From Nanohaloarchaea archaeon B1-Br10_U2g1 (lineage in GTDB: Archaea > Nanohalarchaeota > Nanosalinia > Nanosalinales > Nanosalinaceae): DNA of 64,000 nucleotides. Of this stretch, positions 1-64,000 are shown one piece after another. Each line of letters opens with the position of its first letter. Position 1 is the stretch's first letter. Where the stretch lies: NCBI GenBank assembly GCA_001563875.1, contig LKMN01000001.1, positions 62,001-126,000 of the forward strand, read 5' to 3'. The notes below the pieces were generated by a model, which worked only from the letters and a program-made list of their open reading frames with translations, was not told the DNA's origin and ran no database searches. The position numbers and the translations under genes were made by a program.

Positions 1-236
1 CAAATTATGACGAAGTTATATTAGCAGGTGGATACGCTAGAGAATGTCTCCGCAACACTCACCAAGGAATATCCGGCAGAGATGTTCAAGTTAATATTGA
101 ACCTGAGATAACCTATGACCAAACTTTCCGTAACACCGAAGGATTTACATTATCAGAGGTCATAGCTACAGGAGATAAAGAGATAATAGGAAAATTCTTG
201 GAGCCCTTCAATAATGGAGAAACAGGACTAGTGTGA
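1..236 (+). CDS. C-terminal fragment of an unknown protein (truncated by window edge)
   Basis: The frame starting at base 3 is open from the window edge to a TGA at 234-236, giving the last 77 residues of a protein whose start lies outside. The fragment contains a beta-strand-like stretch followed by GGYARECLRNT. A Gly-rich turn followed by Cys and Thr is reminiscent of the nucleophile region of cysteine hydrolases (isochorismatase-like), but this is only a resemblance. It is convergent with methionyl-tRNA synthetase, whose stop codon lies immediately next to this one (237-239). Confidence 0.6.
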   Translation, partial: NYDEVILAGGYARECLRNTHQGISGRDVQVNIEPEITYDQTFRNTEGFTLSEVIATGDKEIIGKFLEPFNNGETGLV

Positions 237-2303
237 CTATCTTATCCTACTTCCTTTCTCTATATCCCCTTCTGATTTAAGCAGCGAAACATTTCCTTCT
301 TCGTCTTCTGCCGCCAACATCATACACTCGCTTTTTTCTCCCCTAAGTTCTGCGGGCTCCAGATTTGCTAAAATTGTAACCTTCTTACCGTCAAGCTCGT
401 CTGGTCTATAATGATTCTTCAGTCCGGCACAAGTCTGTAGAGTGGCCTCTCCAATATCTATCTTGACTTTGTAGAGCTTATCTGCGTTCGGATGTTCTTC
501 TACAGAAACTACCTCTCCAACCCTGATATCCATGTCCTGAAAGTCTTCAAAACTAACTGTGTTGTCGTTAAAACTGTCTTCTTCTGACTCTTCCATAGCA
601 TCTTTCTTCTCGTCAACCTCTATCTTTTCAAACAATATTTCTCGTTTACCAAGCCTGTGCCCGGACTCTATGCCTCCAAGTAACGGATCTACAAACTCGT
701 TAAATCCCTCTTCTGTATGTATCTCGGTGTTCAGCATACCGCCAATTTTTTCGCTTGTTTCCGGTGTAAAAGGATAAAGTGTTACTCCAAGAGCTCTTAT
801 TATCCTGACAGATACGTGTATTGTCTCATCTCTCCTGTCTTCGTTGTTCCATGGCTCCTCTTCAGACAAGTATCGGTCTCCTAGCCTTGCAAGCTCCACT
901 GCTTTATCTAAAGCTTCTTTGGGTTTGTGTTCTTCGAAAAACTTCTCGTATTCTGAGATGATTCTTTCTGCCTCATCTACAACTTCCTCGTCTCTCTGTT
1001 CTAAATCTGCCGCAGGTGCTTTATTATCGAACCATTTTTCGGTTAGGCTCAAAGTCCTGTTGACAAAGTTTCCAATGGTATCGTTCAATACATTGTTTAT
1101 CTCGGATTCAAAGTCTTTCCAAGAGAACGTTGTATCGTGGTTTCTCGGTATCTTACGAGCTAAGTAGAATCTCCAGTAGTCTGCAGGATACATATCCAAT
1201 GCGTCCTCCGTTGAAAGACCTTTGCCTCTTGACTTCGAGAACTTCGTATCCTCTGCAAGCAAGTACTCTTGTATAAACTCGTAGTGTGGAAGCGAGTAGT
1301 CTGTTTCCTCTGTACTTGAACCTGTTAGCATCGAAGGCCACATAACGGCGTGGAATATAGTATTATCTTTTCCTATAGAGTAGTATGTCTCTGCATCTCC
1401 TGTCCAATAATCTTTCCATTCGTCGTTGTCCTGGAAAAGTTCTCTTGTAAAGCCTATATAACCTATAGGTGCATCAAACCATACGTAGAGAACTTTATTG
1501 CTGTAGGTGTCAGCGTCTAAGCTTTCAACTTCTAAACCTTCTTTCTCAATTCTCCTGTTTACCCTGTTCACAGGTATTTCGAATCCCCATTCTATATCTC
1601 GGGTTATACACCGTGGTTCAGTGTCGTCAATTGCGTTCAGTACTTCTTCAAACTTTGAGTCGGGGACAGGCTGAGGTTCCGCGTTTTTAATCCAGTCTCT
1701 TAATTCCTCTTTAAACTTGGTTAGATCGAAGAATAAGTGTGTAGTCTCTCTGAACTCTATATCCTCGCTTCCTGAGATGGTGGAGTAAGGCTCAGTCAGT
1801 TCTTCCGGCTCCACAAGTTTTCCACAGTCGTCACACTGGTCTCCTCGTGATAATCCTCCACAGTGTGGACATCCTCCTTCGACGTACCTGTCTGGAAGGA
1901 AACGGCCATCTTCTTTAGAGTAGGGGAGCGTCTGTTTCTTCTCTTTTATGTATCCGTTACAGTAAAGCTCAGTGAACATGTCATGGGTCTGTCTTTTATT
2001 GTACTCGCTGTGGGTATCACTGTAGATTGAGAAGTCCATAGCCATCTCTTCAAGAACTTCTTCAATCTTCTCATGTTGCTCGTCTTTAAGTTCTTCTACC
2101 GGAATATCTCTTTCGATAGCTTCAAGCTCTAGAGGTGTTCCGTGCACGTCGCTTCCGCATACGAAAATGTTGTCTACTCCTCTAAGATCCAGATATCTAT
2201 GAAATATGTCTGCCGGAAGGAAGCTTCCTACAATGTTTCCTAGATGCGGTACGCCGTGTATATATGGTAGTGCCGAGGTTACAGTGACCTTTCTTTCAGA
2301 GAT
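237..2303 (-). CDS. metG: Methionyl-tRNA synthetase, apparently with a non-canonical start codon
   Basis: Charges tRNA-Met with methionine in the cytoplasm. The protein shows the class I HIGH-type motif (HGVPHLGN, about residue 20), a zinc knuckle with CPHC and CDDC pairs, the KFSKS version of KMSKS, an anticodon-binding helical domain, and a C-terminal OB-fold tRNA-binding domain (DIRVGEVVSVEEHPNADKL). Length is about 688 residues, normal for archaeal MetRS with the fused OB domain. The first ATG/GTG/TTG in frame is GTG at 2147, which would delete the HIGH motif. Homology continues to about 2300, where an in-frame ATC (2301-2303) sits 7 nt after an AGGTGG Shine-Dalgarno sequence. The nearest upstream in-frame stop is TAA at 2343-2345, with no usual start in between. 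I therefore place the start at 2303; a sequence error there is the alternative. Confidence 0.9.
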   Translation of the reverse strand: MSERKVTVTSALPYIHGVPHLGNIVGSFLPADIFHRYLDLRGVDNIFVCGSDVHGTPLELEAIERDIPVEELKDEQHEKIEEVLEEMAMDFSIYSDTHSEYNKRQTHDMFTELYCNGYIKEKKQTLPYSKEDGRFLPDRYVEGGCPHCGGLSRGDQCDDCGKLVEPEELTEPYSTISGSEDIEFRETTHLFFDLTKFKEELRDWIKNAEPQPVPDSKFEEVLNAIDDTEPRCITRDIEWGFEIPVNRVNRRIEKEGLEVESLDADTYSNKVLYVWFDAPIGYIGFTRELFQDNDEWKDYWTGDAETYYSIGKDNTIFHAVMWPSMLTGSSTEETDYSLPHYEFIQEYLLAEDTKFSKSRGKGLSTEDALDMYPADYWRFYLARKIPRNHDTTFSWKDFESEINNVLNDTIGNFVNRTLSLTEKWFDNKAPAADLEQRDEEVVDEAERIISEYEKFFEEHKPKEALDKAVELARLGDRYLSEEEPWNNEDRRDETIHVSVRIIRALGVTLYPFTPETSEKIGGMLNTEIHTEEGFNEFVDPLLGGIESGHRLGKREILFEKIEVDEKKDAMEESEEDSFNDNTVSFEDFQDMDIRVGEVVSVEEHPNADKLYKVKIDIGEATLQTCAGLKNHYRPDELDGKKVTILANLEPAELRGEKSECMMLAAEDEEGNVSLLKSEGDIEKGSRIR

Positions 2304-2488
2304 AAATAATCCACCTAAAACTAAAGTTAAGAGATAAACTCTTTAAACTGACTATTCTTCATCAGGCATAACTTAGTATAGAGAAGACATCTAGCCCAAA
2401 ACTAAAACATTTAAACAACTCCAGACAGGCCTCCAGCATTCTTAACTAACTGGGTTAGGTTTTTGAAAGCTGGGAGATAGTTGATAAC

Positions 2489-3907
2489 ATGAAACAAAAA
2501 AAGACTAAGATTGTCGCTACTATAGGTCCAGCATCCAACTCTAAAAGAACGATAGAAGAACTCGTTGATGCAGGGGTCGATGTTTTTAGATTCAACTTCT
2601 CTCACAGTGACCATGAAACACATGAAGAGGTTTTCGATAGAGTTAGAGAGGTATCTGATGATATTGCCTTAATGCTGGACACCAAGGGTCCAGAAGTAAG
2701 ACTTAGAGAAGTAGAAGAAAGCACAGAGCTTCAAGGCGGCGAAACTGTCGAGATCACTTCTGAAAAAGTTATAGGAAACAGTAGAAAGCTTTCAATAAAT
2801 CATGTAGGTATAGAGAACAGGCTGGAAGAGGGAGACAGAATACTAATTGATGATGGTAAAGTAGCTCTAAAGGTCAAAGCCATCGGAGAAAACATAGAAT
2901 GTCTTGTACAGAATGGAGGAGAGATAGGTTCACGTAAATCCGTTAACGTACCGGGCAAAGACGTAGGTCTCTCAGCTCCTACAGAAAAAGACCTTAAAGA
3001 TCTGAAGTTCGGAGCCGAGAAAGGTTTTGACTTCGTGGCTCTATCGTTTGTGAAAGAAGCTTCAGACGTAGAAGAAGTAAGACAGTTCCTAGAAGAACAT
3101 GATGCAGATATTGATATCATATCTAAGATTGAGCATTTGAAAGCTGTAGAGAACTACAGCGAGATTTTGGAAGCATCAGATGGTGTTATGGTTGCACGAG
3201 GAGATCTTGGTGTGGAGGCAAGACCTGCAAGAGTCCCTCTGCTACAGAAAGAGCAGATCAGAGAGGCTAATAGAGCTTCTAAGCCTGTTATAACTGCAAC
3301 TCAGATGCTCGAATCAATGACTGAGAATCCTATGGCTACACGAGCCGAAGCCTCCGATGTTGCAAACGCTGTGATAGATGGTACGGATGCAGTTATGCTT
3401 TCCGGAGAATCGGCTGTGGGAGACTATCCTGTTAAGGCAGTAGAGTTCATGAAAAATATTGTTAAGGAAGTAGAGAAATCAAATGGAGACGATATACACC
3501 ATACAGTTAAACAAAGATCTAAGACTGTGACAGATGTAATATCCAAGAGTGTATGGCAGTCATCAAAAGATCTGGATACAGACCTTATAGTCGCTCACAC
3601 CTCTTCAGGCTCCACAGCAAAAAACATTGCCAGATACAGGCCAAATCAATCCATAATAGCATTCACTGATAAAAAAGAAGTGAAGAGGAAGCTTAATCTA
3701 GTATGGGGAGTGAAACCAATATATATAGAGTTTTCAGGATCTGTAGACGACTTAATCTACAGATCTGCTAAAACGCTCTATGATAGAGGTATTGTCGAAG
3801 AAGATAATCAGATTGTGCTGTCATCAGGCGTGCCTACAGCCGTACCAGGAGCAACTAACATGATGGAGATAAGAAATGTCGAAGATATTCTAGAGCACAA
3901 AAGCTAG
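2489..3907 (+). CDS. pyk: Pyruvate kinase
   Basis: Transfers phosphate from phosphoenolpyruvate to ADP, the last ATP-yielding step of glycolysis. The 472 residues carry the family pattern in order: KIVATIGPAS at the N-terminus, FNFSH, the B domain, the ISKIEH catalytic stretch (the Lys that stabilises the transition state), MVARGDLGVE (metal and substrate binding), TATQMLESM and the SGESAVGDYP region, then the C-terminal allosteric-type domain. Full length. Its last 4 nt overlap the convergent HAD phosphatase gene. A TATA-like TTTAAAC lies at about 2410. With the glucan phosphorylase at 23 kb it points to a fermentative sugar economy (inference). Confidence 0.97.
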   Translation: MKQKKTKIVATIGPASNSKRTIEELVDAGVDVFRFNFSHSDHETHEEVFDRVREVSDDIALMLDTKGPEVRLREVEESTELQGGETVEITSEKVIGNSRKLSINHVGIENRLEEGDRILIDDGKVALKVKAIGENIECLVQNGGEIGSRKSVNVPGKDVGLSAPTEKDLKDLKFGAEKGFDFVALSFVKEASDVEEVRQFLEEHDADIDIISKIEHLKAVENYSEILEASDGVMVARGDLGVEARPARVPLLQKEQIREANRASKPVITATQMLESMTENPMATRAEASDVANAVIDGTDAVMLSGESAVGDYPVKAVEFMKNIVKEVEKSNGDDIHHTVKQRSKTVTDVISKSVWQSSKDLDTDLIVAHTSSGSTAKNIARYRPNQSIIAFTDKKEVKRKLNLVWGVKPIYIEFSGSVDDLIYRSAKTLYDRGIVEEDNQIVLSSGVPTAVPGATNMMEIRNVEDILEHKS

Positions 3908-4674
3908 ATTATACGGCTTTTGAGTCTTGTAAGGCTTGAAAGCCCATAATCCGGCTTTCTGAAATCTTCTGCCTGTGAAAGCTGTTCTCTATCAATATCT
4001 CCTGACATGACAGCTGCGGTTGTCATTCCCAGTCTATTACCTGTTTCGATATCAGCAAAACGGTCTCCTATAAATGCTGAAGAGCTCGGGAAATAGCTGA
4101 AGTACCTTTTGAGAATTTTCCGGTACTCTATACTCGGTTTTCCTATAAGTACTGGCTCTGCAAAGCTTTCCAGCGCTTTATTGTATGTTCCCTGGTGCGG
4201 TTTTATCTTAGACATTGTTCTGAATGTGGACTCTCTACTACATAAGATAAGATCTCCGCCGTTTTGGAGGATTTGCTGCGCTTTCTCAAGTTTATCGTAG
4301 GAAAACTGTCTATCTAAACCTATTAGAACAGTGTCAGCGTTTTGATCTACTCTTATCTCCTGTTTATCCAACTCTTCCATAAGTCCTTGTTCTCCTATAG
4401 CGTAGACCTGGTTAATATTCCTCTCCGCCAAGTATTCTGCAGCCACATAACTAGAGGTAATTATATCGTCTTTTTCTGTAGGGATACCAAAACCTGTTAA
4501 CTTCTTCGCATACCCTTCACGTGAGAGAATACTGTTGTCGGTGTGGAAGTAGATTTTCTTACCGGCCTCGCGTAGACTGTCTATTGTATCCTCCGCTCCT
4601 ATAATGGTTTCATCCCAGTTCCATATGGTCTTATCTAGGTCGAAGAAAAAGTACTTGAGCTCATCGGTATCCAT
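3904..4674 (-). CDS. HAD-superfamily sugar-phosphatase, NagD/phosphoglycolate phosphatase-like
   Basis: A 256-residue cytoplasmic HAD hydrolase. Motif I is DLDKT at residues 12-16 (Asp nucleophile and acid/base Asp), motif II includes HTDNS, the conserved Lys is in IGKPS, and the metal-binding motif IV is GDRFADIETG. A cap inserted between motifs II and III (type C2, NagD-like) fits the spacing. The family removes phosphate from small phosphorylated metabolites; the substrate cannot be read from sequence. It is convergent with pyruvate kinase and overlaps it by 4 nt, so the two are not an operon. Confidence 0.85.
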   Translation of the reverse strand: MDTDELKYFFFDLDKTIWNWDETIIGAEDTIDSLREAGKKIYFHTDNSILSREGYAKKLTGFGIPTEKDDIITSSYVAAEYLAERNINQVYAIGEQGLMEELDKQEIRVDQNADTVLIGLDRQFSYDKLEKAQQILQNGGDLILCSRESTFRTMSKIKPHQGTYNKALESFAEPVLIGKPSIEYRKILKRYFSYFPSSSAFIGDRFADIETGNRLGMTTAAVMSGDIDREQLSQAEDFRKPDYGLSSLTRLKSRII

Positions 4675-4813
4675 AAGGTTGTTCTGGTCTTTAAAACTCT
4701 TATACGTAATTATGTCAGGTTCAACAGAACCAGTGAAAGAACCTTTTCCCAGCGCGGAAAGGAGTTAGGAAAAGGATATTAACTTTATTTATAATCCTGA
4801 TCCAAGTTTCCCT

Positions 4814-7474
4814 ATGAAGATAATAAAAATCCTGTTGATCTTCTTGTTTCTGTCTATAAGCGCTGTATCTGCGGAACACGAACAGAGAACAAGCGTTCCT
4901 GAGATAAGTATTGAAAATGGTGAAAGCTTTGAGGTCTATTCGGACGAAATGGGTAGTATAGATTCCATAGAATTAGAAATAAGACACGATGATGAAACAG
5001 ATCCTTGGGGATCAGATGTTGAAATAGAGAATGAAGATTTACAGAATGTAGATGAAGAGACATTATCTGAAGAGGATGGTTTGATAGAAGCAGAGCTTGA
5101 TGGGTCTATGGAGCTTTTCGAATCAGATATAGATGTCTATGCGGAAGCTGATACAGACATACTGGTAAGCGGTATAACTCTTATAGGAAGTCAGAGATTC
5201 CAAGAGGTGGAGTATGCCGAAGAAGAGGGAACGGGTATTGCTGAGACATTTCATCCGGAGCTGGCTCTTTCAGTACAGCATCCTGACGATCAGGATCTAG
5301 AATATACTTTCTACAATATAGATGACGAATCAGAGCTTGGGGAGACATACTCTTTCACTACCTGCGGCCAAGATGGACGTCATGGTCCGGAGCAAGAAGA
5401 CTGTAATGAAGAGTATCAAGGTAGTAGTCTAGAAGGAAACGTAGAGATAGTTGGAGGTGACAGCGGGGTACAGGAGTGGGAGGTTCCCTTTACCGGAAGA
5501 TATAATCTGACTGCTGTAGGAGCACAAGGAGGAGGTCCGCATGGAGGAGAAGGCGCTTTAATAAATACAGAGTTGGCGCTGGAACAGGGAGACAGACTGA
5601 GGATTGTGAGCGCTCAACAGGGAAATCTGTTCGACCAGACCTTTACTGCCGGTAGTGGAGCCTCTTTTGTAGCTAGAGTAGTTGAAGATGGCTACCAGAT
5701 GTTCGATGGAGAGGAGGTAGAGCCAATACTCATAGCGGGAGGAGGAGCCGGATCTACACGAGCAAATGAGAACCAGGATGCGAATCTAGGGGAGTGTGGA
5801 CGAGACGCAACCCATCAGACAGGAGCCTCTGGAGAGACAGGAGATGGAGGCTGTGGTGGAGATGGAGGAGAAGGAGCCAACAGTGTCAGTTCTGGAGCAG
5901 GACTTCTAGGGGACGGACACCACTCAGGAACTGTTGAAGAAGATCCTCTCGCATATATTGGTAGTTCCAGGGGAGGGGTAGCGGACTCTCAAGGAGGCTT
6001 CGGAGGAGGCGGAGGCTCAAGAGAGGTAATATGGGACAGAGCCGGTGGAGGCGGAGGCTACTCCGGAGGAGGTGCTGCCCGTGGAGGTAACAATGAATGG
6101 GCTGCAGGAGGAGGCGGAGGCTCCTACATAACTAATGATCCGCGATACGATATAGAGGTCCTAAACGAAGAAGTCTCTTCTACAGGCCAAGGGATTGTTG
6201 AGATAGAGATCGAGGGCAGTCCAGAACGGATTATCGGAGATGATTCTGTAGAGTCAGGAGAAGCTGCGGAGGTAGAGTGGTCTGATAGAGACAACTTCGA
6301 GGAGTACAGCTGGGCTGTAGAGGTCTGTACTGAGGGTAGCGAGGAATGTGTCCTGAACACTAATCCCTGGAATTTCGCTGTGGAGATCGAGGACCCTGAA
6401 TTTGACCTAGAGTTCGAAGACTATACTACAGAGCATGCTTTTGATGTTGTGACGGAGATAGAGTTCGGAAGAGATGCTTATGAACCGAGATGCGACTTCA
6501 ACTTTACGAATACAAGAAACGGTGAGCACTATGAGATAGAGGATGTAGAAGTAGAGCCTATCTCTGGCACAGACCGGGAGGCAGTATGTGAAGCAAAAGT
6601 TTACGATGAGAGTCATGAGGACTTCGGCGGAGAACTATTCGAAAACTACGATGTCCTAGACGATATAGAGGTAGGTGTGAACGTTACAGATGAAGATGTT
6701 GGCCACAAATACTTAGAGGATGAAAGACAGATACCTAACCAACCACCTGAACTGGTCTCAGAAAGCCCTGCCGACGGTTCAATAGTGACTGAGGATGAAA
6801 TAGAGCTCTCTGTAACTCCAAGAGACCAGGACGATGAGGATATAACTGTTTACATCTATGAGACGGCCGAGGCAGGTCAAAACTCTGACACTCTGCTCTA
6901 CAGTGAGACGGTTAACGACTTCGACCAAGTAAGTTTTGACGATTGGGGGGATCTCGCCCCGGGAGAGGATTACACATGGTCAGTTGCGTTCGATGACACA
7001 CATGAGAACTCTACATTTGAGTTTGATTTTCTACGTTTAACCTCGGAGAGTTACAGGGTTGAGAAAACTTTGGAATATGACTATACTACACTTTTACTTA
7101 TGGAAGAAGAGAATACGGACTTCGTATTTAGTGTACAGAACAGGATAGATGCCACTCAAGAAAGTCTTAGAACCTATGTAGAAGGTCCGAACGCTAGATT
7201 CATGGACTCTGGTGAAGAAGTTAAGGAGTATGATATGGGTCCTGGTGAGGAAAGACAGTTCCATATAGAACTTGAGCCTGAGCAGACTGGTGATAAGGAA
7301 TTAAAATTAGTAACCGAAGATCAGGTGACAGGAGTTAACACTACAGAGTCTGTTCCTGTCACGGTTAGAGAGTTTCCCGAAGCATATGATCCTTACAGAG
7401 TTCCAGGAATAAGTGTGCTACAAGTATTATTTTTAGCTCTTGCAGCTACCGGTCTTTATTCTGTACGACTCTGA
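4814..7474 (+). CDS. Large secreted, membrane-anchored surface protein with an ALK-type glycine-rich domain
   Basis: 886 residues, extremely acidic, beginning with a clear signal peptide (residues 1-20, ending AVSA) and ending with a hydrophobic anchor (about 865-884). Residues about 215-480 form a glycine-rich domain: a start like AVGAQGGG, then PILIAGGGAG, then repeated GGGG/GGYSGGG runs with scattered Cys. This pattern matches the glycine-rich fold known from ALK/LTK receptors and many prokaryotic surface proteins (Pfam Gly_rich type). After it come beta-sandwich-like segments, including a fibronectin-III-like stretch near PPELVSESPADGS. It is probably displayed on the cell surface and may mediate contact with another cell or matrix (inference). 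A TATA-like TTTATTTATAA lies about 20 nt upstream of the start. Its 3' end overlaps convergent rps17e by 29 nt. Confidence 0.75.
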   Translation: MKIIKILLIFLFLSISAVSAEHEQRTSVPEISIENGESFEVYSDEMGSIDSIELEIRHDDETDPWGSDVEIENEDLQNVDEETLSEEDGLIEAELDGSMELFESDIDVYAEADTDILVSGITLIGSQRFQEVEYAEEEGTGIAETFHPELALSVQHPDDQDLEYTFYNIDDESELGETYSFTTCGQDGRHGPEQEDCNEEYQGSSLEGNVEIVGGDSGVQEWEVPFTGRYNLTAVGAQGGGPHGGEGALINTELALEQGDRLRIVSAQQGNLFDQTFTAGSGASFVARVVEDGYQMFDGEEVEPILIAGGGAGSTRANENQDANLGECGRDATHQTGASGETGDGGCGGDGGEGANSVSSGAGLLGDGHHSGTVEEDPLAYIGSSRGGVADSQGGFGGGGGSREVIWDRAGGGGGYSGGGAARGGNNEWAAGGGGGSYITNDPRYDIEVLNEEVSSTGQGIVEIEIEGSPERIIGDDSVESGEAAEVEWSDRDNFEEYSWAVEVCTEGSEECVLNTNPWNFAVEIEDPEFDLEFEDYTTEHAFDVVTEIEFGRDAYEPRCDFNFTNTRNGEHYEIEDVEVEPISGTDREAVCEAKVYDESHEDFGGELFENYDVLDDIEVGVNVTDEDVGHKYLEDERQIPNQPPELVSESPADGSIVTEDEIELSVTPRDQDDEDITVYIYETAEAGQNSDTLLYSETVNDFDQVSFDDWGDLAPGEDYTWSVAFDDTHENSTFEFDFLRLTSESYRVEKTLEYDYTTLLLMEEENTDFVFSVQNRIDATQESLRTYVEGPNARFMDSGEEVKEYDMGPGEERQFHIELEPEQTGDKELKLVTEDQVTGVNTTESVPVTVREFPEAYDPYRVPGISVLQVLFLALAATGLYSVRL

Positions 7475-7637
7475 CTATATATCCTGCGACACGGTTTCTA
7501 AGCTTCTTTGAGTTGAACTCGCCCATATCTTTGAGTTCTTCTTTGTTTTCATCGAAGTCTTCGCCGAATCTTTCCTCATCAGCGTCTACAAGATCTTTTG
7601 CTAGTCGTTTAATGTATGTTGGTCTTACGCGTCCCAT
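7446..7637 (-). CDS. rps17e: Small-subunit ribosomal protein S17e (eS17)
   Basis: 63 residues matching archaeal eS17 along its whole length: MGRVRPTYIKRLAKDL at the start and SKKLRNRVAGY near the end. It is a component of the 30S ribosomal subunit. The open frame extends eight codons upstream, but the family always begins at the MGRVRP methionine, so the start is placed at 7637. The last 29 nt overlap the 3' end of the secreted protein gene on the other strand. Confidence 0.93.
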   Translation of the reverse strand: MGRVRPTYIKRLAKDLVDADEERFGEDFDENKEELKDMGEFNSKKLRNRVAGYIVRVVQNKDR

Positions 7638-7696
7638 CAACCTAAGAGTCGAAGACAACATTCTTAAACTACGGGGTCGCTGAAAACTTTATACGG

Positions 7697-7930
7697 ATGA
7701 GAAAGTACCGAGAGTTCCTTACTTCTGCATTTCCAGATGATATTGTAACGAAGGCAGTCCATTTATACAAAGTTGTGAAAATATTTACGTTCTTTTACAT
7801 ACTTTTGGCAGGTTTCTGGATAGCTTTTACTAGAAGTCTGATAGTAGGTATCTCTTTCATGTTCTTCAAGTTCGCGGCTTTTTGGCTTACCTCTATCTTT
7901 GTTGCTCCAGGAGGAAGACCAGCGGTATAA
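7697..7930 (+). CDS. Small two-helix membrane protein
   Basis: 77 residues with a charged N-terminus (about 25 residues) and two hydrophobic helices, roughly residues 28-48 and 50-70. No catalytic motif and no recognised family. A TATA-like TTTATACGG lies just upstream, and alaX follows after 15 nt, so the two may be co-transcribed. Function unknown. Confidence 0.6.
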   Translation: MRKYREFLTSAFPDDIVTKAVHLYKVVKIFTFFYILLAGFWIAFTRSLIVGISFMFFKFAAFWLTSIFVAPGGRPAV

Positions 7931-7945
7931 ACGTTAAGAGCTGAA

Positions 7946-8671
7946 ATGCAAGATATGGCAGATCCTTTATATCTCCCTGATAGAGAGTACCGGAAGAAGT
8001 TTGAATCCTCAGTAGTGAAAGTAGAGTCTGATGGAAGCTACATAGTACTTCAAGAGACTCTTTTCTATAAGGAGGGAGGAGGACAACCCTCAGACAAGGG
8101 AAAAATTTACTGGAAAAACAAAGAATCTGAAGTAGTCGACGTTCAGAGAGAGGATGGAGAGGTAAGACATTACATTAAGGGACAGCTGCCTAAGCCTGGA
8201 GAGAAAGTCAAAGGAGAGATAGAATGGGATAGACGTTACAAACATATGAGAATGCATACTGCGCAACACTTAATATCTTGGATCGTTCTGAACATGTACG
8301 GAGCCTCAACAGCCGGAAATCAGATACATGAGGACTACTCTCGTATCGATTTCAAACCTGTAGAGTTCTCAGAAAGAGATGTAGAGAAGATTGAGAAAGC
8401 TGCAAATTCGCTTATAAAGAAAGAGCTTGGAGTCCAGAAGAAGATGATGGACAGAGAACAACTCGAACAGCAAGTAAAGGACGGAAGAACGAAACTTGAC
8501 ATAATACCGGATCATATCGATCCTTTAAGGATAGTAGTTATAGGAGGCGAAGATATCTGTCCTTGTGGAGGCACGCATGTGGATAACCTTGAAGAGATCG
8601 GAGAAATCGAGATAACAGATCGGAAGAGTAAAGGCTCAGATACTGAAAGAATAAAGTTCGAGCTGGCCTAG
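7946..8671 (+). CDS. alaX: Alanyl-tRNA editing protein AlaX
   Basis: A free-standing relative of the AlaRS editing domain that hydrolyses Ser- or Gly-tRNA(Ala) in trans. The 241 residues contain the LFYKEGGGQPSD loop, the zinc ligands HTAQH and the second site CPCGGTHV, all in the usual order. The length fits AlaX-M. A second in-frame ATG (7955) gives an N-terminus three residues shorter, and either is plausible. It overlaps the convergent neighbour by 4 nt. Together with the YbaK-type fusion at 17.9 kb it shows investment in removing wrongly charged tRNA. Confidence 0.92.
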   Translation: MQDMADPLYLPDREYRKKFESSVVKVESDGSYIVLQETLFYKEGGGQPSDKGKIYWKNKESEVVDVQREDGEVRHYIKGQLPKPGEKVKGEIEWDRRYKHMRMHTAQHLISWIVLNMYGASTAGNQIHEDYSRIDFKPVEFSERDVEKIEKAANSLIKKELGVQKKMMDREQLEQQVKDGRTKLDIIPDHIDPLRIVVIGGEDICPCGGTHVDNLEEIGEIEITDRKSKGSDTERIKFELA

Positions 8672-9375
8672 TAAAGATAGCTGTCAGAGGTCTTTAATCT
8701 GTCTTCAATAAAGCTATCTTTGTACCATTCGTCTATATCTGTAGTGTTTGGTCTTTCTCCATATGCTTCAGTCCATTCCCAATAACAGTAACCATTATTG
8801 TTGAAGGTTATTTCCTCTTTTACTTTTTCTACAGGCAAAATTAGCTCTCCGATTAAGGCAGATTCAATTTCCGGACTTAGAGGCTCTAAAGGTACGCTGA
8901 AATCTTGTTCGAAATCTTTCTCAAAATCAGAACGAGGGTAATGGACTACAGTATGGAGTAGAGAATCTCTCTCAGCCAGTTTATTTATAGAGTTCTCTCT
9001 CATGTAGATTCCTCCTGGTCTGGAGTACCAGTTCCCAGTACCATCCTGGCCTTGGCTTACTAATACGGCAGCTCCTTTCGCCTGAACCTCTATATCTTCA
9101 AAGGCTCCGTCTTTGACTACGAGGTCTATACATCCATTGTTAACACGCTCCATGTTGTAGTTTTCCTCAAGATATCTCTCAACCATGTCACCTATACCTT
9201 CAGTATATCGGTCTAGATCTGGTCTACCCCACTCTTCCCTCTTATCTGCAGGCCTTTTCTCAAGAGGTCTGACAGAGTTTTTGGTTCTATTGTTCATGAC
9301 AAAGTAGGGATGCCAAGGTCTATAGGATCCGCCGAGCTCAGAATATAGCTTGTTTATCGTCTCTGTCCCTGTCAT
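8668..9375 (-). CDS. Uncharacterised protein with a possible PD-(D/E)xK-like core
   Basis: 235 residues of no family I recognise. Residues about 103-120 read IDLVVKDG...IEVQAKG, an Asp followed on the next strand by Glu-x-Gln-x-Lys. This resembles the active-site strands of restriction-endonuclease-like nucleases, but the Gln position is unusual and the match may be chance. There is no signal peptide or membrane helix. Its stop lies within the end of alaX (4-nt overlap), and ABCE1 follows downstream on the same strand. Confidence 0.6.
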   Translation of the reverse strand: MTGTETINKLYSELGGSYRPWHPYFVMNNRTKNSVRPLEKRPADKREEWGRPDLDRYTEGIGDMVERYLEENYNMERVNNGCIDLVVKDGAFEDIEVQAKGAAVLVSQGQDGTGNWYSRPGGIYMRENSINKLAERDSLLHTVVHYPRSDFEKDFEQDFSVPLEPLSPEIESALIGELILPVEKVKEEITFNNNGYCYWEWTEAYGERPNTTDIDEWYKDSFIEDRLKTSDSYLY

Positions 9376-9402
9376 TTCACTATCCTTTATCGATATAGGT
9401 AT

Positions 9403-11187
9403 CTATTCTTCGTAGTACTCATCTCTCTTCCTCTGTTCCTTATCTTTCTGGCTGTCTGGCTTGTTCGCTCTTGGTCTGCCTGTCTCTGGGTCTTTCCGGA
9501 AGGTGACACCCACTTCTTTCAGGAAATCATTTACTGCTTCACCTATCTTCATTGGCTTGGTCGATTTCCCGTGTTCTCCGGACTCACCTTTGAATACTAT
9601 CCCTCTATCTGCCATATAGTCAAGCATTAGCAGATCGTGGTCAATAATCATCAATGGTTTCTCTGTTTTTCTTGCATAGTTTTTCAACATCTTGCCAAGT
9701 TTTACACGTGATTCAACATCCAAGTATGCTGAAGGCTCATCCAAGAGATACAGGTCCGCGTCTTTAGCTAGACAGATCGCTATTCCTACTTTCTGTAGTT
9801 CTCCACCTGAAAGTTCGTTAAGGTTTTTCTCGTATAGTTTTTCTAGTTCCAAAGGTTTTGCTATACGGTTCTCAAACCTTTTGTTATCAAGGGAGGTATG
9901 CTGTGATACTACATTCGCTACAGTTGTGTTAGAGGACTCTAGGTACTGTGGTTTGTACGAGATTGATAGGTCTAGAGCTTCTCCATTGTCCGGGCTTATT
10001 GCTCCGGCCAACATCTTTGCGAAAACCGTTTTTCCTAGCCCGTTTTCTCCAAAGATTGCAAGAATCTCTTCTTCATGTATACTGCCGGGAGCAGTCTCAA
10101 GTTCGAACTCGTTTTCTCCAAAGTCTTTCCTCATCTCTGGGAACTCGGCAACAGTTTCTTTCCTCTCAACTTGTGATCTTTTGGAACGGTCAAACTTTAT
10201 CTCGTCGGCTCTGAAACGGACGTTGTGGGTTGGAAGGTAGCCTTCTAAGTAACGGTTTACTCCTTCCTTACTTGACAGAGAGTCGGACACCATCCCGTAG
10301 CTGGCTTGATCTCCGTAGAAGATATGTATGTTGTCTGAGATCAGGTCCAGTGTAGCCAGATCGTGTTCTACAGCCATAACACTTTTCTTCTCTCCAAGCT
10401 TCCGAATTTCTCTACCGGTCTTAAGTCTCTGTTTAACGTCTAGGAAGGACGACGACTCGTCGAACATGTAGAGATCTGCGTCTTTAAGTATGGTCGAGGC
10501 TATTGCGACCCGCTGTAGTTCTCCGCCTGAGAGCTGTTCGAGCTTTCTATCCAGTAAATGAGCTATGTCAAGTTTTTCTGCAACTTCGTTGAGCTGTTCT
10601 TCATCGATATTTTCTAAAAGTTCTTGGACCTTACCGCTGTATACATCAGGTAGCTTTTCAACCTGTTGTGGCTTATAAGCCGATTTTACGTCTTCTTCAA
10701 GTTTCTCAAAATGTGTCTGTAGCCCTGTACCCCTGAACTCTTTAGTTACCTCTTCAAGTTTAGGAGGGTCTTCGTAATCTCCAAGGTTGGGTAGTATGTC
10801 GCCACTAAGTATCTTAAGTGAAACAGATTTTCCTATACCGTTTTTACCTATCATCCCTACTACTCGGCCACTGTCTGGCACAGGCAAGCCATAAAGTCTG
10901 AAACTGTTTTCGCCGAACTGATGGATTTTCTCCCCTTTTTCGTGAGGGAGCTGTATCATCTTTATAGCGTCATCGTAGGGATACTTGTTAATAGCCATCT
11001 TATGAGCTTCCATCACGTCTTCATCATCTATATGTAGCTCTCCTTCCTCTGTGAGGTAGAAACCTCCTTCTTTCCCCGCTCTATTTAAAGGATCAAAGTT
11101 GATTACGGTCTCTCTAGCTAAATCAGGCTCTATCTGTTCCTGATCGACTACTACAATAAATTTTTTCGAGTTTTTGTCAGTAGACAT
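9403..11187 (-). CDS. rli1: ABCE1/Rli1 ribosome-recycling ATPase lacking all Fe-S cysteines
   Basis: ABCE1 splits ribosomes after termination. Both nucleotide-binding domains are intact: Walker A GKNGIGKS (about 113) and GENGLGKT (about 379), two LSGGELQ signatures (about 219 and 459), Walker B with FDESSSFLDV and LDEPSAYLDV, and H-switches VEHD and IDHD. The N-terminal 80 residues align well with the ABCE1 ferredoxin domain (FIVVVDQEQIEPD..., NRAGKEG, YDDAIKMIQLP), but every one of the eight cysteines that bind two 4Fe-4S clusters is replaced; the only cysteine in the protein is near residue 473. NBD1 also has Ser for the usual Pro in the DEP motif. The C-terminus carries a charged tail. The gene is full length, not broken. 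Confidence 0.93.
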   Translation of the reverse strand: MSTDKNSKKFIVVVDQEQIEPDLARETVINFDPLNRAGKEGGFYLTEEGELHIDDEDVMEAHKMAINKYPYDDAIKMIQLPHEKGEKIHQFGENSFRLYGLPVPDSGRVVGMIGKNGIGKSVSLKILSGDILPNLGDYEDPPKLEEVTKEFRGTGLQTHFEKLEEDVKSAYKPQQVEKLPDVYSGKVQELLENIDEEQLNEVAEKLDIAHLLDRKLEQLSGGELQRVAIASTILKDADLYMFDESSSFLDVKQRLKTGREIRKLGEKKSVMAVEHDLATLDLISDNIHIFYGDQASYGMVSDSLSSKEGVNRYLEGYLPTHNVRFRADEIKFDRSKRSQVERKETVAEFPEMRKDFGENEFELETAPGSIHEEEILAIFGENGLGKTVFAKMLAGAISPDNGEALDLSISYKPQYLESSNTTVANVVSQHTSLDNKRFENRIAKPLELEKLYEKNLNELSGGELQKVGIAICLAKDADLYLLDEPSAYLDVESRVKLGKMLKNYARKTEKPLMIIDHDLLMLDYMADRGIVFKGESGEHGKSTKPMKIGEAVNDFLKEVGVTFRKDPETGRPRANKPDSQKDKEQRKRDEYYEE

Positions 11188-11276
11188 ATTTAGAGGACGT
11201 GTAAGAAAGATTAATTAAACCATTTGAAGGATTTGGTTGGTAAGAAAGTTATAATGAAATAAAGGAAAGAAGGTTT

Positions 11277-11780
11277 TTACTCAAAGGCGAGCTGGTATTT
11301 CTCTCCTGTTACTTCGTCGATGATCTCTTCGAACTCTCCGACGGATAGGTTGATTTTTCCTTCGTAGTCGTCGTCTACAACGATCTTCTTACTCTGTCCT
11401 TCAGGTGAGAATACTGTGTTGACGGACTCTACTTCTGCCGGTGAGAGAAGTCCTTTAATGGTCTCTATATCTTCTGGAGCCTTCTCTACCACTCTTATTG
11501 ATTTATCGACCTGGTCTGCTATCTTCTTGACAATCTCTCCACTTCTGCCGACTACTTTAGCGCCGTCACCTTCCTCTGTAATGATTACGATGACGTTATC
11601 CATGTCGAAGATTTTAAGAATTTCTGAGTCTCTGAGAGATGCGTGTTCTTTGCTCAGATCTTGGAGTATACGAGATACCTCTACATCTGTCTCTGTTATC
11701 TCGCCATTTTCCAGTTTATCCTCGCACCCGCTACAGAGCACATCACTCTTTAGACATACATTACATATTGGAGCCTTCAT
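11277..11780 (-). CDS. Zn-ribbon/KH RNA-binding protein (archaeal NusA-like)
   Basis: 167 residues: an N-terminal zinc knuckle with CNVC and CSGC, a helical linker, then a KH-type RNA-binding segment (VVGRSGEIVKKIADQVDKSIRVV, a GRSGE version of the GxxG loop). It matches the conserved archaeal family of Zn-ribbon plus NusA-like KH proteins, thought to act in transcription or RNA metabolism. An ATG eight codons upstream is possible, but a TATA-like CTATTTAATTC lies about 27 nt before 11780, so the leaderless start there fits better. It lies upstream of and in the same direction as ABCE1. Confidence 0.82.
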   Translation of the reverse strand: MKAPICNVCLKSDVLCSGCEDKLENGEITETDVEVSRILQDLSKEHASLRDSEILKIFDMDNVIVIITEEGDGAKVVGRSGEIVKKIADQVDKSIRVVEKAPEDIETIKGLLSPAEVESVNTVFSPEGQSKKIVVDDDYEGKINLSVGEFEEIIDEVTGEKYQLAFE

Positions 11781-11874
11781 ACAACAGTTTGGCACTGTCA
11801 AGAATTAAATAGTTGAGGAGAGAGATCTTCCTTTCTCCAAGCTTTGCTCAAAGTCTACTTCTAACCTGTTGTAG

Positions 11875-12384
11875 CTAAAAATCTGTCTTTCTGTAAGTCA
11901 TGCTCACAATGTCGTACAATGATGCGGCAGTTAACGCTGCCAACCCGTAGAAAAGGAAATAGACGTTTACAGAATAAAGTATAAACCCTATAGAGAGCAT
12001 AACTAGTCGAGCCTCATGACCTATAACCGGTTGAACCGTCTCTCTCAACTCCTTAATGAAGCCGTTTCTAACAGTGTAAGTCATGAGAACTGCTGCTATA
12101 GATAAGGCTTTGAGGTAAGGAGGTATTATAGGTGAGAGAACTGCTCCAAAAATAAGGATTGATTCATAGAATGGAGGTAGTAAAACAAGCATTATACGCG
12201 TGTTTGATGTTTTACCAGTCTTCCTAGATTCTTTGAAACATAGACGGGATGAAAAGAGGACTCCGATAACAAGAAGCCCGCTCAGAGCCGAAGTATGTCT
12301 GCCAGGATGGTTTAACATCAGAGCTGAAAATATAGATAAAACCAGTGTCAAAACAGCATAGAGATGTAATCGGTTGTAATTCAC
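11875..12384 (-). CDS. Polytopic membrane protein, unknown function
   Basis: 169 residues with about five hydrophobic helices separated by short Arg/Lys loops and no signal for cleavage. No catalytic or transport motif is recognisable. It is placed between the KH protein and the non-coding element downstream of ftsZ, in the same direction as both. Confidence 0.6.
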   Translation of the reverse strand: MNYNRLHLYAVLTLVLSIFSALMLNHPGRHTSALSGLLVIGVLFSSRLCFKESRKTGKTSNTRIMLVLLPPFYESILIFGAVLSPIIPPYLKALSIAAVLMTYTVRNGFIKELRETVQPVIGHEARLVMLSIGFILYSVNVYFLFYGLAALTAASLYDIVSMTYRKTDF

Positions 12385-12448
12385 GTGTTCAATTCTTTAG
12401 AACCAAAGTTTTACCGTTTTCGGTGCAGAGAAAAATAAAAAGAAAATA

Positions 12449-12538
12449 CAGACCTCCGTTAAGGGGGGGAGGGGAGTGTTCTTTGAAGACCGACGGGGTT
12501 TAATGTTTTCCATCGGCCTCCAAGGGGACGGAGGTCTG
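12449..12538. ncRNA. Candidate folded RNA or terminator element next to the ftsZ 3' end
   Basis: A 90-nt stretch with three nested helices visible in the DNA: an outer perfect 11-bp pair CAGACCTCCGT (12449-12459) with ACGGAGGTCTG (12528-12538), a middle pair GGAGG (12468-12472) with CCTCC (12517-12521), and an inner 7-bp pair CCGACGG (12490-12496) with CCATCGG (12510-12516, one G-U). It also has G-runs. It lies 35 nt downstream of the ftsZ stop. It could be an independent small RNA, a structured 3' UTR or a terminator; the strand cannot be settled. It does not match SRP, RNase P or 5S RNA. Confidence 0.5.
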
Positions 12539-12573
12539 AGGGGTATTAAAGGGGGAAATATAAATTGTGAATA

Positions 12574-13635
12574 TTATTTCATAACCTCGAGACCGAGATC
12601 GTTTACGTCGCTTACCTCGGCTTCTTGTTCTTCTTCAACTTCTCCAAGCACGTAAGGAGATTTTACGCCGGTTATAATCGATATTACCTGAAGTTTGCCT
12701 TCCAGTTCTTCTCTAACTCTTGCGCCCCAGATTACTTGTGCTTGAGGGTCAAGGTTGTTTTGAACTGTTTGGCCTACTGCGTTGATTTCATTCAGTGTTA
12801 GGTCTTGTCCGCCCGCTACGTGTAGGAGGGCTCCGTTTGCACCGTCGAACTCTACGTCGAGCAGAGGGTTTGATAGTGCTTCATGGATTGCTTCTTCTCC
12901 TTTGTTGTTTGTGTCGCTTTCTCCGTATCCTACTACTGCGACGCCTCCTTCGTTCATGATTGCTTTGACGTCTGCGTAATCTAGGTTGACCAGTGAAGGT
13001 TTGCTGATTGTTTCTGTTACTCCTTTGATCATGGTTGTGATCAGTTCATCTGCAACTCCGAATGCTTGGTCTAGCGGCATATCTCCAGCGATATCGAGTA
13101 GTTTGTCGTTTTCGATTACGATTGCTGTGTCTACGTGCTGTCTTAGTTTGTATAGCCCTTCTTCTGCTTTGCTCATTCTTGCGCCTTCTATTTCGAAAGG
13201 CATGGTTACTGTTCCGATTACGATACAGTCTTCTTTTTTAGCGATTTCTGCTAGAACTGGTGTAACTCCTGTTCCTGTTCCTCCTCCTAGTCCGCATGTC
13301 AGGAAGACCATGTCTGCGTCTTTGAACAGGTTTCTTAGCTCTGCACGGTTTTCTTCTGCTGCTCGTGCTCCTTTTTCTGGATGTCCTCCTGCGCCAAGTC
13401 CTTTTGTCAGGTCTCGTCCTACTAGGATTTTTCTGTCTGCTGAGGACATTTCTAGGTGCTGTTTATCTGTGTTGATTACAACTGTCTCTGCACCTTCTAC
13501 ATCTTTCTTTTGGATACGTGTGACTTGGTTGTTGCCTGCGCCTCCGGCACCGACTACCAAGATTTTAGCATCTTTTACGTCGTCCAGATTTTGAACGTCT
13601 TTTTCCGACTTCGTATTATTGATTATTGATTCCAT
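12574..13635 (-). CDS. ftsZ: Cell division GTPase FtsZ
   Basis: A tubulin-like GTPase that forms the division ring. The 353 residues show VVGAGGAGNN at the start, the tubulin signature GLGGGTGTG (about residues 115-123), the T5/T6 region and the synergy loop ITTMIKGVTETISKPSLVNLDYADVK region. The C-terminal tail is short and acidic. A TATA-like GCTTTAAAAAAG at 13664-13675 gives a proximal promoter with a short or absent leader. A second TATA-like sequence at 13872-13882 would produce a transcript that includes the hairpin array at 13708-13833. Confidence 0.96.
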   Translation of the reverse strand: MESIINNTKSEKDVQNLDDVKDAKILVVGAGGAGNNQVTRIQKKDVEGAETVVINTDKQHLEMSSADRKILVGRDLTKGLGAGGHPEKGARAAEENRAELRNLFKDADMVFLTCGLGGGTGTGVTPVLAEIAKKEDCIVIGTVTMPFEIEGARMSKAEEGLYKLRQHVDTAIVIENDKLLDIAGDMPLDQAFGVADELITTMIKGVTETISKPSLVNLDYADVKAIMNEGGVAVVGYGESDTNNKGEEAIHEALSNPLLDVEFDGANGALLHVAGGQDLTLNEINAVGQTVQNNLDPQAQVIWGARVREELEGKLQVISIITGVKSPYVLGEVEEEQEAEVSDVNDLGLEVMK

Positions 13636-13663
13636 TTGAACACCACGGCATCAGTATGCCTAA

Positions 13664-13675
13664 CTTTTTTAAAGC
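13664..13675 (-). promoter_or_regulatory. Proximal ftsZ TATA box
   Basis: GCTTTAAAAAAG on the minus strand, centred about 33 nt upstream of the ftsZ ATG, is the spacing expected for an archaeal promoter with a very short leader. Assigned from composition and position only. Confidence 0.5.
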
Positions 13676-13707
13676 GGCATATCTAATTCTACCTTAGAAT
13701 AAGTCAA

Positions 13708-13833
13708 ATTCAAGCCCAACTTGAATGCCCAAATGTGATTTCGGATTCAACGCCCAAATCGAATCCGGTTCGATCATACTCGCGCCCAAACGAGTGTTGA
13801 TCAGTAGTCTCGAGTTCGTGGCCCAACACGAAC
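13708..13833. repeat. Array of hairpins sharing a GCCCAA loop between ftsZ and gatC
   Basis: Five copies of GCCCAA begin at 13714, 13727, 13752, 13784 and 13821. Four are framed by inverted arms of unrelated sequence: ATTCAAG/CTTGAAT (13708-13726), CGGATTC/GAATCCG (13742-13767), ACTCG/CGAGT flanked by GATCA/TGATC (13772-13802), and GTTCGTG/CACGAAC (13814-13833). The conserved loop with differing but always complementary stems suggests selection on structure. On the ftsZ strand the loop reads TTGGGC. The array is upstream of the proximal ftsZ promoter and of the gatC promoter. Confidence 0.75.
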
Positions 13834-13871
13834 ACAAGATTAATGTTATATTCTAACCTTTAGTTGCCTAG

Positions 13872-13882
13872 TTTATAAAAGT
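13872..13882 (-). promoter_or_regulatory. Possible distal promoter reading through the hairpin array into ftsZ
   Basis: CTTTTATAAAC on the minus strand is a good archaeal TATA box. A start about 25 nt downstream (near 13850) would place the whole hairpin array in the leader of a long ftsZ transcript. The core is nearly symmetric, so it could equally serve the plus strand. Confidence 0.35.
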
Positions 13883-13906
13883 TTGTCTTACTTCGTACAA
13901 TCCAAG

Positions 13907-13937
13907 CTGTTCAATGTCTTTGAACAGTTACTGTTCA
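13907..13937. promoter_or_regulatory. Overlapping palindromes upstream of gatC (possible operator)
   Basis: CTGTTCAA-TGTCT-TTGAACAG (13907-13927) overlaps a second perfect inverted repeat TGAACAG-TTA-CTGTTCA (13921-13937), followed by a further CGTTCA half-site. Three or four alternating TGTTCA/TGAACA half-sites about 55-85 nt upstream of the gatC TATA box look like a binding array for a dimeric regulator. Confidence 0.4.
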
Positions 13938-14022
13938 TAACCGTTCATAGAACCCATATTTTTGCACTATGCTGTTTCCACTTATGGTTACAAAAAGCTT
14001 TATTACACCAAACATTCTTAGG

Positions 14023-14301
14023 ATGGTAGAAAAGACTGAGGTAAAAAAGGTTTCGGAAAACGCACGTATCAACCTGTCTGAAGAAGAGACAGAAAAGTTC
14101 TCAAAAGAGTTTGAAACTATTCTTGAAGTATTCAATAAACTTGAAGAGATAGATACAGAGAACGTAGAGCCGGCATTCCATCCTATAGACGTAGAACCGG
14201 AGAAAAGAGAAGACAACGAAGAAGAAACTCTAACTGAAGAGGAAGTCTTCCAAAACACTGAAAATGAAGAAGAAGGATGGTTTAAAGGCCCTAGCGCATA
14301 A
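14023..14301 (+). CDS. gatC: Asp/Glu-tRNA amidotransferase subunit C
   Basis: The small subunit that holds GatA and GatB together in the GatCAB transamidase. 92 residues with the family pattern: VSENARINLSEEETEKFSKEF, then the linker around VEPAFHPI, and an acidic tail. The frame is open from 13969, but the family begins near here, and a TATA-like GCTTTATTAC (13991-14000) about 27 nt upstream supports a leaderless start at 14023. It begins a plus-strand run that leads to gatA and gatB. Confidence 0.85.
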   Translation: MVEKTEVKKVSENARINLSEEETEKFSKEFETILEVFNKLEEIDTENVEPAFHPIDVEPEKREDNEEETLTEEEVFQNTENEEEGWFKGPSA

Positions 14302-14310
14302 ATACACGTT

Positions 14311-14799
14311 ATGAAGATAGGAGTAATATCTGATACACACGACAATATTGAAGTAACTAAAAATGCTTTAGAACACTTCTCAGACAAAGAGGTGGACGTT
14401 GTCATCCACTGTGGAGACATGGTAGCTCCTTTTACAGCTGAACTTTTCGATAAAGACTTCGATTTCTATGCAGTGAAAGGAAACAACGACGGCGAATGGA
14501 GTCTAAGAGAAACTGTTGAAGAGTTCGGAACCTGGCTAGGGGATATAGGAGAACTTGAATTCGAGGGATACAGTATCGCGGTCTACCACGGAACAGAACA
14601 GGCAATAGTCGAATCACTGGTCTCTTCTGGAAAGTACGACTACGTTCTGAGAGGTCATACCCATACGAAAACTATACGTGAACAAGACGGCACAATCGAA
14701 CTCAATCCTGGAGGTATAAAGCTCCCTGAGAGCTCAGAAGAGTTCCATATAGCTGTTCTAGATCTTGATACAGGCAATATAAGGCTTCACAAAGTCTGA
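14311..14799 (+). CDS. YfcE/MJ0936-type metallophosphodiesterase
   Basis: 162 residues with the calcineurin-like metallophosphoesterase signature: GVISDTHDN (Asp and His metal ligands), IHCGDM, GNNDGE and GHTHT. It fits the small archaeal phosphodiesterases that hydrolyse phosphodiester model substrates with Mn or Ni; the physiological substrate is not known. It starts 9 nt after gatC, so the two are very likely co-transcribed. Confidence 0.9.
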   Translation: MKIGVISDTHDNIEVTKNALEHFSDKEVDVVIHCGDMVAPFTAELFDKDFDFYAVKGNNDGEWSLRETVEEFGTWLGDIGELEFEGYSIAVYHGTEQAIVESLVSSGKYDYVLRGHTHTKTIREQDGTIELNPGGIKLPESSEEFHIAVLDLDTGNIRLHKV

Positions 14800-14872
14800 T
14801 CGGCACTAGTTTGAAGAGTTCTGATACTTCACAAAGAACCACGGGCTTTAACGGTAAGACTTATTTCAGTAT

Positions 14873-15049
14873 ATGGAGAAGAGTCTAAACAAGAGTATGG
14901 AAAAAAGAACAGTGCTTCAATGTCCCAAATGCGGAGGAAAGATGGAGTTTAAAGGTTACAGGCCGTTGTTTCCTGACTGTGAGAGATGCGGTTTAAGCCT
15001 CCATGTAGATGAATGTGATGAGCAGCAGTTTAAGACGCAATTAGATTAA
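14873..15049 (+). CDS. Small zinc-ribbon protein
   Basis: 58 residues (50 if the ATG at 14897 is used). The sequence carries QCPKCGGKM and CERCGL, a four-cysteine zinc ribbon, with nothing else recognisable. The upstream ATG is preferred because a TATA-like TTTAAC lies about 25 nt before it. Such mini-ribbons often assist RNA polymerase or ribosomal complexes, but no specific partner can be named. It sits between the phosphodiesterase and gatA. Confidence 0.6.
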   Translation: MEKSLNKSMEKRTVLQCPKCGGKMEFKGYRPLFPDCERCGLSLHVDECDEQQFKTQLD

Positions 15050-15079
15050 TTTTTAAGATTCGCTAGTGAAATCGACTCT

Positions 15080-16456
15080 ATGGGTATAAAGCAGATAGTA
15101 GAAGAGAACAAAGAGTTTGAACATTCAAAGTTCTTGGATGAACTGAGATCAAAAGACTCTAAGCTAAACTTCATGAGGGAGACAGTCGAACCTGAAGAGA
15201 ACAACGGTGATCTGAATGGAGTACCATTTGTCGTAAAAGACGCTATCTGCACAGAAAATGTTGTAACATCTGCAGGCTCAAAAATAATCGAAGACTACAA
15301 ACCAGTTTTTGATGCAACAGTTGTCAAAAAACTGAAAAAGGAAGGAGCAACCTTCTACGGTAAAACAAATCAAGACGAATTTGGATTTGGAACATTCTCA
15401 ACCAACTGCGCGTTCGAAACTCCAAAAAACCCTCACGACTCTGAAAGAGTTGTTGGAGGTAGCAGTGGAGGCGCAGGGGCAGTAGTAGCCGCAACAGATT
15501 ACCCAATAATCTCGATAGGAGAGTCTACAGGAGGTTCGATAACAAATCCTGCAGCATACAACGGGGTTATAGGGATAACACCTACCTATGGAAGAGTATC
15601 ACGTCAAGGACTAATAGACTATGGAAACTCGCTGGACAAGATAGGAGTACTCACGAAAACAGTTTATGGTGCAGCTAAAGGGCTGGAAGTAATATCTGGC
15701 CACGATAAAAACGATCAGACAACAGTGAAAGGCGCAGTGCCTGCGTTTTCAAACAATCTTGAAGAGAGAGAGGACCTGAAGATTGGTGTACCAAAACAGT
15801 ATATAGAGTTAGAGGGTATGGAAGAAGGAGTAAGAAAAAATTTTGAAGAGTCACTAGAGTTCTTTAAAGATCAAGGCTTCACAGTTGAGGAAGTTGACGT
15901 GCCACTGCTTGATGCAGATTACTCTGTAGCAGCATACTATGTTATAGCAATGGCTGAAGCTTCAACTAACTTAGCAAGATTTTCAGGGATTCGTTACGGA
16001 ATGGAGTTTGATACAGAGGAATACTCAGACTTCAATGAATACTTTTCAAAAGTTAGAACGGAAGGGTTTGGAGAAGAAGCTAAAAGAAGAATACTACTGG
16101 GAACATACACTAGACAGGCTGGTTACAGAGATCAGTATTATGTCAAAGCTGCGAAAGTTCGACGTAAGATAATCAACCAGCTAAAGGAAATATTCCAGGA
16201 TTATGATGTACTAATATCTCCTTCAATGCCTAATATAGCACCAAAGATAGAGGAAGCAGAATCAATGAGTCCTGAAGAAGTGTACGCAATGGACACACTT
16301 ACAGTAGGCCCGAACCTTGCCGGTATGCCTATGATATCAGTACCCAACGGAACCTCTGAAGGTATGCCAACCGGTTTACACGTAATAGGAGATCACTTCG
16401 AAGAACAAAAGATACTTGACGTTGCGTACACTTTTGAGAGAGGTGAGAAGAAGTGA
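15080..16456 (+). CDS. gatA: Asp/Glu-tRNA amidotransferase subunit A
   Basis: The glutaminase subunit of GatCAB: it releases ammonia from Gln to amidate Glu- or Asp-tRNA. 458 residues with the amidase Ser-cisSer-Lys triad visible as PFVVKDAI (Lys), GGSSGGAGA (first Ser) and GESTGGSI (nucleophile Ser). Full length. Its stop overlaps the GTG start of gatB by 4 nt, so translation is coupled. Confidence 0.95.
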   Translation: MGIKQIVEENKEFEHSKFLDELRSKDSKLNFMRETVEPEENNGDLNGVPFVVKDAICTENVVTSAGSKIIEDYKPVFDATVVKKLKKEGATFYGKTNQDEFGFGTFSTNCAFETPKNPHDSERVVGGSSGGAGAVVAATDYPIISIGESTGGSITNPAAYNGVIGITPTYGRVSRQGLIDYGNSLDKIGVLTKTVYGAAKGLEVISGHDKNDQTTVKGAVPAFSNNLEEREDLKIGVPKQYIELEGMEEGVRKNFEESLEFFKDQGFTVEEVDVPLLDADYSVAAYYVIAMAEASTNLARFSGIRYGMEFDTEEYSDFNEYFSKVRTEGFGEEAKRRILLGTYTRQAGYRDQYYVKAAKVRRKIINQLKEIFQDYDVLISPSMPNIAPKIEEAESMSPEEVYAMDTLTVGPNLAGMPMISVPNGTSEGMPTGLHVIGDHFEEQKILDVAYTFERGEKK

Positions 16457-17871
16457 GCGAGGAAACCGATGTAATGATAGGGCTGGAAACACATATACAG
16501 CTGGATACGGACACGAAACTGCTATGCGGCTGTCCAAACAAAGAAGCTGAAGAACCTAACAGTCACGTCTGTCCAACATGTCTAGGCCATCCGGGAAGCA
16601 AGCCAAGACTGAACAAAGCAGTACTGGACAAAGCAGTGAAAACCAGTCTAGCACTAGGCTGTGAAGTCAATAAAGATATCTTCTTCTCACGTAAGACATA
16701 CTTCTACCCGGATATGTCTAAAAACTATCAGATAACACAGTATGAAATCCCTGTGGGAGAGAAAGGCGAGCTAGAAGTAAAAATAGAGGATGAGAAAAAA
16801 CAAATCGGTATCACAAGACTTCATATAGAAGAAGATCCGGCAAAAATGAAACACGTTGGCGGAGACATAGGAAACTCTAAATACACACTTGTAGATTACA
16901 ATAGGGCCGGTACTCCTTTACTAGAAATTGTTACCGAACCTGACTTTGAGTCGCCGGAAGAGGCAAGAGCATACCTTCAGCAGCTAGCACAGATATTTGA
17001 GTATCTTGGACTTTACAGCCCGGATTCAGACTACGCAATTAAAAGCGACGCCAATATCTCAATCGAGGGTGGAGAAAAAGTTGAAGTCAAAAACATTACA
17101 GGAACATCTGAGGTAGAGAAAGCGTTAAGCTACGAAATCTCACGTCAGAAACAGATGACACGTAGGGGCCGAGAAATCAGACAACATACGAGAAGCTACA
17201 ACGCAGACATGGCTTCGACAAAGAAAATGAGAGACAAAGAAACCGAAGAAGACTACGGATACATCTTCGATCCGGATCTGACAAGACAGGAACTAGACAA
17301 AGAGTACCGGGAAAAAATTAAGTCTGATATTCCGGAACTCCCTCATGAGAAATTTGAACGTTTCCAAGATGAGTACGGCCTAACAGATAAACTTGTGGAG
17401 TCGCTTATAACTGAGCCTGAAATGGCTGAAGATTTTGAAGCTTTGGTTGGCAAACATGGACCAGAACTGCCGGCTTCATGGATGGCAGGAGAGTTAAAGA
17501 AAACACTTAACTATAATGAAACATCTTACTCTGAATCGGATATCCAGAGAGGCTGGCTCTCTGAACTTTTCAGGCTTTTAGAACAAGACGAAATATCAGA
17601 TAGAAACGCAGAACAAGTTCTGAGAGAGATTGTCGACGATCCAAGAAGTACTGAGAAAATTGTTCAAGAAAAGGATTTATTGAAAGCTGAAGAGTCAGAG
17701 ATAGACTCTATTGTAATAGAGGTTGTTGAACAAAACTCCGACGCTGTTGAAGACTACAGGTCAGGAGAAGAAGGAGCAATTAACTTCCTAGTAGGACAGG
17801 TTATGCAGAAAAGCCAAGGAAAAGCTGATCCTAAAACAGCACGTGAGAAAATAACTGAAGAGATAGAATGA
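16453..17871 (+). CDS. gatB: Asp/Glu-tRNA amidotransferase subunit B
   Basis: The kinase/amidotransferase subunit that activates Glu-tRNA(Gln) and binds the tRNA. 472 residues: VMIGLETHIQL at the start, zinc ligands CGC and CPTC, the YPDMSKNYQITQYE core, a helical middle and the C-terminal YqeY-type tail (AVEDYRSGEEGAINFLVGQVMQ). It is the GatB form, not GatE, since no GAD insertion is present. It uses a GTG start overlapping gatA by 4 nt; the next gene begins within its stop. With the archaeal GluRS here it would supply Gln-tRNA(Gln). Confidence 0.95.
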   Translation: MSEETDVMIGLETHIQLDTDTKLLCGCPNKEAEEPNSHVCPTCLGHPGSKPRLNKAVLDKAVKTSLALGCEVNKDIFFSRKTYFYPDMSKNYQITQYEIPVGEKGELEVKIEDEKKQIGITRLHIEEDPAKMKHVGGDIGNSKYTLVDYNRAGTPLLEIVTEPDFESPEEARAYLQQLAQIFEYLGLYSPDSDYAIKSDANISIEGGEKVEVKNITGTSEVEKALSYEISRQKQMTRRGREIRQHTRSYNADMASTKKMRDKETEEDYGYIFDPDLTRQELDKEYREKIKSDIPELPHEKFERFQDEYGLTDKLVESLITEPEMAEDFEALVGKHGPELPASWMAGELKKTLNYNETSYSESDIQRGWLSELFRLLEQDEISDRNAEQVLREIVDDPRSTEKIVQEKDLLKAEESEIDSIVIEVVEQNSDAVEDYRSGEEGAINFLVGQVMQKSQGKADPKTAREKITEEIE

Positions 17872-18776
17872 AGGCTCACAAAGTCCTAGATCAGATTGGT
17901 ATAGAGTACGAACTTGTAGAACAAGATAATCCTACAAAGGACTGTGATGCTGCAGCTAAAGAACGTGGAATTAAGACATGTCAGATTGTAAAAAGTCTTT
18001 TGGTCGAGAGAGACGGTGAAAAACTCCATCTCTGTATTCCTGGAGATAGGAAGCTGTCGGAGAAAAAATTTGGAGAGTACAGACTTCTACCTTCTGAGGA
18101 GTCGGAGAGGATTACAGGGTTTGAATCAGGTACTATACATCCACTTTCTTCAGATCTTAAACATTTTGTAGATGAAAGGGTTTTCGAAAACGATAAAGTC
18201 TCCTTTACTATAGGCGAGACACTTAGAGGATTGATAGTAAGCTCTAAGGGCTTCAAAAAGGCTTTACAAGACCAAGACTTCAAATCGGTTGTACAGGACA
18301 TAGTTTCCGTTGAAGAGAGGGAGATTGAGCAGATTAAAGAGAAAGGGCTCTCTGAGGAAGAAGCAAGCTTTATTGTCAAGAACGGTTACAGAAAAAGGTT
18401 CCTAGAGTTAGAAAATATTTATACTGCTCAAGAGATATTTACGGTTACAAAGAAACTTCACAGAGATATACCGGATTTTTCTAGGGATCAGGCGTCCAAA
18501 ATACTTGATAAAGCGGAGAATGAAACCCATATACAGAAACTTGTTGAACATCTATTTACCGACGGAGAACTTCCTGAAGAAAACAGTTTCTTGCTGGAAG
18601 AGACTGTAGAAAAAACAGTTGAGGAAAACCCTGAAGCTGTAAAAGACTACAGAGACGGCAACACATCCTCTCTAAACTATCTTATTGGACAGATAATGCA
18701 GAAAACTCAAGGACGCGCAGACGGTGAGAAAACCAGAAAACTACTTCTAAGTAGACTTGATAATAATGAATACTAA
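17868..18776 (+). CDS. YbaK/ProX-type aminoacyl-tRNA deacylase fused to a GatB/YqeY tRNA-binding tail
   Basis: 302 residues. The N-terminal 150 match the YbaK/EbsC/ProX editing domain, which hydrolyses misacylated tRNA such as Cys- or Ala-tRNA(Pro): CQIVKSLLVERDG holds the conserved Lys, and HFVDERVFENDKVSF and LRGLIVSS follow. The C-terminal 150 match the helical GatB/YqeY tail, ending AVKDYRDGNTSSLNYLIGQ, closely similar to the tail of the GatB encoded just upstream. The start overlaps gatB by 4 nt. The fusion and its place in the gatAB operon suggest a proofreading factor that borrows the tRNA-binding tail of the amidotransferase (inference). Confidence 0.85.
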   Translation: MKAHKVLDQIGIEYELVEQDNPTKDCDAAAKERGIKTCQIVKSLLVERDGEKLHLCIPGDRKLSEKKFGEYRLLPSEESERITGFESGTIHPLSSDLKHFVDERVFENDKVSFTIGETLRGLIVSSKGFKKALQDQDFKSVVQDIVSVEEREIEQIKEKGLSEEEASFIVKNGYRKRFLELENIYTAQEIFTVTKKLHRDIPDFSRDQASKILDKAENETHIQKLVEHLFTDGELPEENSFLLEETVEKTVEENPEAVKDYRDGNTSSLNYLIGQIMQKTQGRADGEKTRKLLLSRLDNNEY

Positions 18777-19017
18777 AGAGATCTACGAGAAAATAGAAGG
18801 GGAAGATGTTGGACAAAAAAGGTACTTGATGTCGAAGATAATTGACAAACTTCTAGAAGAGAAATATCCTCAGATAACTGTCGAAAAAAGGCTGGATAGA
18901 CTTAAACAGGATGAAGGATATCTTTACAAGCTTGTCCAAGATTTCTTCTTATCTTCAAGTACTATAGAGAAGGAGAGAAAACTAGAGAAGATAAGAGAAC
19001 ATACAGATTTATTTTAG
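18766..19017 (+). CDS. Small alpha-helical protein at the end of the gat operon
   Basis: 83 residues, mainly charged helix, no recognised domain. An in-frame TTG at 18757 would add three residues; the ATG at 18766 is preferred. It overlaps the end of the deacylase fusion by 11 nt and is convergent with the amphi-Trp gene that ends 6 nt away. Possibly a tRNA- or GatCAB-associated helper by position only. Confidence 0.6.
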   Translation: MNTKEIYEKIEGEDVGQKRYLMSKIIDKLLEEKYPQITVEKRLDRLKQDEGYLYKLVQDFFLSSSTIEKERKLEKIREHTDLF

Positions 19018-19022
19018 TTAGC

Positions 19023-19253
19023 TTAGGCCTGGTTGCCGCTGGAATCAATCAGCTTAAACCCGACTTCAAAGCCTTTACTGTCAGAGTGTACTCTCAAAGG
19101 TATTATGTTCTCAAAAGGCTGAAAGACCTTCCAGCCATCTCCCTCCATAGAAATGTTTTCTCCATCTTCTAATGAGTCCGCAAGATCTCTCAGAAATTCC
19201 GCGGCATCTTCTCTTTCAAGCCGGAACTCTTTTTCGAAGTCCTCGCTGCTCAT
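19023..19253 (-). CDS. Amphi-Trp domain protein
   Basis: 76 residues matching the small amphi-Trp domain common in haloarchaea: an acidic N-terminus, RLEREDAAEFLRDLADSLEDG, then a short beta-rich half with GDGWKVFQPF. Function of the family is unknown. It starts 2 nt after the stop of the PAN-type ATPase gene, so the two should be one transcript, which makes a link to proteasome function worth testing. A second amphi-Trp-like gene is at 44.4 kb. Confidence 0.75.
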   Translation of the reverse strand: MSSEDFEKEFRLEREDAAEFLRDLADSLEDGENISMEGDGWKVFQPFENIIPLRVHSDSKGFEVGFKLIDSSGNQA

Positions 19254-19255
19254 TT

Positions 19256-20539
19256 TTATGCGAACATCTCGTTTGGATGGATACCTTCCTCTGCAAGGAA
19301 ATCTTTCTGTTTTCCAATATTTCCTTCCTCAAGGTCTTTGATGGCTTCTTGGAAGTCTTTCATTCCTACTTTGGCCTTTGATATATCCTCTGATGCATCT
19401 AGAGCTGTTATAGCGGCTTGTTTAACTATCTGTTTGATGTCACGTCCTGTAAACTCCTTTCTAAGTTCGTCGGCCAGGAGGTCATGGTCAACGTTGTCAT
19501 CTAGGTCAAGTTTACGGGTATGTACCTGGAGTATTTCTTTCTTGGATTCTTGGTCAGGTACAGGAACCTCTATAGCTGAACAGCGGTTCAGCAGTGCTGG
19601 GTCCATTACATCTGGTTTGTTTGTTGCGAACACAGATATTACGTTAGAGTTCTCTGAGTCGAGTCCGTCGAGTTCGGAAAGTAGTTGACTCATAGTTCTT
19701 TCTACCTCTTCTCCTCCGTGTCTTCTGTCGTCAAGTCTCTTCTTTGCTATTGCATCTATTTCATCTATAAATATTATTGATGGCTTATCGCTTGCACGTG
19801 CTTGTTCGTATAGCCTCTTTACTTTTTTCGCGCCTTCGCCTATAAATTTCTCAACAAGCTGTGGTCCGTTGATCATGAACATGTCGGCTTCGTATTCTTT
19901 ACTCAGTGCCTTTACTAGATGAGTCTTACCTGTTCCTGGTCTACCTACGAGTAACATTGATTTGTCTAGGTCCATACCCCATTCCTGTATCTTCTGTTGC
20001 TTCTCAGGATCTAGCTGTGCGCCTACATTAGATTTCAGTGATCTAATCACGTGGTCTAGTCCTCCCACATCTTGGAATGTTACATCTGTCCTGATGGAGT
20101 CGAACTCTCCGTCTTTTCCTTTTTCAACTATATCTGTTATCTTGAAGCTGTTAGGATCCAAAGCTACTTCTGTTCCGGGGGTCAGGTCTTCCGGGCTGTA
20201 GCCGTTTGGCACCTCGACTCCGTAACGTCCTTTCATGTTTCCGGATGCTTCTACCCAGATTCTCTCTCCGTCGTACTCGGATACGATTACTCCTCTCAGT
20301 ACAGGTGTTTTCAGGTTGGTTCCATGAGGATTAGAGTCTGTCTGTGCTTTCTGTTTCTGAAAGTACTGTGGGAACTGAATCTTCTGCTCCTTCTCTTGTT
20401 GCTTGGTTTTCTGTTTTTTCTCTGACTTCTCCGTATCCTTGTTTTCATCAACCATGTACTCCACCTTTTCAACTAACCTTTTTAACGGGTTACTGAATCG
20501 GAAAGATATCTTTCTTATCCGTTTCACCCAGTTTTTCAT
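19256..20539 (-). CDS. pan: Proteasome-activating nucleotidase (PAN)-type AAA ATPase with altered arginine-finger region
   Basis: 427 residues: a basic N-terminus, a charged coiled coil (30-65), an OB domain (about 75-140), then one AAA module with Walker A GRPGTGKT (199), pore loop FIGEG, Walker B IIFIDEIDA (256) and sensor ATNKPD (305). PAN unfolds substrates and feeds them to the 20S proteasome. Where PAN proteins have RPGRFDR (two arginine fingers), this one reads LLNRCSAIEVP, three residues shorter with only one Arg. The C-terminus is MFA, which fits a hydrophobic-aromatic-X docking tail. A start at residue 29 is possible. Confidence 0.88.
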   Translation of the reverse strand: MKNWVKRIRKISFRFSNPLKRLVEKVEYMVDENKDTEKSEKKQKTKQQEKEQKIQFPQYFQKQKAQTDSNPHGTNLKTPVLRGVIVSEYDGERIWVEASGNMKGRYGVEVPNGYSPEDLTPGTEVALDPNSFKITDIVEKGKDGEFDSIRTDVTFQDVGGLDHVIRSLKSNVGAQLDPEKQQKIQEWGMDLDKSMLLVGRPGTGKTHLVKALSKEYEADMFMINGPQLVEKFIGEGAKKVKRLYEQARASDKPSIIFIDEIDAIAKKRLDDRRHGGEEVERTMSQLLSELDGLDSENSNVISVFATNKPDVMDPALLNRCSAIEVPVPDQESKKEILQVHTRKLDLDDNVDHDLLADELRKEFTGRDIKQIVKQAAITALDASEDISKAKVGMKDFQEAIKDLEEGNIGKQKDFLAEEGIHPNEMFA

Positions 20540-20643
20540 TATATTTGAGTGACTGTTTCAGCTTTATAAAACAAATCTTGACATCGGATATAATGCTAAT
20601 CTAAACATATTTTTTATACCAATCATAGATATCCGTTAAAATA

Positions 20644-20994
20644 ATGGATATAGAGGAAGAAACAGAAAGAGCAATAGAAGTAATGCATGATGAAGTATCT
20701 AGATATATTATCAATAGCTTAGAACCGGATAGAAAGCCGGTAAAGAGTATATCTGAAAATATAAGTAAAGAGGTCGAGGTCTCCAAGTCTACAGTTTATA
20801 GACGTATGAACTATCTGGAGGAAGAAAACGTCGTAGAGGAGGTCAGTCTGGTAGGTGATGTAAACAAAAACTACTATCAGCTAACAGACTACGGCGAAAG
20901 TATACACAGAACTCTTGAGCTTATATCTAGCATCCTAGAATCCGATGAATATGGGCCTTTAAAAGATCTAGAGAACGAGCCCGCAGGGATTTGA
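20644..20994 (+). CDS. Winged-helix transcriptional regulator (ArsR-like)
   Basis: 116 residues with a winged helix: DEVSRYIINSL, then the recognition region VEVSKSTVYRRMNYLEEENVVEEV and a wing, followed by a C-terminal helix (residues 85-105) that could dimerise. It probably regulates transcription in the cytoplasm; no metal-binding Cys set is present. Its last 18 nt, including the stop, lie within the 3' part of tRNA-Arg on the opposite strand. TATA-like sequence about 20-30 nt upstream of the ATG. Confidence 0.8.
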   Translation: MDIEEETERAIEVMHDEVSRYIINSLEPDRKPVKSISENISKEVEVSKSTVYRRMNYLEEENVVEEVSLVGDVNKNYYQLTDYGESIHRTLELISSILESDEYGPLKDLENEPAGI

Positions 20995-21050
20995 ACCCTG
21001 GGCCTTTCGGTCCGAAGCCGAACGCTCTGTCCGGGCTGAGCTACGGGCTC
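20977..21050 (-). tRNA. tRNA-Arg(TCG)
   Basis: 74 nt on the minus strand with a paired acceptor (GAGCCCG/CGGGCTC), D arm, anticodon loop CTTCGGA (anticodon TCG, reading CGA), and T arm GGGTTCAAATCCC. No intron and no encoded CCA. The helix-turn-helix gene on the other strand ends inside it. Confidence 0.95.
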
Positions 21051-21093
21051 CTGTTAACGTGTTTCAGATAGAAGTCTTATAACTGTTGATTTC

Positions 21094-22320
21094 CTACATC
21101 CACAAGATAAAGTCAACAAGTCTGTACCAGATATTTCTCAGGACGGCGAGAAATCCTTTCTGCTCAGTACTAGTTTGCCCCATTGAGGTGAAGTTGCCTT
21201 CCAGAGATTCGTATACATCAATCTTTCCTGAACCTTGGTAGTTCTCCGGATAATCAAGATCATGTGAGGTACCCATTATTTTCTTCTTTACTTCTCCCGG
21301 CTCTTTGTCTGTCTCTGACAGTATAACTGCTGCCTGTCCGGAGACGTGAGGAGCAGCCATGGAGGTGCCTGAAGAATATCTCCATCTGTTTTCAGGCCAT
21401 GTTGACACTATATCGGATCCTGGAGCCACAACATCGGGTTTGACTCTGTTGTCATACGTAGGGCCTCTACTGCTGTAGGGAGCCATTTTATCTTCTTTAT
21501 CTACAGACCCTACCGTAAGCGTATTTGAGGCGCATCCTGGCGCAGTAATTGTTGAATTATCTGGCCCACTGTTCCCTGCAGCGGTAACTGTTAATGTCCC
21601 TGAGTTTGTTGCTTTATTTGTTGCTCTAGAAAGCATGTCTCTCCCGTTACATCTCTCTACCTCGGCACCGATACTAATTGAAGCGATATCTACCTCTTCC
21701 TCTACTACCCATTCCAAGCCCTGTATAATCTGTGATGAGGAGCCTCTACCGGTTTCATTGAGAACCTTTGCATCGTAAAGATCTATTTTGGGGGAAATGC
21801 CGGTGTAGGTAGGATGTTGCGAACCTATAATTCCGGCTACATGTGTTCCATGGCCGTTCAGATCTCCTGTGCCTTCTTCGGTAAAGTTTTCAGCCTTGTA
21901 GATGTCCAAGTAATCGTGGTCGTAAATCCCTGTATCAAGAACAGCTACAGAGCTGTTTGATCCCATGTATCCATTGTTGTGTAGGTCGGGCATCCGGAAA
22001 CTTTCACCTGTGTCTGAGACTAGAGTCTCTACAGGATAGTCTGGTTCTATACGTTCTACAGGCTGTCTTGAACTTAAGTTTTCTATCTCAGAACTGGTAA
22101 GATTCATCTTGGCTCCTTCAATAAGACCGAATTCATGTTCGATCGAGTATCGGTCATCTATACCTTCAACCGTACTGTCGTCTATATCTCCTTCAAACGT
22201 AACAAGTACTTCGGTATATTCTTCTTGCTTCATCTGGTCTTCAAGTTGCTGTGTAACAGAAGATGCTGCGAGAGCTGAGAAAACAACTAAAATCAGAGTT
22301 AAGAACAAATAACGGGACAT
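21094..22320 (-). CDS. Secreted subtilisin-like serine protease
   Basis: 408 residues exported by an N-terminal signal peptide (1-20). An I9-type inhibitory propeptide follows (about 35-100), then the S8 catalytic triad: Asp in VAVLDTGI, His in NGHGTHVAG, Ser in SGTSMAAPHVSG. Oxyanion Asn is in TAAGNSGP. A hydrophobic C-terminal stretch (about 388-407) may anchor it in the membrane. It should degrade extracellular protein or process surface proteins; in a cell that depends on a host it might act on host material (inference). Monocistronic by spacing. Confidence 0.93.
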   Translation of the reverse strand: MSRYLFLTLILVVFSALAASSVTQQLEDQMKQEEYTEVLVTFEGDIDDSTVEGIDDRYSIEHEFGLIEGAKMNLTSSEIENLSSRQPVERIEPDYPVETLVSDTGESFRMPDLHNNGYMGSNSSVAVLDTGIYDHDYLDIYKAENFTEEGTGDLNGHGTHVAGIIGSQHPTYTGISPKIDLYDAKVLNETGRGSSSQIIQGLEWVVEEEVDIASISIGAEVERCNGRDMLSRATNKATNSGTLTVTAAGNSGPDNSTITAPGCASNTLTVGSVDKEDKMAPYSSRGPTYDNRVKPDVVAPGSDIVSTWPENRWRYSSGTSMAAPHVSGQAAVILSETDKEPGEVKKKIMGTSHDLDYPENYQGSGKIDVYESLEGNFTSMGQTSTEQKGFLAVLRNIWYRLVDFILWM

Positions 22321-22364
22321 AAAGATGTATTTAGGGAACAGGAATTTTTAACTCTTTCTTCCTT

Positions 22365-22916
22365 CTAAATAACCGTTAAACCGTTCAGATAGCCGTGGTC
22401 GTACAGATAATGTGTGCCATCGCAGGTAGGAAGGTCTTGGATTATCTCTTTCCTGTTGAACCATCTAACCTCGTCTGCATCCTTGCCTATCCTTAACATT
22501 TCTCTTTCGGTCTCTATCTTGAAAAAAATCCATTTATGTTCTTCACAGCTTCTCCAACAACGACTAGCTAAGACTACTTCCCCAAACTGTTTTGGTTTGT
22601 CAACTTCTAAGCCCGTCTGGCGTTCGACCATCTCTTTAACCGCACTGTCTAGGTTTTCATCTTTCTTTAGGTGTCTGAACGGTAGAGAGTATAGATAAGG
22701 AAATTTTTTTCTCTTAACCATTACTATCTCTTCTCCAGTGTATATAACAGAGGCTATCTTTACAGGAACTCTCTTAGAATTAAACTTGACAGTTTCAAGG
22801 TCCTCCTTATCTCTCTTCACTGTTGGTCTTTCATGTCCGTTAGAGCACTGGAAGAGAATACGGCCGGTTCTTTCCACCTCTACCACTTTACTGCTGTCAC
22901 ATATGCTGCATCTCAT
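22365..22916 (-). CDS. Zn-ribbon plus Nudix-fold protein with degenerate Nudix box
   Basis: 183 residues. The N-terminal 30 residues form a Zn-ribbon (MRCSICD, then CSNGH). The rest matches a Nudix domain (VPVKIASVIYTGEEIVMVKR opening), but the Nudix box reads PFRHLKKDENLDSAVKEMVERQTGL: the first Gly is Arg-His and the RE of REUXEE is KE. Hydrolysis of nucleotide diphosphates may be weakened or the domain may only bind ligand. The layout resembles NADH pyrophosphatase-like proteins. Confidence 0.8.
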   Translation of the reverse strand: MRCSICDSSKVVEVERTGRILFQCSNGHERPTVKRDKEDLETVKFNSKRVPVKIASVIYTGEEIVMVKRKKFPYLYSLPFRHLKKDENLDSAVKEMVERQTGLEVDKPKQFGEVVLASRCWRSCEEHKWIFFKIETEREMLRIGKDADEVRWFNRKEIIQDLPTCDGTHYLYDHGYLNGLTVI

Positions 22917-23044
22917 ATCTACAGTTTTGAAATCTGTCTGTTCTAATTAGAAGATTGTTGCAGATAAAAAACAGTTTTTTATCCGTATTATTGTTATTGA
23001 TGTTTATAGGAAGTCTTTTTACAAACCTAAAAGAAATTGGAATC

Positions 23045-24640
23045 ATGGAGTTGAAGACGGCATACTTCTCAATGGAGATAGCATTAGAGAATGATATCAA
23101 GACCTATAGCGGCGGATTAGGCGTCCTGGCAGGAGACACCTTACGGAGTGCTGCAGATTTGGACTATCCAATTTTAGGAGTCACTCTTCTATACCGAAAC
23201 GGTTTCATAAAGCAGGTTTTAGAGGACGGCGAACAGAAAGAGGAGCCAGATAAATGGGACATCGACCGATTACAGCATTTAGACGTATACACCAGTATTG
23301 AAATCTTCGGTAGAACCGTCGACATTACTGCTTATCAGTACACTATTCAAGGCGAAAATGGGGAAGTACCGGTTATACTACTAGATACAGATCTTGATTC
23401 AAACGAAGATTACGACAGATCTCTTACGGAGAGACTATATCTTGGAGACGATGAGTACAGACTTGCCCAAGAAGCGGTGTTAGGTATAGGAGGGTTCAGA
23501 ATACTTGAAGAACTGGGATACAGACCTAAGCACTACCATATGAACGAAGGACACTCATGTCTTTTAACAACAGAGTTGTTTGGAAGAGAAGACATACAGG
23601 AGAAATGTATCTTTACAACCCACACGCCTGTAAAGGCAGGTCACGACGTTTTTGATAAAGATACTGTCCGGAAAGTCTTGACAACAACTTCAAAGAAGCT
23701 AGAGGAAAGAGGGTTTGAAAGTCTAAACACAACAGAACTAGCTTTAGAGTATAGCGGCTTCGTAAATGCAGTGTCTGAGAAACATGAAAACGTGTCAAGC
23801 CAGATGTTTCCGGATTATGACTTTGATTCAGTTACAAATGGCGTTCACAGTACAACTTGGACGAACCCTTACTTAAGAGAGGTTCTTGACTCAGAGATAG
23901 GTGCTTGGAGATGTCAGCCAGGTATGCTGTCGAGAGCATTTAAGATAGATGATAGAAAGCTCTGGAACGCAAAAATGGAGGCTAAAAAGGAATTAATAGA
24001 CTATATCAGGGAAGAGACAGGAGAAGAATTTGAGCAAGATGTTTTCACTATCGGTTTTGCAAGACGTGCCACAGGTTACAAACGCCCTACACTTCTATTC
24101 AAGGATATTGAAAGGCTGGAAAGTCTTGGAGAGTTACAGATAGTATACGCAGGAAAAGCGCATCCGGATGACACACAAGGCAAACATTTCATAAAGAAGA
24201 TAAACAGATACGCAGATATACTTGAAAACGTCAAGCTAGTCTTCTTAGAAGACTATGACATGAATGTTACCAAGAAAATGGTTTCTGGAACAGACTTGTG
24301 GTTAAATACTCCTTTAAGAGGCAAAGAAGCATCAGGCACCTCCGGCATGAAAGCCGCTCTAAACGGTGTTCCCCAGCTTTCGGTTCTTGACGGATGGTGG
24401 ATCGAAGGACATATAGAGGACGTCACGGGGTGGAGCATAGGAGAGAATTATGTTGAAGGCGAGAACCAAGACGAAATAGACAGCGCCTCAATCTATCAAA
24501 AACTTGAACATGCCCAGTCGTTGTATTTTGATGATAGAAAAAAATGGATAGAGATAATGAAGAGCTGTATAGCTATAAACGGTTCTTACTTTACCACGGA
24601 TAGGATGTTTAAAGAGTATGTTACAAAAGCTTATCGTTAA
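23045..24640 (+). CDS. glgP: Alpha-glucan phosphorylase (GT35)
   Basis: Releases glucose 1-phosphate from glycogen or maltodextrin. 531 residues, the short archaeal/bacterial form: ELKTAYFSMEIAL at the start, TYSGGLGVLAGD, the NEGHSCL region and the PLP-lysine site GTSGMKAALNG. The frame is open from 22955, but the family begins at the methionine of 23045, and the extra 30 residues would be a spurious hydrophobic leader. With pyruvate kinase it points to use of stored or scavenged glucan. Confidence 0.93.
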   Translation: MELKTAYFSMEIALENDIKTYSGGLGVLAGDTLRSAADLDYPILGVTLLYRNGFIKQVLEDGEQKEEPDKWDIDRLQHLDVYTSIEIFGRTVDITAYQYTIQGENGEVPVILLDTDLDSNEDYDRSLTERLYLGDDEYRLAQEAVLGIGGFRILEELGYRPKHYHMNEGHSCLLTTELFGREDIQEKCIFTTHTPVKAGHDVFDKDTVRKVLTTTSKKLEERGFESLNTTELALEYSGFVNAVSEKHENVSSQMFPDYDFDSVTNGVHSTTWTNPYLREVLDSEIGAWRCQPGMLSRAFKIDDRKLWNAKMEAKKELIDYIREETGEEFEQDVFTIGFARRATGYKRPTLLFKDIERLESLGELQIVYAGKAHPDDTQGKHFIKKINRYADILENVKLVFLEDYDMNVTKKMVSGTDLWLNTPLRGKEASGTSGMKAALNGVPQLSVLDGWWIEGHIEDVTGWSIGENYVEGENQDEIDSASIYQKLEHAQSLYFDDRKKWIEIMKSCIAINGSYFTTDRMFKEYVTKAYR

Positions 24641-24697
24641 ATAAAGAATAAAAGAAAAAGGTTCGCCTGTGGGAGGAGAATATAGTTTAGGAAGTTT

Positions 24698-24814
24698 TCA
24701 AGATTCTATGCTTGCTTTGACAGGTAATTCGTTGTTTTTTGTACCTAAACGGTTCTTGAAATTTCTATCAGACGCTACCTTCTCCAAAAACTCGTCCAGC
24801 TCTTCATCAGTCAT
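24698..24814 (-). CDS. Possible 38-residue acidic protein
   Basis: In the 317-nt gap between glgP and the Zn-finger gene, the minus strand carries ATG (24814) to TGA (24698) encoding MTDEELDEFLEKV and a basic middle. Composition is like its neighbours, and a TATA-like TTTTAAACC lies about 50 nt upstream. Real but unproven; nothing else was seen in this gap. Confidence 0.45.
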   Translation of the reverse strand: MTDEELDEFLEKVASDRNFKNRLGTKNNELPVKASIES

Positions 24815-24957
24815 CTTGCAGATTGGAGACCACCTCGACAGGAAAATACTATGGTTGCCGGTTTAAAATCGTCATTACAGTCGAGAACAATAGAAAAAAC
24901 CGTTTAAACATGTCTAAGAACGATTATATCGCCGACAAATTTCTATAAAATATCTAT

Positions 24958-25209
24958 CTAGCTCTCTTCTTCATCTTCAACAAGAGCTTTAATCTGAAAA
25001 GTTTTCTGACATTGAGGATAACCTTCACAACCCCAAAAATAGCCGTAACGCCCCTCTTTAAGCTTCATTGGCATCCCGCATTCCGGACAACCAACCTCTT
25101 TAGGCTTCTTGTCCTTGTGTTTCCTACATACTGGCTGTCCCTTAGAGTTTTTCTTTGTAGCATTCCTACCACAAAAAACACAGGGAGTCATAACGGTTTC
25201 AGAGGTCAT
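24958..25209 (-). CDS. Double zinc-finger protein with topoisomerase I-type C4 finger
   Basis: 83 residues: an N-terminal CVFC...C finger, then CPECGMPMKLKEG...GCEGYPQC, which is the C4 zinc finger found repeated at the C-terminus of topoisomerase I and in small DNA-binding proteins. It probably binds single-stranded nucleic acid. A methionine six codons in would be an alternative start. Confidence 0.8.
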   Translation of the reverse strand: MTSETVMTPCVFCGRNATKKNSKGQPVCRKHKDKKPKEVGCPECGMPMKLKEGRYGYFWGCEGYPQCQKTFQIKALVEDEEES

Positions 25210-25369
25210 ACTCTTCCTTGAGAGGGCTAGAAATATAACGGTAAGTTATGTTTGTTAAAAAGGGCTTCAAGTCAAAACTTTGTAAGAGCGGTAAAAGCGA
25301 AAATAGTCTATAATAGTTCTGTGAGGAACAGTTTACGTATTAAGCTTTGGAGATGTGTTATAGAAATAA

Positions 25370-25822
25370 ATGAAAGGAACCGCAGCAGAAAAAGTTATCG
25401 GAAACGAGTACAGTATTGCCACACATTCCTTTAATCTAACAGGTCTACTAGAGGTGGAAAAGAACAATATATTCGACTACACCTTACAGTCTAGGGTTTC
25501 CGAAGAATTTCTGAACTCAAAGTCGTCAGCAAGCTCTCTAGCTTCTATAGTCAGGGCTTTAGACGATTCAAGAAGTGAAGACTATCAACACCGTTACGGT
25601 ACCACATTGTGGACAGGCACAGTTGATACAGATAATAGAGAACTATGCATTGCGGCTGAATACTCAGTTAGCTCTTCCAGAGAAGATCTGCCTGAAAGAT
25701 ACAGATTCCAAAGAGATCTGAAGTACGGTGAAGACCCATACGATATTCTCGAAGAGCCTCTACAATTTAAAATTGAAGGAGAGCCAGATCTAGCGCCTAG
25801 AACAGTAAAAGAAACGCTTTAA
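25370..25822 (+). CDS. Hypothetical protein
   Basis: 150 residues, acidic, soluble, no signal peptide or membrane segment. Beta strands alternate with short helices (for instance STTLWTGTVD-like strands in the middle). No motif recognised. It is convergent with thioredoxin reductase, whose stop lies 5 nt away. A TATA-like sequence is about 25 nt upstream. Confidence 0.65.
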   Translation: MKGTAAEKVIGNEYSIATHSFNLTGLLEVEKNNIFDYTLQSRVSEEFLNSKSSASSLASIVRALDDSRSEDYQHRYGTTLWTGTVDTDNRELCIAAEYSVSSSREDLPERYRFQRDLKYGEDPYDILEEPLQFKIEGEPDLAPRTVKETL

Positions 25823-25827
25823 ACGAA

Positions 25828-26751
25828 CTATTCTGATTTCTGGGATTTAACATACTCTGAAGCATTTAGAGCTGCCTGACAGCCTTGTCCGGCGGACACG
25901 ACTAGTTGTTGAGCGCCTTTATTTGTTACATCTCCTGCAGCGTACAGACCGGTTGTAGATGTCTCTCTATTCTCATCTACTTTGATGTATCCGGAGTCGT
26001 TGGTTTCAACAAGATTTGTGATATCCGAGTTGGGTACCGTTCCAATTTCTATGAAAGCTCCTTCAACTTCTAAATCTCTAATCTCTCCTTTGTGATTGAT
26101 CTTTACTCCTTCCAAGAGATTGTCTCCATAAAACTCTTTAACAGTTGCTTCTCTCACTACTTCTACGTTTTCTGCCTCTAGAACTTCGTTTATTGTGATT
26201 TCTTCTCCTTTTAGTTTTCCTGACCTACTTAGAACGTATACTTTTTCCGCTATATCTGAAAGATATACAGCGGCTTCAGTACCGGCATATCCACCTCCTA
26301 CGACAGCTACTTCTCTTCCTTGGTACAAAGGCCCGTCACATACAGCGCAGTAAGCTACACCTTTATTCGAGAACTGTTCCTCGCCTTCAACACCTAACTT
26401 TCTGCGTGAGCCTCCTGTAGCTATTACTACGGAGTAGCTTTTGAAGACAGAGCCATCCTCAAGTTCGGTCTCGAAGACACCGTCCTCCTTTCTTATATCG
26501 ACAGCTTTCTGTCCTACCTCTTCATCAACATCGTATTCGCGCATATGTTCAAGATATCTCTCCGCTAGCTCCGGCCCTGAAACGGATTTGATACCAAGAT
26601 AGTTCTCTACGACATCAGTATTGTTTATCTGTCCACCGTACTCATCAGCGATAACGAGCACGTCCATACCGCTTCTTACAGCATATATCGCAGCACTCTG
26701 TGCTGCACAAGCACCTCCAATAACTATTAGATCCTGAATCCCAGAACTCAT
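25828..26751 (-). CDS. trxB: Thioredoxin reductase-like flavoprotein
   Basis: 307 residues. The FAD domain begins DLIVIGGACAAQSAA; the redox pair is CAVCDG (about residue 137); the NADPH domain has VVGGGYAGTEAA; and the FAD/ribityl site near the end is GLYAAGDVTNKG. It passes electrons from NAD(P)H to thioredoxin, keeping cytoplasmic thiols reduced and supporting MsrA and ribonucleotide reductase. The dinucleotide loop is GGACAA rather than the usual GGGPAG. Confidence 0.92.
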   Translation of the reverse strand: MSSGIQDLIVIGGACAAQSAAIYAVRSGMDVLVIADEYGGQINNTDVVENYLGIKSVSGPELAERYLEHMREYDVDEEVGQKAVDIRKEDGVFETELEDGSVFKSYSVVIATGGSRRKLGVEGEEQFSNKGVAYCAVCDGPLYQGREVAVVGGGYAGTEAAVYLSDIAEKVYVLSRSGKLKGEEITINEVLEAENVEVVREATVKEFYGDNLLEGVKINHKGEIRDLEVEGAFIEIGTVPNSDITNLVETNDSGYIKVDENRETSTTGLYAAGDVTNKGAQQLVVSAGQGCQAALNASEYVKSQKSE

Positions 26752-26842
26752 ATACTAAGGAACATAGAACATTGGTATTCAAAAATCCAACTCACCGGGT
26801 AAGTTTAAAACAGTAAACACACTCAACAAGATATACGTAGAA

Positions 26843-26913
26843 GCGGCATTGGTCCAGTGGCACGACGTCACGTTGCCAACGTGGAGACCCGGGTTCAAAT
26901 CCCGGATGCCGCA
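26843..26913 (+). tRNA. tRNA-Gly(GCC)
   Basis: 71 nt with acceptor GCGGCAT/ATGCCGC, anticodon loop TTGCCAA (anticodon GCC) and T arm CGGGTTCAAATCCCG; discriminator A. A TATA-like GTTTAAAAC lies about 38 nt upstream. No intron. Confidence 0.96.
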
Positions 26914-26988
26914 AAATCCGCCGACTCTAAGGTAAAACTTATTTTACGAACAGTGAGAGATTATTTTCACAGAGCGGCAGACTGTGTT

Positions 26989-27957
26989 ATGAAGGAACGT
27001 TTTTTTGGATTGGTCGAAAAAGAACTTGGAGATGAACTTATTGCTGTAGAAGAAATTGATGAAGGCCTCAATACAGTGTACAGGCTGGAATCTGAAGATA
27101 AAGAGTATATCGTTAAGGTCCACACTAACGAACAGAACGAAATAACATGGTTTAAAGCCGAGCCCAGAATATATGAACTGATTTCTGATAACGAAGACGT
27201 CCCTTCCCCCGAAATCATCTTTAAGGATTTCTCTGAAGAGAGGTACGAAGACTCTTTTTACGTAATGGAAAGATTGCCTGGACGAAACCCTGATAAGATA
27301 AAACATGATCTTTCTAAGAAAGAACTTCTTAATATTGTCCGCAGATACGGTCAGATACTAGGTAAGATCCATAATATAACCTCTTTCGACAACTACGGAA
27401 TGCTTTCTGGTGAAGGCGACAGCCTTCAAACTATCAACGATGCTGAGAAATGGACTTGGTCTCTTAAAGGAACAATTGATGCATGGGCAGATATTGTGAA
27501 AGATAAGTGGGATGAACCGGTGAAGATAGATACTCCTGAGACAGAGATAAGGGAAAGACTGCCTGAAGAACCAGATTCTGTACTTATACACTCTGATAAC
27601 CGTTTAGACAATCTGCTTGTTGATGAAGAAACTATCACGGGTTTTCTAGACTGGAGTCATCCAAGGACCGGTCATAACGAATATGACTTGGTAAGAGCAG
27701 AGTATCTATTGATAGACTGGGATTTAGATTTCAAAGATGATCAGTTAAAAGAAGTATTGAGAGAAAGGCTTTACCAGGGTTACAAAGAATTCAACTCGCT
27801 CAAAGAAGATTTTGATGATAGAAGAGAGGTCTATAGATTCGCTACTACGGCTTGGCTTGCAGCAGGATTCGCTAATTGGGGATCAAAACTTAATGAAAAA
27901 GAACACAGAGAAATGAGAGAAGAGATAATAAAGAGAATTAGAGAAGAGTCTCTGTAA
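26989..27957 (+). CDS. Aminoglycoside phosphotransferase-family kinase
   Basis: 322 residues with a protein-kinase-like fold: an N-lobe with YIVKVHT (the ATP-binding Lys), YVMERLPG hinge, the catalytic HSDNRLDNLLVDE loop and GFLDWSHPRTGH for the metal-binding Asp. The family phosphorylates small molecules such as antibiotics, choline or sugars; the substrate is not evident. The frame is open into the upstream tRNA-Gly, but the first plausible start is the ATG at 26989, about 25 nt after TATA-like TTATTTTC. Confidence 0.85.
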   Translation: MKERFFGLVEKELGDELIAVEEIDEGLNTVYRLESEDKEYIVKVHTNEQNEITWFKAEPRIYELISDNEDVPSPEIIFKDFSEERYEDSFYVMERLPGRNPDKIKHDLSKKELLNIVRRYGQILGKIHNITSFDNYGMLSGEGDSLQTINDAEKWTWSLKGTIDAWADIVKDKWDEPVKIDTPETEIRERLPEEPDSVLIHSDNRLDNLLVDEETITGFLDWSHPRTGHNEYDLVRAEYLLIDWDLDFKDDQLKEVLRERLYQGYKEFNSLKEDFDDRREVYRFATTAWLAAGFANWGSKLNEKEHREMREEIIKRIREESL

Positions 27958-28013
27958 ACCGGTTAGTCGCACAGGCTGATATCTGTTTAAGTCCTCATTG
28001 TTAATATCCAGTT

Positions 28014-28505
28014 ATGGAGACAGCGGTTTTTGGTGGAGGATGTTTCTGGTGTACTGAAGCAGTTTTCCAAAGGGTTGAAGGTGTTGAGAAGGTTGTATCA
28101 GGTTATGCCGGAGGGGATACTGATAACCCGAGCTATGACGAGGTGAAGAAAGGACTTACAGGTCATGCTGAAGTAGTCCAGATAAGTTTTGATCCGGAAA
28201 AAGTTAGCTACTCTAAACTTCTGGATATCTTCTTCGATATCCATGATCCTACACAGCTTAACAGACAGGGTCCTGATACAGGCAGTCAGTACAGATCAAT
28301 TATCTTGTATCGTAACGAACAACAGAAGTGTCAGGCTGAAAAGGCTGTCGAGAGGGTGGAAAAGGATATCCAGAAAACTGTGGTTACAGAGGTTGAAGCT
28401 CTTAAAGATTTCTACTCTGCTGAGGAGTATCATCAAGACTTCTACAGTAAGAATCCGGAACATCCTTACTGTAGAATTAATATTGAGCCCAAGCTTGAGA
28501 AGTAG
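28014..28505 (+). CDS. msrA: Peptide-methionine (S)-S-oxide reductase MsrA
   Basis: Repairs oxidised methionine in proteins. 163 residues beginning with the GGGCFWCTEA active-site loop (catalytic Cys), then VVSGYAGG, the HAEVVQISFDP stretch and YRSIILY; the resolving-site region EHPYCRINIEPK closes it. Probably recharged by thioredoxin and the reductase at 25.8 kb. Confidence 0.95.
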   Translation: METAVFGGGCFWCTEAVFQRVEGVEKVVSGYAGGDTDNPSYDEVKKGLTGHAEVVQISFDPEKVSYSKLLDIFFDIHDPTQLNRQGPDTGSQYRSIILYRNEQQKCQAEKAVERVEKDIQKTVVTEVEALKDFYSAEEYHQDFYSKNPEHPYCRINIEPKLEK

Positions 28506-28564
28506 GGTTTCAGAAAGGTTCCTGTTTGTAAGGTTATAAAGAAATTCTGTTACAAGTTTCGGAT

Positions 28565-30220
28565 ATGAAGCTTGAAGAGGTCGCAAGAAAGTATGCTTTA
28601 AAGAACGCTGTGGAGTACGGCGGTGAATCAAACCCGGGAGCAGTTATAGGTAAGGTGATAAACGAGACAGGGGAAGCGCCTGACAAGGTAGGTAAAATCG
28701 CTGGAAAAATCTGCGGCGAAGTGAATCAGCTTTCATTAGAGGATCAGGAAGAAGAGCTTGAAAACTACGAGTTTGAGGAAGAAGAACATGAACACGACCC
28801 TTTACCGGATCTAAAGAATGCGGAGGATGGTGAAGTTGTTGTACGTTTTGCACCGAATCCGAACGGACCGCCACATATAGGTTCAGCAAGAGGAATGTTC
28901 GTTAACGGAGAACTGAAGAATAAGTATGACGGTAAACTGGTTTTACGTTTCGATGACACTGATCCAAGGAACAAACGGCCTCTACCTGAAGCATATGATA
29001 TGTATCAGGAGGATTATGAATGGATGGGCTACGAGGTTGATGAGGTTGTACGTAGCTCAGAACAGTTCGACAAGTATATCGAACATGCTGAACAGCTGAT
29101 TGAAATAGGTAAAGCCTATGTCTCCAAGACCTCTCCTGAAGAGATGCAGAAGCACAGAAAAGAAGGAACAGCGTCAGAATACAGGAAACAGAGTCCTGAG
29201 GAGAACATGGAACTCTGGGAACAGATGAAGAATGGAGGAATAGAAGAAGGAGAGGCAGTACTGAAAATTAAGACAGATCTTGACCATAAGAATCCGGCTG
29301 TAAGAGACTTTGTAGCATTCCGTATAATAGAGAATCCTGATCATCCGATAACAGGAGACAAGTACCGTGTATGGCCATTACTTGACTTCGCAGGGGCTAT
29401 AGAGGACCATTATACAGAGACTACGCATATTGTAAGAGGAAAAGATCTACGTGCCTCTACTAAAAGACAGAAATACATCTACAACTACCTAGACTGGGAG
29501 TATCCTGAGGTACGTTACTGGGGAACCATTAAAGTATCAGGCTTTGACGCTCCTATGAGCACTTCAACTCTGGGCGAGATGATTGATAACGGCGAACTTA
29601 ACGGCTGGGACGACCCACGCGTCGGAACGGTTAGAGCGTTGAGACGTAGAGGTTTTCAGCCAGACGCCTTGAAAGAGTTCTTCCTGGAGATGGGTGTTAC
29701 CGAAAACACTGTTGAGGCAAGTCTTGAAACACTGGAATCATACAACCGGGATATAGTCGAGGATTCTGACCGCTACTTCTACGTAAGAGATCCTGTGAAA
29801 CTTGAGATAGGGAATATCCCAGAAGATCTTGAGCCAGAGATTGATAGACATCCTGATTATCCTGAAAGAGGTGTGAGGAAACCTGGTCTAAAACGTGAAG
29901 ACGGTAAAACAGTTGTGTACGTTGAATCGGATGACCTAGAAGACGGTTTCATGAGACTGAAAGGTTTATGCAACGTCAAGGTAGAGGATGGAGAAGCAAC
30001 GTATATTGAGGGAGATCACAAAGTAGCTATCGAAAAGGACGCGGATATAGTTCACTGGGTGTCAGAACATGACGAAGCCAGAGTCTTGATGCCTGATGGG
30101 AAGGAGTACGAAGGTTATGTTGAGCCTTTCGATGTGGAAGAAGGCGATATTGTCCAGTTTGAGCGTTTCGGTTTCACACGGTGTGAATCTGGAGACTTGT
30201 TTGTCTATACACATGAGTAA
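28565..30220 (+). CDS. gltX: Glutamyl-tRNA synthetase, archaeal type
   Basis: 551 residues with an N-terminal helical extension (residues 1-80), then the class I site PNPNGPPHIGSARG, the tRNA-binding LRFDDTDPR, IVRGKDLRAST, a KMSKS relative in VSGFDAPMSTSTL, and the beta-barrel anticodon domain of the GlnRS-like archaeal GluRS. Since GatCAB is present and no GlnRS is seen here, it is likely non-discriminating and charges both tRNA-Glu and tRNA-Gln with Glu. Convergent with ribK, 1 nt apart. Confidence 0.95.
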   Translation: MKLEEVARKYALKNAVEYGGESNPGAVIGKVINETGEAPDKVGKIAGKICGEVNQLSLEDQEEELENYEFEEEEHEHDPLPDLKNAEDGEVVVRFAPNPNGPPHIGSARGMFVNGELKNKYDGKLVLRFDDTDPRNKRPLPEAYDMYQEDYEWMGYEVDEVVRSSEQFDKYIEHAEQLIEIGKAYVSKTSPEEMQKHRKEGTASEYRKQSPEENMELWEQMKNGGIEEGEAVLKIKTDLDHKNPAVRDFVAFRIIENPDHPITGDKYRVWPLLDFAGAIEDHYTETTHIVRGKDLRASTKRQKYIYNYLDWEYPEVRYWGTIKVSGFDAPMSTSTLGEMIDNGELNGWDDPRVGTVRALRRRGFQPDALKEFFLEMGVTENTVEASLETLESYNRDIVEDSDRYFYVRDPVKLEIGNIPEDLEPEIDRHPDYPERGVRKPGLKREDGKTVVYVESDDLEDGFMRLKGLCNVKVEDGEATYIEGDHKVAIEKDADIVHWVSEHDEARVLMPDGKEYEGYVEPFDVEEGDIVQFERFGFTRCESGDLFVYTHE

Positions 30221-30221
30221 C

Positions 30222-30608
30222 TTAGAGGGTGGTGACCTCTACTTTGTCACCGTCTTCTAAACCCAGTTTCTCTCTTAACTTTATAGGCGCTATAATCTCT
30301 ACTACGTTGTCTTCATAGTCTGTAACATCTATATCTATGTAGTATGCGTTAAAGCCTTCTATTTTTACAGGGTATAGGTCTAGTCCGCTGTAGCCGGTAT
30401 TGTTCTTTCTAAATCCAGGAATTCTTGCTTTTTCAGTTGTTTCTGCAAGTTTCTGAGTCTTTTTATCGTCTACGTTGAGGTTCAGTGTTCCTGGGAACGG
30501 TCTGAAACCGGTTTTATCTTTAATTCTTTCTTGATACTCTTCCATGGAGAGATATTCCTTTGCAACCTCCATTCCCGAGAAAAGTCTCCCTTCTAGCCTC
30601 ACTGTCAT
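30222..30608 (-). CDS. ribK: CTP-dependent riboflavin kinase (archaeal)
   Basis: 128 residues of the archaea-specific riboflavin kinase that makes FMN using CTP. Matching features are LFSGMEVAKEYLSM, the TGFRPFPGTLNLNV loop and the C-terminal PIKLREKLGLEDGDKVEV barrel. The N-terminal helix-turn-helix of RbkR-type fusions is absent. FMN feeds flavoproteins such as the two reductase-like proteins in this window. Confidence 0.92.
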   Translation of the reverse strand: MTVRLEGRLFSGMEVAKEYLSMEEYQERIKDKTGFRPFPGTLNLNVDDKKTQKLAETTEKARIPGFRKNNTGYSGLDLYPVKIEGFNAYYIDIDVTDYEDNVVEIIAPIKLREKLGLEDGDKVEVTTL

Positions 30609-30647
30609 TCTATACTCAGAGTGAGAATTTTAATTATAGTGTTTTAA

Positions 30648-31001
30648 TCACGGATCCTGTCCCTTGAAGTCGTCTATCTCGTAGTTTTCTCTCAACAGTT
30701 TTTCAACTTTCTCTAGCCGGTTCATGTCAACCTCTTTGGGCAGATAACGGTTTGGCGAACTAGACTCGGTTCTCACCTTTACAATATCTAGTTCATTTAA
30801 GATGCTTAGAGATGATCCTGCTGCCGGTATGCTCAAGGGAAAGTTTTCTGAGATCTTGTTGGCTGTAAAGGACATATTTTTCTTGACTGTATAATATCTT
30901 ACAGCGGACTTCACCAGATAGAAATTGTTGGTGAATACTTTGAACTTTCTAGGATATACGTCCTTAAGCTTTACAGTATCCTGTTTCAGTTTCTCATCCA
31001 T
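30648..31001 (-). CDS. Winged-helix DNA-binding protein
   Basis: 117 residues. The middle (about 45-85) reads like a helix-turn-helix, FTANKISENFPLSIPAAGSSLSILNELDIVKVR, with a wing; the N-terminus is basic. No ligand domain. It lies 40 nt upstream of ribK in the same direction and its own upstream region is the 670-nt hairpin-rich gap, which could include its regulatory target. Confidence 0.65.
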   Translation of the reverse strand: MDEKLKQDTVKLKDVYPRKFKVFTNNFYLVKSAVRYYTVKKNMSFTANKISENFPLSIPAAGSSLSILNELDIVKVRTESSSPNRYLPKEVDMNRLEKVEKLLRENYEIDDFKGQDP

Positions 31002-31251
31002 CTATACAACTTCATTTTACAACCTAACATAGATAAAGATCAGAGATGTTTGTTTTTGAGAAAAATCTGGTATAAAAATAAGAAGTAAAAAGATAAGTTC
31101 TGGTAGGTGTAGAGGTTTTTAGGCTGGTTCTTCTTTTTTCTTTGGTGTTTATTTTATTTTAGTTTTGTTCTCAACGGTTTTGCCGTTTTTTATGGAACTT
31201 TTTGTAGTTTTTTATGTTTCTTTGTTATTTTTCGAGGTATTGGATGGTTGT

Positions 31252-31530
31252 ATCAGGGTTTTAATCTGATGTGAAGTGTTTCTCCTCTTTTTTGGAGGAG
31301 TTGAGAATTATTTTGTTTCGGTCAAGTCCTTGACGTCAAACCCGCTTAGTTGCGGGTTAAATCAGGGGATCCTGACCTACTCCTTCATTATCCTGCAATA
31401 TTGTGCAGGATAAAGCTATATGAGTTATAGAAGTAGCTCACTTCGTCCTTAGACTTCTTGGACTGATTCGTAAATGCGCCGGGACGTGTGTGAGCCATTC
31501 GCATATACCTTACTTGTAGCGACGCATTTA
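31252..31530. ncRNA. Cluster of hairpins in a 670-nt non-coding region, candidate structured RNA
   Basis: The gap 31002-31670 contains no convincing gene. Its left part (31080-31250) is strongly T-rich on the plus strand. Then come successive perfect inverted repeats: ATCAG/CTGAT (31252-31270), CTCCTC/GAGGAG (31282-31300), GTCAAG/CTTGAC (31321-31334), AACCCGC/GCGGGTT (31339-31358), TCAGG/CCTGA (31362-31375), ATCCTGC/GCAGGAT (31390-31411), GCTCAC/GTGAGC (31436-31495, with GTCC/GGAC inside), and TAAATGCG/CGCATTTA (31471-31530) as an alternative to the last. A TATA-like TTTTTTAAATGC near 31524-31535 on the minus strand could drive an RNA through all of them. It does not match SRP, RNase P or 5S RNA. 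Confidence 0.5.
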
Positions 31531-31670
31531 AAAAAGTTTCTGAGAATGGTAAATAGTTTTTCTCTTATTAGTATCATGGCGATAAGCACCCTATATTGAG
31601 GAGATATTTCTAGAAACTGTTGCCAAACAAAGCGCTTTATATTAAAAGCTGGCCGCTTAACACGATACTC

Positions 31671-31931
31671 ATGGTACAGTTTGAGACAATTGAGAGAGAA
31701 CGTAAAGACTACGGAAACTTTCCTGGAGAGAAGTTTATCGAGGTAAGCAGAAACAAAGTAATCAAAGACAACGGTGATGAGAATACTTTCTTGCAGGTTG
31801 CGACAGGTTACTACAACAACGATGAAGAACCTCAGTACAAGAAACGTTTTACGGTCCCTACGGATGAGAAAGCAGTAGACCACGTAGTTGAAGAACTGCC
31901 AAAGATGTTTGAAAAAGAAGTCTCAGAGTAA
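31671..31931 (+). CDS. Small conserved-looking acidic protein
   Basis: 86 residues: FETIERERKDYGNFPGEKF at the start, a strand-rich middle and a C-terminal helix (HVVEELPKMFEK). No recognised family, but composition and the TATA-like GCTTTATATTAAA about 33 nt upstream support expression. The frame is open further upstream without a better start. Confidence 0.75.
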   Translation: MVQFETIERERKDYGNFPGEKFIEVSRNKVIKDNGDENTFLQVATGYYNNDEEPQYKKRFTVPTDEKAVDHVVEELPKMFEKEVSE

Positions 31932-31964
31932 TCTGACTCTATACTGTTCCGTCATTTATTTTCT

Positions 31965-32720
31965 TTATTGGGTTCTACATCTTGCTAGGAATTTAACGAA
32001 AACCAGCCATGAGAGAGCTGCCAAAACAAAGCTGTATACAGAGAAAACATGGCTGGATATTTCCGAGTAAACTGTTGAAGTTATAAGAACTAATAGGCCA
32101 ACAGCTGTAAGGTATTTTAGAAAAAATCTCTGATACCTAGTGTTCTCAGGTCGAGCATTAGTTATCAGATTCCCTCTTACTTTCAGATCTGAGTAAGGAT
32201 GAAGCCATTTGACGCCTGACCTAGTACAGCTGTCCTGAACAAGGTGAAGAAATGCACCAAGTAAATATCCTGACAGGAATATACTCAGAAAGTGTATAGA
32301 GAAGAGATCAAAGAAGATTAGGAAAGGCGTAATATATATACCAGTAACCAGTGTTGAAGTAGATATACCGAGTATAGAATGCATAAAACCTCTATGTTTC
32401 ATCTTTAAACTATTTTCTGAAAAAATAAGTGTGTTGAAGACTATTACTGAAGGTTTGTAGATACAGTACTTTGTTAAATAACCGAATAAAGGGAAAATCA
32501 ATGCAAAAGTGTTTAAGGCTGATAGAGGACCGCTATTTCGGAACTCTTTAACCTCTGTATGGAATATAACGGCGTCACGACTATCAATATCTGGTATTAA
32601 AGATCCTATAATACATCCTGCTATTGAAATTAGTACAGCTTCTGGAAAAATACTAAATAAAGGTATTATTACCATTAGGAACGTTAAAGTAGAAAGTAGA
32701 AGGTGATGGCGCCCTAACAT
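31965..32720 (-). CDS. YdjM/DUF457-type membrane-bound metal-dependent hydrolase
   Basis: 251 residues, about six membrane helices. Family residues are present: GRHHLLLS near the start, GSLIPDIDS, HRGFMHSILG and FLHLVQDSCTRSGVKWLHP (His/Asp clusters that would bind metal). The family is annotated as putative membrane-bound hydrolase with unknown substrate, possibly lipid. Convergent with the small protein at 31.7 kb. Confidence 0.85.
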   Translation of the reverse strand: MLGRHHLLLSTLTFLMVIIPLFSIFPEAVLISIAGCIIGSLIPDIDSRDAVIFHTEVKEFRNSGPLSALNTFALIFPLFGYLTKYCIYKPSVIVFNTLIFSENSLKMKHRGFMHSILGISTSTLVTGIYITPFLIFFDLFSIHFLSIFLSGYLLGAFLHLVQDSCTRSGVKWLHPYSDLKVRGNLITNARPENTRYQRFFLKYLTAVGLLVLITSTVYSEISSHVFSVYSFVLAALSWLVFVKFLARCRTQ

Positions 32721-32840
32721 ACTAAAGCTTGCCGTGGCGCTGGCTTATAAAATCGAGACGGTTTCTAAGCTGTAGCTTAACCATGTTTGAAACTGGTGAG
32801 AAGGGACAAATTAATATTAACTAAGGAAAATTTTCTGAAT

Positions 32841-33752
32841 ATGAGACTAAACAACGCGGTAATCTTCATGGCTATTCTGGCTTTTTCAATAAACTCGGTA
32901 GCAGCTTCGGACATGTGCGAGGAAAGGATAACGGAGCTTGAGATGGATTTAGAACATAGTTTAGCTGAGGCAGAGTCCCAGGAAGAACAGGAGGAGATAA
33001 CTGACGAGTACGAGATGATGATAAATCAAGTAGAGGAAGAATGCGGGGCACAGGATGATAGCTCTGATACTGTAGAGGAGGTTAGAGATGATATAGATCA
33101 CGAAGATCATCAGGCTTCAACCTCTCTAAGCTTTGAAGAGAGAAAGGAGGAGGTTCTTGAGAGTCTGAATGAGTCCGGCGATTATCTGTATGAGGAGATG
33201 CATGAAGAATGTGGGGAGCTTGGAAGATCTCCTGAAGAGTATATGGAGAGGGTAGAAAATGCTGAGGATGAGCGCGAACTGGAAGAGGTAATGGGTCAGA
33301 TGGATGAAGTAGGTCTAGCTGTACAGGACTGTATTAGACAGTTAGGAGATCATGAAGATTCTGACCAACCCTCTTTCGAAGAAGCCGTTGAAGATGATAT
33401 TTCGGATCAAGACTCACCTAATCATGAAGAAGTAACTCCTGAAGACCTTGAAGATATTGAAAAATCCTTCACGGGCCTTAAAGAAGAGCTGGAGAGAAAG
33501 AATGAAAGGATTGAAGATCTAGAGCAAAGAGTCGAAGAGCTTGAAAATCAGTTGCAGGGAACTAGCCAAGAAACAGATGAACAACAAGAATCTATAGAAG
33601 ACTCTCTAGAGAAACAGAGCTCCACGGGCACTGATGAAGAGGTAGATGATAGGAATCAAAGCAGTGAACAAGATGGCCTAGATGCTGAGCCTACAGAAAA
33701 TAGGTCTCAGGCGGAAGGACTAGCTAGAAACCTTGCCAACAGGCTGTTTTAG
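32841..33752 (+). CDS. Secreted acidic coiled-coil protein
   Basis: 303 residues beginning with a signal peptide (1-22, ending VAAS) preferred over the longer frame from 32787 because a TATA-like TTAATATTAA lies about 25 nt upstream of 32841. The mature part is Glu-rich with four Cys and a heptad coiled coil near 225-260 (EELERKNERIEDLEQ). No anchor is visible. Probably an exported structural or adhesive protein; function unknown. Confidence 0.7.
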   Translation: MRLNNAVIFMAILAFSINSVAASDMCEERITELEMDLEHSLAEAESQEEQEEITDEYEMMINQVEEECGAQDDSSDTVEEVRDDIDHEDHQASTSLSFEERKEEVLESLNESGDYLYEEMHEECGELGRSPEEYMERVENAEDERELEEVMGQMDEVGLAVQDCIRQLGDHEDSDQPSFEEAVEDDISDQDSPNHEEVTPEDLEDIEKSFTGLKEELERKNERIEDLEQRVEELENQLQGTSQETDEQQESIEDSLEKQSSTGTDEEVDDRNQSSEQDGLDAEPTENRSQAEGLARNLANRLF

Positions 33753-33849
33753 AGGTCTTTACAAAATCTTATTTTCTTCTTTAATTCGCAGTATTAAAAC
33801 TTAAAGTAAGATTTACCAAAAATAGAAACAGCTTTATAGAGGTTTCAAC

Positions 33850-34545
33850 TTGAACTACCAGCTAAGAAATCTTTATCCAGATAATTTCTACATAAATGCT
33901 CTAGAAATCCTAGAGTCTGTCTCTCAGAAGGACTATCCTCCGCTTTATCACAGGATGTCTGTAAAGGCCGTGAGAGGTTTTTATGGTATCAACAGGCGCA
34001 ATAGACCTAATCCTTACAGGCTGGTGTACCTAGAGCCCGGCTCTGTTTCGCTTGTACAAACAGGTGGTAGGGAGGATCACTATACCAGCAGAGGAAGGTT
34101 CAATAAGCATGAGCCCGGGCTTAGAGGAGGGAAATGGCACGAACAGACTATGCGTCTTGAAAATTCGCAGTTATATACAGGTCTAATACAGAGGTTTAAA
34201 GAGGGTTTAAACTGGGAGGACACAGCTCTTCACCCAGATAGATATGAAGCAACACATCGGAACCTACCTTCAAGATATGAGGAATATAGCTTAGAAGAAT
34301 TTTTAGAACGTGGAGAGCATATTGATAGGTTATACCAGTCTATTAGAGACTATGGATACAGAAATTACGTTGAGAGAAGAGATAGTTTCTGGGACGAGCT
34401 TGCTATCAACATAGGTCCGGGAGGAGAGCTTATCCGGAATTCAAGCGGTTTGCACAGGCTGATAATCTCAAAGATGGTGGGTGTAGAAGAGATTCCTGTT
34501 AGAGTTCTCGTTGTTCATCCCAGATTTATTGAGAGTCGCCTCTAG
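33850..34545 (+). CDS. Protein with a ParB/sulfiredoxin-like C-terminal segment
   Basis: 231 residues with a TTG start supported by GAGGT six nt upstream. The C-terminal part reads SSGLHRLIISKMVGVEEIPVRVLVVHP, resembling the G-x-HR-l...k-l-G-x-x-x-IPV-x-V signature of ParB-like/sulfiredoxin-fold domains that bind nucleotides or DNA. The N-terminal two-thirds are Arg/Tyr-rich and unrecognised. Basic for this genome, which would fit nucleic-acid binding. Confidence 0.65.
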   Translation: MNYQLRNLYPDNFYINALEILESVSQKDYPPLYHRMSVKAVRGFYGINRRNRPNPYRLVYLEPGSVSLVQTGGREDHYTSRGRFNKHEPGLRGGKWHEQTMRLENSQLYTGLIQRFKEGLNWEDTALHPDRYEATHRNLPSRYEEYSLEEFLERGEHIDRLYQSIRDYGYRNYVERRDSFWDELAINIGPGGELIRNSSGLHRLIISKMVGVEEIPVRVLVVHPRFIESRL

Positions 34546-34564
34546 TTGTCGATCAGTACAGATC

Positions 34565-35287
34565 TTAGCTTAAGTTTTCAGGAGGGTATTCCTCTGGTTT
34601 TAGGTCTCCGTTTTCTACGAGCTGGTATCTAGAGCAGTATTTTTTCAGCTTAGTGTTTTCACAAGTTGGGTTTCTGGCAGAACAGTTTCTCTTTCCATGC
34701 TCTATCATCAACATGTGGAAACTGTTTTTGATCTCGTGAGGTACAGCTTCGTTAAGCAGGCTGTGGGCTCTGGTATTTGATGTTGAGAACGGGATTAATC
34801 TTAATCTCTTAGCAATTCTTTCAACATGTGTATCAACCGGCATTACGTCTGCGTTAAAATGGAAGTTCAGAAGTACGCTTGCGGTTTTGGGTCCTATGCC
34901 TTTTATGTTCTCAAGCCATGCCTGGGCGTCTGAGTCGTCCATCTTTCCTAGGAAGTTGACTGAGTAGTCTCCTGTCTCTTCTCTTAGAGCTTTCAGGGTT
35001 CTCTGGATTCTCTTAGCTTTGGTCTGCGGTAGCCCGGCAGGATTAATCGATTTAGCTAGCTCATCTATATTGGCGTACTCTATTTCTTCATAGTCTTTGA
35101 AGTCGTTGAAGAGGTTTTCTGCGGCCCTTGCAGTATTGGTGTCTGCTACGTTCTGTGAAAGTATAGTTATCAAGAGCTGTCTCACACCGTCGCTGTCTCT
35201 ATCCCATTTTTGCTCCCCGTAAATATCTAGTAGGTCGGAGTGTATAGCTCTTATCCGTGACTCAGATCTATCTATATCCATCAACAA
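34565..35287 (-). CDS. nth: Endonuclease III-like DNA glycosylase with incomplete Fe-S ligand set
   Basis: 240 residues; removes oxidised pyrimidines and nicks the AP site. LITILSQNVADTNT, the helix-hairpin-helix IKGIGPKTASVLL (catalytic Lys) and MPVDTHVERIAKRL (catalytic Asp) are all present. The C-terminal 4Fe-4S loop should be C-x6-C-x2-C-x5-C; here it is CSARNPTCENTKLKKYC, with Thr at the third cysteine. The cluster may be lost or unusually ligated. Same lineage-level trend as ABCE1 at 9.4 kb. Confidence 0.93.
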   Translation of the reverse strand: MLMDIDRSESRIRAIHSDLLDIYGEQKWDRDSDGVRQLLITILSQNVADTNTARAAENLFNDFKDYEEIEYANIDELAKSINPAGLPQTKAKRIQRTLKALREETGDYSVNFLGKMDDSDAQAWLENIKGIGPKTASVLLNFHFNADVMPVDTHVERIAKRLRLIPFSTSNTRAHSLLNEAVPHEIKNSFHMLMIEHGKRNCSARNPTCENTKLKKYCSRYQLVENGDLKPEEYPPENLS

Positions 35288-35352
35288 AGTTATCGTTCAA
35301 AACACTAATATTACCTACCTAAAAGTGTTTTTAACTGTTAGTGGTAACAACT

Positions 35353-36462
35353 ATGTTTATGCGGAGAGAAGGTTACCACGCCAGAGAATCACCACTGCTA
35401 GAGACGAACAACTACAGCATACCCCAGCTAGAAGAAGTTATTAGAGAAGACCTATCTGAAATAACTGAGCCAAATGAACTGCTACTAGACTGGATGACGG
35501 AGTACAGTTTCGAAGAATCGGTGAACGAGGAGAATCCATCTTGGTGGAAACCCTCTACAGCATCTATCAATGTTGAGGTAAAGGGAGATAGAACGCTAGA
35601 AGCATATGCAGAAGAAGTCCTAGAAGAACTTAGGACAGAAAGGTACAGAGTCACGGACGACAGCATAGACCCGATGACCGGAGACATGGTGCCTATAGAA
35701 GTAACAATAGGAGACCTGGAACAGAAAAACGGGCTGGTAACCTTGAAAGAAGACACCGGAGAAAGACAGACAGTTGGGATAGAGGGAGCTAGAGAAATAC
35801 TTTCCGAGAAAACTCCCAAAAGAGAACACGGTCAAGACCAACCTTTAACCTCCACCCTCAAAGAAGATAGTTTCAGCTACGAGATAACCGCTGATCTAAC
35901 ATCAGGGTTCTTCGAAGTAGATGCGGTAATGGAAAATGGGAGTGAGCTAAGCTCAGTACTATTCATGCCTTATATAGACAGTGAAGAAGCATTGCTGTTT
36001 TCTATCGACTCCCAGTTCTCAAACGGTATAGACAGCTACAATGTAGACTGGCGGAAAGGAACAAACTATACAGGGAACAAGGCAGTAGACGCATTAACAC
36101 AGGAGCTACCTTACTTTGCAGCGTTCGAACAGATACCGACTCAGGAGATACCTTCAGAGGCCATAGAATACAAACAAGAAAACCATTTAAGCCGCGGAAC
36201 AAAAGACGTGATAATCCAAAACCGTGCCTGGAACTCACTGGACGGCTATGATCTATGTAAACAAGATAAGATACAGCAAAAAATCTACAGGATAGCTCTC
36301 GGCAAGTCAACACCCACAGAACAAAGTAAGAACAGTAATCTAACCCGTATAGGGAACGAGGGACATTTCATAAGGTATCGAGAGAACGAAGATAAAACTA
36401 TTATACAAGAGATAGGCCACTACAAGGACGTATTCGACAACCACTCCAAAAGAAGAACTTAG
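35353..36462 (+). CDS. Hypothetical protein at the left edge of the accessory island
   Basis: 369 residues, acidic, soluble, no recognised domain. A GTG at 35341 would add four residues; the ATG at 35353 lies about 24 nt after TATA-like GTTTTTAACT. Repeated short motifs were not seen. It lies between endonuclease III and the first composite repeat, so it may mark the edge of the island at 36.5-41.3 kb. Confidence 0.65.
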   Translation: MFMRREGYHARESPLLETNNYSIPQLEEVIREDLSEITEPNELLLDWMTEYSFEESVNEENPSWWKPSTASINVEVKGDRTLEAYAEEVLEELRTERYRVTDDSIDPMTGDMVPIEVTIGDLEQKNGLVTLKEDTGERQTVGIEGAREILSEKTPKREHGQDQPLTSTLKEDSFSYEITADLTSGFFEVDAVMENGSELSSVLFMPYIDSEEALLFSIDSQFSNGIDSYNVDWRKGTNYTGNKAVDALTQELPYFAAFEQIPTQEIPSEAIEYKQENHLSRGTKDVIIQNRAWNSLDGYDLCKQDKIQQKIYRIALGKSTPTEQSKNSNLTRIGNEGHFIRYRENEDKTIIQEIGHYKDVFDNHSKRRT

Positions 36463-36782
36463 TAAAAAACCTGGTCATTTCAGCTGGAAATAAGTAGGTT
36501 GGTGCTTAAAAACCGGTTTTAGGTTCGCACTCTGATTAAAACATATATTTTCTGACTTTTTCAAATTATTTTGATAGTTCTCAGCCCTACTAAGAAATTT
36601 TTAGCTTAATAGACCATATTTAGGCGCTGATTAAATAATAGCACAACTGTTAACTTTCAGTGAATAGCCCCTTTCTGAGTGAGGCTATTCGGGTTCAAAA
36701 GCTCACAAATACGTGGATGGCGACCCTGAGATCGTATCTGTAATAAGTATAAACAAATGTTTTAACTTATTTGTTGGTTATT
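36463..36782. repeat. Composite repeat copy D in a non-coding gap
   Basis: The gap holds a repeat core at 36662-36737: a perfect hairpin GAATAGCC/GGCTATTC (36662-36690), then GGTTCAAAAGCTCACAAAT and GTGGATGGCGACCCTGAG. The same core occurs at 38819-38889 and 39851-39916. The first-half box found in the other copies is absent here. The rest of the gap is AT-rich with no gene seen. Confidence 0.75.
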
Positions 36783-38039
36783 CTAGACTGGATTAATAGC
36801 AGAAACCTCGGGTATGAATATTAAGGCATCAAAGTTTTCTCTCAGTCTCAGTTTGTCGTAGTGATCTTCAATAGTTTCAAGATGGAAATAAGTTCCTGCA
36901 GTATGGAGTCTGTGTTCTTGAGTTATCCATTTCTTCAGTCCTTCATTTGGTATGCTAGTAAAGTCTAGGAAGAACGGTTCTTCAATGTGATCTAGTTCTT
37001 GAGCTAAAGTATTCTCGTGTATTTTATCGAATGATTTCTCACCGTTCCATTCCGTCCTTGGTTCTTCCATATTTAGATATTTGAACGATCCTGTTCCGAA
37101 ATCAAAACCAATAGAATAGTAATCTTCTCCATACCTTTGATCTAGGTAGTATCCGAGTGCTTTTGATTCAGGGTTTTCAGGTTTTCCTCCTTTCTTGATG
37201 TGAGCGTTATGCGCCCAGACAAAAGCGTTTTCTTCATCCTCGAAATCCATCATCCAAGAAATATTTTCCGCCATACATTGATCCCTAAAAGTCCAAGAAT
37301 CCATATCAAATTCAGCATTCTCATTCATAGCCAAACAATACTTTCTACATTGACCAAGTATTTCGACTAACTGCTTCAGTAATCCATATTCCTGTTCAGA
37401 AATAGTTTCCAAATACTCATCCTGTTTCTGCTTGACTTGATTCTCCAAATCTGTGATAAAGTCTCTGAGTTCAGCTTCTTTTTCTTTATCTATTTCTGCA
37501 AACATCATTTTTCCTTCCTCTATAAACTTCAGAGCCTCATCATTTGCTTCAATAAAGTCGCTGTCAACTTCCTGCATTTTTTCTCGCAGCTTCTTGAAAG
37601 AAGCAACATCGTTCTGCATATCAAAGCCATAGAATTTGACTTTCTCATTATCTGAAACCTGCTTATTATATTCTCGAACCCATCCCACCAAGTTCAAAAT
37701 TTCTTCTGTTCTGAATATAGGCGAGCTTATCGAACTCAGTGCTTCTTCAGCCGTTCCTTCTCCGTTAACAACATAGTTGTTGATTTCAAGCGTTTCTCCA
37801 AACGATGCTTCCCAAGCAAATATGCGGTAGTCTAACTCTTCAACAAGAAACCGAAAGAATCTGTGTCTAACCCTATGGAATTCTTTGCTGGAGTGTGTAG
37901 CTTCACCCATACCAATAATTTTCCTGTTCTCAAGTGTTTCCTTCGGCACTTGGAAGTCTTCAAAAGGATTTTCTGAAGAAATCTTAAGCGGAGTTGAATA
38001 AGATTCTAACTGATTTGATATATTCTCTTGAGAAGACAT
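36783..38039 (-). CDS. Erythromycin esterase-family protein
   Basis: 418 residues matching the erythromycin esterase/EreA-like fold: IGMGEATHSSKEF near residue 40 (the family's GE-TH motif), FAWEASFGE, and VWAHNAHIKKGG (the second His pair). Known members hydrolyse macrolide lactones, but many relatives have unknown substrates and an archaeon would not need macrolide resistance. The gene is visibly more AT-rich than neighbours outside the island and lies between repeat copies D and C, suggesting horizontal origin. Confidence 0.85.
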   Translation of the reverse strand: MSSQENISNQLESYSTPLKISSENPFEDFQVPKETLENRKIIGMGEATHSSKEFHRVRHRFFRFLVEELDYRIFAWEASFGETLEINNYVVNGEGTAEEALSSISSPIFRTEEILNLVGWVREYNKQVSDNEKVKFYGFDMQNDVASFKKLREKMQEVDSDFIEANDEALKFIEEGKMMFAEIDKEKEAELRDFITDLENQVKQKQDEYLETISEQEYGLLKQLVEILGQCRKYCLAMNENAEFDMDSWTFRDQCMAENISWMMDFEDEENAFVWAHNAHIKKGGKPENPESKALGYYLDQRYGEDYYSIGFDFGTGSFKYLNMEEPRTEWNGEKSFDKIHENTLAQELDHIEEPFFLDFTSIPNEGLKKWITQEHRLHTAGTYFHLETIEDHYDKLRLRENFDALIFIPEVSAINPV

Positions 38040-38200
38040 AAAACATAAATTTACATTTTCAGGCTTAAATCTCTGGAATTCTCGAAAGATGGTTGAATTG
38101 CCGAAGATATGTTCTCAGTCCTCTTTTGATGGTTACATCCCTAAACTGCCTACCTGTTGTTACCATAAAGTACTTAAACCTTTGTCTCTAAGTTTACACT

Positions 38201-38542
38201 ATGTCAAATAATTACCTTACAGATGGCGGTCAACTTGAATACGATTCAGTCGAAGAAGGAATGAAGCAAGTCCTTAGTAAATACGGAGTTGAGGAAGATC
38301 ACGCAGAAAATCTTGTAACCTTGACTTTTGGAACTCCTGCACTCACAAGAGACATCCCTGAGGGAAAAGAAGAAGTTATGGAAATATACAAAGAAAGTCT
38401 TGGGAATACAGAGTACGAACAAGATTTAGCGGAGGATGTAGATCCTGAACAAGTACAGACAGAATTAGACGAAGTAGTAAGGGAAGGACTAGACGGAGAA
38501 ATCAGAGGGCCTGCCAGCGTATCAGATGAAATATTGGAATAA
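38201..38542 (+). CDS. Hypothetical small acidic protein in the island
   Basis: 113 residues, strongly acidic, mostly helical; no recognised family. TATA-like TACTTAAAC about 25 nt upstream. It is divergent from the erythromycin esterase-like gene and shares the same repeat-bounded interval. A T-rich terminator-like tract follows the stop. Confidence 0.65.
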   Translation: MSNNYLTDGGQLEYDSVEEGMKQVLSKYGVEEDHAENLVTLTFGTPALTRDIPEGKEEVMEIYKESLGNTEYEQDLAEDVDPEQVQTELDEVVREGLDGEIRGPASVSDEILE

Positions 38543-39013
38543 TAGAGAGATTCTATAGGCTCTCCAGCTTTTTTCTTTATTTTTTGACAAACTTTCTTTC
38601 AGTAAGAGTGCCTCTACAGAGGAATTATATGAGAAATTTTAGCATGACCTGTATGACCTTCTAACTAAGCTATAATTCTTCTTAAGACATAAACTATGAA
38701 TCACCGCGTCGTCTGTTAATAACTGTAGAAAGATAGCCGTTCAGTTCAAAAGCTCATATGAGCAATATCTGAATTGAATTCTGTCATTAGAACTTAATAC
38801 TTTCAAATAATGAGGGAAGCCCCATTTTGAGTGTGGCTATTCAGGTTCAAAAGCCCACAGACTAGCGGATGGTGATCCTGAGGTCGTATTTATTGTAAGT
38901 ATAGAAAAAATTAATATTTCTTAATCCAATATATTTGAGTAAATTTTTCTCTTTGTTGATATACTTATTATATTTAGGTCCTCTATATTAACTAATTACA
39001 GGAGGGCGTTAAA
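38543..39013. repeat. Composite repeat copy C in a 470-nt gap
   Basis: After a T-rich stretch (38570-38590) the gap holds copy C, 38744-38889: a first box GTTCAAAAGCTCATATGAGC with the perfect palindrome GCTCATATGAGC, then, about 100 nt after the first box begins, a second GGTTCAAAAGC box inside the core that starts GCCCC (38819) and ends GGTCGTAT. An AGGAGG ribosome site for the next gene lies at 39000. No gene was seen in the gap. Confidence 0.75.
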
Positions 39014-39661
39014 ATGTCGCATCAAATCAAGCCACCAACGGAAGAATTAGAAGAAGCCAAAGAAATAGTAGATACAGCTCTATTGGAAGCAGAAGAAAAA
39101 CTGCCGATGGAACAAGAAGTAGTTATAGAGCTGGGATGGACGGAAAGCGACTTCACAATCGAGGAAATGGACGGCTCAAGAGGATTCGCCAAATACCCGA
39201 ACATTATCACTCTGGATTTCAATACTTCCGCAGAAAAATGGCGTGAATCGCTACAAGCTTCTGCCTTCCACGAGTATGCCCATACTTGGGATTATGAGCA
39301 GAGAGGTCAGCAGTGGGATACCAGATGGGAATACATTCTTGGAGAGGCATTAACACAGCATTTCGCTGAAGAGAACGCAGAATACGAATCACCTTGGAGA
39401 ACCAAACATAGTAGAGAAGAAATAGCTCAACATTGGTCAAAAATCAGAGATGAAGAACTTGACCACGAATACCAAAATGACGGTGGAAACGATCCGCTAT
39501 TTATCAACAAAGGAGACGGAGAATACCCTAACTGGCTCGGCTACACACTATCATACCAGATAGGAGAACAGCTACTTCAAGAATACAGCCTTGAAGACTT
39601 CCCAGAACTTGACAAAGAAGATGTGGTAGAGGCAGGGAACGAAATTTACACTGAATCTTGA
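39014..39661 (+). CDS. Putative zinc metalloprotease (gluzincin-like)
   Basis: 215 residues. The core is SAFHEYAHTWDYE, an HExxH zinc site, followed about 20 residues later by YILGEALTQHF, where the Glu would be the third zinc ligand. This resembles predicted Zn-dependent proteases of the DUF2268 type. No signal peptide, so it acts inside the cell or is exported otherwise. A strong AGGAGG lies 8 nt before the ATG, unlike the leaderless genes around the window. Flanked by repeats C and B. Confidence 0.75.
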   Translation: MSHQIKPPTEELEEAKEIVDTALLEAEEKLPMEQEVVIELGWTESDFTIEEMDGSRGFAKYPNIITLDFNTSAEKWRESLQASAFHEYAHTWDYEQRGQQWDTRWEYILGEALTQHFAEENAEYESPWRTKHSREEIAQHWSKIRDEELDHEYQNDGGNDPLFINKGDGEYPNWLGYTLSYQIGEQLLQEYSLEDFPELDKEDVVEAGNEIYTES

Positions 39662-39776
39662 TTTTCAGATTTTTAGTGGTTCTGAGGCCGTGATTTCTGT
39701 AAGGAAGATTATTACATCGAAATTTTCTGACAATATCTCTTCAATAACTAATTTTGACAAGAAGAAAAAATATCGA

Positions 39777-39916
39777 GTTCAAAAGCTCATAAGAGCATAT
39801 TTAGAGATAAAAACTCTGGAAAGCCCATAATGTTGAAGTAAATGTTCTAAGCCCCTTTTTGAGTGTGGTCATTTGGGTTCAAAAGCTCACAAATTTATGG
39901 ATAGTGACCTGAGGTC
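39777..39916. repeat. Composite repeat copy B
   Basis: Box 1 GTTCAAAAGCTCATAAGAGC at 39777, GCCCC at 39851 and box 2 (GGTTCAAAAGCTCACAAAT) from 39876, ending GACCTGAGGTC. The first 79 nt (39777-39855) match copy A next to tRNA-Thr at about 70 of 79 positions by hand count without gaps; the last 29 nt of that match are identical. It separates the HExxH gene from the next, opposite-strand gene. Confidence 0.8.
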
Positions 39917-39960
39917 TAGACACCTATTTGCTAATAAATGTTATAATCCTTGTCTAGTCT

Positions 39961-41088
39961 TCATTGTAACTTTCTGTTTAATATTGAACTTATTCTCATA
40001 GATAATAATGTTCTTAGAGGAAGTTCACAGATTTCTTTTACTTCTTCTAGTTCTTCTTCAGGGTTTTCTGATAACCAGCTATAACTAAATAGAATGACAA
40101 ACTTCAACCTATCCGATAACTCTTCCAATTCGATTTCTCCGAAAAAGGCGATTGAACACTGCAGCTCGCCCAGACTTTTTTCGTTGATATGAACCTCAAA
40201 ACTATCACTATCGAAGTACACATTCTTGGGGTTTGGAGGATAATTCATCCCATCTTTCAGGTTTTCTGTCAAAAAGAAGTTATTCTCGGAATAATTTCTA
40301 CTAAATGATTCTTTTTGAACGGCTAAATCCCTGATATAGCTAGCTAATTCTTTATCAGTAAAGTTATCCTTTACTTTTTTGATGGGTATTGAATAAGCTC
40401 GCAGACTTTCGAAATCAGGCTGGTAAGATATGGACATTTCAAAATAATGTCGCATAGAGTCGGAATGCAATTCAAAGCCTTTTTCTTGGAAAAAATTATT
40501 TAGTTCCTGAATAACTTTAGAGTTTGCTATATAGAAATAATCCGATTCTTGATAGTAATCAGACTTGTTACGGGCAGTATCTGGCTGAGAGTATTTTCCC
40601 TCAGTTTCGTGAAATTCAAAATCAGTGTCTTCATATTCTTCAAATAACTGGTCAAGATTCTCAGATTTTTCATAGCTAAAATCGAGATCATCAACATAGG
40701 AGATCCCTACCCAGTCTTGAATTAAATCAGGTATAACTTTGATGTCATACTTCTGATAGTAGTAATCTTTTAGGAAAGAATAACTGGGACTAGATACAAT
40801 TTCTAGCTCGTCAACTTTATCCTCCTTAATCTCCAAAAGTTTTACTAGATTGCCGTGTTCAGTACTTCTCAGGATAGCTAATCTGTCAACTAGATCGCTT
40901 AATCTCAGTAACTTCTTGTACCTGATAGGCTTTTCATAAAATTTCCATTTCTTCTTAGTATGAACTGTTTGATCATCAACTACTGTTAAATCAGATTTAT
41001 CTTCTACAAGCCCTAGATCACCCATCCTTTCCATAGTTTTCTCAGGCTCTTCAGTTTCCATTACTGTAGATTCCCACGACCATCCCAT
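39961..41088 (-). CDS. Hypothetical protein in the island
   Basis: 375 residues, rich in Tyr, Phe, Asn and Lys and visibly more AT-rich than the core genes. No signal peptide, membrane helix or recognised domain. The N-terminal 100 residues could be a helical DNA-contact or regulatory region, but that is a guess. It is bounded by repeat copies B and A, which makes it a single-gene interval next to tRNA-Thr. Confidence 0.65.
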   Translation of the reverse strand: MGWSWESTVMETEEPEKTMERMGDLGLVEDKSDLTVVDDQTVHTKKKWKFYEKPIRYKKLLRLSDLVDRLAILRSTEHGNLVKLLEIKEDKVDELEIVSSPSYSFLKDYYYQKYDIKVIPDLIQDWVGISYVDDLDFSYEKSENLDQLFEEYEDTDFEFHETEGKYSQPDTARNKSDYYQESDYFYIANSKVIQELNNFFQEKGFELHSDSMRHYFEMSISYQPDFESLRAYSIPIKKVKDNFTDKELASYIRDLAVQKESFSRNYSENNFFLTENLKDGMNYPPNPKNVYFDSDSFEVHINEKSLGELQCSIAFFGEIELEELSDRLKFVILFSYSWLSENPEEELEEVKEICELPLRTLLSMRISSILNRKLQ

Positions 41089-41182
41089 AGAAAAATCAGT
41101 TTTACCGCAGAATTATTACTTTAACTGTTGTTTAGGAATTCTACAATTTACGAGTCAAAACTTGTTTTTGTGTAGAAATAAG

Positions 41183-41261
41183 GTTCAAAAGCTCATACGA
41201 GCAGATATACTGATAGAAGCTCTGAAAAGTCCATAATGTTGAAGTAAATGTTCTAAGCCCC
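41183..41261. repeat. Composite repeat copy A running into tRNA-Thr
   Basis: Box 1 GTTCAAAAGCTCATACGAGC followed by the same 79-nt block as in copy B. Its final GCCCC (41257-41261) is the 3' acceptor end of the minus-strand tRNA-Thr; beyond it the sequence is tRNA, whereas in copy B it continues into the second repeat half. This is the geometry of a recombination site at a tRNA 3' end. Confidence 0.8.
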
Positions 41262-41327
41262 GTCCGAGATTCGAACCCGGGATCTCGTCCTTACCAAGGA
41301 CGCGCTCTACCGCTGAGCCAACGGGGC
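41257..41327 (-). tRNA. tRNA-Thr(GGT)
   Basis: 71 nt on the minus strand: acceptor GCCCCGT paired with ACGGGGC, anticodon loop TTGGTAA (anticodon GGT), T arm CGGGTTCGAATCTCG. No intron, no encoded CCA. Its 3' end borders repeat copy A and the accessory island. Confidence 0.94.
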
Positions 41328-41366
41328 GTTAATTAACCAGTGATGTTTAACTCTAATAAACTGTTT

Positions 41367-42248
41367 CTATATAGCGACCAGTGTTACTCCGATTACCAGG
41401 ATTGCTGATCCTATTAGCTTGAGTAGTATATGGTCTTCGTTGAACAACGCTCCGCCTGCTAATACAGTTAGAGGCACCTGTAACTGTAGTACAGGTATTA
41501 CTTTGGAGGCTTCTGCCTGTGATAAGGCTGAAAGTATAGTTAGGAATGATAATGCCTGTAGTAAACCTATTATAAGGTATTTTACTGTGTTGTCAAGTAC
41601 TTCTTTTTTAGATTGGTGAAGGTAGTCTATACCTTGGGTTTTGAACATCCAGATATTGAACAAGACTGCAATACCTGTTATTACAAAGAATGAATGGATT
41701 TCCGGAGGTATCTGTGTTGTTATGTATCTGTCTGTTACTGCGGCGAAACCGAATGCTGCTGCGGAAAGAACTGCAAACTGTTCGCCTCTATCCGACAAGA
41801 TGTTTTGGAAAGGAGAAAGTAAATGGTGAGGATTTTTCAGTAGGACTATATATCCTCCGAAGGTAGCTAGAAGTATTCCTGCTGCCGAGAGAATGTCAAC
41901 TGCTTCGTTCAAAAAAATAAAGCCTATTACCGCTACAAAGACTGGTTGCAGCCTGTTCAGAGGCATAACCTCGGAGACAGGATCATTTTTTAACGCGTAG
42001 TTGTAGCTGAAGTAGCCTAAAAAGTTGGTTAAAAGTGATAAAGCTATGAACCCGGTTAGAACAGTTATAGAAGGTATTAGACTGGCTGAAAAGTAGTAAA
42101 GGAATACGGGTAAGTAGAATACCGTTGACAAGGCCATTGTTAGACCTGTGAAGAACGTAGGCGATATATCCTTCATCAGTTCCTTACTTAAAACTGCTAT
42201 GAACACAAATATGACTGCTGACAAAGCTGCTAGAAAGAACCAGTCCAT
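41367..42248 (-). CDS. EamA/DMT-family transporter
   Basis: 293 residues with ten hydrophobic helices in two similar halves, the pattern of the drug/metabolite transporter superfamily. The end of the first half holds PLNRLQPVFVAVIGFIFLNE, the matching second-half site is VIPVLQLQVPLTVLAGGALFNE. Members export or import amino acids, purines or other metabolites; the substrate is unknown. Confidence 0.88.
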   Translation of the reverse strand: MDWFFLAALSAVIFVFIAVLSKELMKDISPTFFTGLTMALSTVFYLPVFLYYFSASLIPSITVLTGFIALSLLTNFLGYFSYNYALKNDPVSEVMPLNRLQPVFVAVIGFIFLNEAVDILSAAGILLATFGGYIVLLKNPHHLLSPFQNILSDRGEQFAVLSAAAFGFAAVTDRYITTQIPPEIHSFFVITGIAVLFNIWMFKTQGIDYLHQSKKEVLDNTVKYLIIGLLQALSFLTILSALSQAEASKVIPVLQLQVPLTVLAGGALFNEDHILLKLIGSAILVIGVTLVAI

Positions 42249-42278
42249 TCTGTAAACAGTTTCCGAGCTTTCAGTTAA

Positions 42279-42659
42279 TTAAAGTTTGTCTTCAACTGAA
42301 AATCTGGTTCCATAACCGAACTCGTCTTTTACCTCTTCTAGGAACTCGTCTCTCTTAGTATAATCTGGTTGAAATGTTTCAAAGTTCCTCAAGAATGCAG
42401 GTCCTTCGTGTTCTTCTAGCTCATAAGACAGGTTGCCTTCACTGTCTGAGACAACTTTACCGGTATACCTCTCGCCAGGTAGTCTGAGTTCTCCGTACTC
42501 TCCATTCCAGTCTTCTGTTATATTGGTAAGATAGTTTTCTTCCAGTGTTCCCTCGAGATCTAAATCTTTTCTTACATCTTCCCAGAAATCTTCTATAGCT
42601 TTCTCTGCTCTAGTTAGCTCGATCTCTCCAGGTACGCCTGGCTTAACAGAGTAGGCCAT
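42279..42659 (-). CDS. Hypothetical protein next to L40e
   Basis: 126 residues, acidic, soluble, beta-rich in the middle. No domain recognised. It starts 5 nt after the stop of the L40e gene on the same strand, so it is probably translated from the same transcript; a ribosome-linked role is possible but unsupported by sequence. Confidence 0.65.
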   Translation of the reverse strand: MAYSVKPGVPGEIELTRAEKAIEDFWEDVRKDLDLEGTLEENYLTNITEDWNGEYGELRLPGERYTGKVVSDSEGNLSYELEEHEGPAFLRNFETFQPDYTKRDEFLEEVKDEFGYGTRFSVEDKL

Positions 42660-42664
42660 CTATT

Positions 42665-42826
42665 TTATCCTGCGAACTCTTGGTTCTTCTTCCTAAGATG
42701 TTTGTAGCCACATTTCCGGCATACGGTGTTCTCAGGGTTGGTGGTTCTGTTCCTTGCGTTACATCTTCTGCAGACGTAGACGTTTCCGAATACACGTTCC
42801 TCTGCTTCTTCGAACTTCTGTGCCAT
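42665..42826 (-). CDS. rpl40e: Large-subunit ribosomal protein L40e (eL40)
   Basis: 53 residues encoded on the minus strand: AEERVFGNVYVCRRC, then CRKCGYKHLRKKN near the end. The four-cysteine zinc site and basic C-terminus match archaeal eL40 over its length. The gene is too short for ordinary ORF cut-offs. It forms a pair with the 126-residue hypothetical gene downstream. Confidence 0.92.
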   Translation of the reverse strand: MAQKFEEAEERVFGNVYVCRRCNARNRTTNPENTVCRKCGYKHLRKKNQEFAG

Positions 42827-42968
42827 TGTTTTTGAAACCTCGTACAGAACTTGTTGTAGATTAATCTTAAGTAGGTTGAACCTTTACAGCCTGATCCGGA
42901 CTATCTAAAAGGCTAAACCGGTTACACTCTAGGTAGAACTCTTAACTTTACAGGAATATAGCTAATAT

Positions 42969-43535
42969 ATGAAAACAGTTATCGTTGTTGGCGGAGGATT
43001 GTCCGGCTTACAGGCAGGTGTATTCACAGCTAAAGCAGGAGAAGAAACACTTGTACTGGATACGGATGAATCACTTGTGTACAATACCTCGAATATCCAA
43101 AACCTGGTAGGTCATGACTCTGTATCCGGTGAAGAGCTACTAAGAAGCGGTAGAGATAAACTGGAAGAGTTCGGCGGAGAGTTTAAACAGGAGAAAGTTG
43201 AGTCTGTTAAAGAAAACGAAGAAGGATTTCTAGTTACTACAGAAGAAAGTCGGTATGAATCAGAGTATCTTGTACTGGCTTCAGCAGGTATCCACGACTA
43301 CGCAGACCCTTTAGACCTTGAGTTTGAGGACGGTGTAGAAGGGATGTACATGATGGACGAGCATGTTAGGACTGATGAATCCAATAAGGTAACTGGAGCT
43401 GAGAAGATCTATGCTGCAGGACTCGCAAACACATGGGAGTACCAGGCCTCAGTAGCTATAGGTGATGGAGCTAAAGCCGCAGTAAACCTTTTGACGGACA
43501 AATACGGAGAGCCTTACGAAGACCATGATACCTAG
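42969..43535 (+). CDS. Single-domain thioredoxin-reductase-like flavoprotein
   Basis: 188 residues that cover only the FAD half of a thioredoxin reductase: TVIVVGGGLSGLQAG at the start, the SGEELL segment, ASAGIHDYADP, and AEKIYAAGLANTW at the C-terminal FAD site. The NADPH domain and the CxxC pair are missing. It may bind FAD and act with a separate reductase, or have become a flavin carrier. Convergent with the cobalamin-binding protein gene, 4-nt overlap. Confidence 0.82.
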   Translation: MKTVIVVGGGLSGLQAGVFTAKAGEETLVLDTDESLVYNTSNIQNLVGHDSVSGEELLRSGRDKLEEFGGEFKQEKVESVKENEEGFLVTTEESRYESEYLVLASAGIHDYADPLDLEFEDGVEGMYMMDEHVRTDESNKVTGAEKIYAAGLANTWEYQASVAIGDGAKAAVNLLTDKYGEPYEDHDT

Positions 43536-44272
43536 GACCTACTATCTACTATTTTTTCAATCTCTTTAGCGGCTTCAACCAGTCTTGGTCCAGGCCTGTT
43601 AAGTAGAGAGTCATCTAAGATGTGTATATTACCGGTCTCCACGGCCGTGATATCTTTCCAGCTCTCTCTATCTTTAACAGCTTTATCTGAAACTTTTTCT
43701 CCTGCCCCGCATATGCTGAGAATTATATGTTCTGGACAGAACTGTCTGAGCTCCTCTAGCTCAAAGGTATCGCTTCTCGTGCCTTCCTCTACAAAGTACT
43801 TGCCGTCTATAGCCTCTATAACTCCAGGAACCCAGTTACCTGAGAAATGCGGAGGTTCTAGCCATTCCTCACAGTAGATTCTTGTACCGTTAATAGAGAT
43901 TTTCTCAAGCTCCTCTCTCATACATTCTACAGTTTTCTCAGCTTCAGCTTCCCTATCAACAGCGCGACCAATCTCAAGTATTGAGCCATAGACCTCTGCT
44001 AAAGTGCGTGGCTTCAGATGTAAGACCTCGAAATCCATAGACTCCAGTTTCTCAACAACTCTATCCTGTAAACTGTCTGAACATACTACAAGATCAGGGT
44101 TATGCCCAGCTAGTTTATCGGTTTTAATACCTTTGGACCAGCCGCCTAGACTTGGTTTGTCCATGGCCTCCTCCGGATAGTTACAGAGAGAAGTTGTAGC
44201 TACAAGTTCGTTATCCACACCTATACGGTAGAGTATCTCTGTGTTTGAGGGCGCCAAGGAAACAACTCTCAT
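43532..44272 (-). CDS. BtuF-like cobalamin/metal-chelate-binding protein without signal peptide
   Basis: 246 residues of the helical-backbone periplasmic-binding fold used for vitamin B12 and iron chelates: RVVSLAPSNTEILYRIGVD at the start, VATTSLCNYP, and the helical backbone before the second lobe. No signal peptide is present even with the longer frame to 44296, so it is likely cytoplasmic, as for several archaeal BtuF-like proteins. No ABC permease adjoins it. It could handle cobalamin for the B12-dependent NrdJ at 52.6 kb (inference). Confidence 0.8.
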   Translation of the reverse strand: MRVVSLAPSNTEILYRIGVDNELVATTSLCNYPEEAMDKPSLGGWSKGIKTDKLAGHNPDLVVCSDSLQDRVVEKLESMDFEVLHLKPRTLAEVYGSILEIGRAVDREAEAEKTVECMREELEKISINGTRIYCEEWLEPPHFSGNWVPGVIEAIDGKYFVEEGTRSDTFELEELRQFCPEHIILSICGAGEKVSDKAVKDRESWKDITAVETGNIHILDDSLLNRPGPRLVEAAKEIEKIVDSRS

Positions 44273-44370
44273 AAACATAGACTGTAACCGGTACAACTTG
44301 TAACTTGTGTTTCTAGAAAGTCAACGGAGTCAATGAAAATATTTAATCCAGATATGTGAAGGTTCGTTTA

Positions 44371-44649
44371 ATGCCTGAAGAGCTGTTGTTCAAGAAAGAG
44401 GAGAGAATAACCAGTAGAGAGGTATCGCAGTATCTAAAACAGATAGCCTCTAAACTTGAATCTGAGAAAGAGATAACCTTCAAAAGCGGAGAACAGTCCG
44501 CCACGATAAAGGCTCCTCTGAAGCCGGAGTTCGAGGTAAAGATTGAACGAGAAACATCGATCTCAAACGGCAAAAGCAATCTATCACTGGAGATTGGGTT
44601 AGGGTGGGATGAAAACGGCGGAAAGGACTCCAGGCTGGAAGTCGAATAG
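44371..44649 (+). CDS. Amphi-Trp-like domain protein
   Basis: 92 residues. LLFKKEERITSREVSQYLKQIASKLE followed by ITFKSGEQSATIKAP resembles the amphi-Trp domain gene at 19.0 kb in layout: a charged helix followed by a short beta half. The ATG at 44371 is preferred over a GTG at 44356 because TATA-like ATATTTAATCC lies about 30 nt upstream. Function unknown. Confidence 0.65.
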   Translation: MPEELLFKKEERITSREVSQYLKQIASKLESEKEITFKSGEQSATIKAPLKPEFEVKIERETSISNGKSNLSLEIGLGWDENGGKDSRLEVE

Positions 44650-44694
44650 ATTCTAACGAAACTGTTTTGAAGATGTTAACCAGAGAATTGTTGT

Positions 44695-45537
44695 ATGAGT
44701 TTGAAAGTAGGAGCACACGTATCCGTCTCAGGAGGAGTAGAAAAAGCAGTAGAAAGACAAAAAGAGATTGGAGGTAACTGCGGCCAGATATTCGCAGGAT
44801 CGCCACGTACTTGGTCTGTAGCAGAGTATACCGATGAGGAAGGAGAAAGCTTCCAAAACGGAACAAGAGATGAAGGTCAAAACCCCTACGTAATACATTC
44901 TACCTACCTAGTTAACTTAGGGACACCAAAAGATGATCTATTTGAGAAATCACTGAACTGTCTTCAATCCGAACTGGATGCTGCAGAAAAACTTGGCGTA
45001 GAGTATGTTGTGTTCCATCCTGGAGCCCATACCGGTTCAGGAAGGAAAAACGGCATTCAAAGAATAGCTGAAGGAATAGACGAACTGAACATACCTGAAG
45101 GAGTAACATTACTACTGGAAAACACTGCAGGAAAAGGTACAACTCTGGGAAGAAGCTTTGGAGAGCTAAGAGAGATGATAGAAAAGAGTTCCACGCCTGA
45201 AAAAAAACTTGGTGTCTGTCTTGACACATGTCACGCACACGCAGCAGGATACGAGCTCAGAGAGAAGGAGGGGTTCCAAGACATGATACAAGAAATTGAA
45301 GAGGACTTAGGGCTTGAAAAAGTGAAGGTTCTACATTTGAACGACTCTAAAAATGAGAAAGGAAGTGAGAAAGACAACCACCAGCATATAGGAGAAGGAA
45401 ATATAGGAGAAAAAGGTTTCAAGAATCTTGTAAACTCTGAAAAGTTTGAACAGCTCCCAATGGTACTAGAAACTCCTGTAACTGACGAAAAAGGCTACTC
45501 TGAAAACTTAGCTAAAATAAAGAAGCTTAAGAACTGA
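44695..45537 (+). CDS. nfo: Endonuclease IV (AP endonuclease)
   Basis: 280 residues of the TIM-barrel Nfo family, which cuts 5' of abasic sites. KVGAHVSVSGG at the start, VVFHPGAHTGSG, LLLENTAG, GVCLDTCHAHAAG, HLNDSKNEKGSEKDNHQHIGEG carry the three-zinc ligands. Works downstream of the endonuclease III-like glycosylase at 34.6 kb in base-excision repair. Confidence 0.95.
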   Translation: MSLKVGAHVSVSGGVEKAVERQKEIGGNCGQIFAGSPRTWSVAEYTDEEGESFQNGTRDEGQNPYVIHSTYLVNLGTPKDDLFEKSLNCLQSELDAAEKLGVEYVVFHPGAHTGSGRKNGIQRIAEGIDELNIPEGVTLLLENTAGKGTTLGRSFGELREMIEKSSTPEKKLGVCLDTCHAHAAGYELREKEGFQDMIQEIEEDLGLEKVKVLHLNDSKNEKGSEKDNHQHIGEGNIGEKGFKNLVNSEKFEQLPMVLETPVTDEKGYSENLAKIKKLKN

Positions 45538-45614
45538 TTAAGGCTCTACAGTCACGGATAGTTGTGGCTGAGTCGTAGGTGGTCCTAAAGAGTACAGCTT
45601 CCTAGGCTATCATC

Positions 45615-46106
45615 ATGTGGGATAAAGATGAAGAGTGGTTCCTCGAAACAACCAGAACCGTGGAATCTGTCCTCAAAGACGAATTTGTAGGAGAGTACTT
45701 CAGAAGCAGAGAGTTCGCTTATTACTTAGAAACGAACTCTGTATGGGCCGGAAGACTGCTGAAAGAGTACTCCTACGAATCAGACGGCTTAGTGATTGAA
45801 AGAGACAACGGCACAATAGTATGGGGGTACAGAACAGATTCAGTAGAGTACGATTCAAAGAGTTTCAGCGAAACTAGGCCACATCGTGAAAAAGAAAATA
45901 TTCTGTTAGATTCTCTTTACCAATCTATCTGTTCCAAAGGCCCTGTTGACTCGATAAAGATTGATGGAGAGATAGGAGATTTTGTAAGCCAAGAATATGA
46001 ACTACCTTGTCTGCGTGAAAAGACAGAAAAGGTAGGCGAGATACGTTCAGAGCTATTAGAAAAGTATGACGTTGTAAACGCACAGGGAAAGTATTGTTTA
46101 GAATAG
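45615..46106 (+). CDS. Hypothetical protein
   Basis: 163 residues, acidic with several aromatic residues; a C-terminal helix (EIRSELLEKYDVV) could be part of a winged helix. No recognised family. It follows endonuclease IV by 77 nt and precedes the symporter-like gene by 34 nt on the same strand. Confidence 0.65.
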   Translation: MWDKDEEWFLETTRTVESVLKDEFVGEYFRSREFAYYLETNSVWAGRLLKEYSYESDGLVIERDNGTIVWGYRTDSVEYDSKSFSETRPHREKENILLDSLYQSICSKGPVDSIKIDGEIGDFVSQEYELPCLREKTEKVGEIRSELLEKYDVVNAQGKYCLE

Positions 46107-46140
46107 TAGATTAATAAACGATTCTCCTTCAAGTGTTTAT

Positions 46141-47109
46141 ATGCCATCTGAAGGTTTACGAGTTGATATAGAACTTCTAATGCTCGTAATAACAGCAGGA
46201 TTAATGGGCTACCTTTTAACAGACCAGTTTATATCTAATGCGCTTTTATCCGGGCTGCTGGCTGCGCTATTCTTTCTGATTGGACTTCAGATAGAGCCTG
46301 GCATACTTAAAAACATACGTTTGAAGCCTAAACAGATGGTTCTGGGGCTATCTACAGTATTCGTTGTAGCTCCAGCCACCGCCTTCATGTTCGGGACTAT
46401 CGTACCTGAGTTTCTAGATGTACTTCTAGTAATCGGAGTCTCTGCTGCAGGTATTAGCTCGGCACGTATATGGTCAAATATGACGAACTCGGACGGAGAT
46501 CTGGCTCATGATATAGGAGTTGTGTCTCTTTTTACAGGGCTTTTAGCTATTCCGGTGCTGATAGCGGTAACGGGGCTGAATATTGATTACTCTGTCTTCG
46601 CCAGTAATGCTTTAATACCTCTAACAGCGCTTTTTGTGGGTATAACAGCAAGGAACATTAAAGCTAGAGCTGTTAGCGACCTAAGATACCACTTCTCTAA
46701 GGCATCTTTCTGGCTTATAACAGTAATAACGGTTGCTCAGACCCATCTAATTTTCTTAGAAGAGGGTTTCTCGCTTTTTTACACTTTCCTCTATGCATCA
46801 CTAGTTTTCATGGGTTTCACACTTGCATGTTTCGGTATAGCCTATCTCTTAACACGTATCACGGACATATATAAGAAAGAGGCTAGGGCTATAGCCTTTT
46901 CAAACGGCTCTAAAAATGTAGCAATTGCGTTCTTTATAGCCCTCCATATTGACGGCCTGGCGGTCGCATTAGTAGGTCTCTACTACTTTGTCAGACAGTT
47001 GACGGGTTTAGTGGCTGTAGACTTAATGGTTCATGGCGAGTTCAGAGCATTTAAACGGTTAGTCTTAAAAGCCTCATCGCCACTTGGTAAACTAAGAGTT
47101 AACAAATAA
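46141..47109 (+). CDS. Bile acid:sodium symporter-superfamily membrane protein
   Basis: 322 residues with eight to ten membrane helices. The stretch AIAFSNGSKNVAIAFFIAL resembles the crossover-helix motif of BASS-type transporters, and the first half contains a pseudo-repeat of it around ISSARIWSNM. Likely a cation-coupled transporter for an organic anion; the substrate is unknown. Confidence 0.7.
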   Translation: MPSEGLRVDIELLMLVITAGLMGYLLTDQFISNALLSGLLAALFFLIGLQIEPGILKNIRLKPKQMVLGLSTVFVVAPATAFMFGTIVPEFLDVLLVIGVSAAGISSARIWSNMTNSDGDLAHDIGVVSLFTGLLAIPVLIAVTGLNIDYSVFASNALIPLTALFVGITARNIKARAVSDLRYHFSKASFWLITVITVAQTHLIFLEEGFSLFYTFLYASLVFMGFTLACFGIAYLLTRITDIYKKEARAIAFSNGSKNVAIAFFIALHIDGLAVALVGLYYFVRQLTGLVAVDLMVHGEFRAFKRLVLKASSPLGKLRVNK

Positions 47110-47132
47110 TTTTTTAGAAAGGTATAAACTTT

Positions 47133-47636
47133 ATGACAGAAATACACGATAATCAAAGAGTAGGCGTCTATGTAGACGTCCAAAATATGTACTATAGTGC
47201 CAAAAACCTGTATAATTCAAAAATAGATTTTGATAAACTTTTAGACTCCGCTGTAATGAACAGAAAGCTTGTTAGAGCTTCAGCATACGTAATAAAGGCT
47301 GATACTCCTGACGAAGAAAACTTTTTCGAAGCATTGAGACGTATGGGTTATGAAGTGAAAATTAAGGAGCTTAAAGAGTTCTACGGCGGCCAGAAGAAAG
47401 GAGACTGGGATCTAGGAATGACTGTAGACATGATACAGCAAGCTAAAAAACTAGATACAGTAGTTCTTGTGACTGGAGATGGAGATTTCGCAGTCTTAGT
47501 AGACCATCTTGAGTCTATGGGTTGCCGAGTTGAAGTAATGAGCTTTGGAAAGTCTTCAGCTAAAGAGATAAGGGAGTCAGCTGACAAGTTCATCGATATG
47601 GATGAGAAACCAGATAAATTCTTGGTGGATAGGTGA
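47133..47636 (+). CDS. NYN-domain (PIN-like) putative ribonuclease
   Basis: 167 residues of the LabA/NYN family: VGVYVDVQNMYY near the start (first acidic residue), GDWDLGMTVDM in the middle, and LVTGDGDFAVLVDHL (clustered Asp). These acids bind metal for RNA cleavage. It ends 5 nt before the CBS-HPF-like gene, so the two form an operon, which hints at action on ribosome-bound or ribosomal RNA (inference). Confidence 0.88.
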   Translation: MTEIHDNQRVGVYVDVQNMYYSAKNLYNSKIDFDKLLDSAVMNRKLVRASAYVIKADTPDEENFFEALRRMGYEVKIKELKEFYGGQKKGDWDLGMTVDMIQQAKKLDTVVLVTGDGDFAVLVDHLESMGCRVEVMSFGKSSAKEIRESADKFIDMDEKPDKFLVDR

Positions 47637-47641
47637 TATAG

Positions 47642-48811
47642 ATGACATCTGTGAACAAAATAACCGCGAAGAACGTAATGAATGAAAACCCTACAACTGT
47701 GACGAAAGACAAAAGCCTGACACAGATAAAAAACGTGATGGAAGAAAAAGACATAAGAACTGTTCCTGTTCTAGATGACGGAATATTAATAGGTGCGATT
47801 GGTTACAGAGACCTTATAAGGTTCATACAATTCAATCCGGAGAAGACTGATGTAAAAAAGGTGATGCATCAGCCTCCGGAATTTGATAAAGAAGATAGTC
47901 TCGTAGATCTAGCAGATCTGAGAATCAACTCTGGCCGAAAAATGCTTGTAACTAAGTCAGGAAACTCTTTAGAAGGAGTTGTAACTGATAGAGAGTTTTT
48001 AGAGGCATTCCAAAACTCGGATGAGTTAAGCAAGATATCAACAGAGAGTCTTGCCACAAATAACCTTCTGACCGTGTTCCAAGAAGACTCTGTAGAAAAA
48101 GCGCGTCACAAGATGCTTGACAACAACGTTTCCAGGCTCCCGGTACTCGATAAGAATGGAGAGTTGACTGGGATGCTTAAAAGCACACATGTGCTGAAGA
48201 CTATGGTTAAACGTGAGAGAGTAGAGTCTGGAGGACGTAGTGGAGCAAGAACAGGAGAAGAAGTAAATATTTCAGGAGGACACGAGAAGGAAAGCATGTC
48301 TAAGATACCGGCAAAGAATCTTATGGAAAGGAATTTACTGACGCTAGAAGATCATATTGATGCAGACAAAGCTGCTGAGAAAATGATTGAGGGGTCTGAA
48401 GAAGAAATCATCTTCGTTAACGGTAAATATCCTGAATCCATCTTAGCGGTTAAGGACTTAGTCGATTACATTGCCGAATTTGCGCCTGGTAAGACTATTC
48501 TTGTGAGCTTGACAGGTATAGATACTTCCGAAGAGAAAGCTGCAGTTCACGGAAAGATCAGGAAACAGCTACAAGGCTCTATAGGCCGTAAAATTGAAAG
48601 AGCTGAAGAGCTACGTATGAGAGTTAAGAAGATGGATTCTGACGGTAAGAAACATCGTTATGAGATTGACACTCGTTTAGACTGTAATTACGGCCTCATT
48701 AAGATAGAGGAGGAAGGATGGGATTTACTGGATGTAGTGGATAACTCGCTCAACCAGTTAAACACTGTTCTCAGAAAGAAAAAAGAGAAGAAAACAGATC
48801 ACAGGACTTAA
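47642..48811 (+). CDS. CBS-domain protein with a C-terminal HPF-like ribosome-hibernation domain
   Basis: 389 residues. Four CBS repeats are visible, starting near NVMNENPTTV (11), VKKVMHQPP (73), SLATNNLLTV (138) and AKNLMERNLLTL (222). The last 100 residues read like the HPF/RaiA fold: TILVSLTGIDTSEEK, a basic second helix (RAEELRMRVKKM), GLIKIEEEGWDLLDVVDNSLNQL and a Lys-rich tail, matching the HPF pattern of a helix followed by LxxxLRKxK. HPF binds in the decoding region of idle ribosomes; CBS pairs sense adenylates. The protein could therefore park ribosomes according to energy state (inference). Confidence 0.8.
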   Translation: MTSVNKITAKNVMNENPTTVTKDKSLTQIKNVMEEKDIRTVPVLDDGILIGAIGYRDLIRFIQFNPEKTDVKKVMHQPPEFDKEDSLVDLADLRINSGRKMLVTKSGNSLEGVVTDREFLEAFQNSDELSKISTESLATNNLLTVFQEDSVEKARHKMLDNNVSRLPVLDKNGELTGMLKSTHVLKTMVKRERVESGGRSGARTGEEVNISGGHEKESMSKIPAKNLMERNLLTLEDHIDADKAAEKMIEGSEEEIIFVNGKYPESILAVKDLVDYIAEFAPGKTILVSLTGIDTSEEKAAVHGKIRKQLQGSIGRKIERAEELRMRVKKMDSDGKKHRYEIDTRLDCNYGLIKIEEEGWDLLDVVDNSLNQLNTVLRKKKEKKTDHRT

Positions 48812-49167
48812 CGTCCCAATTCTTCTTCGCCCATCTTTTCTAACTTCTTATCTTGTGATATCCCATAGGCCTGAGCGATTTTCTCGAACGCCATAGCGGC
48901 GTAGATTAGGTAGATAAATACAAGCACTAGTATTACGTACATCGGATATCTGGCTACTGATGAGCCGTAGAGCATCGCATCGTAGAACATCATGTACGAT
49001 ACGTAGAGAAGTAGGACGGCTATAGCCATGAGAAATCTTCGAGAGAACTCTTGTATCTTCTCGTCCTGTATACCCTTGAAGGTGGTGTATACAATGAAGA
49101 ACGTTATGGTTCCTATAGCAAGCGTTCCTGCAGTGTTAACTGCTAGAACAATCTCTTCTATACCCAT
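48808..49167 (-). CDS. Small membrane protein
   Basis: 119 residues with three hydrophobic helices (about 8-28, 42-62, 72-92) and a charged C-terminal helix. No recognised motif. Convergent with the CBS-HPF gene (4-nt overlap). Function unknown. Confidence 0.65.
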   Translation of the reverse strand: MGIEEIVLAVNTAGTLAIGTITFFIVYTTFKGIQDEKIQEFSRRFLMAIAVLLLYVSYMMFYDAMLYGSSVARYPMYVILVLVFIYLIYAAMAFEKIAQAYGISQDKKLEKMGEEELGR

Positions 49168-49270
49168 GAATTCTTTATTACGAACCTTTTTTAAATAGAT
49201 TAGTCGGTCTTAAAGAAATCCCTTTATACTGCCGGTGACCTTTCCTCGAAATCTGGTCAGAAGATAGAGA

Positions 49271-51064
49271 TTAGATTCTAACGTCGAGTTTACCGGACTC
49301 ATAACACCCTATTAGTCTTCCTGCTAAATCAGATTCTTTGGTCAATGCTATCTCTCCGTTTTTACCGACGGTTGCCGTAAACAAGAAGTCGTTACCGTCG
49401 TATACATCTACTTCTTTTCCTGAATGGTCGGATCCAACGTCTATAATCAATGAGTTGCCTCTTTCCTCTACATGGTACTGTATTCCTTGTTTCAGTGTTT
49501 TCTTTCTTGGCTCGACAGTTATGTCGAGACCGAGCTCCTCTTCTAGTCTGTCGATGTTTTTGCCTCCGTGTCCGATAACGTGTGATATCTCGTCCTCGTC
49601 AACCATTAACCTGATATGGTCGTTGGAGATAAACTCTATCTCAGGATTGTCAACCTTGCCGCTTAGCTCGTGTTCAAGCTGTTTTCTTGCAAGCTTTTCG
49701 GCACCAGTCTCCTGTTTCTCGCCGTCCACCGGTATAACTACTGTTTCCTCTCCGTAGGTATAGATCTCGTAGACAGGTCTCTCGTTCTTCAGTTCAGATA
49801 TCTGTACCACAGGTCTTGCAAGATCTTCCTCTGTCATACCGTGAGGCACCTTAACAGTAAGCTCAAGCTTGTAGACTTCAGCCACATCCGCGTTCTCAAT
49901 ATGGATAACAGTATCAACTATCTGAGGTATCATACCGAGCTCCACTCTACCAATTAAACGCTGTACCGCATCGACCGCTTCAGATGCGTGGACAACTCCA
50001 AGCATTCCTACGCCAGCCATACGCATATCCGAGTACACTTTGAAGTCGGAAGTCTTCCTTACCTCGTCGTAAACCGTGTAATCCGGTCTTACAAGCAGTA
50101 GAAAGTCTCCTGTATTCTCCATCTCCCCATCCAGTTCGGAGTACTGTGTGATATCCGGTCCTACATCAAGATCTCGCGGTTTCTCCATAGTCTTCATTAT
50201 CTTGCCTTGGTCTTCGTAGTGTTCGGACAGTGCCTGTGCGAAGGTAGACTTTCCGTGTCCTGGCGCTCCGGCAATCAGTATTCCTTCAGCCCTCTGGTTA
50301 AGTCTCTCCATAAGTTTGTCAGAAAGATTGTAGTCTTCCAGTCCTACCTTCGATACAGGTCTTACTGCCGTGATCTCAGGAGCTTCCGAGAAGGGCGGTC
50401 TAGCCATAGCTATACGGTAGGAGCCTATCTGTACTACTGTTGCTCCGTCCCCCTCCATCTCGATAAGTCCTTCGTCCGAGATTTCGGCTGTCTCTATAGT
50501 TTCCTGTACTAAGTTCTCAATATCTTGTTGTGTCAACGGGTCTTCTCTTATCTCTTCTAGCGTAAACTCTCCTGGCATCCCTCTCTTAGCTTTAGGCACC
50601 GAGCCTTGTTTGAGGTGTACGCTCATTGTTTTATCGTCGAAGTAGTCTTCTAGTGAGAACTTTTCGACACGTTCTTTCTCGAACAGTTTGACATCTATAC
50701 CTTTTGCTTCGGCTACACGGGCCTGTACTATGTCTCCGGTGTATAACGTTGCATCTTCCTCTTCAGCAACGTCTCTTATCAATGCGTCTATACGTCCACT
50801 TGATGCCAGTCCTATCTCTTCCTCTGTTGGCCTTCTTCCGATGAAAGATACCTGGAAATCTTTCTCTTCACCGAGCTCCCGGATATTCTTTATCTCCTGT
50901 ATACCGGTGTACCCTATTTCCAGTCCTTTGTTGGCCTGGTTTTCTACCTCGTCCACCACAAACTCAGGAATTATTACTTCTCCCTTTATTTCGTCTTTTT
51001 CTGCTAGCTCTGAGAGTTTTCCGTCTATAAGTGTGGAGGTATCGGGAACGATTTTATTGCTCAT
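49271..51064 (-). CDS. PIN-ATPase-KH protein (archaeal PINA-type)
   Basis: 597 residues. An N-terminal PIN domain (IVPDTSTLIDG, with acids also at GRIDALI and TGDIVQ), a PilT/VirB11-like ATPase with GAPGHGKST at about 266 and a DEVRKTSDF acid site, then a KH domain (HVIGHGGKNIDRLEEELG, about 500). This is the conserved archaeal PIN-ATPase-KH family, whose characterised members are hexameric ATPases acting on branched DNA. Full length. Confidence 0.93.
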   Translation of the reverse strand: MSNKIVPDTSTLIDGKLSELAEKDEIKGEVIIPEFVVDEVENQANKGLEIGYTGIQEIKNIRELGEEKDFQVSFIGRRPTEEEIGLASSGRIDALIRDVAEEEDATLYTGDIVQARVAEAKGIDVKLFEKERVEKFSLEDYFDDKTMSVHLKQGSVPKAKRGMPGEFTLEEIREDPLTQQDIENLVQETIETAEISDEGLIEMEGDGATVVQIGSYRIAMARPPFSEAPEITAVRPVSKVGLEDYNLSDKLMERLNQRAEGILIAGAPGHGKSTFAQALSEHYEDQGKIMKTMEKPRDLDVGPDITQYSELDGEMENTGDFLLLVRPDYTVYDEVRKTSDFKVYSDMRMAGVGMLGVVHASEAVDAVQRLIGRVELGMIPQIVDTVIHIENADVAEVYKLELTVKVPHGMTEEDLARPVVQISELKNERPVYEIYTYGEETVVIPVDGEKQETGAEKLARKQLEHELSGKVDNPEIEFISNDHIRLMVDEDEISHVIGHGGKNIDRLEEELGLDITVEPRKKTLKQGIQYHVEERGNSLIIDVGSDHSGKEVDVYDGNDFLFTATVGKNGEIALTKESDLAGRLIGCYESGKLDVRI

Positions 51065-51106
51065 ACAAACTATTTATTAACGACAATTTTCATAAGCCGT
51101 TGGTTG

Positions 51107-51916
51107 TCAGTCAAGATATAGCTGATCCATTCTTACAGATCTGAGAAGCCTCTTTCCTTCATAATTCAGTTCTTCGCCATCAACCAGTCCGTTTAGACCT
51201 ACTTCATAGTTTTTATTATCTATGTTGGAAGGTCTTTCCGGCTGTTCAAGTCTGTAGAGATCTCTGATACTTTGTCCTGTGAGGTTTTCATCGTAAAGTA
51301 CGGAGACAACTTCTCTGAACTCGTCTTCAGGACTGTATTCATGCAGCCAACGGTTCTTAAAGCTTTCAGGGTTTCTGAGATATCTGTCTAAATCTATCTC
51401 TGTGTCGATAGTGTTGTTGATGAAGTCGGGCATATCTTTTTCGGTTTTTCTAGATACTGTCTGGTTGTATCTTTCTTCTTCTGCTAGAGCTTCCTTGAAC
51501 CGGTTCCAGTTCTGAAGCACCTGTTGTCCTTGGGTTGAAGGCTCTAAGAGTTCATCTACTTCAACCAGGCTCTGGCTTTCTGCTATATCTGTCAGGTCTG
51601 GTAGTTCTTCTTGGTAAGGTTCAGCTTTTACCGGTCCTTCAGAGTCTAGATGGGCCAGTAGTTCGAATACTCCGTACTCGAACAGTGCACTGTAACGTGT
51701 TTCTAATGCTCTTGCCTCTGTAACGGTTATTGGAGTGCTGTTTTTCTCATTTTCTTTTATCGGAGAGGTTCCTGTTGAAAGCTCTTCAGGCATGTTTGAG
51801 GTAGTGAGTTCTCCTAGTTCGCGGTTGAGTTTTTCTGTTTCTCTAGGCATCTCTATGGTTTTTCTGTCTTCTCTTCGCGTAAGTTCTTCTTCTATATCTG
51901 TGGCTCTGCCTTCCAT
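51107..51916 (-). CDS. Hypothetical protein, acidic
   Basis: 269 residues, Glu-rich and largely helical. A TTG at 51925 would add three residues; the ATG at 51916 is preferred. No domain recognised. The upstream 200 nt also hold the divergent nrdR promoter. Confidence 0.65.
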   Translation of the reverse strand: MEGRATDIEEELTRREDRKTIEMPRETEKLNRELGELTTSNMPEELSTGTSPIKENEKNSTPITVTEARALETRYSALFEYGVFELLAHLDSEGPVKAEPYQEELPDLTDIAESQSLVEVDELLEPSTQGQQVLQNWNRFKEALAEEERYNQTVSRKTEKDMPDFINNTIDTEIDLDRYLRNPESFKNRWLHEYSPEDEFREVVSVLYDENLTGQSIRDLYRLEQPERPSNIDNKNYEVGLNGLVDGEELNYEGKRLLRSVRMDQLYLD

Positions 51917-52003
51917 ACAATTCAATAGTTACAACCTAACAAATATTAACTTTAACAAATTTTGTTACCAACTAATGAATATTCTTCTGAATTCAACACA
52001 GTA

Positions 52004-52014
52004 GAGTTTATAAT
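52004..52014 (+). promoter_or_regulatory. TATA box of the nrdR-nrdJ operon
   Basis: AGTTTATAATA on the plus strand. The start site expected about 25 nt downstream falls just before the two NrdR boxes, so a bound repressor would block initiation or escape. Confidence 0.5.
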
Positions 52015-52044
52015 ATAACAGTCCAAAGATTGGGTTAGAAGAAA

Positions 52045-52060
52045 ACACTACATGTTGTGG
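52045..52060. promoter_or_regulatory. NrdR box 1
   Basis: ACACTACATGTTGTGG matches the bacterial NrdR consensus ACACwATATATwGTGT in all core positions but two. Box 2 begins 34 nt downstream; paired boxes about three helical turns apart are typical of NrdR operators. Confidence 0.7.
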
Positions 52061-52078
52061 GGGAGGGGGATTGGTTCT

Positions 52079-52094
52079 CCACAACATCTAGTAT
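52079..52094. promoter_or_regulatory. NrdR box 2
   Basis: CCACAACATCTAGTAT keeps the CwA-N-AT-N-TwG core of the NrdR consensus. It lies 26 nt upstream of the nrdR ATG and forms a pair with box 1. Confidence 0.65.
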
Positions 52095-52119
52095 TAATAG
52101 ACTAGAGGTAGCTATAGCT

Positions 52120-52560
52120 ATGCAATGTCCATACTGCAGCAACGAAAAAACAAAAGTAATTGACAGCCGGGAAACAGACAGGAAAGTCCGGAGAAGGAGA
52201 GAGTGTTCAAGCTGCGAAAAACGTTTCACCACATACGAAACCGTTGAACGTTTCGACGTCAAAGTAAAGAAAAGAAACGGTGAAACACAGGACTTCAACC
52301 AAGAAAAAATACGTGAGGGCATAGCTAAAGCAGTAAAAAAGACTTCAGCATCAGACCAAGTAGAAGAGATCGTAGAAGAAGTAAAAACTAGCATACTTGG
52401 AAACGAAGAAGTTACAGCTGAAGAGATAGGTGAAGCAGTTAAAAAATCGTTGAAAAAACGAGACGAAGTAGCCTACATGAGATTTGCCTCAGTCTATGAC
52501 TCTTTTGAAGATGCAGAAAGCTTCAAACAGGAAGCAGAAGCTCTTAGAGACTCAAAATAA
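52120..52560 (+). CDS. nrdR: Transcriptional repressor NrdR
   Basis: 146 residues: a Zn-ribbon DNA-binding domain (MQCPYCSNEKTKVIDSR and CSSCEKRFTTYE) followed by an ATP-cone (VKVKKRNGETQDF, then RASVYDSFEDAE-like end). It senses ATP/dATP and represses ribonucleotide reductase genes. The frame is open from 52057, but the family starts at the MQCPYC methionine, which is preceded by AGAGGT. Two boxes upstream indicate autorepression together with nrdJ. Confidence 0.93.
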   Translation: MQCPYCSNEKTKVIDSRETDRKVRRRRECSSCEKRFTTYETVERFDVKVKKRNGETQDFNQEKIREGIAKAVKKTSASDQVEEIVEEVKTSILGNEEVTAEEIGEAVKKSLKKRDEVAYMRFASVYDSFEDAESFKQEAEALRDSK

Positions 52561-52608
52561 TACTTCCAATCCATATTTCCAACAAAAAAACAAAGGTGCA
52601 ACCAATTA

Positions 52609-55539
52609 ATGTCTAACACTGTTACGAACGAAGAATTCAGGTTACCTGTGAAAAGAGTAACCGGAGAAACTGTTGAAGAAAGACTAACTGAAAATGCTTA
52701 CAAAAGAATCCTGCCGGCAAGATACCTCCTCAAAGACGAGGACGGAAACGTTGTCGAAACAGTCGAGGAGATGTTCGAACGTGTCGCAAAAAACGTGGCA
52801 CAGCCGGACAAAGAGTACGAAGATGTGGAGTACGAGGAGTCGTGGAAAGAGTTCTACGACATGATGACCAACCTCGAGTTCATGCCTAACTCCCCAACCC
52901 TCATGAACGCAGGAGCAGAACTACAACAACTAAGTGCCTGTTTCGTGGTCCATCCGGAAGACGATATGGACTCAATCTTCAACAAGGTCCATCACGCCGC
53001 AAAGATCTTTCAGAGCGGAGGAGGAATGGGATACCCCTTCCACCTACTAAGACCTAAAGGAGATACCGTATCAAGCACAGGAGGAATTGCATCAGGACCA
53101 TTAAGCTTCCAACAGGTCTTCGACACCATGTGCGGAACTATCAAACAGGGAGGTAAGAGAAGAGGCGCACAGATGGGAATCATGCGTGTCGACCACCCTG
53201 ATATCCTGAGATTTATCGTAGCTAAGAGAAAGGAAGGAAACCTATCCAACTTCAACATCTCAGTAGGAATAACCGACGACTTCATGGAAGCAGTCACAAT
53301 GGATGAAGATTACACACTGATCAACCCGAGAACCGGAGAACCTTTCACGGTCTCACAGCAGACCGCAGAGTTCTACAACTCGGATGAAGACTGGTATCCT
53401 GAAGCAGCGGGTTCAGACTCAGGTAAAGACGACAATTTCTGGAGAGACTTCGCACACACCTTCTCAGATGAGGCAAAAGACTTCAATATAGAGCTGGAAC
53501 CCGGAGAAGAGATGAAGCTTCCAGCAAGATTTATCTGGGAGACACTTATCGACGGTGCATGGAGGAACGGGGAGCCAGGGCTGTTCATGTACGATGAAGC
53601 CAACAAACAACACAGCTTCGATGTAGAAAAACATCCGGAACACAGGATAGAAGCAACAAATCCTTGTGGAGAACAGCCTTTAGAAAACTATGAGGCATGT
53701 AACCTAGGACACATCAACCTAAGTCTTCTAGCAGAAGACCACGGAGACGGAAAAGGACTTAACTGGCAGGAATGGAAGAAAGAAAACACAGAATACGACT
53801 ACACCACACAGGAAGGTCTTGAGAAGGCAATGAACGCCTTCATGCAGGAAGCTCTCCGAATGGACAAGTTTGAAGAAGTAGCGAAGACAGGAACACGTTT
53901 CCTAGACAACGTTGTAACCATGTCCGACTTCCCACTAGAAGAAATCGAAGAAAAAGTAACAAGCCTCAGAAAAATAGGCTTAGGTCTTATGGGATTCGCA
54001 CAGTTAATGATGCAGCTAGGAATCCGTTACGGAAGCGACGAATCAATCGTAGCAGCAAAAGAGATTCAGAGACTAATTACTCTGTTCTCAATCGAAGAAA
54101 GCAACCGTCTTGCGGACGTAAGAGGAACCTTCACAGAATGGGAAGACAGCAAATGGGCGAACCCGACAGATCACGAAGAATGGTTCGAACAGTACACAGG
54201 AGGACTCAACGCCTCAGAATTTGAAGATGGACTGAATATGAGAAATCACAACACCGTTACGATAGCACCGACAGGAACAACCTCGATGATAGGAAACACC
54301 TCTGGAGGATGTGAACCTGTCTACTCTCTTGCCTACTTCAAGAACGTGGCGAAAGACATCCAGGGAGAAGACATGCTTGTAGAGTTCGATGACTACTTCA
54401 TCAGAGCACTAAAAGCCAACGGGATTGATGTAGAACAAGTAAAGGAAGAAGCAGAGAAACTAATGAGAAACAACGAATGGGAAGGAGTAGAAAGCATTTC
54501 AGATGATGTACTTCCTCCACAGATCAAGAAACTGTTTGTAACCACAAACGACATCAAAGCAGAAGAACACGTAAGGATTCAGGCAGCATTCCAGCAACAC
54601 AACCACTCAGCGATCTCCAAAACATGTAACTTCCCCAACGAAGCCACAAGAGAAGACGTCAGAGAAGCCTACAGACTAGCATACGAACTAGGAATCAAAG
54701 GCATGACAGTCTACAGAGACGGAACAAGAGACGTACAAGTACTCCAAACCAACCAAGAAAACACCTTAACCGACATGGACAAGGTTGACGTTATCTCAGA
54801 ACTGATCGAGGAAGAAGGAGGACTAGAAGAACTAGTCTCCTCACAAGAGTTCGCAGAAGCAGCAGGATTCGAAGAAGAAACCGGATTAGTAATCAAGACA
54901 GAAGACCAACTAGAAGAGAAAGAAGAACTGGAGAAAGAAGTAACACAGGAAAACATTGAAGCCGACACAGAAGGCTCCGGTAAAAACACAAGTATGGGAG
55001 AAAGCGGTAGAGTCAAAGAAAGACCAAAAGTCGCAACAGGAACTACACAAGAAATCGAAACCGCTTACGGCGACCTATACGTCACAATCAACAACTCCAA
55101 ACACAACGGACCGATCGAGGTATTCGCAAGAGTCGGAAAAGGAGGAGGCTATACACAGAGCTTTACAGAAGCACTAGGAAGAACAATAAGCCTCTCACTC
55201 AGAAGCGGGGCAGACGCAGAAGACGTCATCAAACAGCTTGATGACATCCGAAGCCCTCAGATCTCATGGGATCAGGGAACACAAATCCATTCAGTGCCTG
55301 ACGCAATAGCAGAAGCGATGAAAAGGCATACCAACAGCAGCCAAGGATCACAGCAAACCGTTGAAACCTACGCAGAAAACAAGGCCGTAACAAAGCCTAA
55401 AACAGAGACAGAAGAACAAGCAGACACCGCAGCAATCATCAGCGACGGCGACAACCCGGAATGCCCAGAATGTGGAGGCATGCTCGAACTACAGGAAGGA
55501 TGCAAGAAGTGTCCTAGCTGTGGTTGGAGCAAATGCTGA
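52609..55539 (+). CDS. nrdJ: Class II (adenosylcobalamin-dependent) ribonucleotide reductase
   Basis: 976 residues. It makes deoxynucleotides using B12 as radical source. Markers: [19 protein letters not shown] (active-site Cys), [17 protein letters not shown] with the second catalytic Cys and Glu, [12 protein letters not shown], and a C-terminal CPECGG...CPSCGWSKC Zn-ribbon/redox tail. An acidic insert (about 725-800) separates the barrel from the C-terminal domain typical of NrdJ. It follows nrdR by 48 nt and so falls under the NrdR boxes. Needs cobalamin, to which the BtuF-like protein at 43.5 kb may contribute. Confidence 0.96.
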
Positions 55540-55552
55540 GGAGGATAAAAAG

Positions 55553-55819
55553 ATGGAGTTATACTGGTTCAAAGAAGGAAAACAGGAAGAAATAGTCTCT
55601 GGTTTAGAAGAGAAGAGAGATTCAGAGTATCTCTCAATGAACAAGATTCCTGATTACGAGCAGAGGGACCTTGTTCCGGGTCTTGATCTTTATCATGACC
55701 CTCAGTATCTGACGGTAGCGACGACACCTGAATCCCATCAGGTAACTATCAGTCAGTCACTTGAACAAGTAGATCTGAGTGAGTGGACTCAAAACATTTA
55801 CCAAAGTCTCAACGACTAA
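55553..55819 (+). CDS. Small protein at the end of the nrd operon
   Basis: 88 residues beginning MELYWFKEGKQEEIVSG, acidic, no recognised family. A strong GAGGAGG lies 7 nt before the ATG, and the gene starts 13 nt after nrdJ, so it is co-transcribed and NrdR-controlled. The frame is open into nrdJ, but the ribosome site fixes this start. May be an NrdJ partner or modulator (inference). Confidence 0.7.
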   Translation: MELYWFKEGKQEEIVSGLEEKRDSEYLSMNKIPDYEQRDLVPGLDLYHDPQYLTVATTPESHQVTISQSLEQVDLSEWTQNIYQSLND

Positions 55820-55824
55820 AGGTT

Positions 55825-55860
55825 TAGCCAGCCAAACTGGCTATATCTCCTTATTTTTGA
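55825..55860 (+). terminator. Hairpin and T-tract after the nrd operon
   Basis: TAGCCAG-CCAAA-CTGGCTA (55825-55843) is a perfect 7-bp hairpin, followed by a T-rich tract (TTATTTTT, 55851-55858). It resembles an intrinsic terminator, and its CCAAA loop is similar to the loops in the ftsZ-upstream array. Confidence 0.55.
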
Positions 55861-55883
55861 CTTTAGAACGTATACTAATGTTT

Positions 55884-56447
55884 TTATTCTGTATTAAGTT
55901 CTAGAGTAGATCTATTTTTTATCGACCAGTTAACACTGTTACCTTTCTCCAAGTCCATCATTGCGGCCAGTGTTTCCGGTATTTGAATAGATAAAAAACC
56001 TCTACGGCCTGATTCTTCGACTTCGGCTTTTCCGCGGTTTGTAGAGCTTGGACGGGCTAGGCTGTAGGCTTCTAGTTTGTCAGAGTTCATTTTTTCTGTG
56101 ATGCCTTTATTACTGTCTGTAAACCAGATTTCACAGTTCACGTCTCGAAAGTCTTTCAGCCATTTCAGCTGGCTGTGTCTTAGACCGTCTCCTTCTCCCT
56201 TTACTTCTATGAAGGTGTAGTCTCCATTGTCGTCAAAGGCCAAGAAGTCAGGTACTCCTGGACGGAAGATGGTTCCTAGATTTTCAACTCCTTCCTGCCG
56301 CACCTTCTGGTTCACTATATCACATAGATGTGGATACTCTTCTTCGAACTGTTCGATCGCTCTGGGAGTTGTACGTAGATAGTTGTCCCAGTTAGCTTCT
56401 ATCTTGTCTAAAGCAATTTCCTCTGTGGAAGTGATTCTGTCTCGCAT
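55884..56447 (-). CDS. VRR-NUC-like nuclease fused to an AbrB-like domain
   Basis: 187 residues. Residues about 60-105 match the VRR-NUC/PD-(D/E)xK core: GVPDFLAF, then FIEVKGEGDGLRHSQLKWL (Glu-x-Lys and a Ser-x-x-Gln). The C-terminal 50 (GRRGFLSIQIPETLAAMMDLEKG) read like a swapped-hairpin AbrB/MazE DNA-binding or dimerisation domain. The pairing suggests a DNA-binding nuclease with built-in targeting, perhaps in repair or defence. Convergent with the nrd operon. Confidence 0.75.
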   Translation of the reverse strand: MRDRITSTEEIALDKIEANWDNYLRTTPRAIEQFEEEYPHLCDIVNQKVRQEGVENLGTIFRPGVPDFLAFDDNGDYTFIEVKGEGDGLRHSQLKWLKDFRDVNCEIWFTDSNKGITEKMNSDKLEAYSLARPSSTNRGKAEVEESGRRGFLSIQIPETLAAMMDLEKGNSVNWSIKNRSTLELNTE

Positions 56448-56513
56448 TAAGAACTTTTGAGAGTTTAGTTTAAAATTTTTAAGCTTCTACCCCCTTATTT
56501 CTGAAGCCAGGGT

Positions 56514-57266
56514 TTACTCTTCGTAGTCTTCTTGATCAGTGGTCGGTAGATGTAACTGCTCAACTCTTTCCTCCTCTAGGTTTATTCCGTCCCACTCATG
56601 GTAGTCTTTTATGGCTTCTATCTCTTTTAGCTCTTTTTCTTTTCTGGATAGATACTCTATACCTTTTCCTGTCAGCTGTTCCAGTTCTCTCTGATATCTT
56701 AGTATATTAGCTTTGTCGGAATCACTGTGCTGTAGATCTTCAGTTATCTCGAAACTGTTACTGGCCATACCTGGTCTGTACTCTAGGTTCACAGGCTCGC
56801 CTATAAGATTGAGCTCTACTGTAGGAGACCTAGATTCTAGATGGTTTGCAGCTTCCTCAAGCGTTTCTCCTGCTTCTAAGCCGTAAACTCTTGTGACTGC
56901 AGGATATTCTTCTCTTTCAAGGTCTTCTAAAGTCTCCCTTATCTCGTGCATATGTGTTCCATAGTTGTTCATCACTGTTGCTAGAGGAATCTTTTCATGT
57001 TCCAGGTCTTCAAGACTTGATACATCTTCTCTGTCTTTGACTGTTGCAAATCCGGTTAGAGGTATCTGGTTGAACGCTCTCTCTATCTCTGTATCCTGTG
57101 AGTTATATCCGACGACATACTCAATGTTGTCTTCTAAACCTATACTTTCTTTGTGTCTCTCTATCTCTAACATAGCCTCTTTTAGGCCGTTTAAAGAGAT
57201 ATTTTCTGAGTCATAAGGGATTTCAACGTTCATGTCTTCCATATTTGTTACGAATGTATATATCAT
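56514..57266 (-). CDS. Hypothetical protein downstream of the split gene
   Basis: 250 residues, soluble, acidic, mixed alpha/beta. The first lines (IYTFVTNMEDMNVEIPYD) and an internal YVVGYNSQ stretch look like a Rossmann-type or regulatory fold, but no family is recognised. Its ATG is 1 nt from the TAA of the upstream split gene and has a GGAGGA ribosome site, so they form one transcription unit. Confidence 0.65.
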   Translation of the reverse strand: MIYTFVTNMEDMNVEIPYDSENISLNGLKEAMLEIERHKESIGLEDNIEYVVGYNSQDTEIERAFNQIPLTGFATVKDREDVSSLEDLEHEKIPLATVMNNYGTHMHEIRETLEDLEREEYPAVTRVYGLEAGETLEEAANHLESRSPTVELNLIGEPVNLEYRPGMASNSFEITEDLQHSDSDKANILRYQRELEQLTGKGIEYLSRKEKELKEIEAIKDYHEWDGINLEEERVEQLHLPTTDQEDYEE

Positions 57267-57267
57267 T

Positions 57268-58119
57268 TTATGTCCTCCATTTGTCTGCTATTCTGTCATC
57301 TATACATGTTTTGATATCGTAGTCTTCAGGGTTCTGTGTAAGTAGTTTGTATCCTCCGTTCACCATGTTCAGCCTGTCGTTTGAGTAGTCTATATTTACA
57401 AAGTAGTCTATTATTCTTGCATCTCTGGCCATTTTAACGAAGTTTGAGACTTCGTTAAGCGCATCATTGCCTCTTCTCTTACCTAGGTACTCTTTACCTG
57501 TTATCTCAACTGTTTTGTTTGACTCTAGTTCTGTCAGATAGTTGTTCTGCTCTATCTTATTAGCCTTCTCTTTGAAGGTGTGAGGATGCCAGTCTCTGAC
57601 TTTGATAGGCGCTGTTGGTACGGTCTCTCTGGCTGTAACATAGATTAGTTCCAGGAGTTCGGGGTCCGCTCTTCCTATGCTTTCTTCGGCCTCTCCTGCG
57701 TACTTTGTAAGAGCAGTTGTTCCTGACCATGGGTTCTCTGTCTGCGCTATTACTGTTCCTGTGCTGCTCTCTTCTAACCACGGGATCCATGCTCGACAGA
57801 CGTCCCCGCTTTCTGTGTTTATATCTATCAGTCCCTACTCTACATCCATACTTACTTCGGTGTAGAAGGTGCTTTCTATTATGTCCTTAACTGCTTGGTG
57901 GTAGGTGAAGCTCTCTATATCTGGGTCTTCAATAGTTTCTGAATCTATTATGAAGTCGTATTCTGTATCGTCTAAGTTGATAGCGTCTAATGGAGTTACT
58001 TCCTGGTTTTTTAGGGCTTTGAAGACGGATTCTTCAGTGACTCTGCTTATCTCTTCATCTAGGTATTTCTGTACGTATTTGTCATGTTCTTTTCTAGGGT
58101 TTGTGAATCCTGCCATCAA
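57268..58119 (-). pseudogene. Gene interrupted by an in-frame TAG codon (282 coding residues)
   Basis: The minus strand is open from ATG 58119 for 94 codons to TAG at 57835-57837. The same frame then continues, with normal acidic coding character and no start codon nearby, for 188 codons to TAA at 57268-57270. The junction is ...SMDVE-TAG-GLIDINTESG. The second part includes WLEESSTGTVIAQTENPW and a C-terminal helical region. The whole frame would give about 283 residues. It may be a nonsense mutation, a sequencing or population difference, or read-through. No domain recognised. It is followed at once by the 250-residue gene. Confidence 0.75.
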
Positions 58120-58207
58120 GCATTACTGTTTTACACCACCAGATTTATATATGACTCAACAGTAGCAAATCCTAATTAATAAGTATTTAATACATATAGG
58201 GTATTAC

Positions 58208-58834
58208 GTGTTAGATAACAGTCTTGACTCATTAGTACACCGACATCTCTCAGAAAGAGGAACAGAAAACGAACACGAGTACCTCTGGTTTGTAGCCGGA
58301 GAAGAACTAGAGGGAGACCCAGTCAGTCTCGATGTATTCATAGACGAAAGAACCCTCACAGTCGCATCAGACACTTCAGTAAACCTCAGAGAATTTTTTG
58401 AAGCAGTAGAAGCCTGGTACCCCGTAAAAGGAAGAAAAGCAGACACCTATTCAGTCAGAAACGGCGAGTGGAGACAGGACCGGCCCAAAGATGTTTTAAC
58501 AGATACAGAAGAAGTAGAACATTTTGACTTCCATTTCTACGACGACTTTGACTACTTCAGAATATGTATATCCGACTACGAAGTACCGAAGGAAGACCTT
58601 CCTGATAGAGAAGTAAGCATGACTGTCGAGTACGACAATGCAGACAATCAGTCAGGACCTGATGTCCTAGAACCTCTTATAACGGTTTTCCCCAATACCT
58701 TAGGAGATGAGGTGTCAGAAAAAGCTAAATACCAAGCCGTTACAGATATATTGAAATACGTTAACAGCTCAAGAGACTTTCAAAGATCTTATGACGCCCT
58801 AAACGGTTTTAAACCGGAGATATTCAGGTACTGA
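58208..58834 (+). CDS. Hypothetical protein
   Basis: 208 residues starting with GTG, acidic, with beta-rich middle (SLDVFIDERTLTVASD and FDFHFYDDFDYF). TATA-like GTATTTAATACATA lies about 25 nt upstream, supporting a leaderless GTG start. No family recognised. Divergent from the split gene. Confidence 0.7.
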   Translation: MLDNSLDSLVHRHLSERGTENEHEYLWFVAGEELEGDPVSLDVFIDERTLTVASDTSVNLREFFEAVEAWYPVKGRKADTYSVRNGEWRQDRPKDVLTDTEEVEHFDFHFYDDFDYFRICISDYEVPKEDLPDREVSMTVEYDNADNQSGPDVLEPLITVFPNTLGDEVSEKAKYQAVTDILKYVNSSRDFQRSYDALNGFKPEIFRY

Positions 58835-58882
58835 CCTCTATAGCCACAAGAAACTTAACTTTCTATACCAGGATAACTCAAT

Positions 58883-59236
58883 ATGCTCTTTGAAGAAGTA
58901 TTGGCTATAAGTCTTTTAGGAGGAATAGTGTTATTAGGTGCTCTATCTTCTCTAGCCGCCTTGGCTGTTGTTATATACGCCCTCTACCACGTACTGATAA
59001 AACAGGAAGAAATGAGAGCCGAAGAAAAAATCTTATGGGCTGTAGTAATACTCTTTCTAAACCTTTTAGGCGCTCTAATCTACTTAATAATGGTTTGGTC
59101 CGGTTACACCGGGCTATATGATGAAAAAGAGCTTTCAGAGCTTGAAAGACTTGCAGATCTAAGAGAAAAAGAGGCCATAACAGAAGAAGAGTACCAAGAA
59201 CTGAAGTCAGACATTATCGAAGATATGACCGATTAA
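58883..59236 (+). CDS. PLDc_N-like membrane protein with SHOCT tail
   Basis: 117 residues: two membrane helices (about 8-32 and 47-70) resembling the phospholipase D-nuclease N-terminal membrane module, then a SHOCT-type short C-terminal helix pair (LERLADLREKEAITEEEYQELK). The SHOCT motif mediates oligomerisation in many small bacterial and archaeal membrane proteins. It follows the hypothetical gene by 48 nt. Confidence 0.75.
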   Translation: MLFEEVLAISLLGGIVLLGALSSLAALAVVIYALYHVLIKQEEMRAEEKILWAVVILFLNLLGALIYLIMVWSGYTGLYDEKELSELERLADLREKEAITEEEYQELKSDIIEDMTD

Positions 59237-59288
59237 GGTGTTATAACTTCAAAGAAAGTTTAAGGAGCCATCAAGTTGGAGGAAAATT

Positions 59289-60290
59289 TTACAGATCATC
59301 AAAGTTCTGCGTGAAGACCTCCGTTATCGTCTTTGTGAGTCCAAAGATTACCGGTCCAATAAACAGGCCTACTGCTCCAAAGATGTATACTCCGCCTATA
59401 ACCCCTATAAGTATAGCTGCTGGTTCAAGCTCTGCTTTCCTATCTACCATGTAAGGTCTCAAAAGATTATCAGCTAGGGAGATCACTATGAGTCCATAAA
59501 GCATCAGGAATATACCTGCCCCTATATCACCCATAAGCAGTAGGTAGATTCCTGCCGGAGCCCAGATAAGGAAAGCTCCTACTACAGGTATGAAACATAG
59601 AATTATCATGATGAAGGTCCAGAAAAACACGTTTGGTACTCCTGCGATGTACAGACCTATACCTCCTATTAGTCCTTCAATAACTGCTACAAGCACATGG
59701 CCTTTCAGAACAGCGTTTGTCATTATTTCCGCCCTACTGTACATCTGTTCCTGTATACCACTGTTTACAGGGGTGACAGATTTAATCCAGCCGTGAAGTC
59801 TCCCTCCATCTTTCAGCAGGTAGAACAGTGAGAAAAACATTACGAGCATTCCAATTGCGATTGATGTTAACGCACCCACGACCTGTGAGACTCCTCCTAG
59901 AGCGATATTTGTAAAGGATTCAAAGAAGTCCTGTAACTCCTGTTCTATATTCAGTTCTTGTCCTGTAATATCCTGTATACGGTCCTCTATAGCCCCGAAG
60001 TCAACTACCTCGGTATCGTCTATATTATCAACTAGCTCCAGTGCGTCAGTGGCTACTGTTCCAACAGCTAAAGCAAAAGGTATAGCAATCATAACTGTGA
60101 AGCCTATAATTATCAGTATTGCAGAGATGTCTTTTCCGAAATACGGTTCAAGATGGTTCTGAATAGGTTTTAAAATGAATGCGAGAATCATGGCGCTAAT
60201 TATGTAGGTAAGAAACGGCGCCAGCATTAGAAGAGATAGCAGTAGGAAGAATGCTGCTGCTCCACCAAGAAAATTTCTCTGCATACTCAT
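59289..60290 (-). CDS. AI-2E family transporter
   Basis: 333 residues with seven to eight membrane helices and the family's long amphipathic middle region. FTYIISAMILAFILKPI and the C-terminal GVYIFGAVGLFIGPVIFGL match the AI-2E/YdiK fold. Members transport solutes or act in Na+/H+ exchange; the substrate in archaea is unknown. Confidence 0.88.
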   Translation of the reverse strand: MSMQRNFLGGAAAFFLLLSLLMLAPFLTYIISAMILAFILKPIQNHLEPYFGKDISAILIIIGFTVMIAIPFALAVGTVATDALELVDNIDDTEVVDFGAIEDRIQDITGQELNIEQELQDFFESFTNIALGGVSQVVGALTSIAIGMLVMFFSLFYLLKDGGRLHGWIKSVTPVNSGIQEQMYSRAEIMTNAVLKGHVLVAVIEGLIGGIGLYIAGVPNVFFWTFIMIILCFIPVVGAFLIWAPAGIYLLLMGDIGAGIFLMLYGLIVISLADNLLRPYMVDRKAELEPAAILIGVIGGVYIFGAVGLFIGPVIFGLTKTITEVFTQNFDDL

Positions 60291-60354
60291 TATAGTTTAA
60301 CTTGGTAGACCCAAAGTTAAGTGTTTCCTGTTTCAGTATAGCATATATGATGTT

Positions 60355-60687
60355 TTACTGAATATCGTCTATCTTCTCTATATGCTCATCTCTAAGACCA
60401 AAATCCACGGAACCTGTGTACTTGTCGCTTTCAAAGACCTCTCTTAATCTTTGTCTTTCTCTAACCGGTAGCTCCACAGGGTCATTGACAGCTTCATTCT
60501 CGAGATAAGCAAATAGACGTGTCTCGTTTTCACTCCCATACTCAACATAAACTACACCGGTGTTACGGCTTAGAGACTCGTAGCCAGGTCTAGCATCTAT
60601 ACCCTGAACGCCTCTATAACCGTCATCCGGTTCAAGGTTTTCGGCGATTGTCTTACCAAGTTCCTGTGTTGGACTGTCCTGTTGCAT
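60355..60687 (-). CDS. Hypothetical protein
   Basis: 110 residues, acidic, probably beta-rich (VVYVEYGSENETRLFAYL). No recognised motif, signal peptide or membrane helix. In the same direction as the gene at 60.7 kb, separated by 56 nt. Confidence 0.6.
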   Translation of the reverse strand: MQQDSPTQELGKTIAENLEPDDGYRGVQGIDARPGYESLSRNTGVVYVEYGSENETRLFAYLENEAVNDPVELPVRERQRLREVFESDKYTGSVDFGLRDEHIEKIDDIQ

Positions 60688-60743
60688 AGAGAGATTATCT
60701 AAAGATCTCGGACATAAATATTATCACAGAAAGAAGTAAGGGT

Positions 60744-61418
60744 TCAACCATCGTACTTTAGACATTTGACTTCTGGCGAGATTAGATCAAGATCTTCAGC
60801 AACCGTTTTTAGCAAATCCGCGTAAGCAGGATCGGCATGGTAAAAATGAGCCTCTCTGCCTCTAGGATAATCTACACTGGTTTCAACAGCTATATCTCCG
60901 ATTAAAGGTTCAGGATCCCCATCAAAATCAAGTTTTTCTCCCTTAACATATATTTCGGAAGTCGCTTCCAATTTATCCTCTTCATAGTTAATAGGAAGAC
61001 TAAGCAAAGAGTTAACAACGTTTTTGGGGTTACCTGATTCTATACCAAGGTCCTCCAGGATTTTTTCTGAGGACTCCTCGGTTATATCGCCTAGTGATTT
61101 CTCCTTGTTGTACTGCCACGGCCTAATCTTGGATCCTGGCATTACGCTGTCGAAAGGGAGTTCATAACTTTTGGCCGGCTCATGTAAACCTATTTCCTCC
61201 GAGTGTTGTTCCGTTGCGTATACTACGATCTTGTTGTCTGATGTCTTGTAGCCAGCAAGCGTCTTGAAACCTTCTAAAGCGTTTTTACCTCGCGCACCAA
61301 ACTCTACAGCATCGCTTCTTCTTTCTAATAATTCTACGCGTTTGCCATCCACAACTCCTCTGTTAATATCCAGCTCCTGATAGTCGTCTAGGTCGAAGGT
61401 ATGTTCTTCAAGAATCAT
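60744..61418 (-). CDS. Hypothetical protein
   Basis: 224 residues, acidic and soluble. A GTG start at 61427 would add three residues; the ATG at 61418 is preferred. Segments such as EFGARGKNALEGFKTLAGYK and VETSVDYPRGREAHFYHAD look structured, but no family is recognised. Confidence 0.65.
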   Translation of the reverse strand: MILEEHTFDLDDYQELDINRGVVDGKRVELLERRSDAVEFGARGKNALEGFKTLAGYKTSDNKIVVYATEQHSEEIGLHEPAKSYELPFDSVMPGSKIRPWQYNKEKSLGDITEESSEKILEDLGIESGNPKNVVNSLLSLPINYEEDKLEATSEIYVKGEKLDFDGDPEPLIGDIAVETSVDYPRGREAHFYHADPAYADLLKTVAEDLDLISPEVKCLKYDG

Positions 61419-61485
61419 TTCCAACACTTAAGTGATATTGACCGGTAACCGATACTTATCGATTTATCCGGAGTAGTCCATACTT

Positions 61486-61782
61486 TCAGTTCAGATAGTA
61501 CTTTAAAATACCGTAGAACATCATAGGTACTGGTAAGGCTCCTGCAACAGACACGAGGCCTACAAATCTAACTCCCTCAACCTTCTTACCATAAACGGAA
61601 AACGTAACGGACAGAAGGCCGCCTAAAGGCATAGTCACCATCAGAACCATTATATCAAGAAGAGGGTTAGGGCCGTATAAAGCCAAATAAACTGTTCCTA
61701 ATAGCGCTCCTAGAACTACTTGTAGTACAAAAGATACTGTACCGATTTTAGTAAGTTCGAAGCCCTTTGTCTTACTGTTCAT
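61486..61782 (-). CDS. Small membrane protein upstream-oriented toward tRNA-Trp
   Basis: 98 residues with three hydrophobic helices (about 14-34, 42-62, 75-95) and short polar loops. No family recognised. It begins 10 nt from the 3' end of tRNA-Trp, which is transcribed in the same direction, so it may be expressed from read-through. Confidence 0.65.
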   Translation of the reverse strand: MNSKTKGFELTKIGTVSFVLQVVLGALLGTVYLALYGPNPLLDIMVLMVTMPLGGLLSVTFSVYGKKVEGVRFVGLVSVAGALPVPMMFYGILKYYLN

Positions 61783-61792
61783 TATAGTAGGA

Positions 61793-61948
61793 TGGGGGCA
61801 CAGGGATTTGAACCCTGATCTTCGGATATCTCCGACAAAGCCATCTTTTGTAGGCTCATATCCGTATTGTAATCATCGGCGTTGAACGCCTCATAACTCC
61901 AAACTTGTTTCTGGAGTCCGATATGATGCCAGGTTACACCATGCCCCC
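61793..61948 (-). tRNA. tRNA-Trp(CCA) with an 83-nt intron
   Basis: Exon 1 is 61911-61948, exon 2 is 61793-61827, and the intron is 61828-61910. Joined exons give a good tRNA with acceptor GGGGGCA/TGCCCCC, anticodon loop CTCCAGA (anticodon CCA), anticodon stem TCGGA/TCCGA and T arm CAGGG/CCCTG, discriminator A. The junctions form a canonical bulge-helix-bulge: a 4-bp CTCC/GGAG helix flanked by 3-nt bulges AGA and ATA. The intron lies at the usual 37/38 site and contains ATGATTA, close to a box C, so like other euryarchaeal tRNA-Trp introns it may act as a methylation guide. Confidence 0.93.
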
Positions 61949-62107
61949 TGGATAAAAACCGGTTGTTGGATGAAGCTTAATAATGCTTTCAACAGCTCTG
62001 TAAGTTTTAAGATCTCAAAAGCCGTCAAACCCTTTAAAATTGTGAACGCATAATATCTGCTTTCAGATAGTTCTTGCGTCTCTAAGCTGTTTTGATGTTT
62101 CTTAACC

Positions 62108-62398
62108 TTATAGAAGCGATAATGAAGCACCTGTATATGATGCTGCTAGTAAGGAAGCCATAAGCGCCATTATAGAAATTACCTCCATGAAACTGCTCCA
62201 GTCCTCGCTAACCGCTTCAGATATACCTGCCGAAATAAAGGCTATCGCTGCCATAACTGATACTCCTATCATGGTCCCGGCAATTTTAGGCTGTACCATC
62301 AAAGCGACACCCGCTAAGAACATATAACCATAGAACAGAGGCTTGGATATCCTTATTAAAATATCTTTATCTGCTTCAAAATTTATCCTTTCAACCAT
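62108..62398 (-). CDS. Small membrane protein
   Basis: 96 residues with three hydrophobic helices. The frame is open to 62491 and would overlap the divergent nuclease gene; the ATG at 62398 lies about 30 nt after TATA-like TTTTATTTAC and avoids this. No family recognised. Confidence 0.65.
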   Translation of the reverse strand: MVERINFEADKDILIRISKPLFYGYMFLAGVALMVQPKIAGTMIGVSVMAAIAFISAGISEAVSEDWSSFMEVISIMALMASLLAASYTGASLSLL

Positions 62399-62446
62399 AA
62401 GACACATGTAAGAGTTTTCAGAGTTAGTAAATAAAACCTTAGGTAG

Positions 62447-63391
62447 ATGATAAGAAAGAAGGACGGCATACATATCTATAGAGACAGTCATCTAGTTCTT
62501 GATAGCCGTAGCTCTAAGGGTAAGACCAACTTTGTATCGCATGCCCACTCAGACCACTCACCTAGAAAAGGAGGCGAGGTAGTCTGTTCCAATCTAACTG
62601 CAGAGATACTGAGAAAACGATTCAACACAGATATACAGCCAGCGGACCAACCAAACATACAGCTACTTGAGTCAGGACATATTCTGGGTTCTTCAGCAGC
62701 ACTGATAGACGGAGAAGTACTTTACACAGGAGATGTATCGACACGGAACCGAGCGTATCTAGATGGGTTTAAGCCTGTGAAAGCTGAAGAACTGGTTATA
62801 GAGTCGACCTACGGAATACCTGCATACACCTTTCCTGAACAAATACAAATAGAGAAACAGATACAAGACTGGATTGAAGATACGTCTGGCACAGTCTTTC
62901 TCTTCGCTTATTCTCTAGGGAAAGCACAGAAGATACAGTACTTGGTAGAAGAAGTTGCAGAACGTCCTATCTACGCTCACAGTGCTGTGATCGAGATGAA
63001 TAATGTGATAGAAGAACATACCGATCTATCTTTCAGAGCCGAGGATATGGAGAACCAGGATCTAGAAAACAGTATTGTAATAGTCCCCTCCCATCTATCA
63101 CGATCAGATAAAATAAGACGTCTAGTAGATAGATACAGCGTCAAGAAGGCCGGATTCTCAGGATGGGCTGTAAAGAATTCCTACAACTACAGAGGAGGCT
63201 ACGACAAAACGTTTCCTTTTTCCGATCACTGTGACTTTAACGAACTTGTAGAATTGGTGGAAAGTGTTGACCCCGAGAAAGTTTATACGCACCATGGCTT
63301 CGACGAAGCATTCGCTTCATATCTCCGTAAAGAGAAAGGTTTCAACGCAAGAGCACTGAAAAACAACCAAACCTCTTTGACCGAGTTCTAA
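62447..63391 (+). CDS. Metallo-beta-lactamase/beta-CASP-type nuclease
   Basis: 314 residues. The metal motif is VSHAHSDHS (HxHxDH type), followed by LLESGHILGSSAAL, LYTGDVSTRN, and the beta-CASP end with GFSGWAVKN, FPFSDHCDFNELVELV and YTHHGFDEAFASYL. This matches the archaeal exonuclease/3'-processing branch of the fold. It likely trims RNA or DNA ends. Confidence 0.9.
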   Translation: MIRKKDGIHIYRDSHLVLDSRSSKGKTNFVSHAHSDHSPRKGGEVVCSNLTAEILRKRFNTDIQPADQPNIQLLESGHILGSSAALIDGEVLYTGDVSTRNRAYLDGFKPVKAEELVIESTYGIPAYTFPEQIQIEKQIQDWIEDTSGTVFLFAYSLGKAQKIQYLVEEVAERPIYAHSAVIEMNNVIEEHTDLSFRAEDMENQDLENSIVIVPSHLSRSDKIRRLVDRYSVKKAGFSGWAVKNSYNYRGGYDKTFPFSDHCDFNELVELVESVDPEKVYTHHGFDEAFASYLRKEKGFNARALKNNQTSLTEF

Positions 63392-63402
63392 ATCCCTTTT
63401 AT

Positions 63403-63831
63403 TCAGAGATATAGACCGTCCAATGCAGCCTCTGCAAACTTATCGAATTTAGAGCTAAACAGCGGTTCGGCGTCTTCAAGCGTCATTCTGCCGGTCGAGG
63501 TTAGCTGTGCGCCGAACTGTTTTCTCCCCGAGTTGAGAACATCTATGTCTCTATCCTGTAGGAACTGGTTCAGCTTCTTGTTTTCTTCTTTACCGTGTCT
63601 ATCGAAATCTGTCAGTATAACCGTTCTCTGACTTCCTCTTTCTAGATCTTCTGAAAGGTCTTCCATTGTTCTTTCTGCGGAAAGAAATATCTTGCCGGTG
63701 AAACCTAGTCTTTCTAATACTCTTTTATCGCTGAATCCTTCGACTACAGCAGAGTCAACATCTCTTTCCAGCTTCCTTACTTCTCTCTCAAGTTTTTTAC
63801 GCTCTATAAAGGCCTTCTTACTTGGATCCAT
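63403..63831 (-). CDS. Small Toprim-domain protein
   Basis: 142 residues. A basic N-terminal helix, then a Toprim fold: VVEGFSDKRVLERLG (the Glu), ILTDFDRHGKE (Asp-x-Asp). The family is archaeal (UPF0292-like) and resembles the catalytic core of primases and topoisomerases without their other domains. Convergent with the beta-CASP nuclease, 11 nt apart. Confidence 0.88.
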   Translation of the reverse strand: MDPSKKAFIERKKLEREVRKLERDVDSAVVEGFSDKRVLERLGFTGKIFLSAERTMEDLSEDLERGSQRTVILTDFDRHGKEENKKLNQFLQDRDIDVLNSGRKQFGAQLTSTGRMTLEDAEPLFSSKFDKFAEAALDGLYL

Positions 63832-63946
63832 CGCATTTAAGTTGGCTTTGAAGTTTGATATAACTAATGATGACAGTCTTCTAACTCTTTAACATCTTGG
63901 AGATCTATCACTGTGTTTTTGTAATCTGTAACCTAAATATTGTCCG

Positions 63947-64000
63947 ATGAGATCTAATAGAGACCTGGTAGACTATCTGAAAAGCTCAGGCTATATAAAG
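63947..64000 (+). CDS. N-terminus of a protein cut by the window edge, possibly PCMT
   Basis: ATG at 63947 followed by 17 open codons: MRSNRDLVDYLKSSGYIK. The pattern LVDYLKSSGYI is typical of the first helix of protein-L-isoaspartate O-methyltransferase, but 18 residues cannot prove it. A TATA-like GTTTTTGTAA lies about 27 nt upstream. Confidence 0.4.
   Translation, partial: MRSNRDLVDYLKSSGYIK

What the first reader, a model, noticed from the sequence alone, without database searches (positions are those of the whole stretch)
9403..11187. ABCE1/Rli1 that has lost all eight Fe-S cluster cysteines
The N-terminal domain still aligns with the ABCE1 ferredoxin-like domain (PLNRAGKEG and YDDAIKMIQLP in place), but every cysteine position is substituted and the only Cys in the 594-residue protein lies near residue 473. 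In the studied ABCE1 proteins the two 4Fe-4S clusters are needed for ribosome splitting. Here the fold appears retained without metal, while both ATPase sites stay intact. NBD1 also has DESS for DEPS.
Basis: partly seen in the sequence, partly recalled or inferred. Interest (0 to 1): 0.88.

Follow-up and report, generated by a model that had tools for sequence, protein, structure and literature searches.

The report
Ribosome-splitting protein without iron-sulfur clusters
A group of tiny salt-loving archaea carries a normal-looking copy of ABCE1, the protein that pulls finished ribosomes apart, except that all eight cysteines that hold its two supposedly indispensable iron-sulfur clusters are gone, in every close relative checked, while that part of the protein stays its most conserved part.

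Summary
The ORF at 9403-11187 (-) is a 594-aa ABCE1/Rli1 whose only cysteine is C472. It is the only ABCE1 in a 97%-complete genome. All 21 homologues from two Nanohaloarchaeota families (19 genomes + 2 genomes) lack all eight ligands; a third family and all but four of 78 other archaeal sequences keep all eight. The tree puts a single loss on one well-supported branch. The cysteine-free domain is not decaying: it is the most conserved part of the protein (75% mean identity against 63-67% for the ATPase parts; dN/dS about 0.02-0.04) and is predicted to keep the ABCE1 ferredoxin-like fold. The cell still makes clusters: it has SUF genes and cysteine-bearing Elp3, Dph2 and XPD. The primase large-subunit domain lost its four cluster cysteines in the same families. 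Best explanation: a working, metal-free ABCE1 in which a protein core replaces both clusters, so that the clusters are scaffold rather than machinery. That function is inferred, not shown. Three Woesearchaeota/Nanoarchaeota sequences independently lost exactly the ligands of one cluster, and five genomes of a further family lack ABCE1 altogether. No prior report was found in the open-access library searched.

The parts
9403..11187 (-). ABCE1/Rli1 gene, 594 aa, the only ABCE1 in the genome; single Cys at residue 472 (codon 9772-9774)
10948..11163 (-). N-terminal ferredoxin-like (FeS) domain, residues 9-80, without any cysteine
   Evidence: fold predicted and matched to ABCE1; strongest constraint
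11092..11133 (-). First ligand motif: I19, A24, V28, D32 in place of C1-C4 (C1-C3 would ligate cluster I, C4 cluster II)
10981..11013 (-). Second ligand motif: M59, H62, A65, Y69 in place of C5-C8; spacing x2-x2-x3 kept; M59 and H62 (and D32) identical in both cysteine-free families
10228..10926 (-). NBD1 (about residues 88-320) with intact Walker A, Q-loop, signature, Walker B (DESS in this genus) and H-switch
9406..10227 (-). Hinge 1, NBD2 and hinge 2 (residues 321-594), all ATPase motifs intact

Best explanation
The gene encodes the cell's only ribosome-recycling ABCE1, and it works without iron. The lever domain that swings toward h44, h5-h15 and uS12 during subunit splitting keeps its ferredoxin-like shape. 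Its two [4Fe-4S] clusters are replaced by protein. At the four former cluster-I ligand positions (I19, A24, V28, Y69; V, V, A, I in the second family) hydrophobic side chains fill the space. At the former cluster-II positions a conserved D32/M59/H62 set plus A65 or I does so. ATP binding and NBD closure would then drive splitting with aRF1 or Pelota as in other archaea. Shown here: sequence, single copy, family-wide loss, one origin, strong purifying selection on the domain, intact ATPase motifs, presence of aRF1- and Pelota-type genes. Inferred: that the domain folds without metal and that the protein still splits ribosomes. Why it happened is also inferred: probably relief from supplying labile clusters to an essential abundant protein, in fermentative, host-dependent cells living in oxic brines.
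For: Single ABCE1 in a 96.75%-complete genome. 0 of 8 cysteines in 19/19 f1 and 2/2 f5 genomes, with near-invariant replacements IAVDMHAY and VVADMHII. Domain identity within f1 is 0.75 against 0.63 (NBD1) and 0.67 (NBD2); dN/dS is 0.019-0.044 where it can be estimated, so the domain is functional rather than a relic. One loss on a branch with 100/99 support; sisters G001 and CSMAG_1788 have all eight Cys. AF2 mean pLDDT 85.9 for the full protein and 82.3 for the domain alone. The best PDB match of the full model is complete ABCE1 3bk7 over 597 columns, and the top hits of the domain alone are ABCE1 FeS domains (probability 1.00, TM 0.66-0.67, though E about 0.02). uS12-contacting P33 and R36 (Sso P25, R28; contacts from PMC7196836) are kept in all. 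aRF1- and Pelota-type genes are in the genome. A partial analogue exists elsewhere: three Woesearchaeota/Nanoarchaeota ABCE1 lack exactly ligands 1, 2, 3 and 8, so clusters can be dropped one at a time.
Against: In yeast, single Cys-to-Ser mutants of either cluster are inviable in air and the double mutant is inviable even without oxygen (PMC4523923), so cluster loss alone kills the canonical protein. Some rRNA-facing residues have changed: Sso R2 to F/Y, K15 to L, E19 to T, N70 to Q/R. The related family f4 has no ABCE1 at all, so dependence on ABCE1 may have relaxed in this lineage. AF2 knows the ABCE1 fold and cannot judge stability without a cofactor.
Confidence: 0.74

Rival explanations
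1. The protein no longer splits ribosomes. It keeps the ATPases and the domain for a narrower role, such as holding 30S subunits apart, helping initiation, or assisting release. Splitting is done by Pelota plus initiation factors or by another ATPase.
For: Family f4 (five genomes, three genera, 80-91% complete) lacks ABCE1 while keeping aRF1/Pelota-type genes in four of the five, so a related lineage recycles ribosomes without it. Several rRNA contacts of the FeS domain have changed.
Against: The domain and both ATP sites are strongly conserved and the uS12-contact P/R pair is invariant. No replacement recycling factor was identified.
Confidence: 0.15
2. The domain still binds a cofactor, now through non-cysteine ligands: D32, M59 and H62 at three of the four former cluster-II positions hold a mononuclear metal ion.
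For: D, M and H at C4, C5 and C6 are identical in all 21 homologues of two families that diverged elsewhere in the domain. The former cluster-I positions vary only among hydrophobic residues.
Against: A fourth conserved ligand is not evident (A or I at C7). A D-H hydrogen bond explains the conservation as well. No geometry could be measured.
Confidence: 0.08
3. It is one sign of a general abandonment of iron-sulfur chemistry in these reduced genomes.
For: No Fer4-type protein in any f1 or f5 genome (0 of 21; seven hits in G001). The primase PriL domain lost its four Cys in f1, f5, f4 and f3.
Against: SufB/SufD-type genes are present in every f1 and f5 genome, with SufS, SufU and SufC beside them in G000. 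Elp3 CxxxCxxC, the Dph2 Cys and the XPD-type Cys are kept. The loss is therefore selective.
Confidence: 0.02
4. Artefact: sequencing or assembly error, chimera, or a pseudogene beside a canonical copy.
For: None found.
Against: Same substitutions in 21 independent assemblies, open frames without stops, no second copy.
Confidence: 0.005

Closest known systems
Archaeal/eukaryotic ABCE1 (Rli1, RNase L inhibitor; e.g. P. abyssi 3bk7, S. solfataricus in 6tmf)
   Different: None of the eight cysteines for the two [4Fe-4S] clusters; several rRNA-facing residues of the domain changed
One-cluster ABCE1 of some Woesearchaeota/Nanoarchaeota (L085, L091, L107; seen here)
   Same: Natural loss of cluster ligands in an otherwise complete ABCE1
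   Different: Only ligands 1, 2, 3 and 8 are lost; C4-C7 are kept, so one cluster should remain. It is a separate clade
ABC-F ribosome ATPases (EttA and others)
   Same: Ribosome-acting soluble twin-NBD ATPases without Fe-S clusters
   Different: No ferredoxin-like lever domain; 16-21% identity; below NCBIfam cut-offs

Membership tests
ABCE1/Rli1 | Match to curated family profile over the whole length | tested here: met
   NF009945, 704 bits vs cut-off 469, residues 11-593
ABCE1/Rli1 | Two NBDs with Walker A/B, Q-loop, LSGGE signature and H-switch | tested here: met
ABCE1/Rli1 | N-terminal ferredoxin-like domain in place | tested here: met
   Alignment through residues 9-80 and fold prediction; predicted only
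ABCE1/Rli1 | Eight conserved cysteines ligating two [4Fe-4S] clusters | tested here: not met
   0 of 8 in 21 homologues; no Fer4/Fer4_RLI Pfam hit
ABCE1/Rli1 | Orthology by tree (vertical descent from canonical archaeal ABCE1) | tested here: met
   Nested beside G001, CSMAG_1788 and Aenigmatarchaeota ABCE1, 98/94 and 96/88
ABCE1/Rli1 | Partners aRF1 and aPelota present | tested here: met
   eRF1_2 family hits in G000 in frames of 436, 334 and 314 aa; which frame is which was not resolved
ABCE1/Rli1 | Splits 70S ribosomes with ATP and A-site factor | not testable with these tools
   Needs biochemistry

The most novel reading that the evidence does not exclude
Nanohaloarchaeota show a stepwise exit from iron-sulfur-dependent, and finally from ABCE1-dependent, ribosome recycling. 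The deep family (f2) has two clusters. Families f1 and f5 have a cluster-free ABCE1 that may work differently. Family f4, which groups with f5 in the primase tree (86/86 support), has lost ABCE1 and splits ribosomes some other way.
Probability: 0.27. Interest if true: 0.93.

Novelty: new variant of a known kind. Interest (0 to 1): 0.84.

Why it matters
[quoted passage not shown] supplying it is a standard explanation of why cells cannot live without cluster-making machinery. A natural, conserved, cluster-free ABCE1 turns an open question (are the clusters part of the mechanism, a sensor, or only scaffold?) into a direct experiment with a natural protein. It also shows how evolution can replace a [4Fe-4S] core with side chains, seen in parallel in the replication primase of the same lineage.

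Tried and rejected
Rejected: (1) second canonical copy. (2) Sequencing error or pseudogene. (3) Whole-cell loss of Fe-S chemistry: SUF, Elp3, Dph2 and XPD-type cysteines are kept. (4) Hypersalinity alone: acidic haloarchaeal ABCE1 (Natrinema, Haloarcula) keep all eight Cys. (5) General cysteine avoidance: the window's ORFs have 0.74% Cys, including zinc-finger type proteins next door. (6) FeS domain supplied by a separate protein: no Fer4 hit in any f1/f5 genome.

Barthelme 2011 and the N. equitans primase paper are not held. A first script read minus-strand loci in the wrong frame and was redone. Alignment A1 starts at Ser2 because of a coordinate slip, so its numbering is one less than the protein's.

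Full report
WHAT IS THERE. The minus-strand ORF 9403-11187 encodes 594 aa and is ABCE1/Rli1 by curated profile (704 bits, cut-off 469, residues 11-593) and by similarity to solved ABCE1 structures from residue 8 to 592. Its only cysteine is C472. The window lies in a 709,831-base genome, 96.75% complete, that holds no other ABCE1. Named close relatives (63-73% identity) are Nanohaloarchaea MAGs.

THE CYSTEINES. On an alignment of the phylum members, 80 named archaeal loci and Pfu ABCE1 as ruler, the eight ligand positions read IAVDMHAY in the window's protein and, with at most one change, in all 19 genomes of its family f1. They read VVADMHII in both genomes of family f5, and CCCCCCCC in family f2 (G001), in Nanohalarchaeota CSMAG_1788, in haloarchaea and in nearly all other archaea sampled. 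The exceptions among the others are three Woesearchaeota/Nanoarchaeota sequences (L/I-Q/K-I-CCCC-A) and one Thorarchaeota with a single change. The spacing of the second motif (x2, x2, x3) is unchanged. Pfam detects Fer4 and Fer4_RLI in G001 but not in the window's protein or in f5. In bacterial-type two-cluster ferredoxins, cluster I uses ligands 1, 2, 3, 8 and cluster II uses 4, 5, 6, 7 (established knowledge). Yeast Rli1 C25 and C61, counted from the alignments as the third and seventh ligands, are reported to bind different clusters (PMC4523923), which agrees. The Woesearchaeota set has lost exactly 1, 2, 3 and 8, that is, one whole cluster.

ONE LOSS. In a maximum-likelihood tree of 44 ABCE1 proteins the order is Aenigmatarchaeota (8 Cys), CSMAG_1788 (8 Cys), G001 (8 Cys), then f5 + f1 (0 Cys) on a branch with 100/99 support. 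The one-cluster sequences form a separate clade elsewhere (100/98). The cysteine-free form therefore arose once in vertical descent, and the one-cluster form arose independently.

NOT DECAY. Mean pairwise identity among f1 proteins is 0.75 for the former FeS domain, 0.63 for NBD1 and 0.67 for NBD2. Where synonymous change is not saturated, dN/dS of the domain is 0.019-0.044 (simple Nei-Gojobori counts on a short domain, dS high, so rough). The former cluster-I positions hold I/V/L, A/V, V/A and Y/I. The former cluster-II positions hold D, M and H in every sequence, plus A/I. I read this as a hydrophobic core at one site and a conserved polar pair at the other; that is inference.

FOLD. AlphaFold2 gives mean pLDDT 85.9 for the whole protein and 82.3 for residues 1-90 alone, with helices and strands in the ferredoxin-like order. 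The full model's best PDB match is complete ABCE1 3bk7 (597 columns, TM 0.82). The domain alone finds ABCE1 FeS domains first (probability 1.00, TM 0.66-0.67, E about 0.02) and ferredoxins next. The E-values for so short a domain are weak, and AF2 does not model cofactors, so this supports the fold but does not prove that it is stable without metal.

ATPASE AND RIBOSOME CONTACTS. All ATPase motifs are intact; DESS for DEPS in NBD1 occurs only in this genus. In the archaeal 30S-ABCE1 structure the FeS domain contacts rRNA through R2, K15, N17, E19 and K59 and uS12 through P25, R28 and S29 (PMC7196836). Here P25 and R28 are invariant, S29 is A or S, and R2, K15, E19 and N70 are changed. N17 could not be scored because of an alignment gap. 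aRF1- and Pelota-type genes are present.

THE REST OF THE CELL'S IRON-SULFUR PROTEINS. Cluster assembly is kept: SufB/SufD-type hits in all 21 f1/f5 genomes, and SufB, D, S, U and C side by side in G000. Elp3 keeps CxxxCxxC, Dph2 its conserved Cys, and the XPD-type helicase its Cys in most f1 genomes. But no Fer4 protein is found in any f1/f5 genome. The single-chain PriS-PriL primase keeps the four PriL cysteines in f2 and has lost them in f1 (T,Y,Y,E), f5 (T,W,Y,T), f4 and f3. So two essential housekeeping clusters were lost while other clusters were kept.

POSSIBLE CAUSE (inference). The retained-cysteine families have basic ABCE1 (KR above DE) and the cysteine-free ones acidic, matching the published split between geothermal and hypersaline Nanohaloarchaeota (PMC9563170). 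Salt alone cannot be the cause because haloarchaea keep all eight cysteines. Cultivated nanohaloarchaea are described as strictly fermentative yet dependent on an aerobic host and exposed to oxidative stress (PMC10266531). In yeast, cluster delivery to Rli1 is the oxygen-sensitive weak point (PMC4523923). Dropping the clusters would remove that weakness.

FAMILY f4. Five genomes from three genera (80-91% complete) have no ABCE1 by profile or by the nearest (f5) protein as query; only ordinary ABC ATPases match. Four of the five have clear aRF1/Pelota-type hits. f4 groups with f5 in the primase tree with modest support (86/86). If the absence is real, loss of the clusters preceded loss of the gene in the sister line.

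LIMITS. The comparison set of 80 named loci was chosen by similarity to the query and is not a census. Genomes are mostly MAGs. No function was measured. The literature check covers open-access papers only: the searches that paired nanohaloarchaea or DPANN with ABCE1 or Fe-S terms gave no report of cluster-free ABCE1.

VERDICT. A real, conserved, cluster-free variant of ABCE1, new as far as the searches show. Membership in ABCE1 holds by homology, while one classical defining feature (the clusters) is not met. That it works like ABCE1 is likely but unproven.

Noticed in passing
G003-G007 (family f4), e.g. best ABC hits L045-L049: Five Nanohaloarchaeota genomes (80-91% complete, three genera) have no ABCE1 at all, and also no SufB/D and no Dph2, though three of them carry 14-17 radical-SAM hits. 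ABCE1 is held to be universal in archaea.
   Followed up: partly
G000:C9:12426-13778 (L161); L181 for G001: Single-chain PriS-PriL primase: the PriL domain keeps its four cluster cysteines in f2 (G001) but they are T,Y,Y,E in f1, T,W,Y,T in f5 and non-Cys in f4 and f3; f1, f5 and f2 carry a C-terminal zinc-finger-like CxxC...H...C motif.
   Followed up: partly
L085, L091, L107: ABCE1 of two Woesearchaeota and one Nanoarchaeota MAG lack exactly ligands 1, 2, 3 and 8 (cluster I) and keep ligands 4-7: an independent loss of one cluster.
   Followed up: partly
L141 (Thorarchaeota, SDNP01000003.1): ABCE1 with the sixth ligand Cys replaced by Ala (CSGAAMC); may be a sequence error or a three-ligand cluster.
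   Followed up: no
G001 (f2), whole genome: No SufB/SufD found in a 93%-complete genome that has seven Fer4 hits and canonical ABCE1; the source of its Fe-S clusters is unclear.
   Followed up: no
window 8668-9375 (-): 235-aa ORF directly downstream of the ABCE1 gene (same strand) with no Pfam match at E 0.01.
   Followed up: partly
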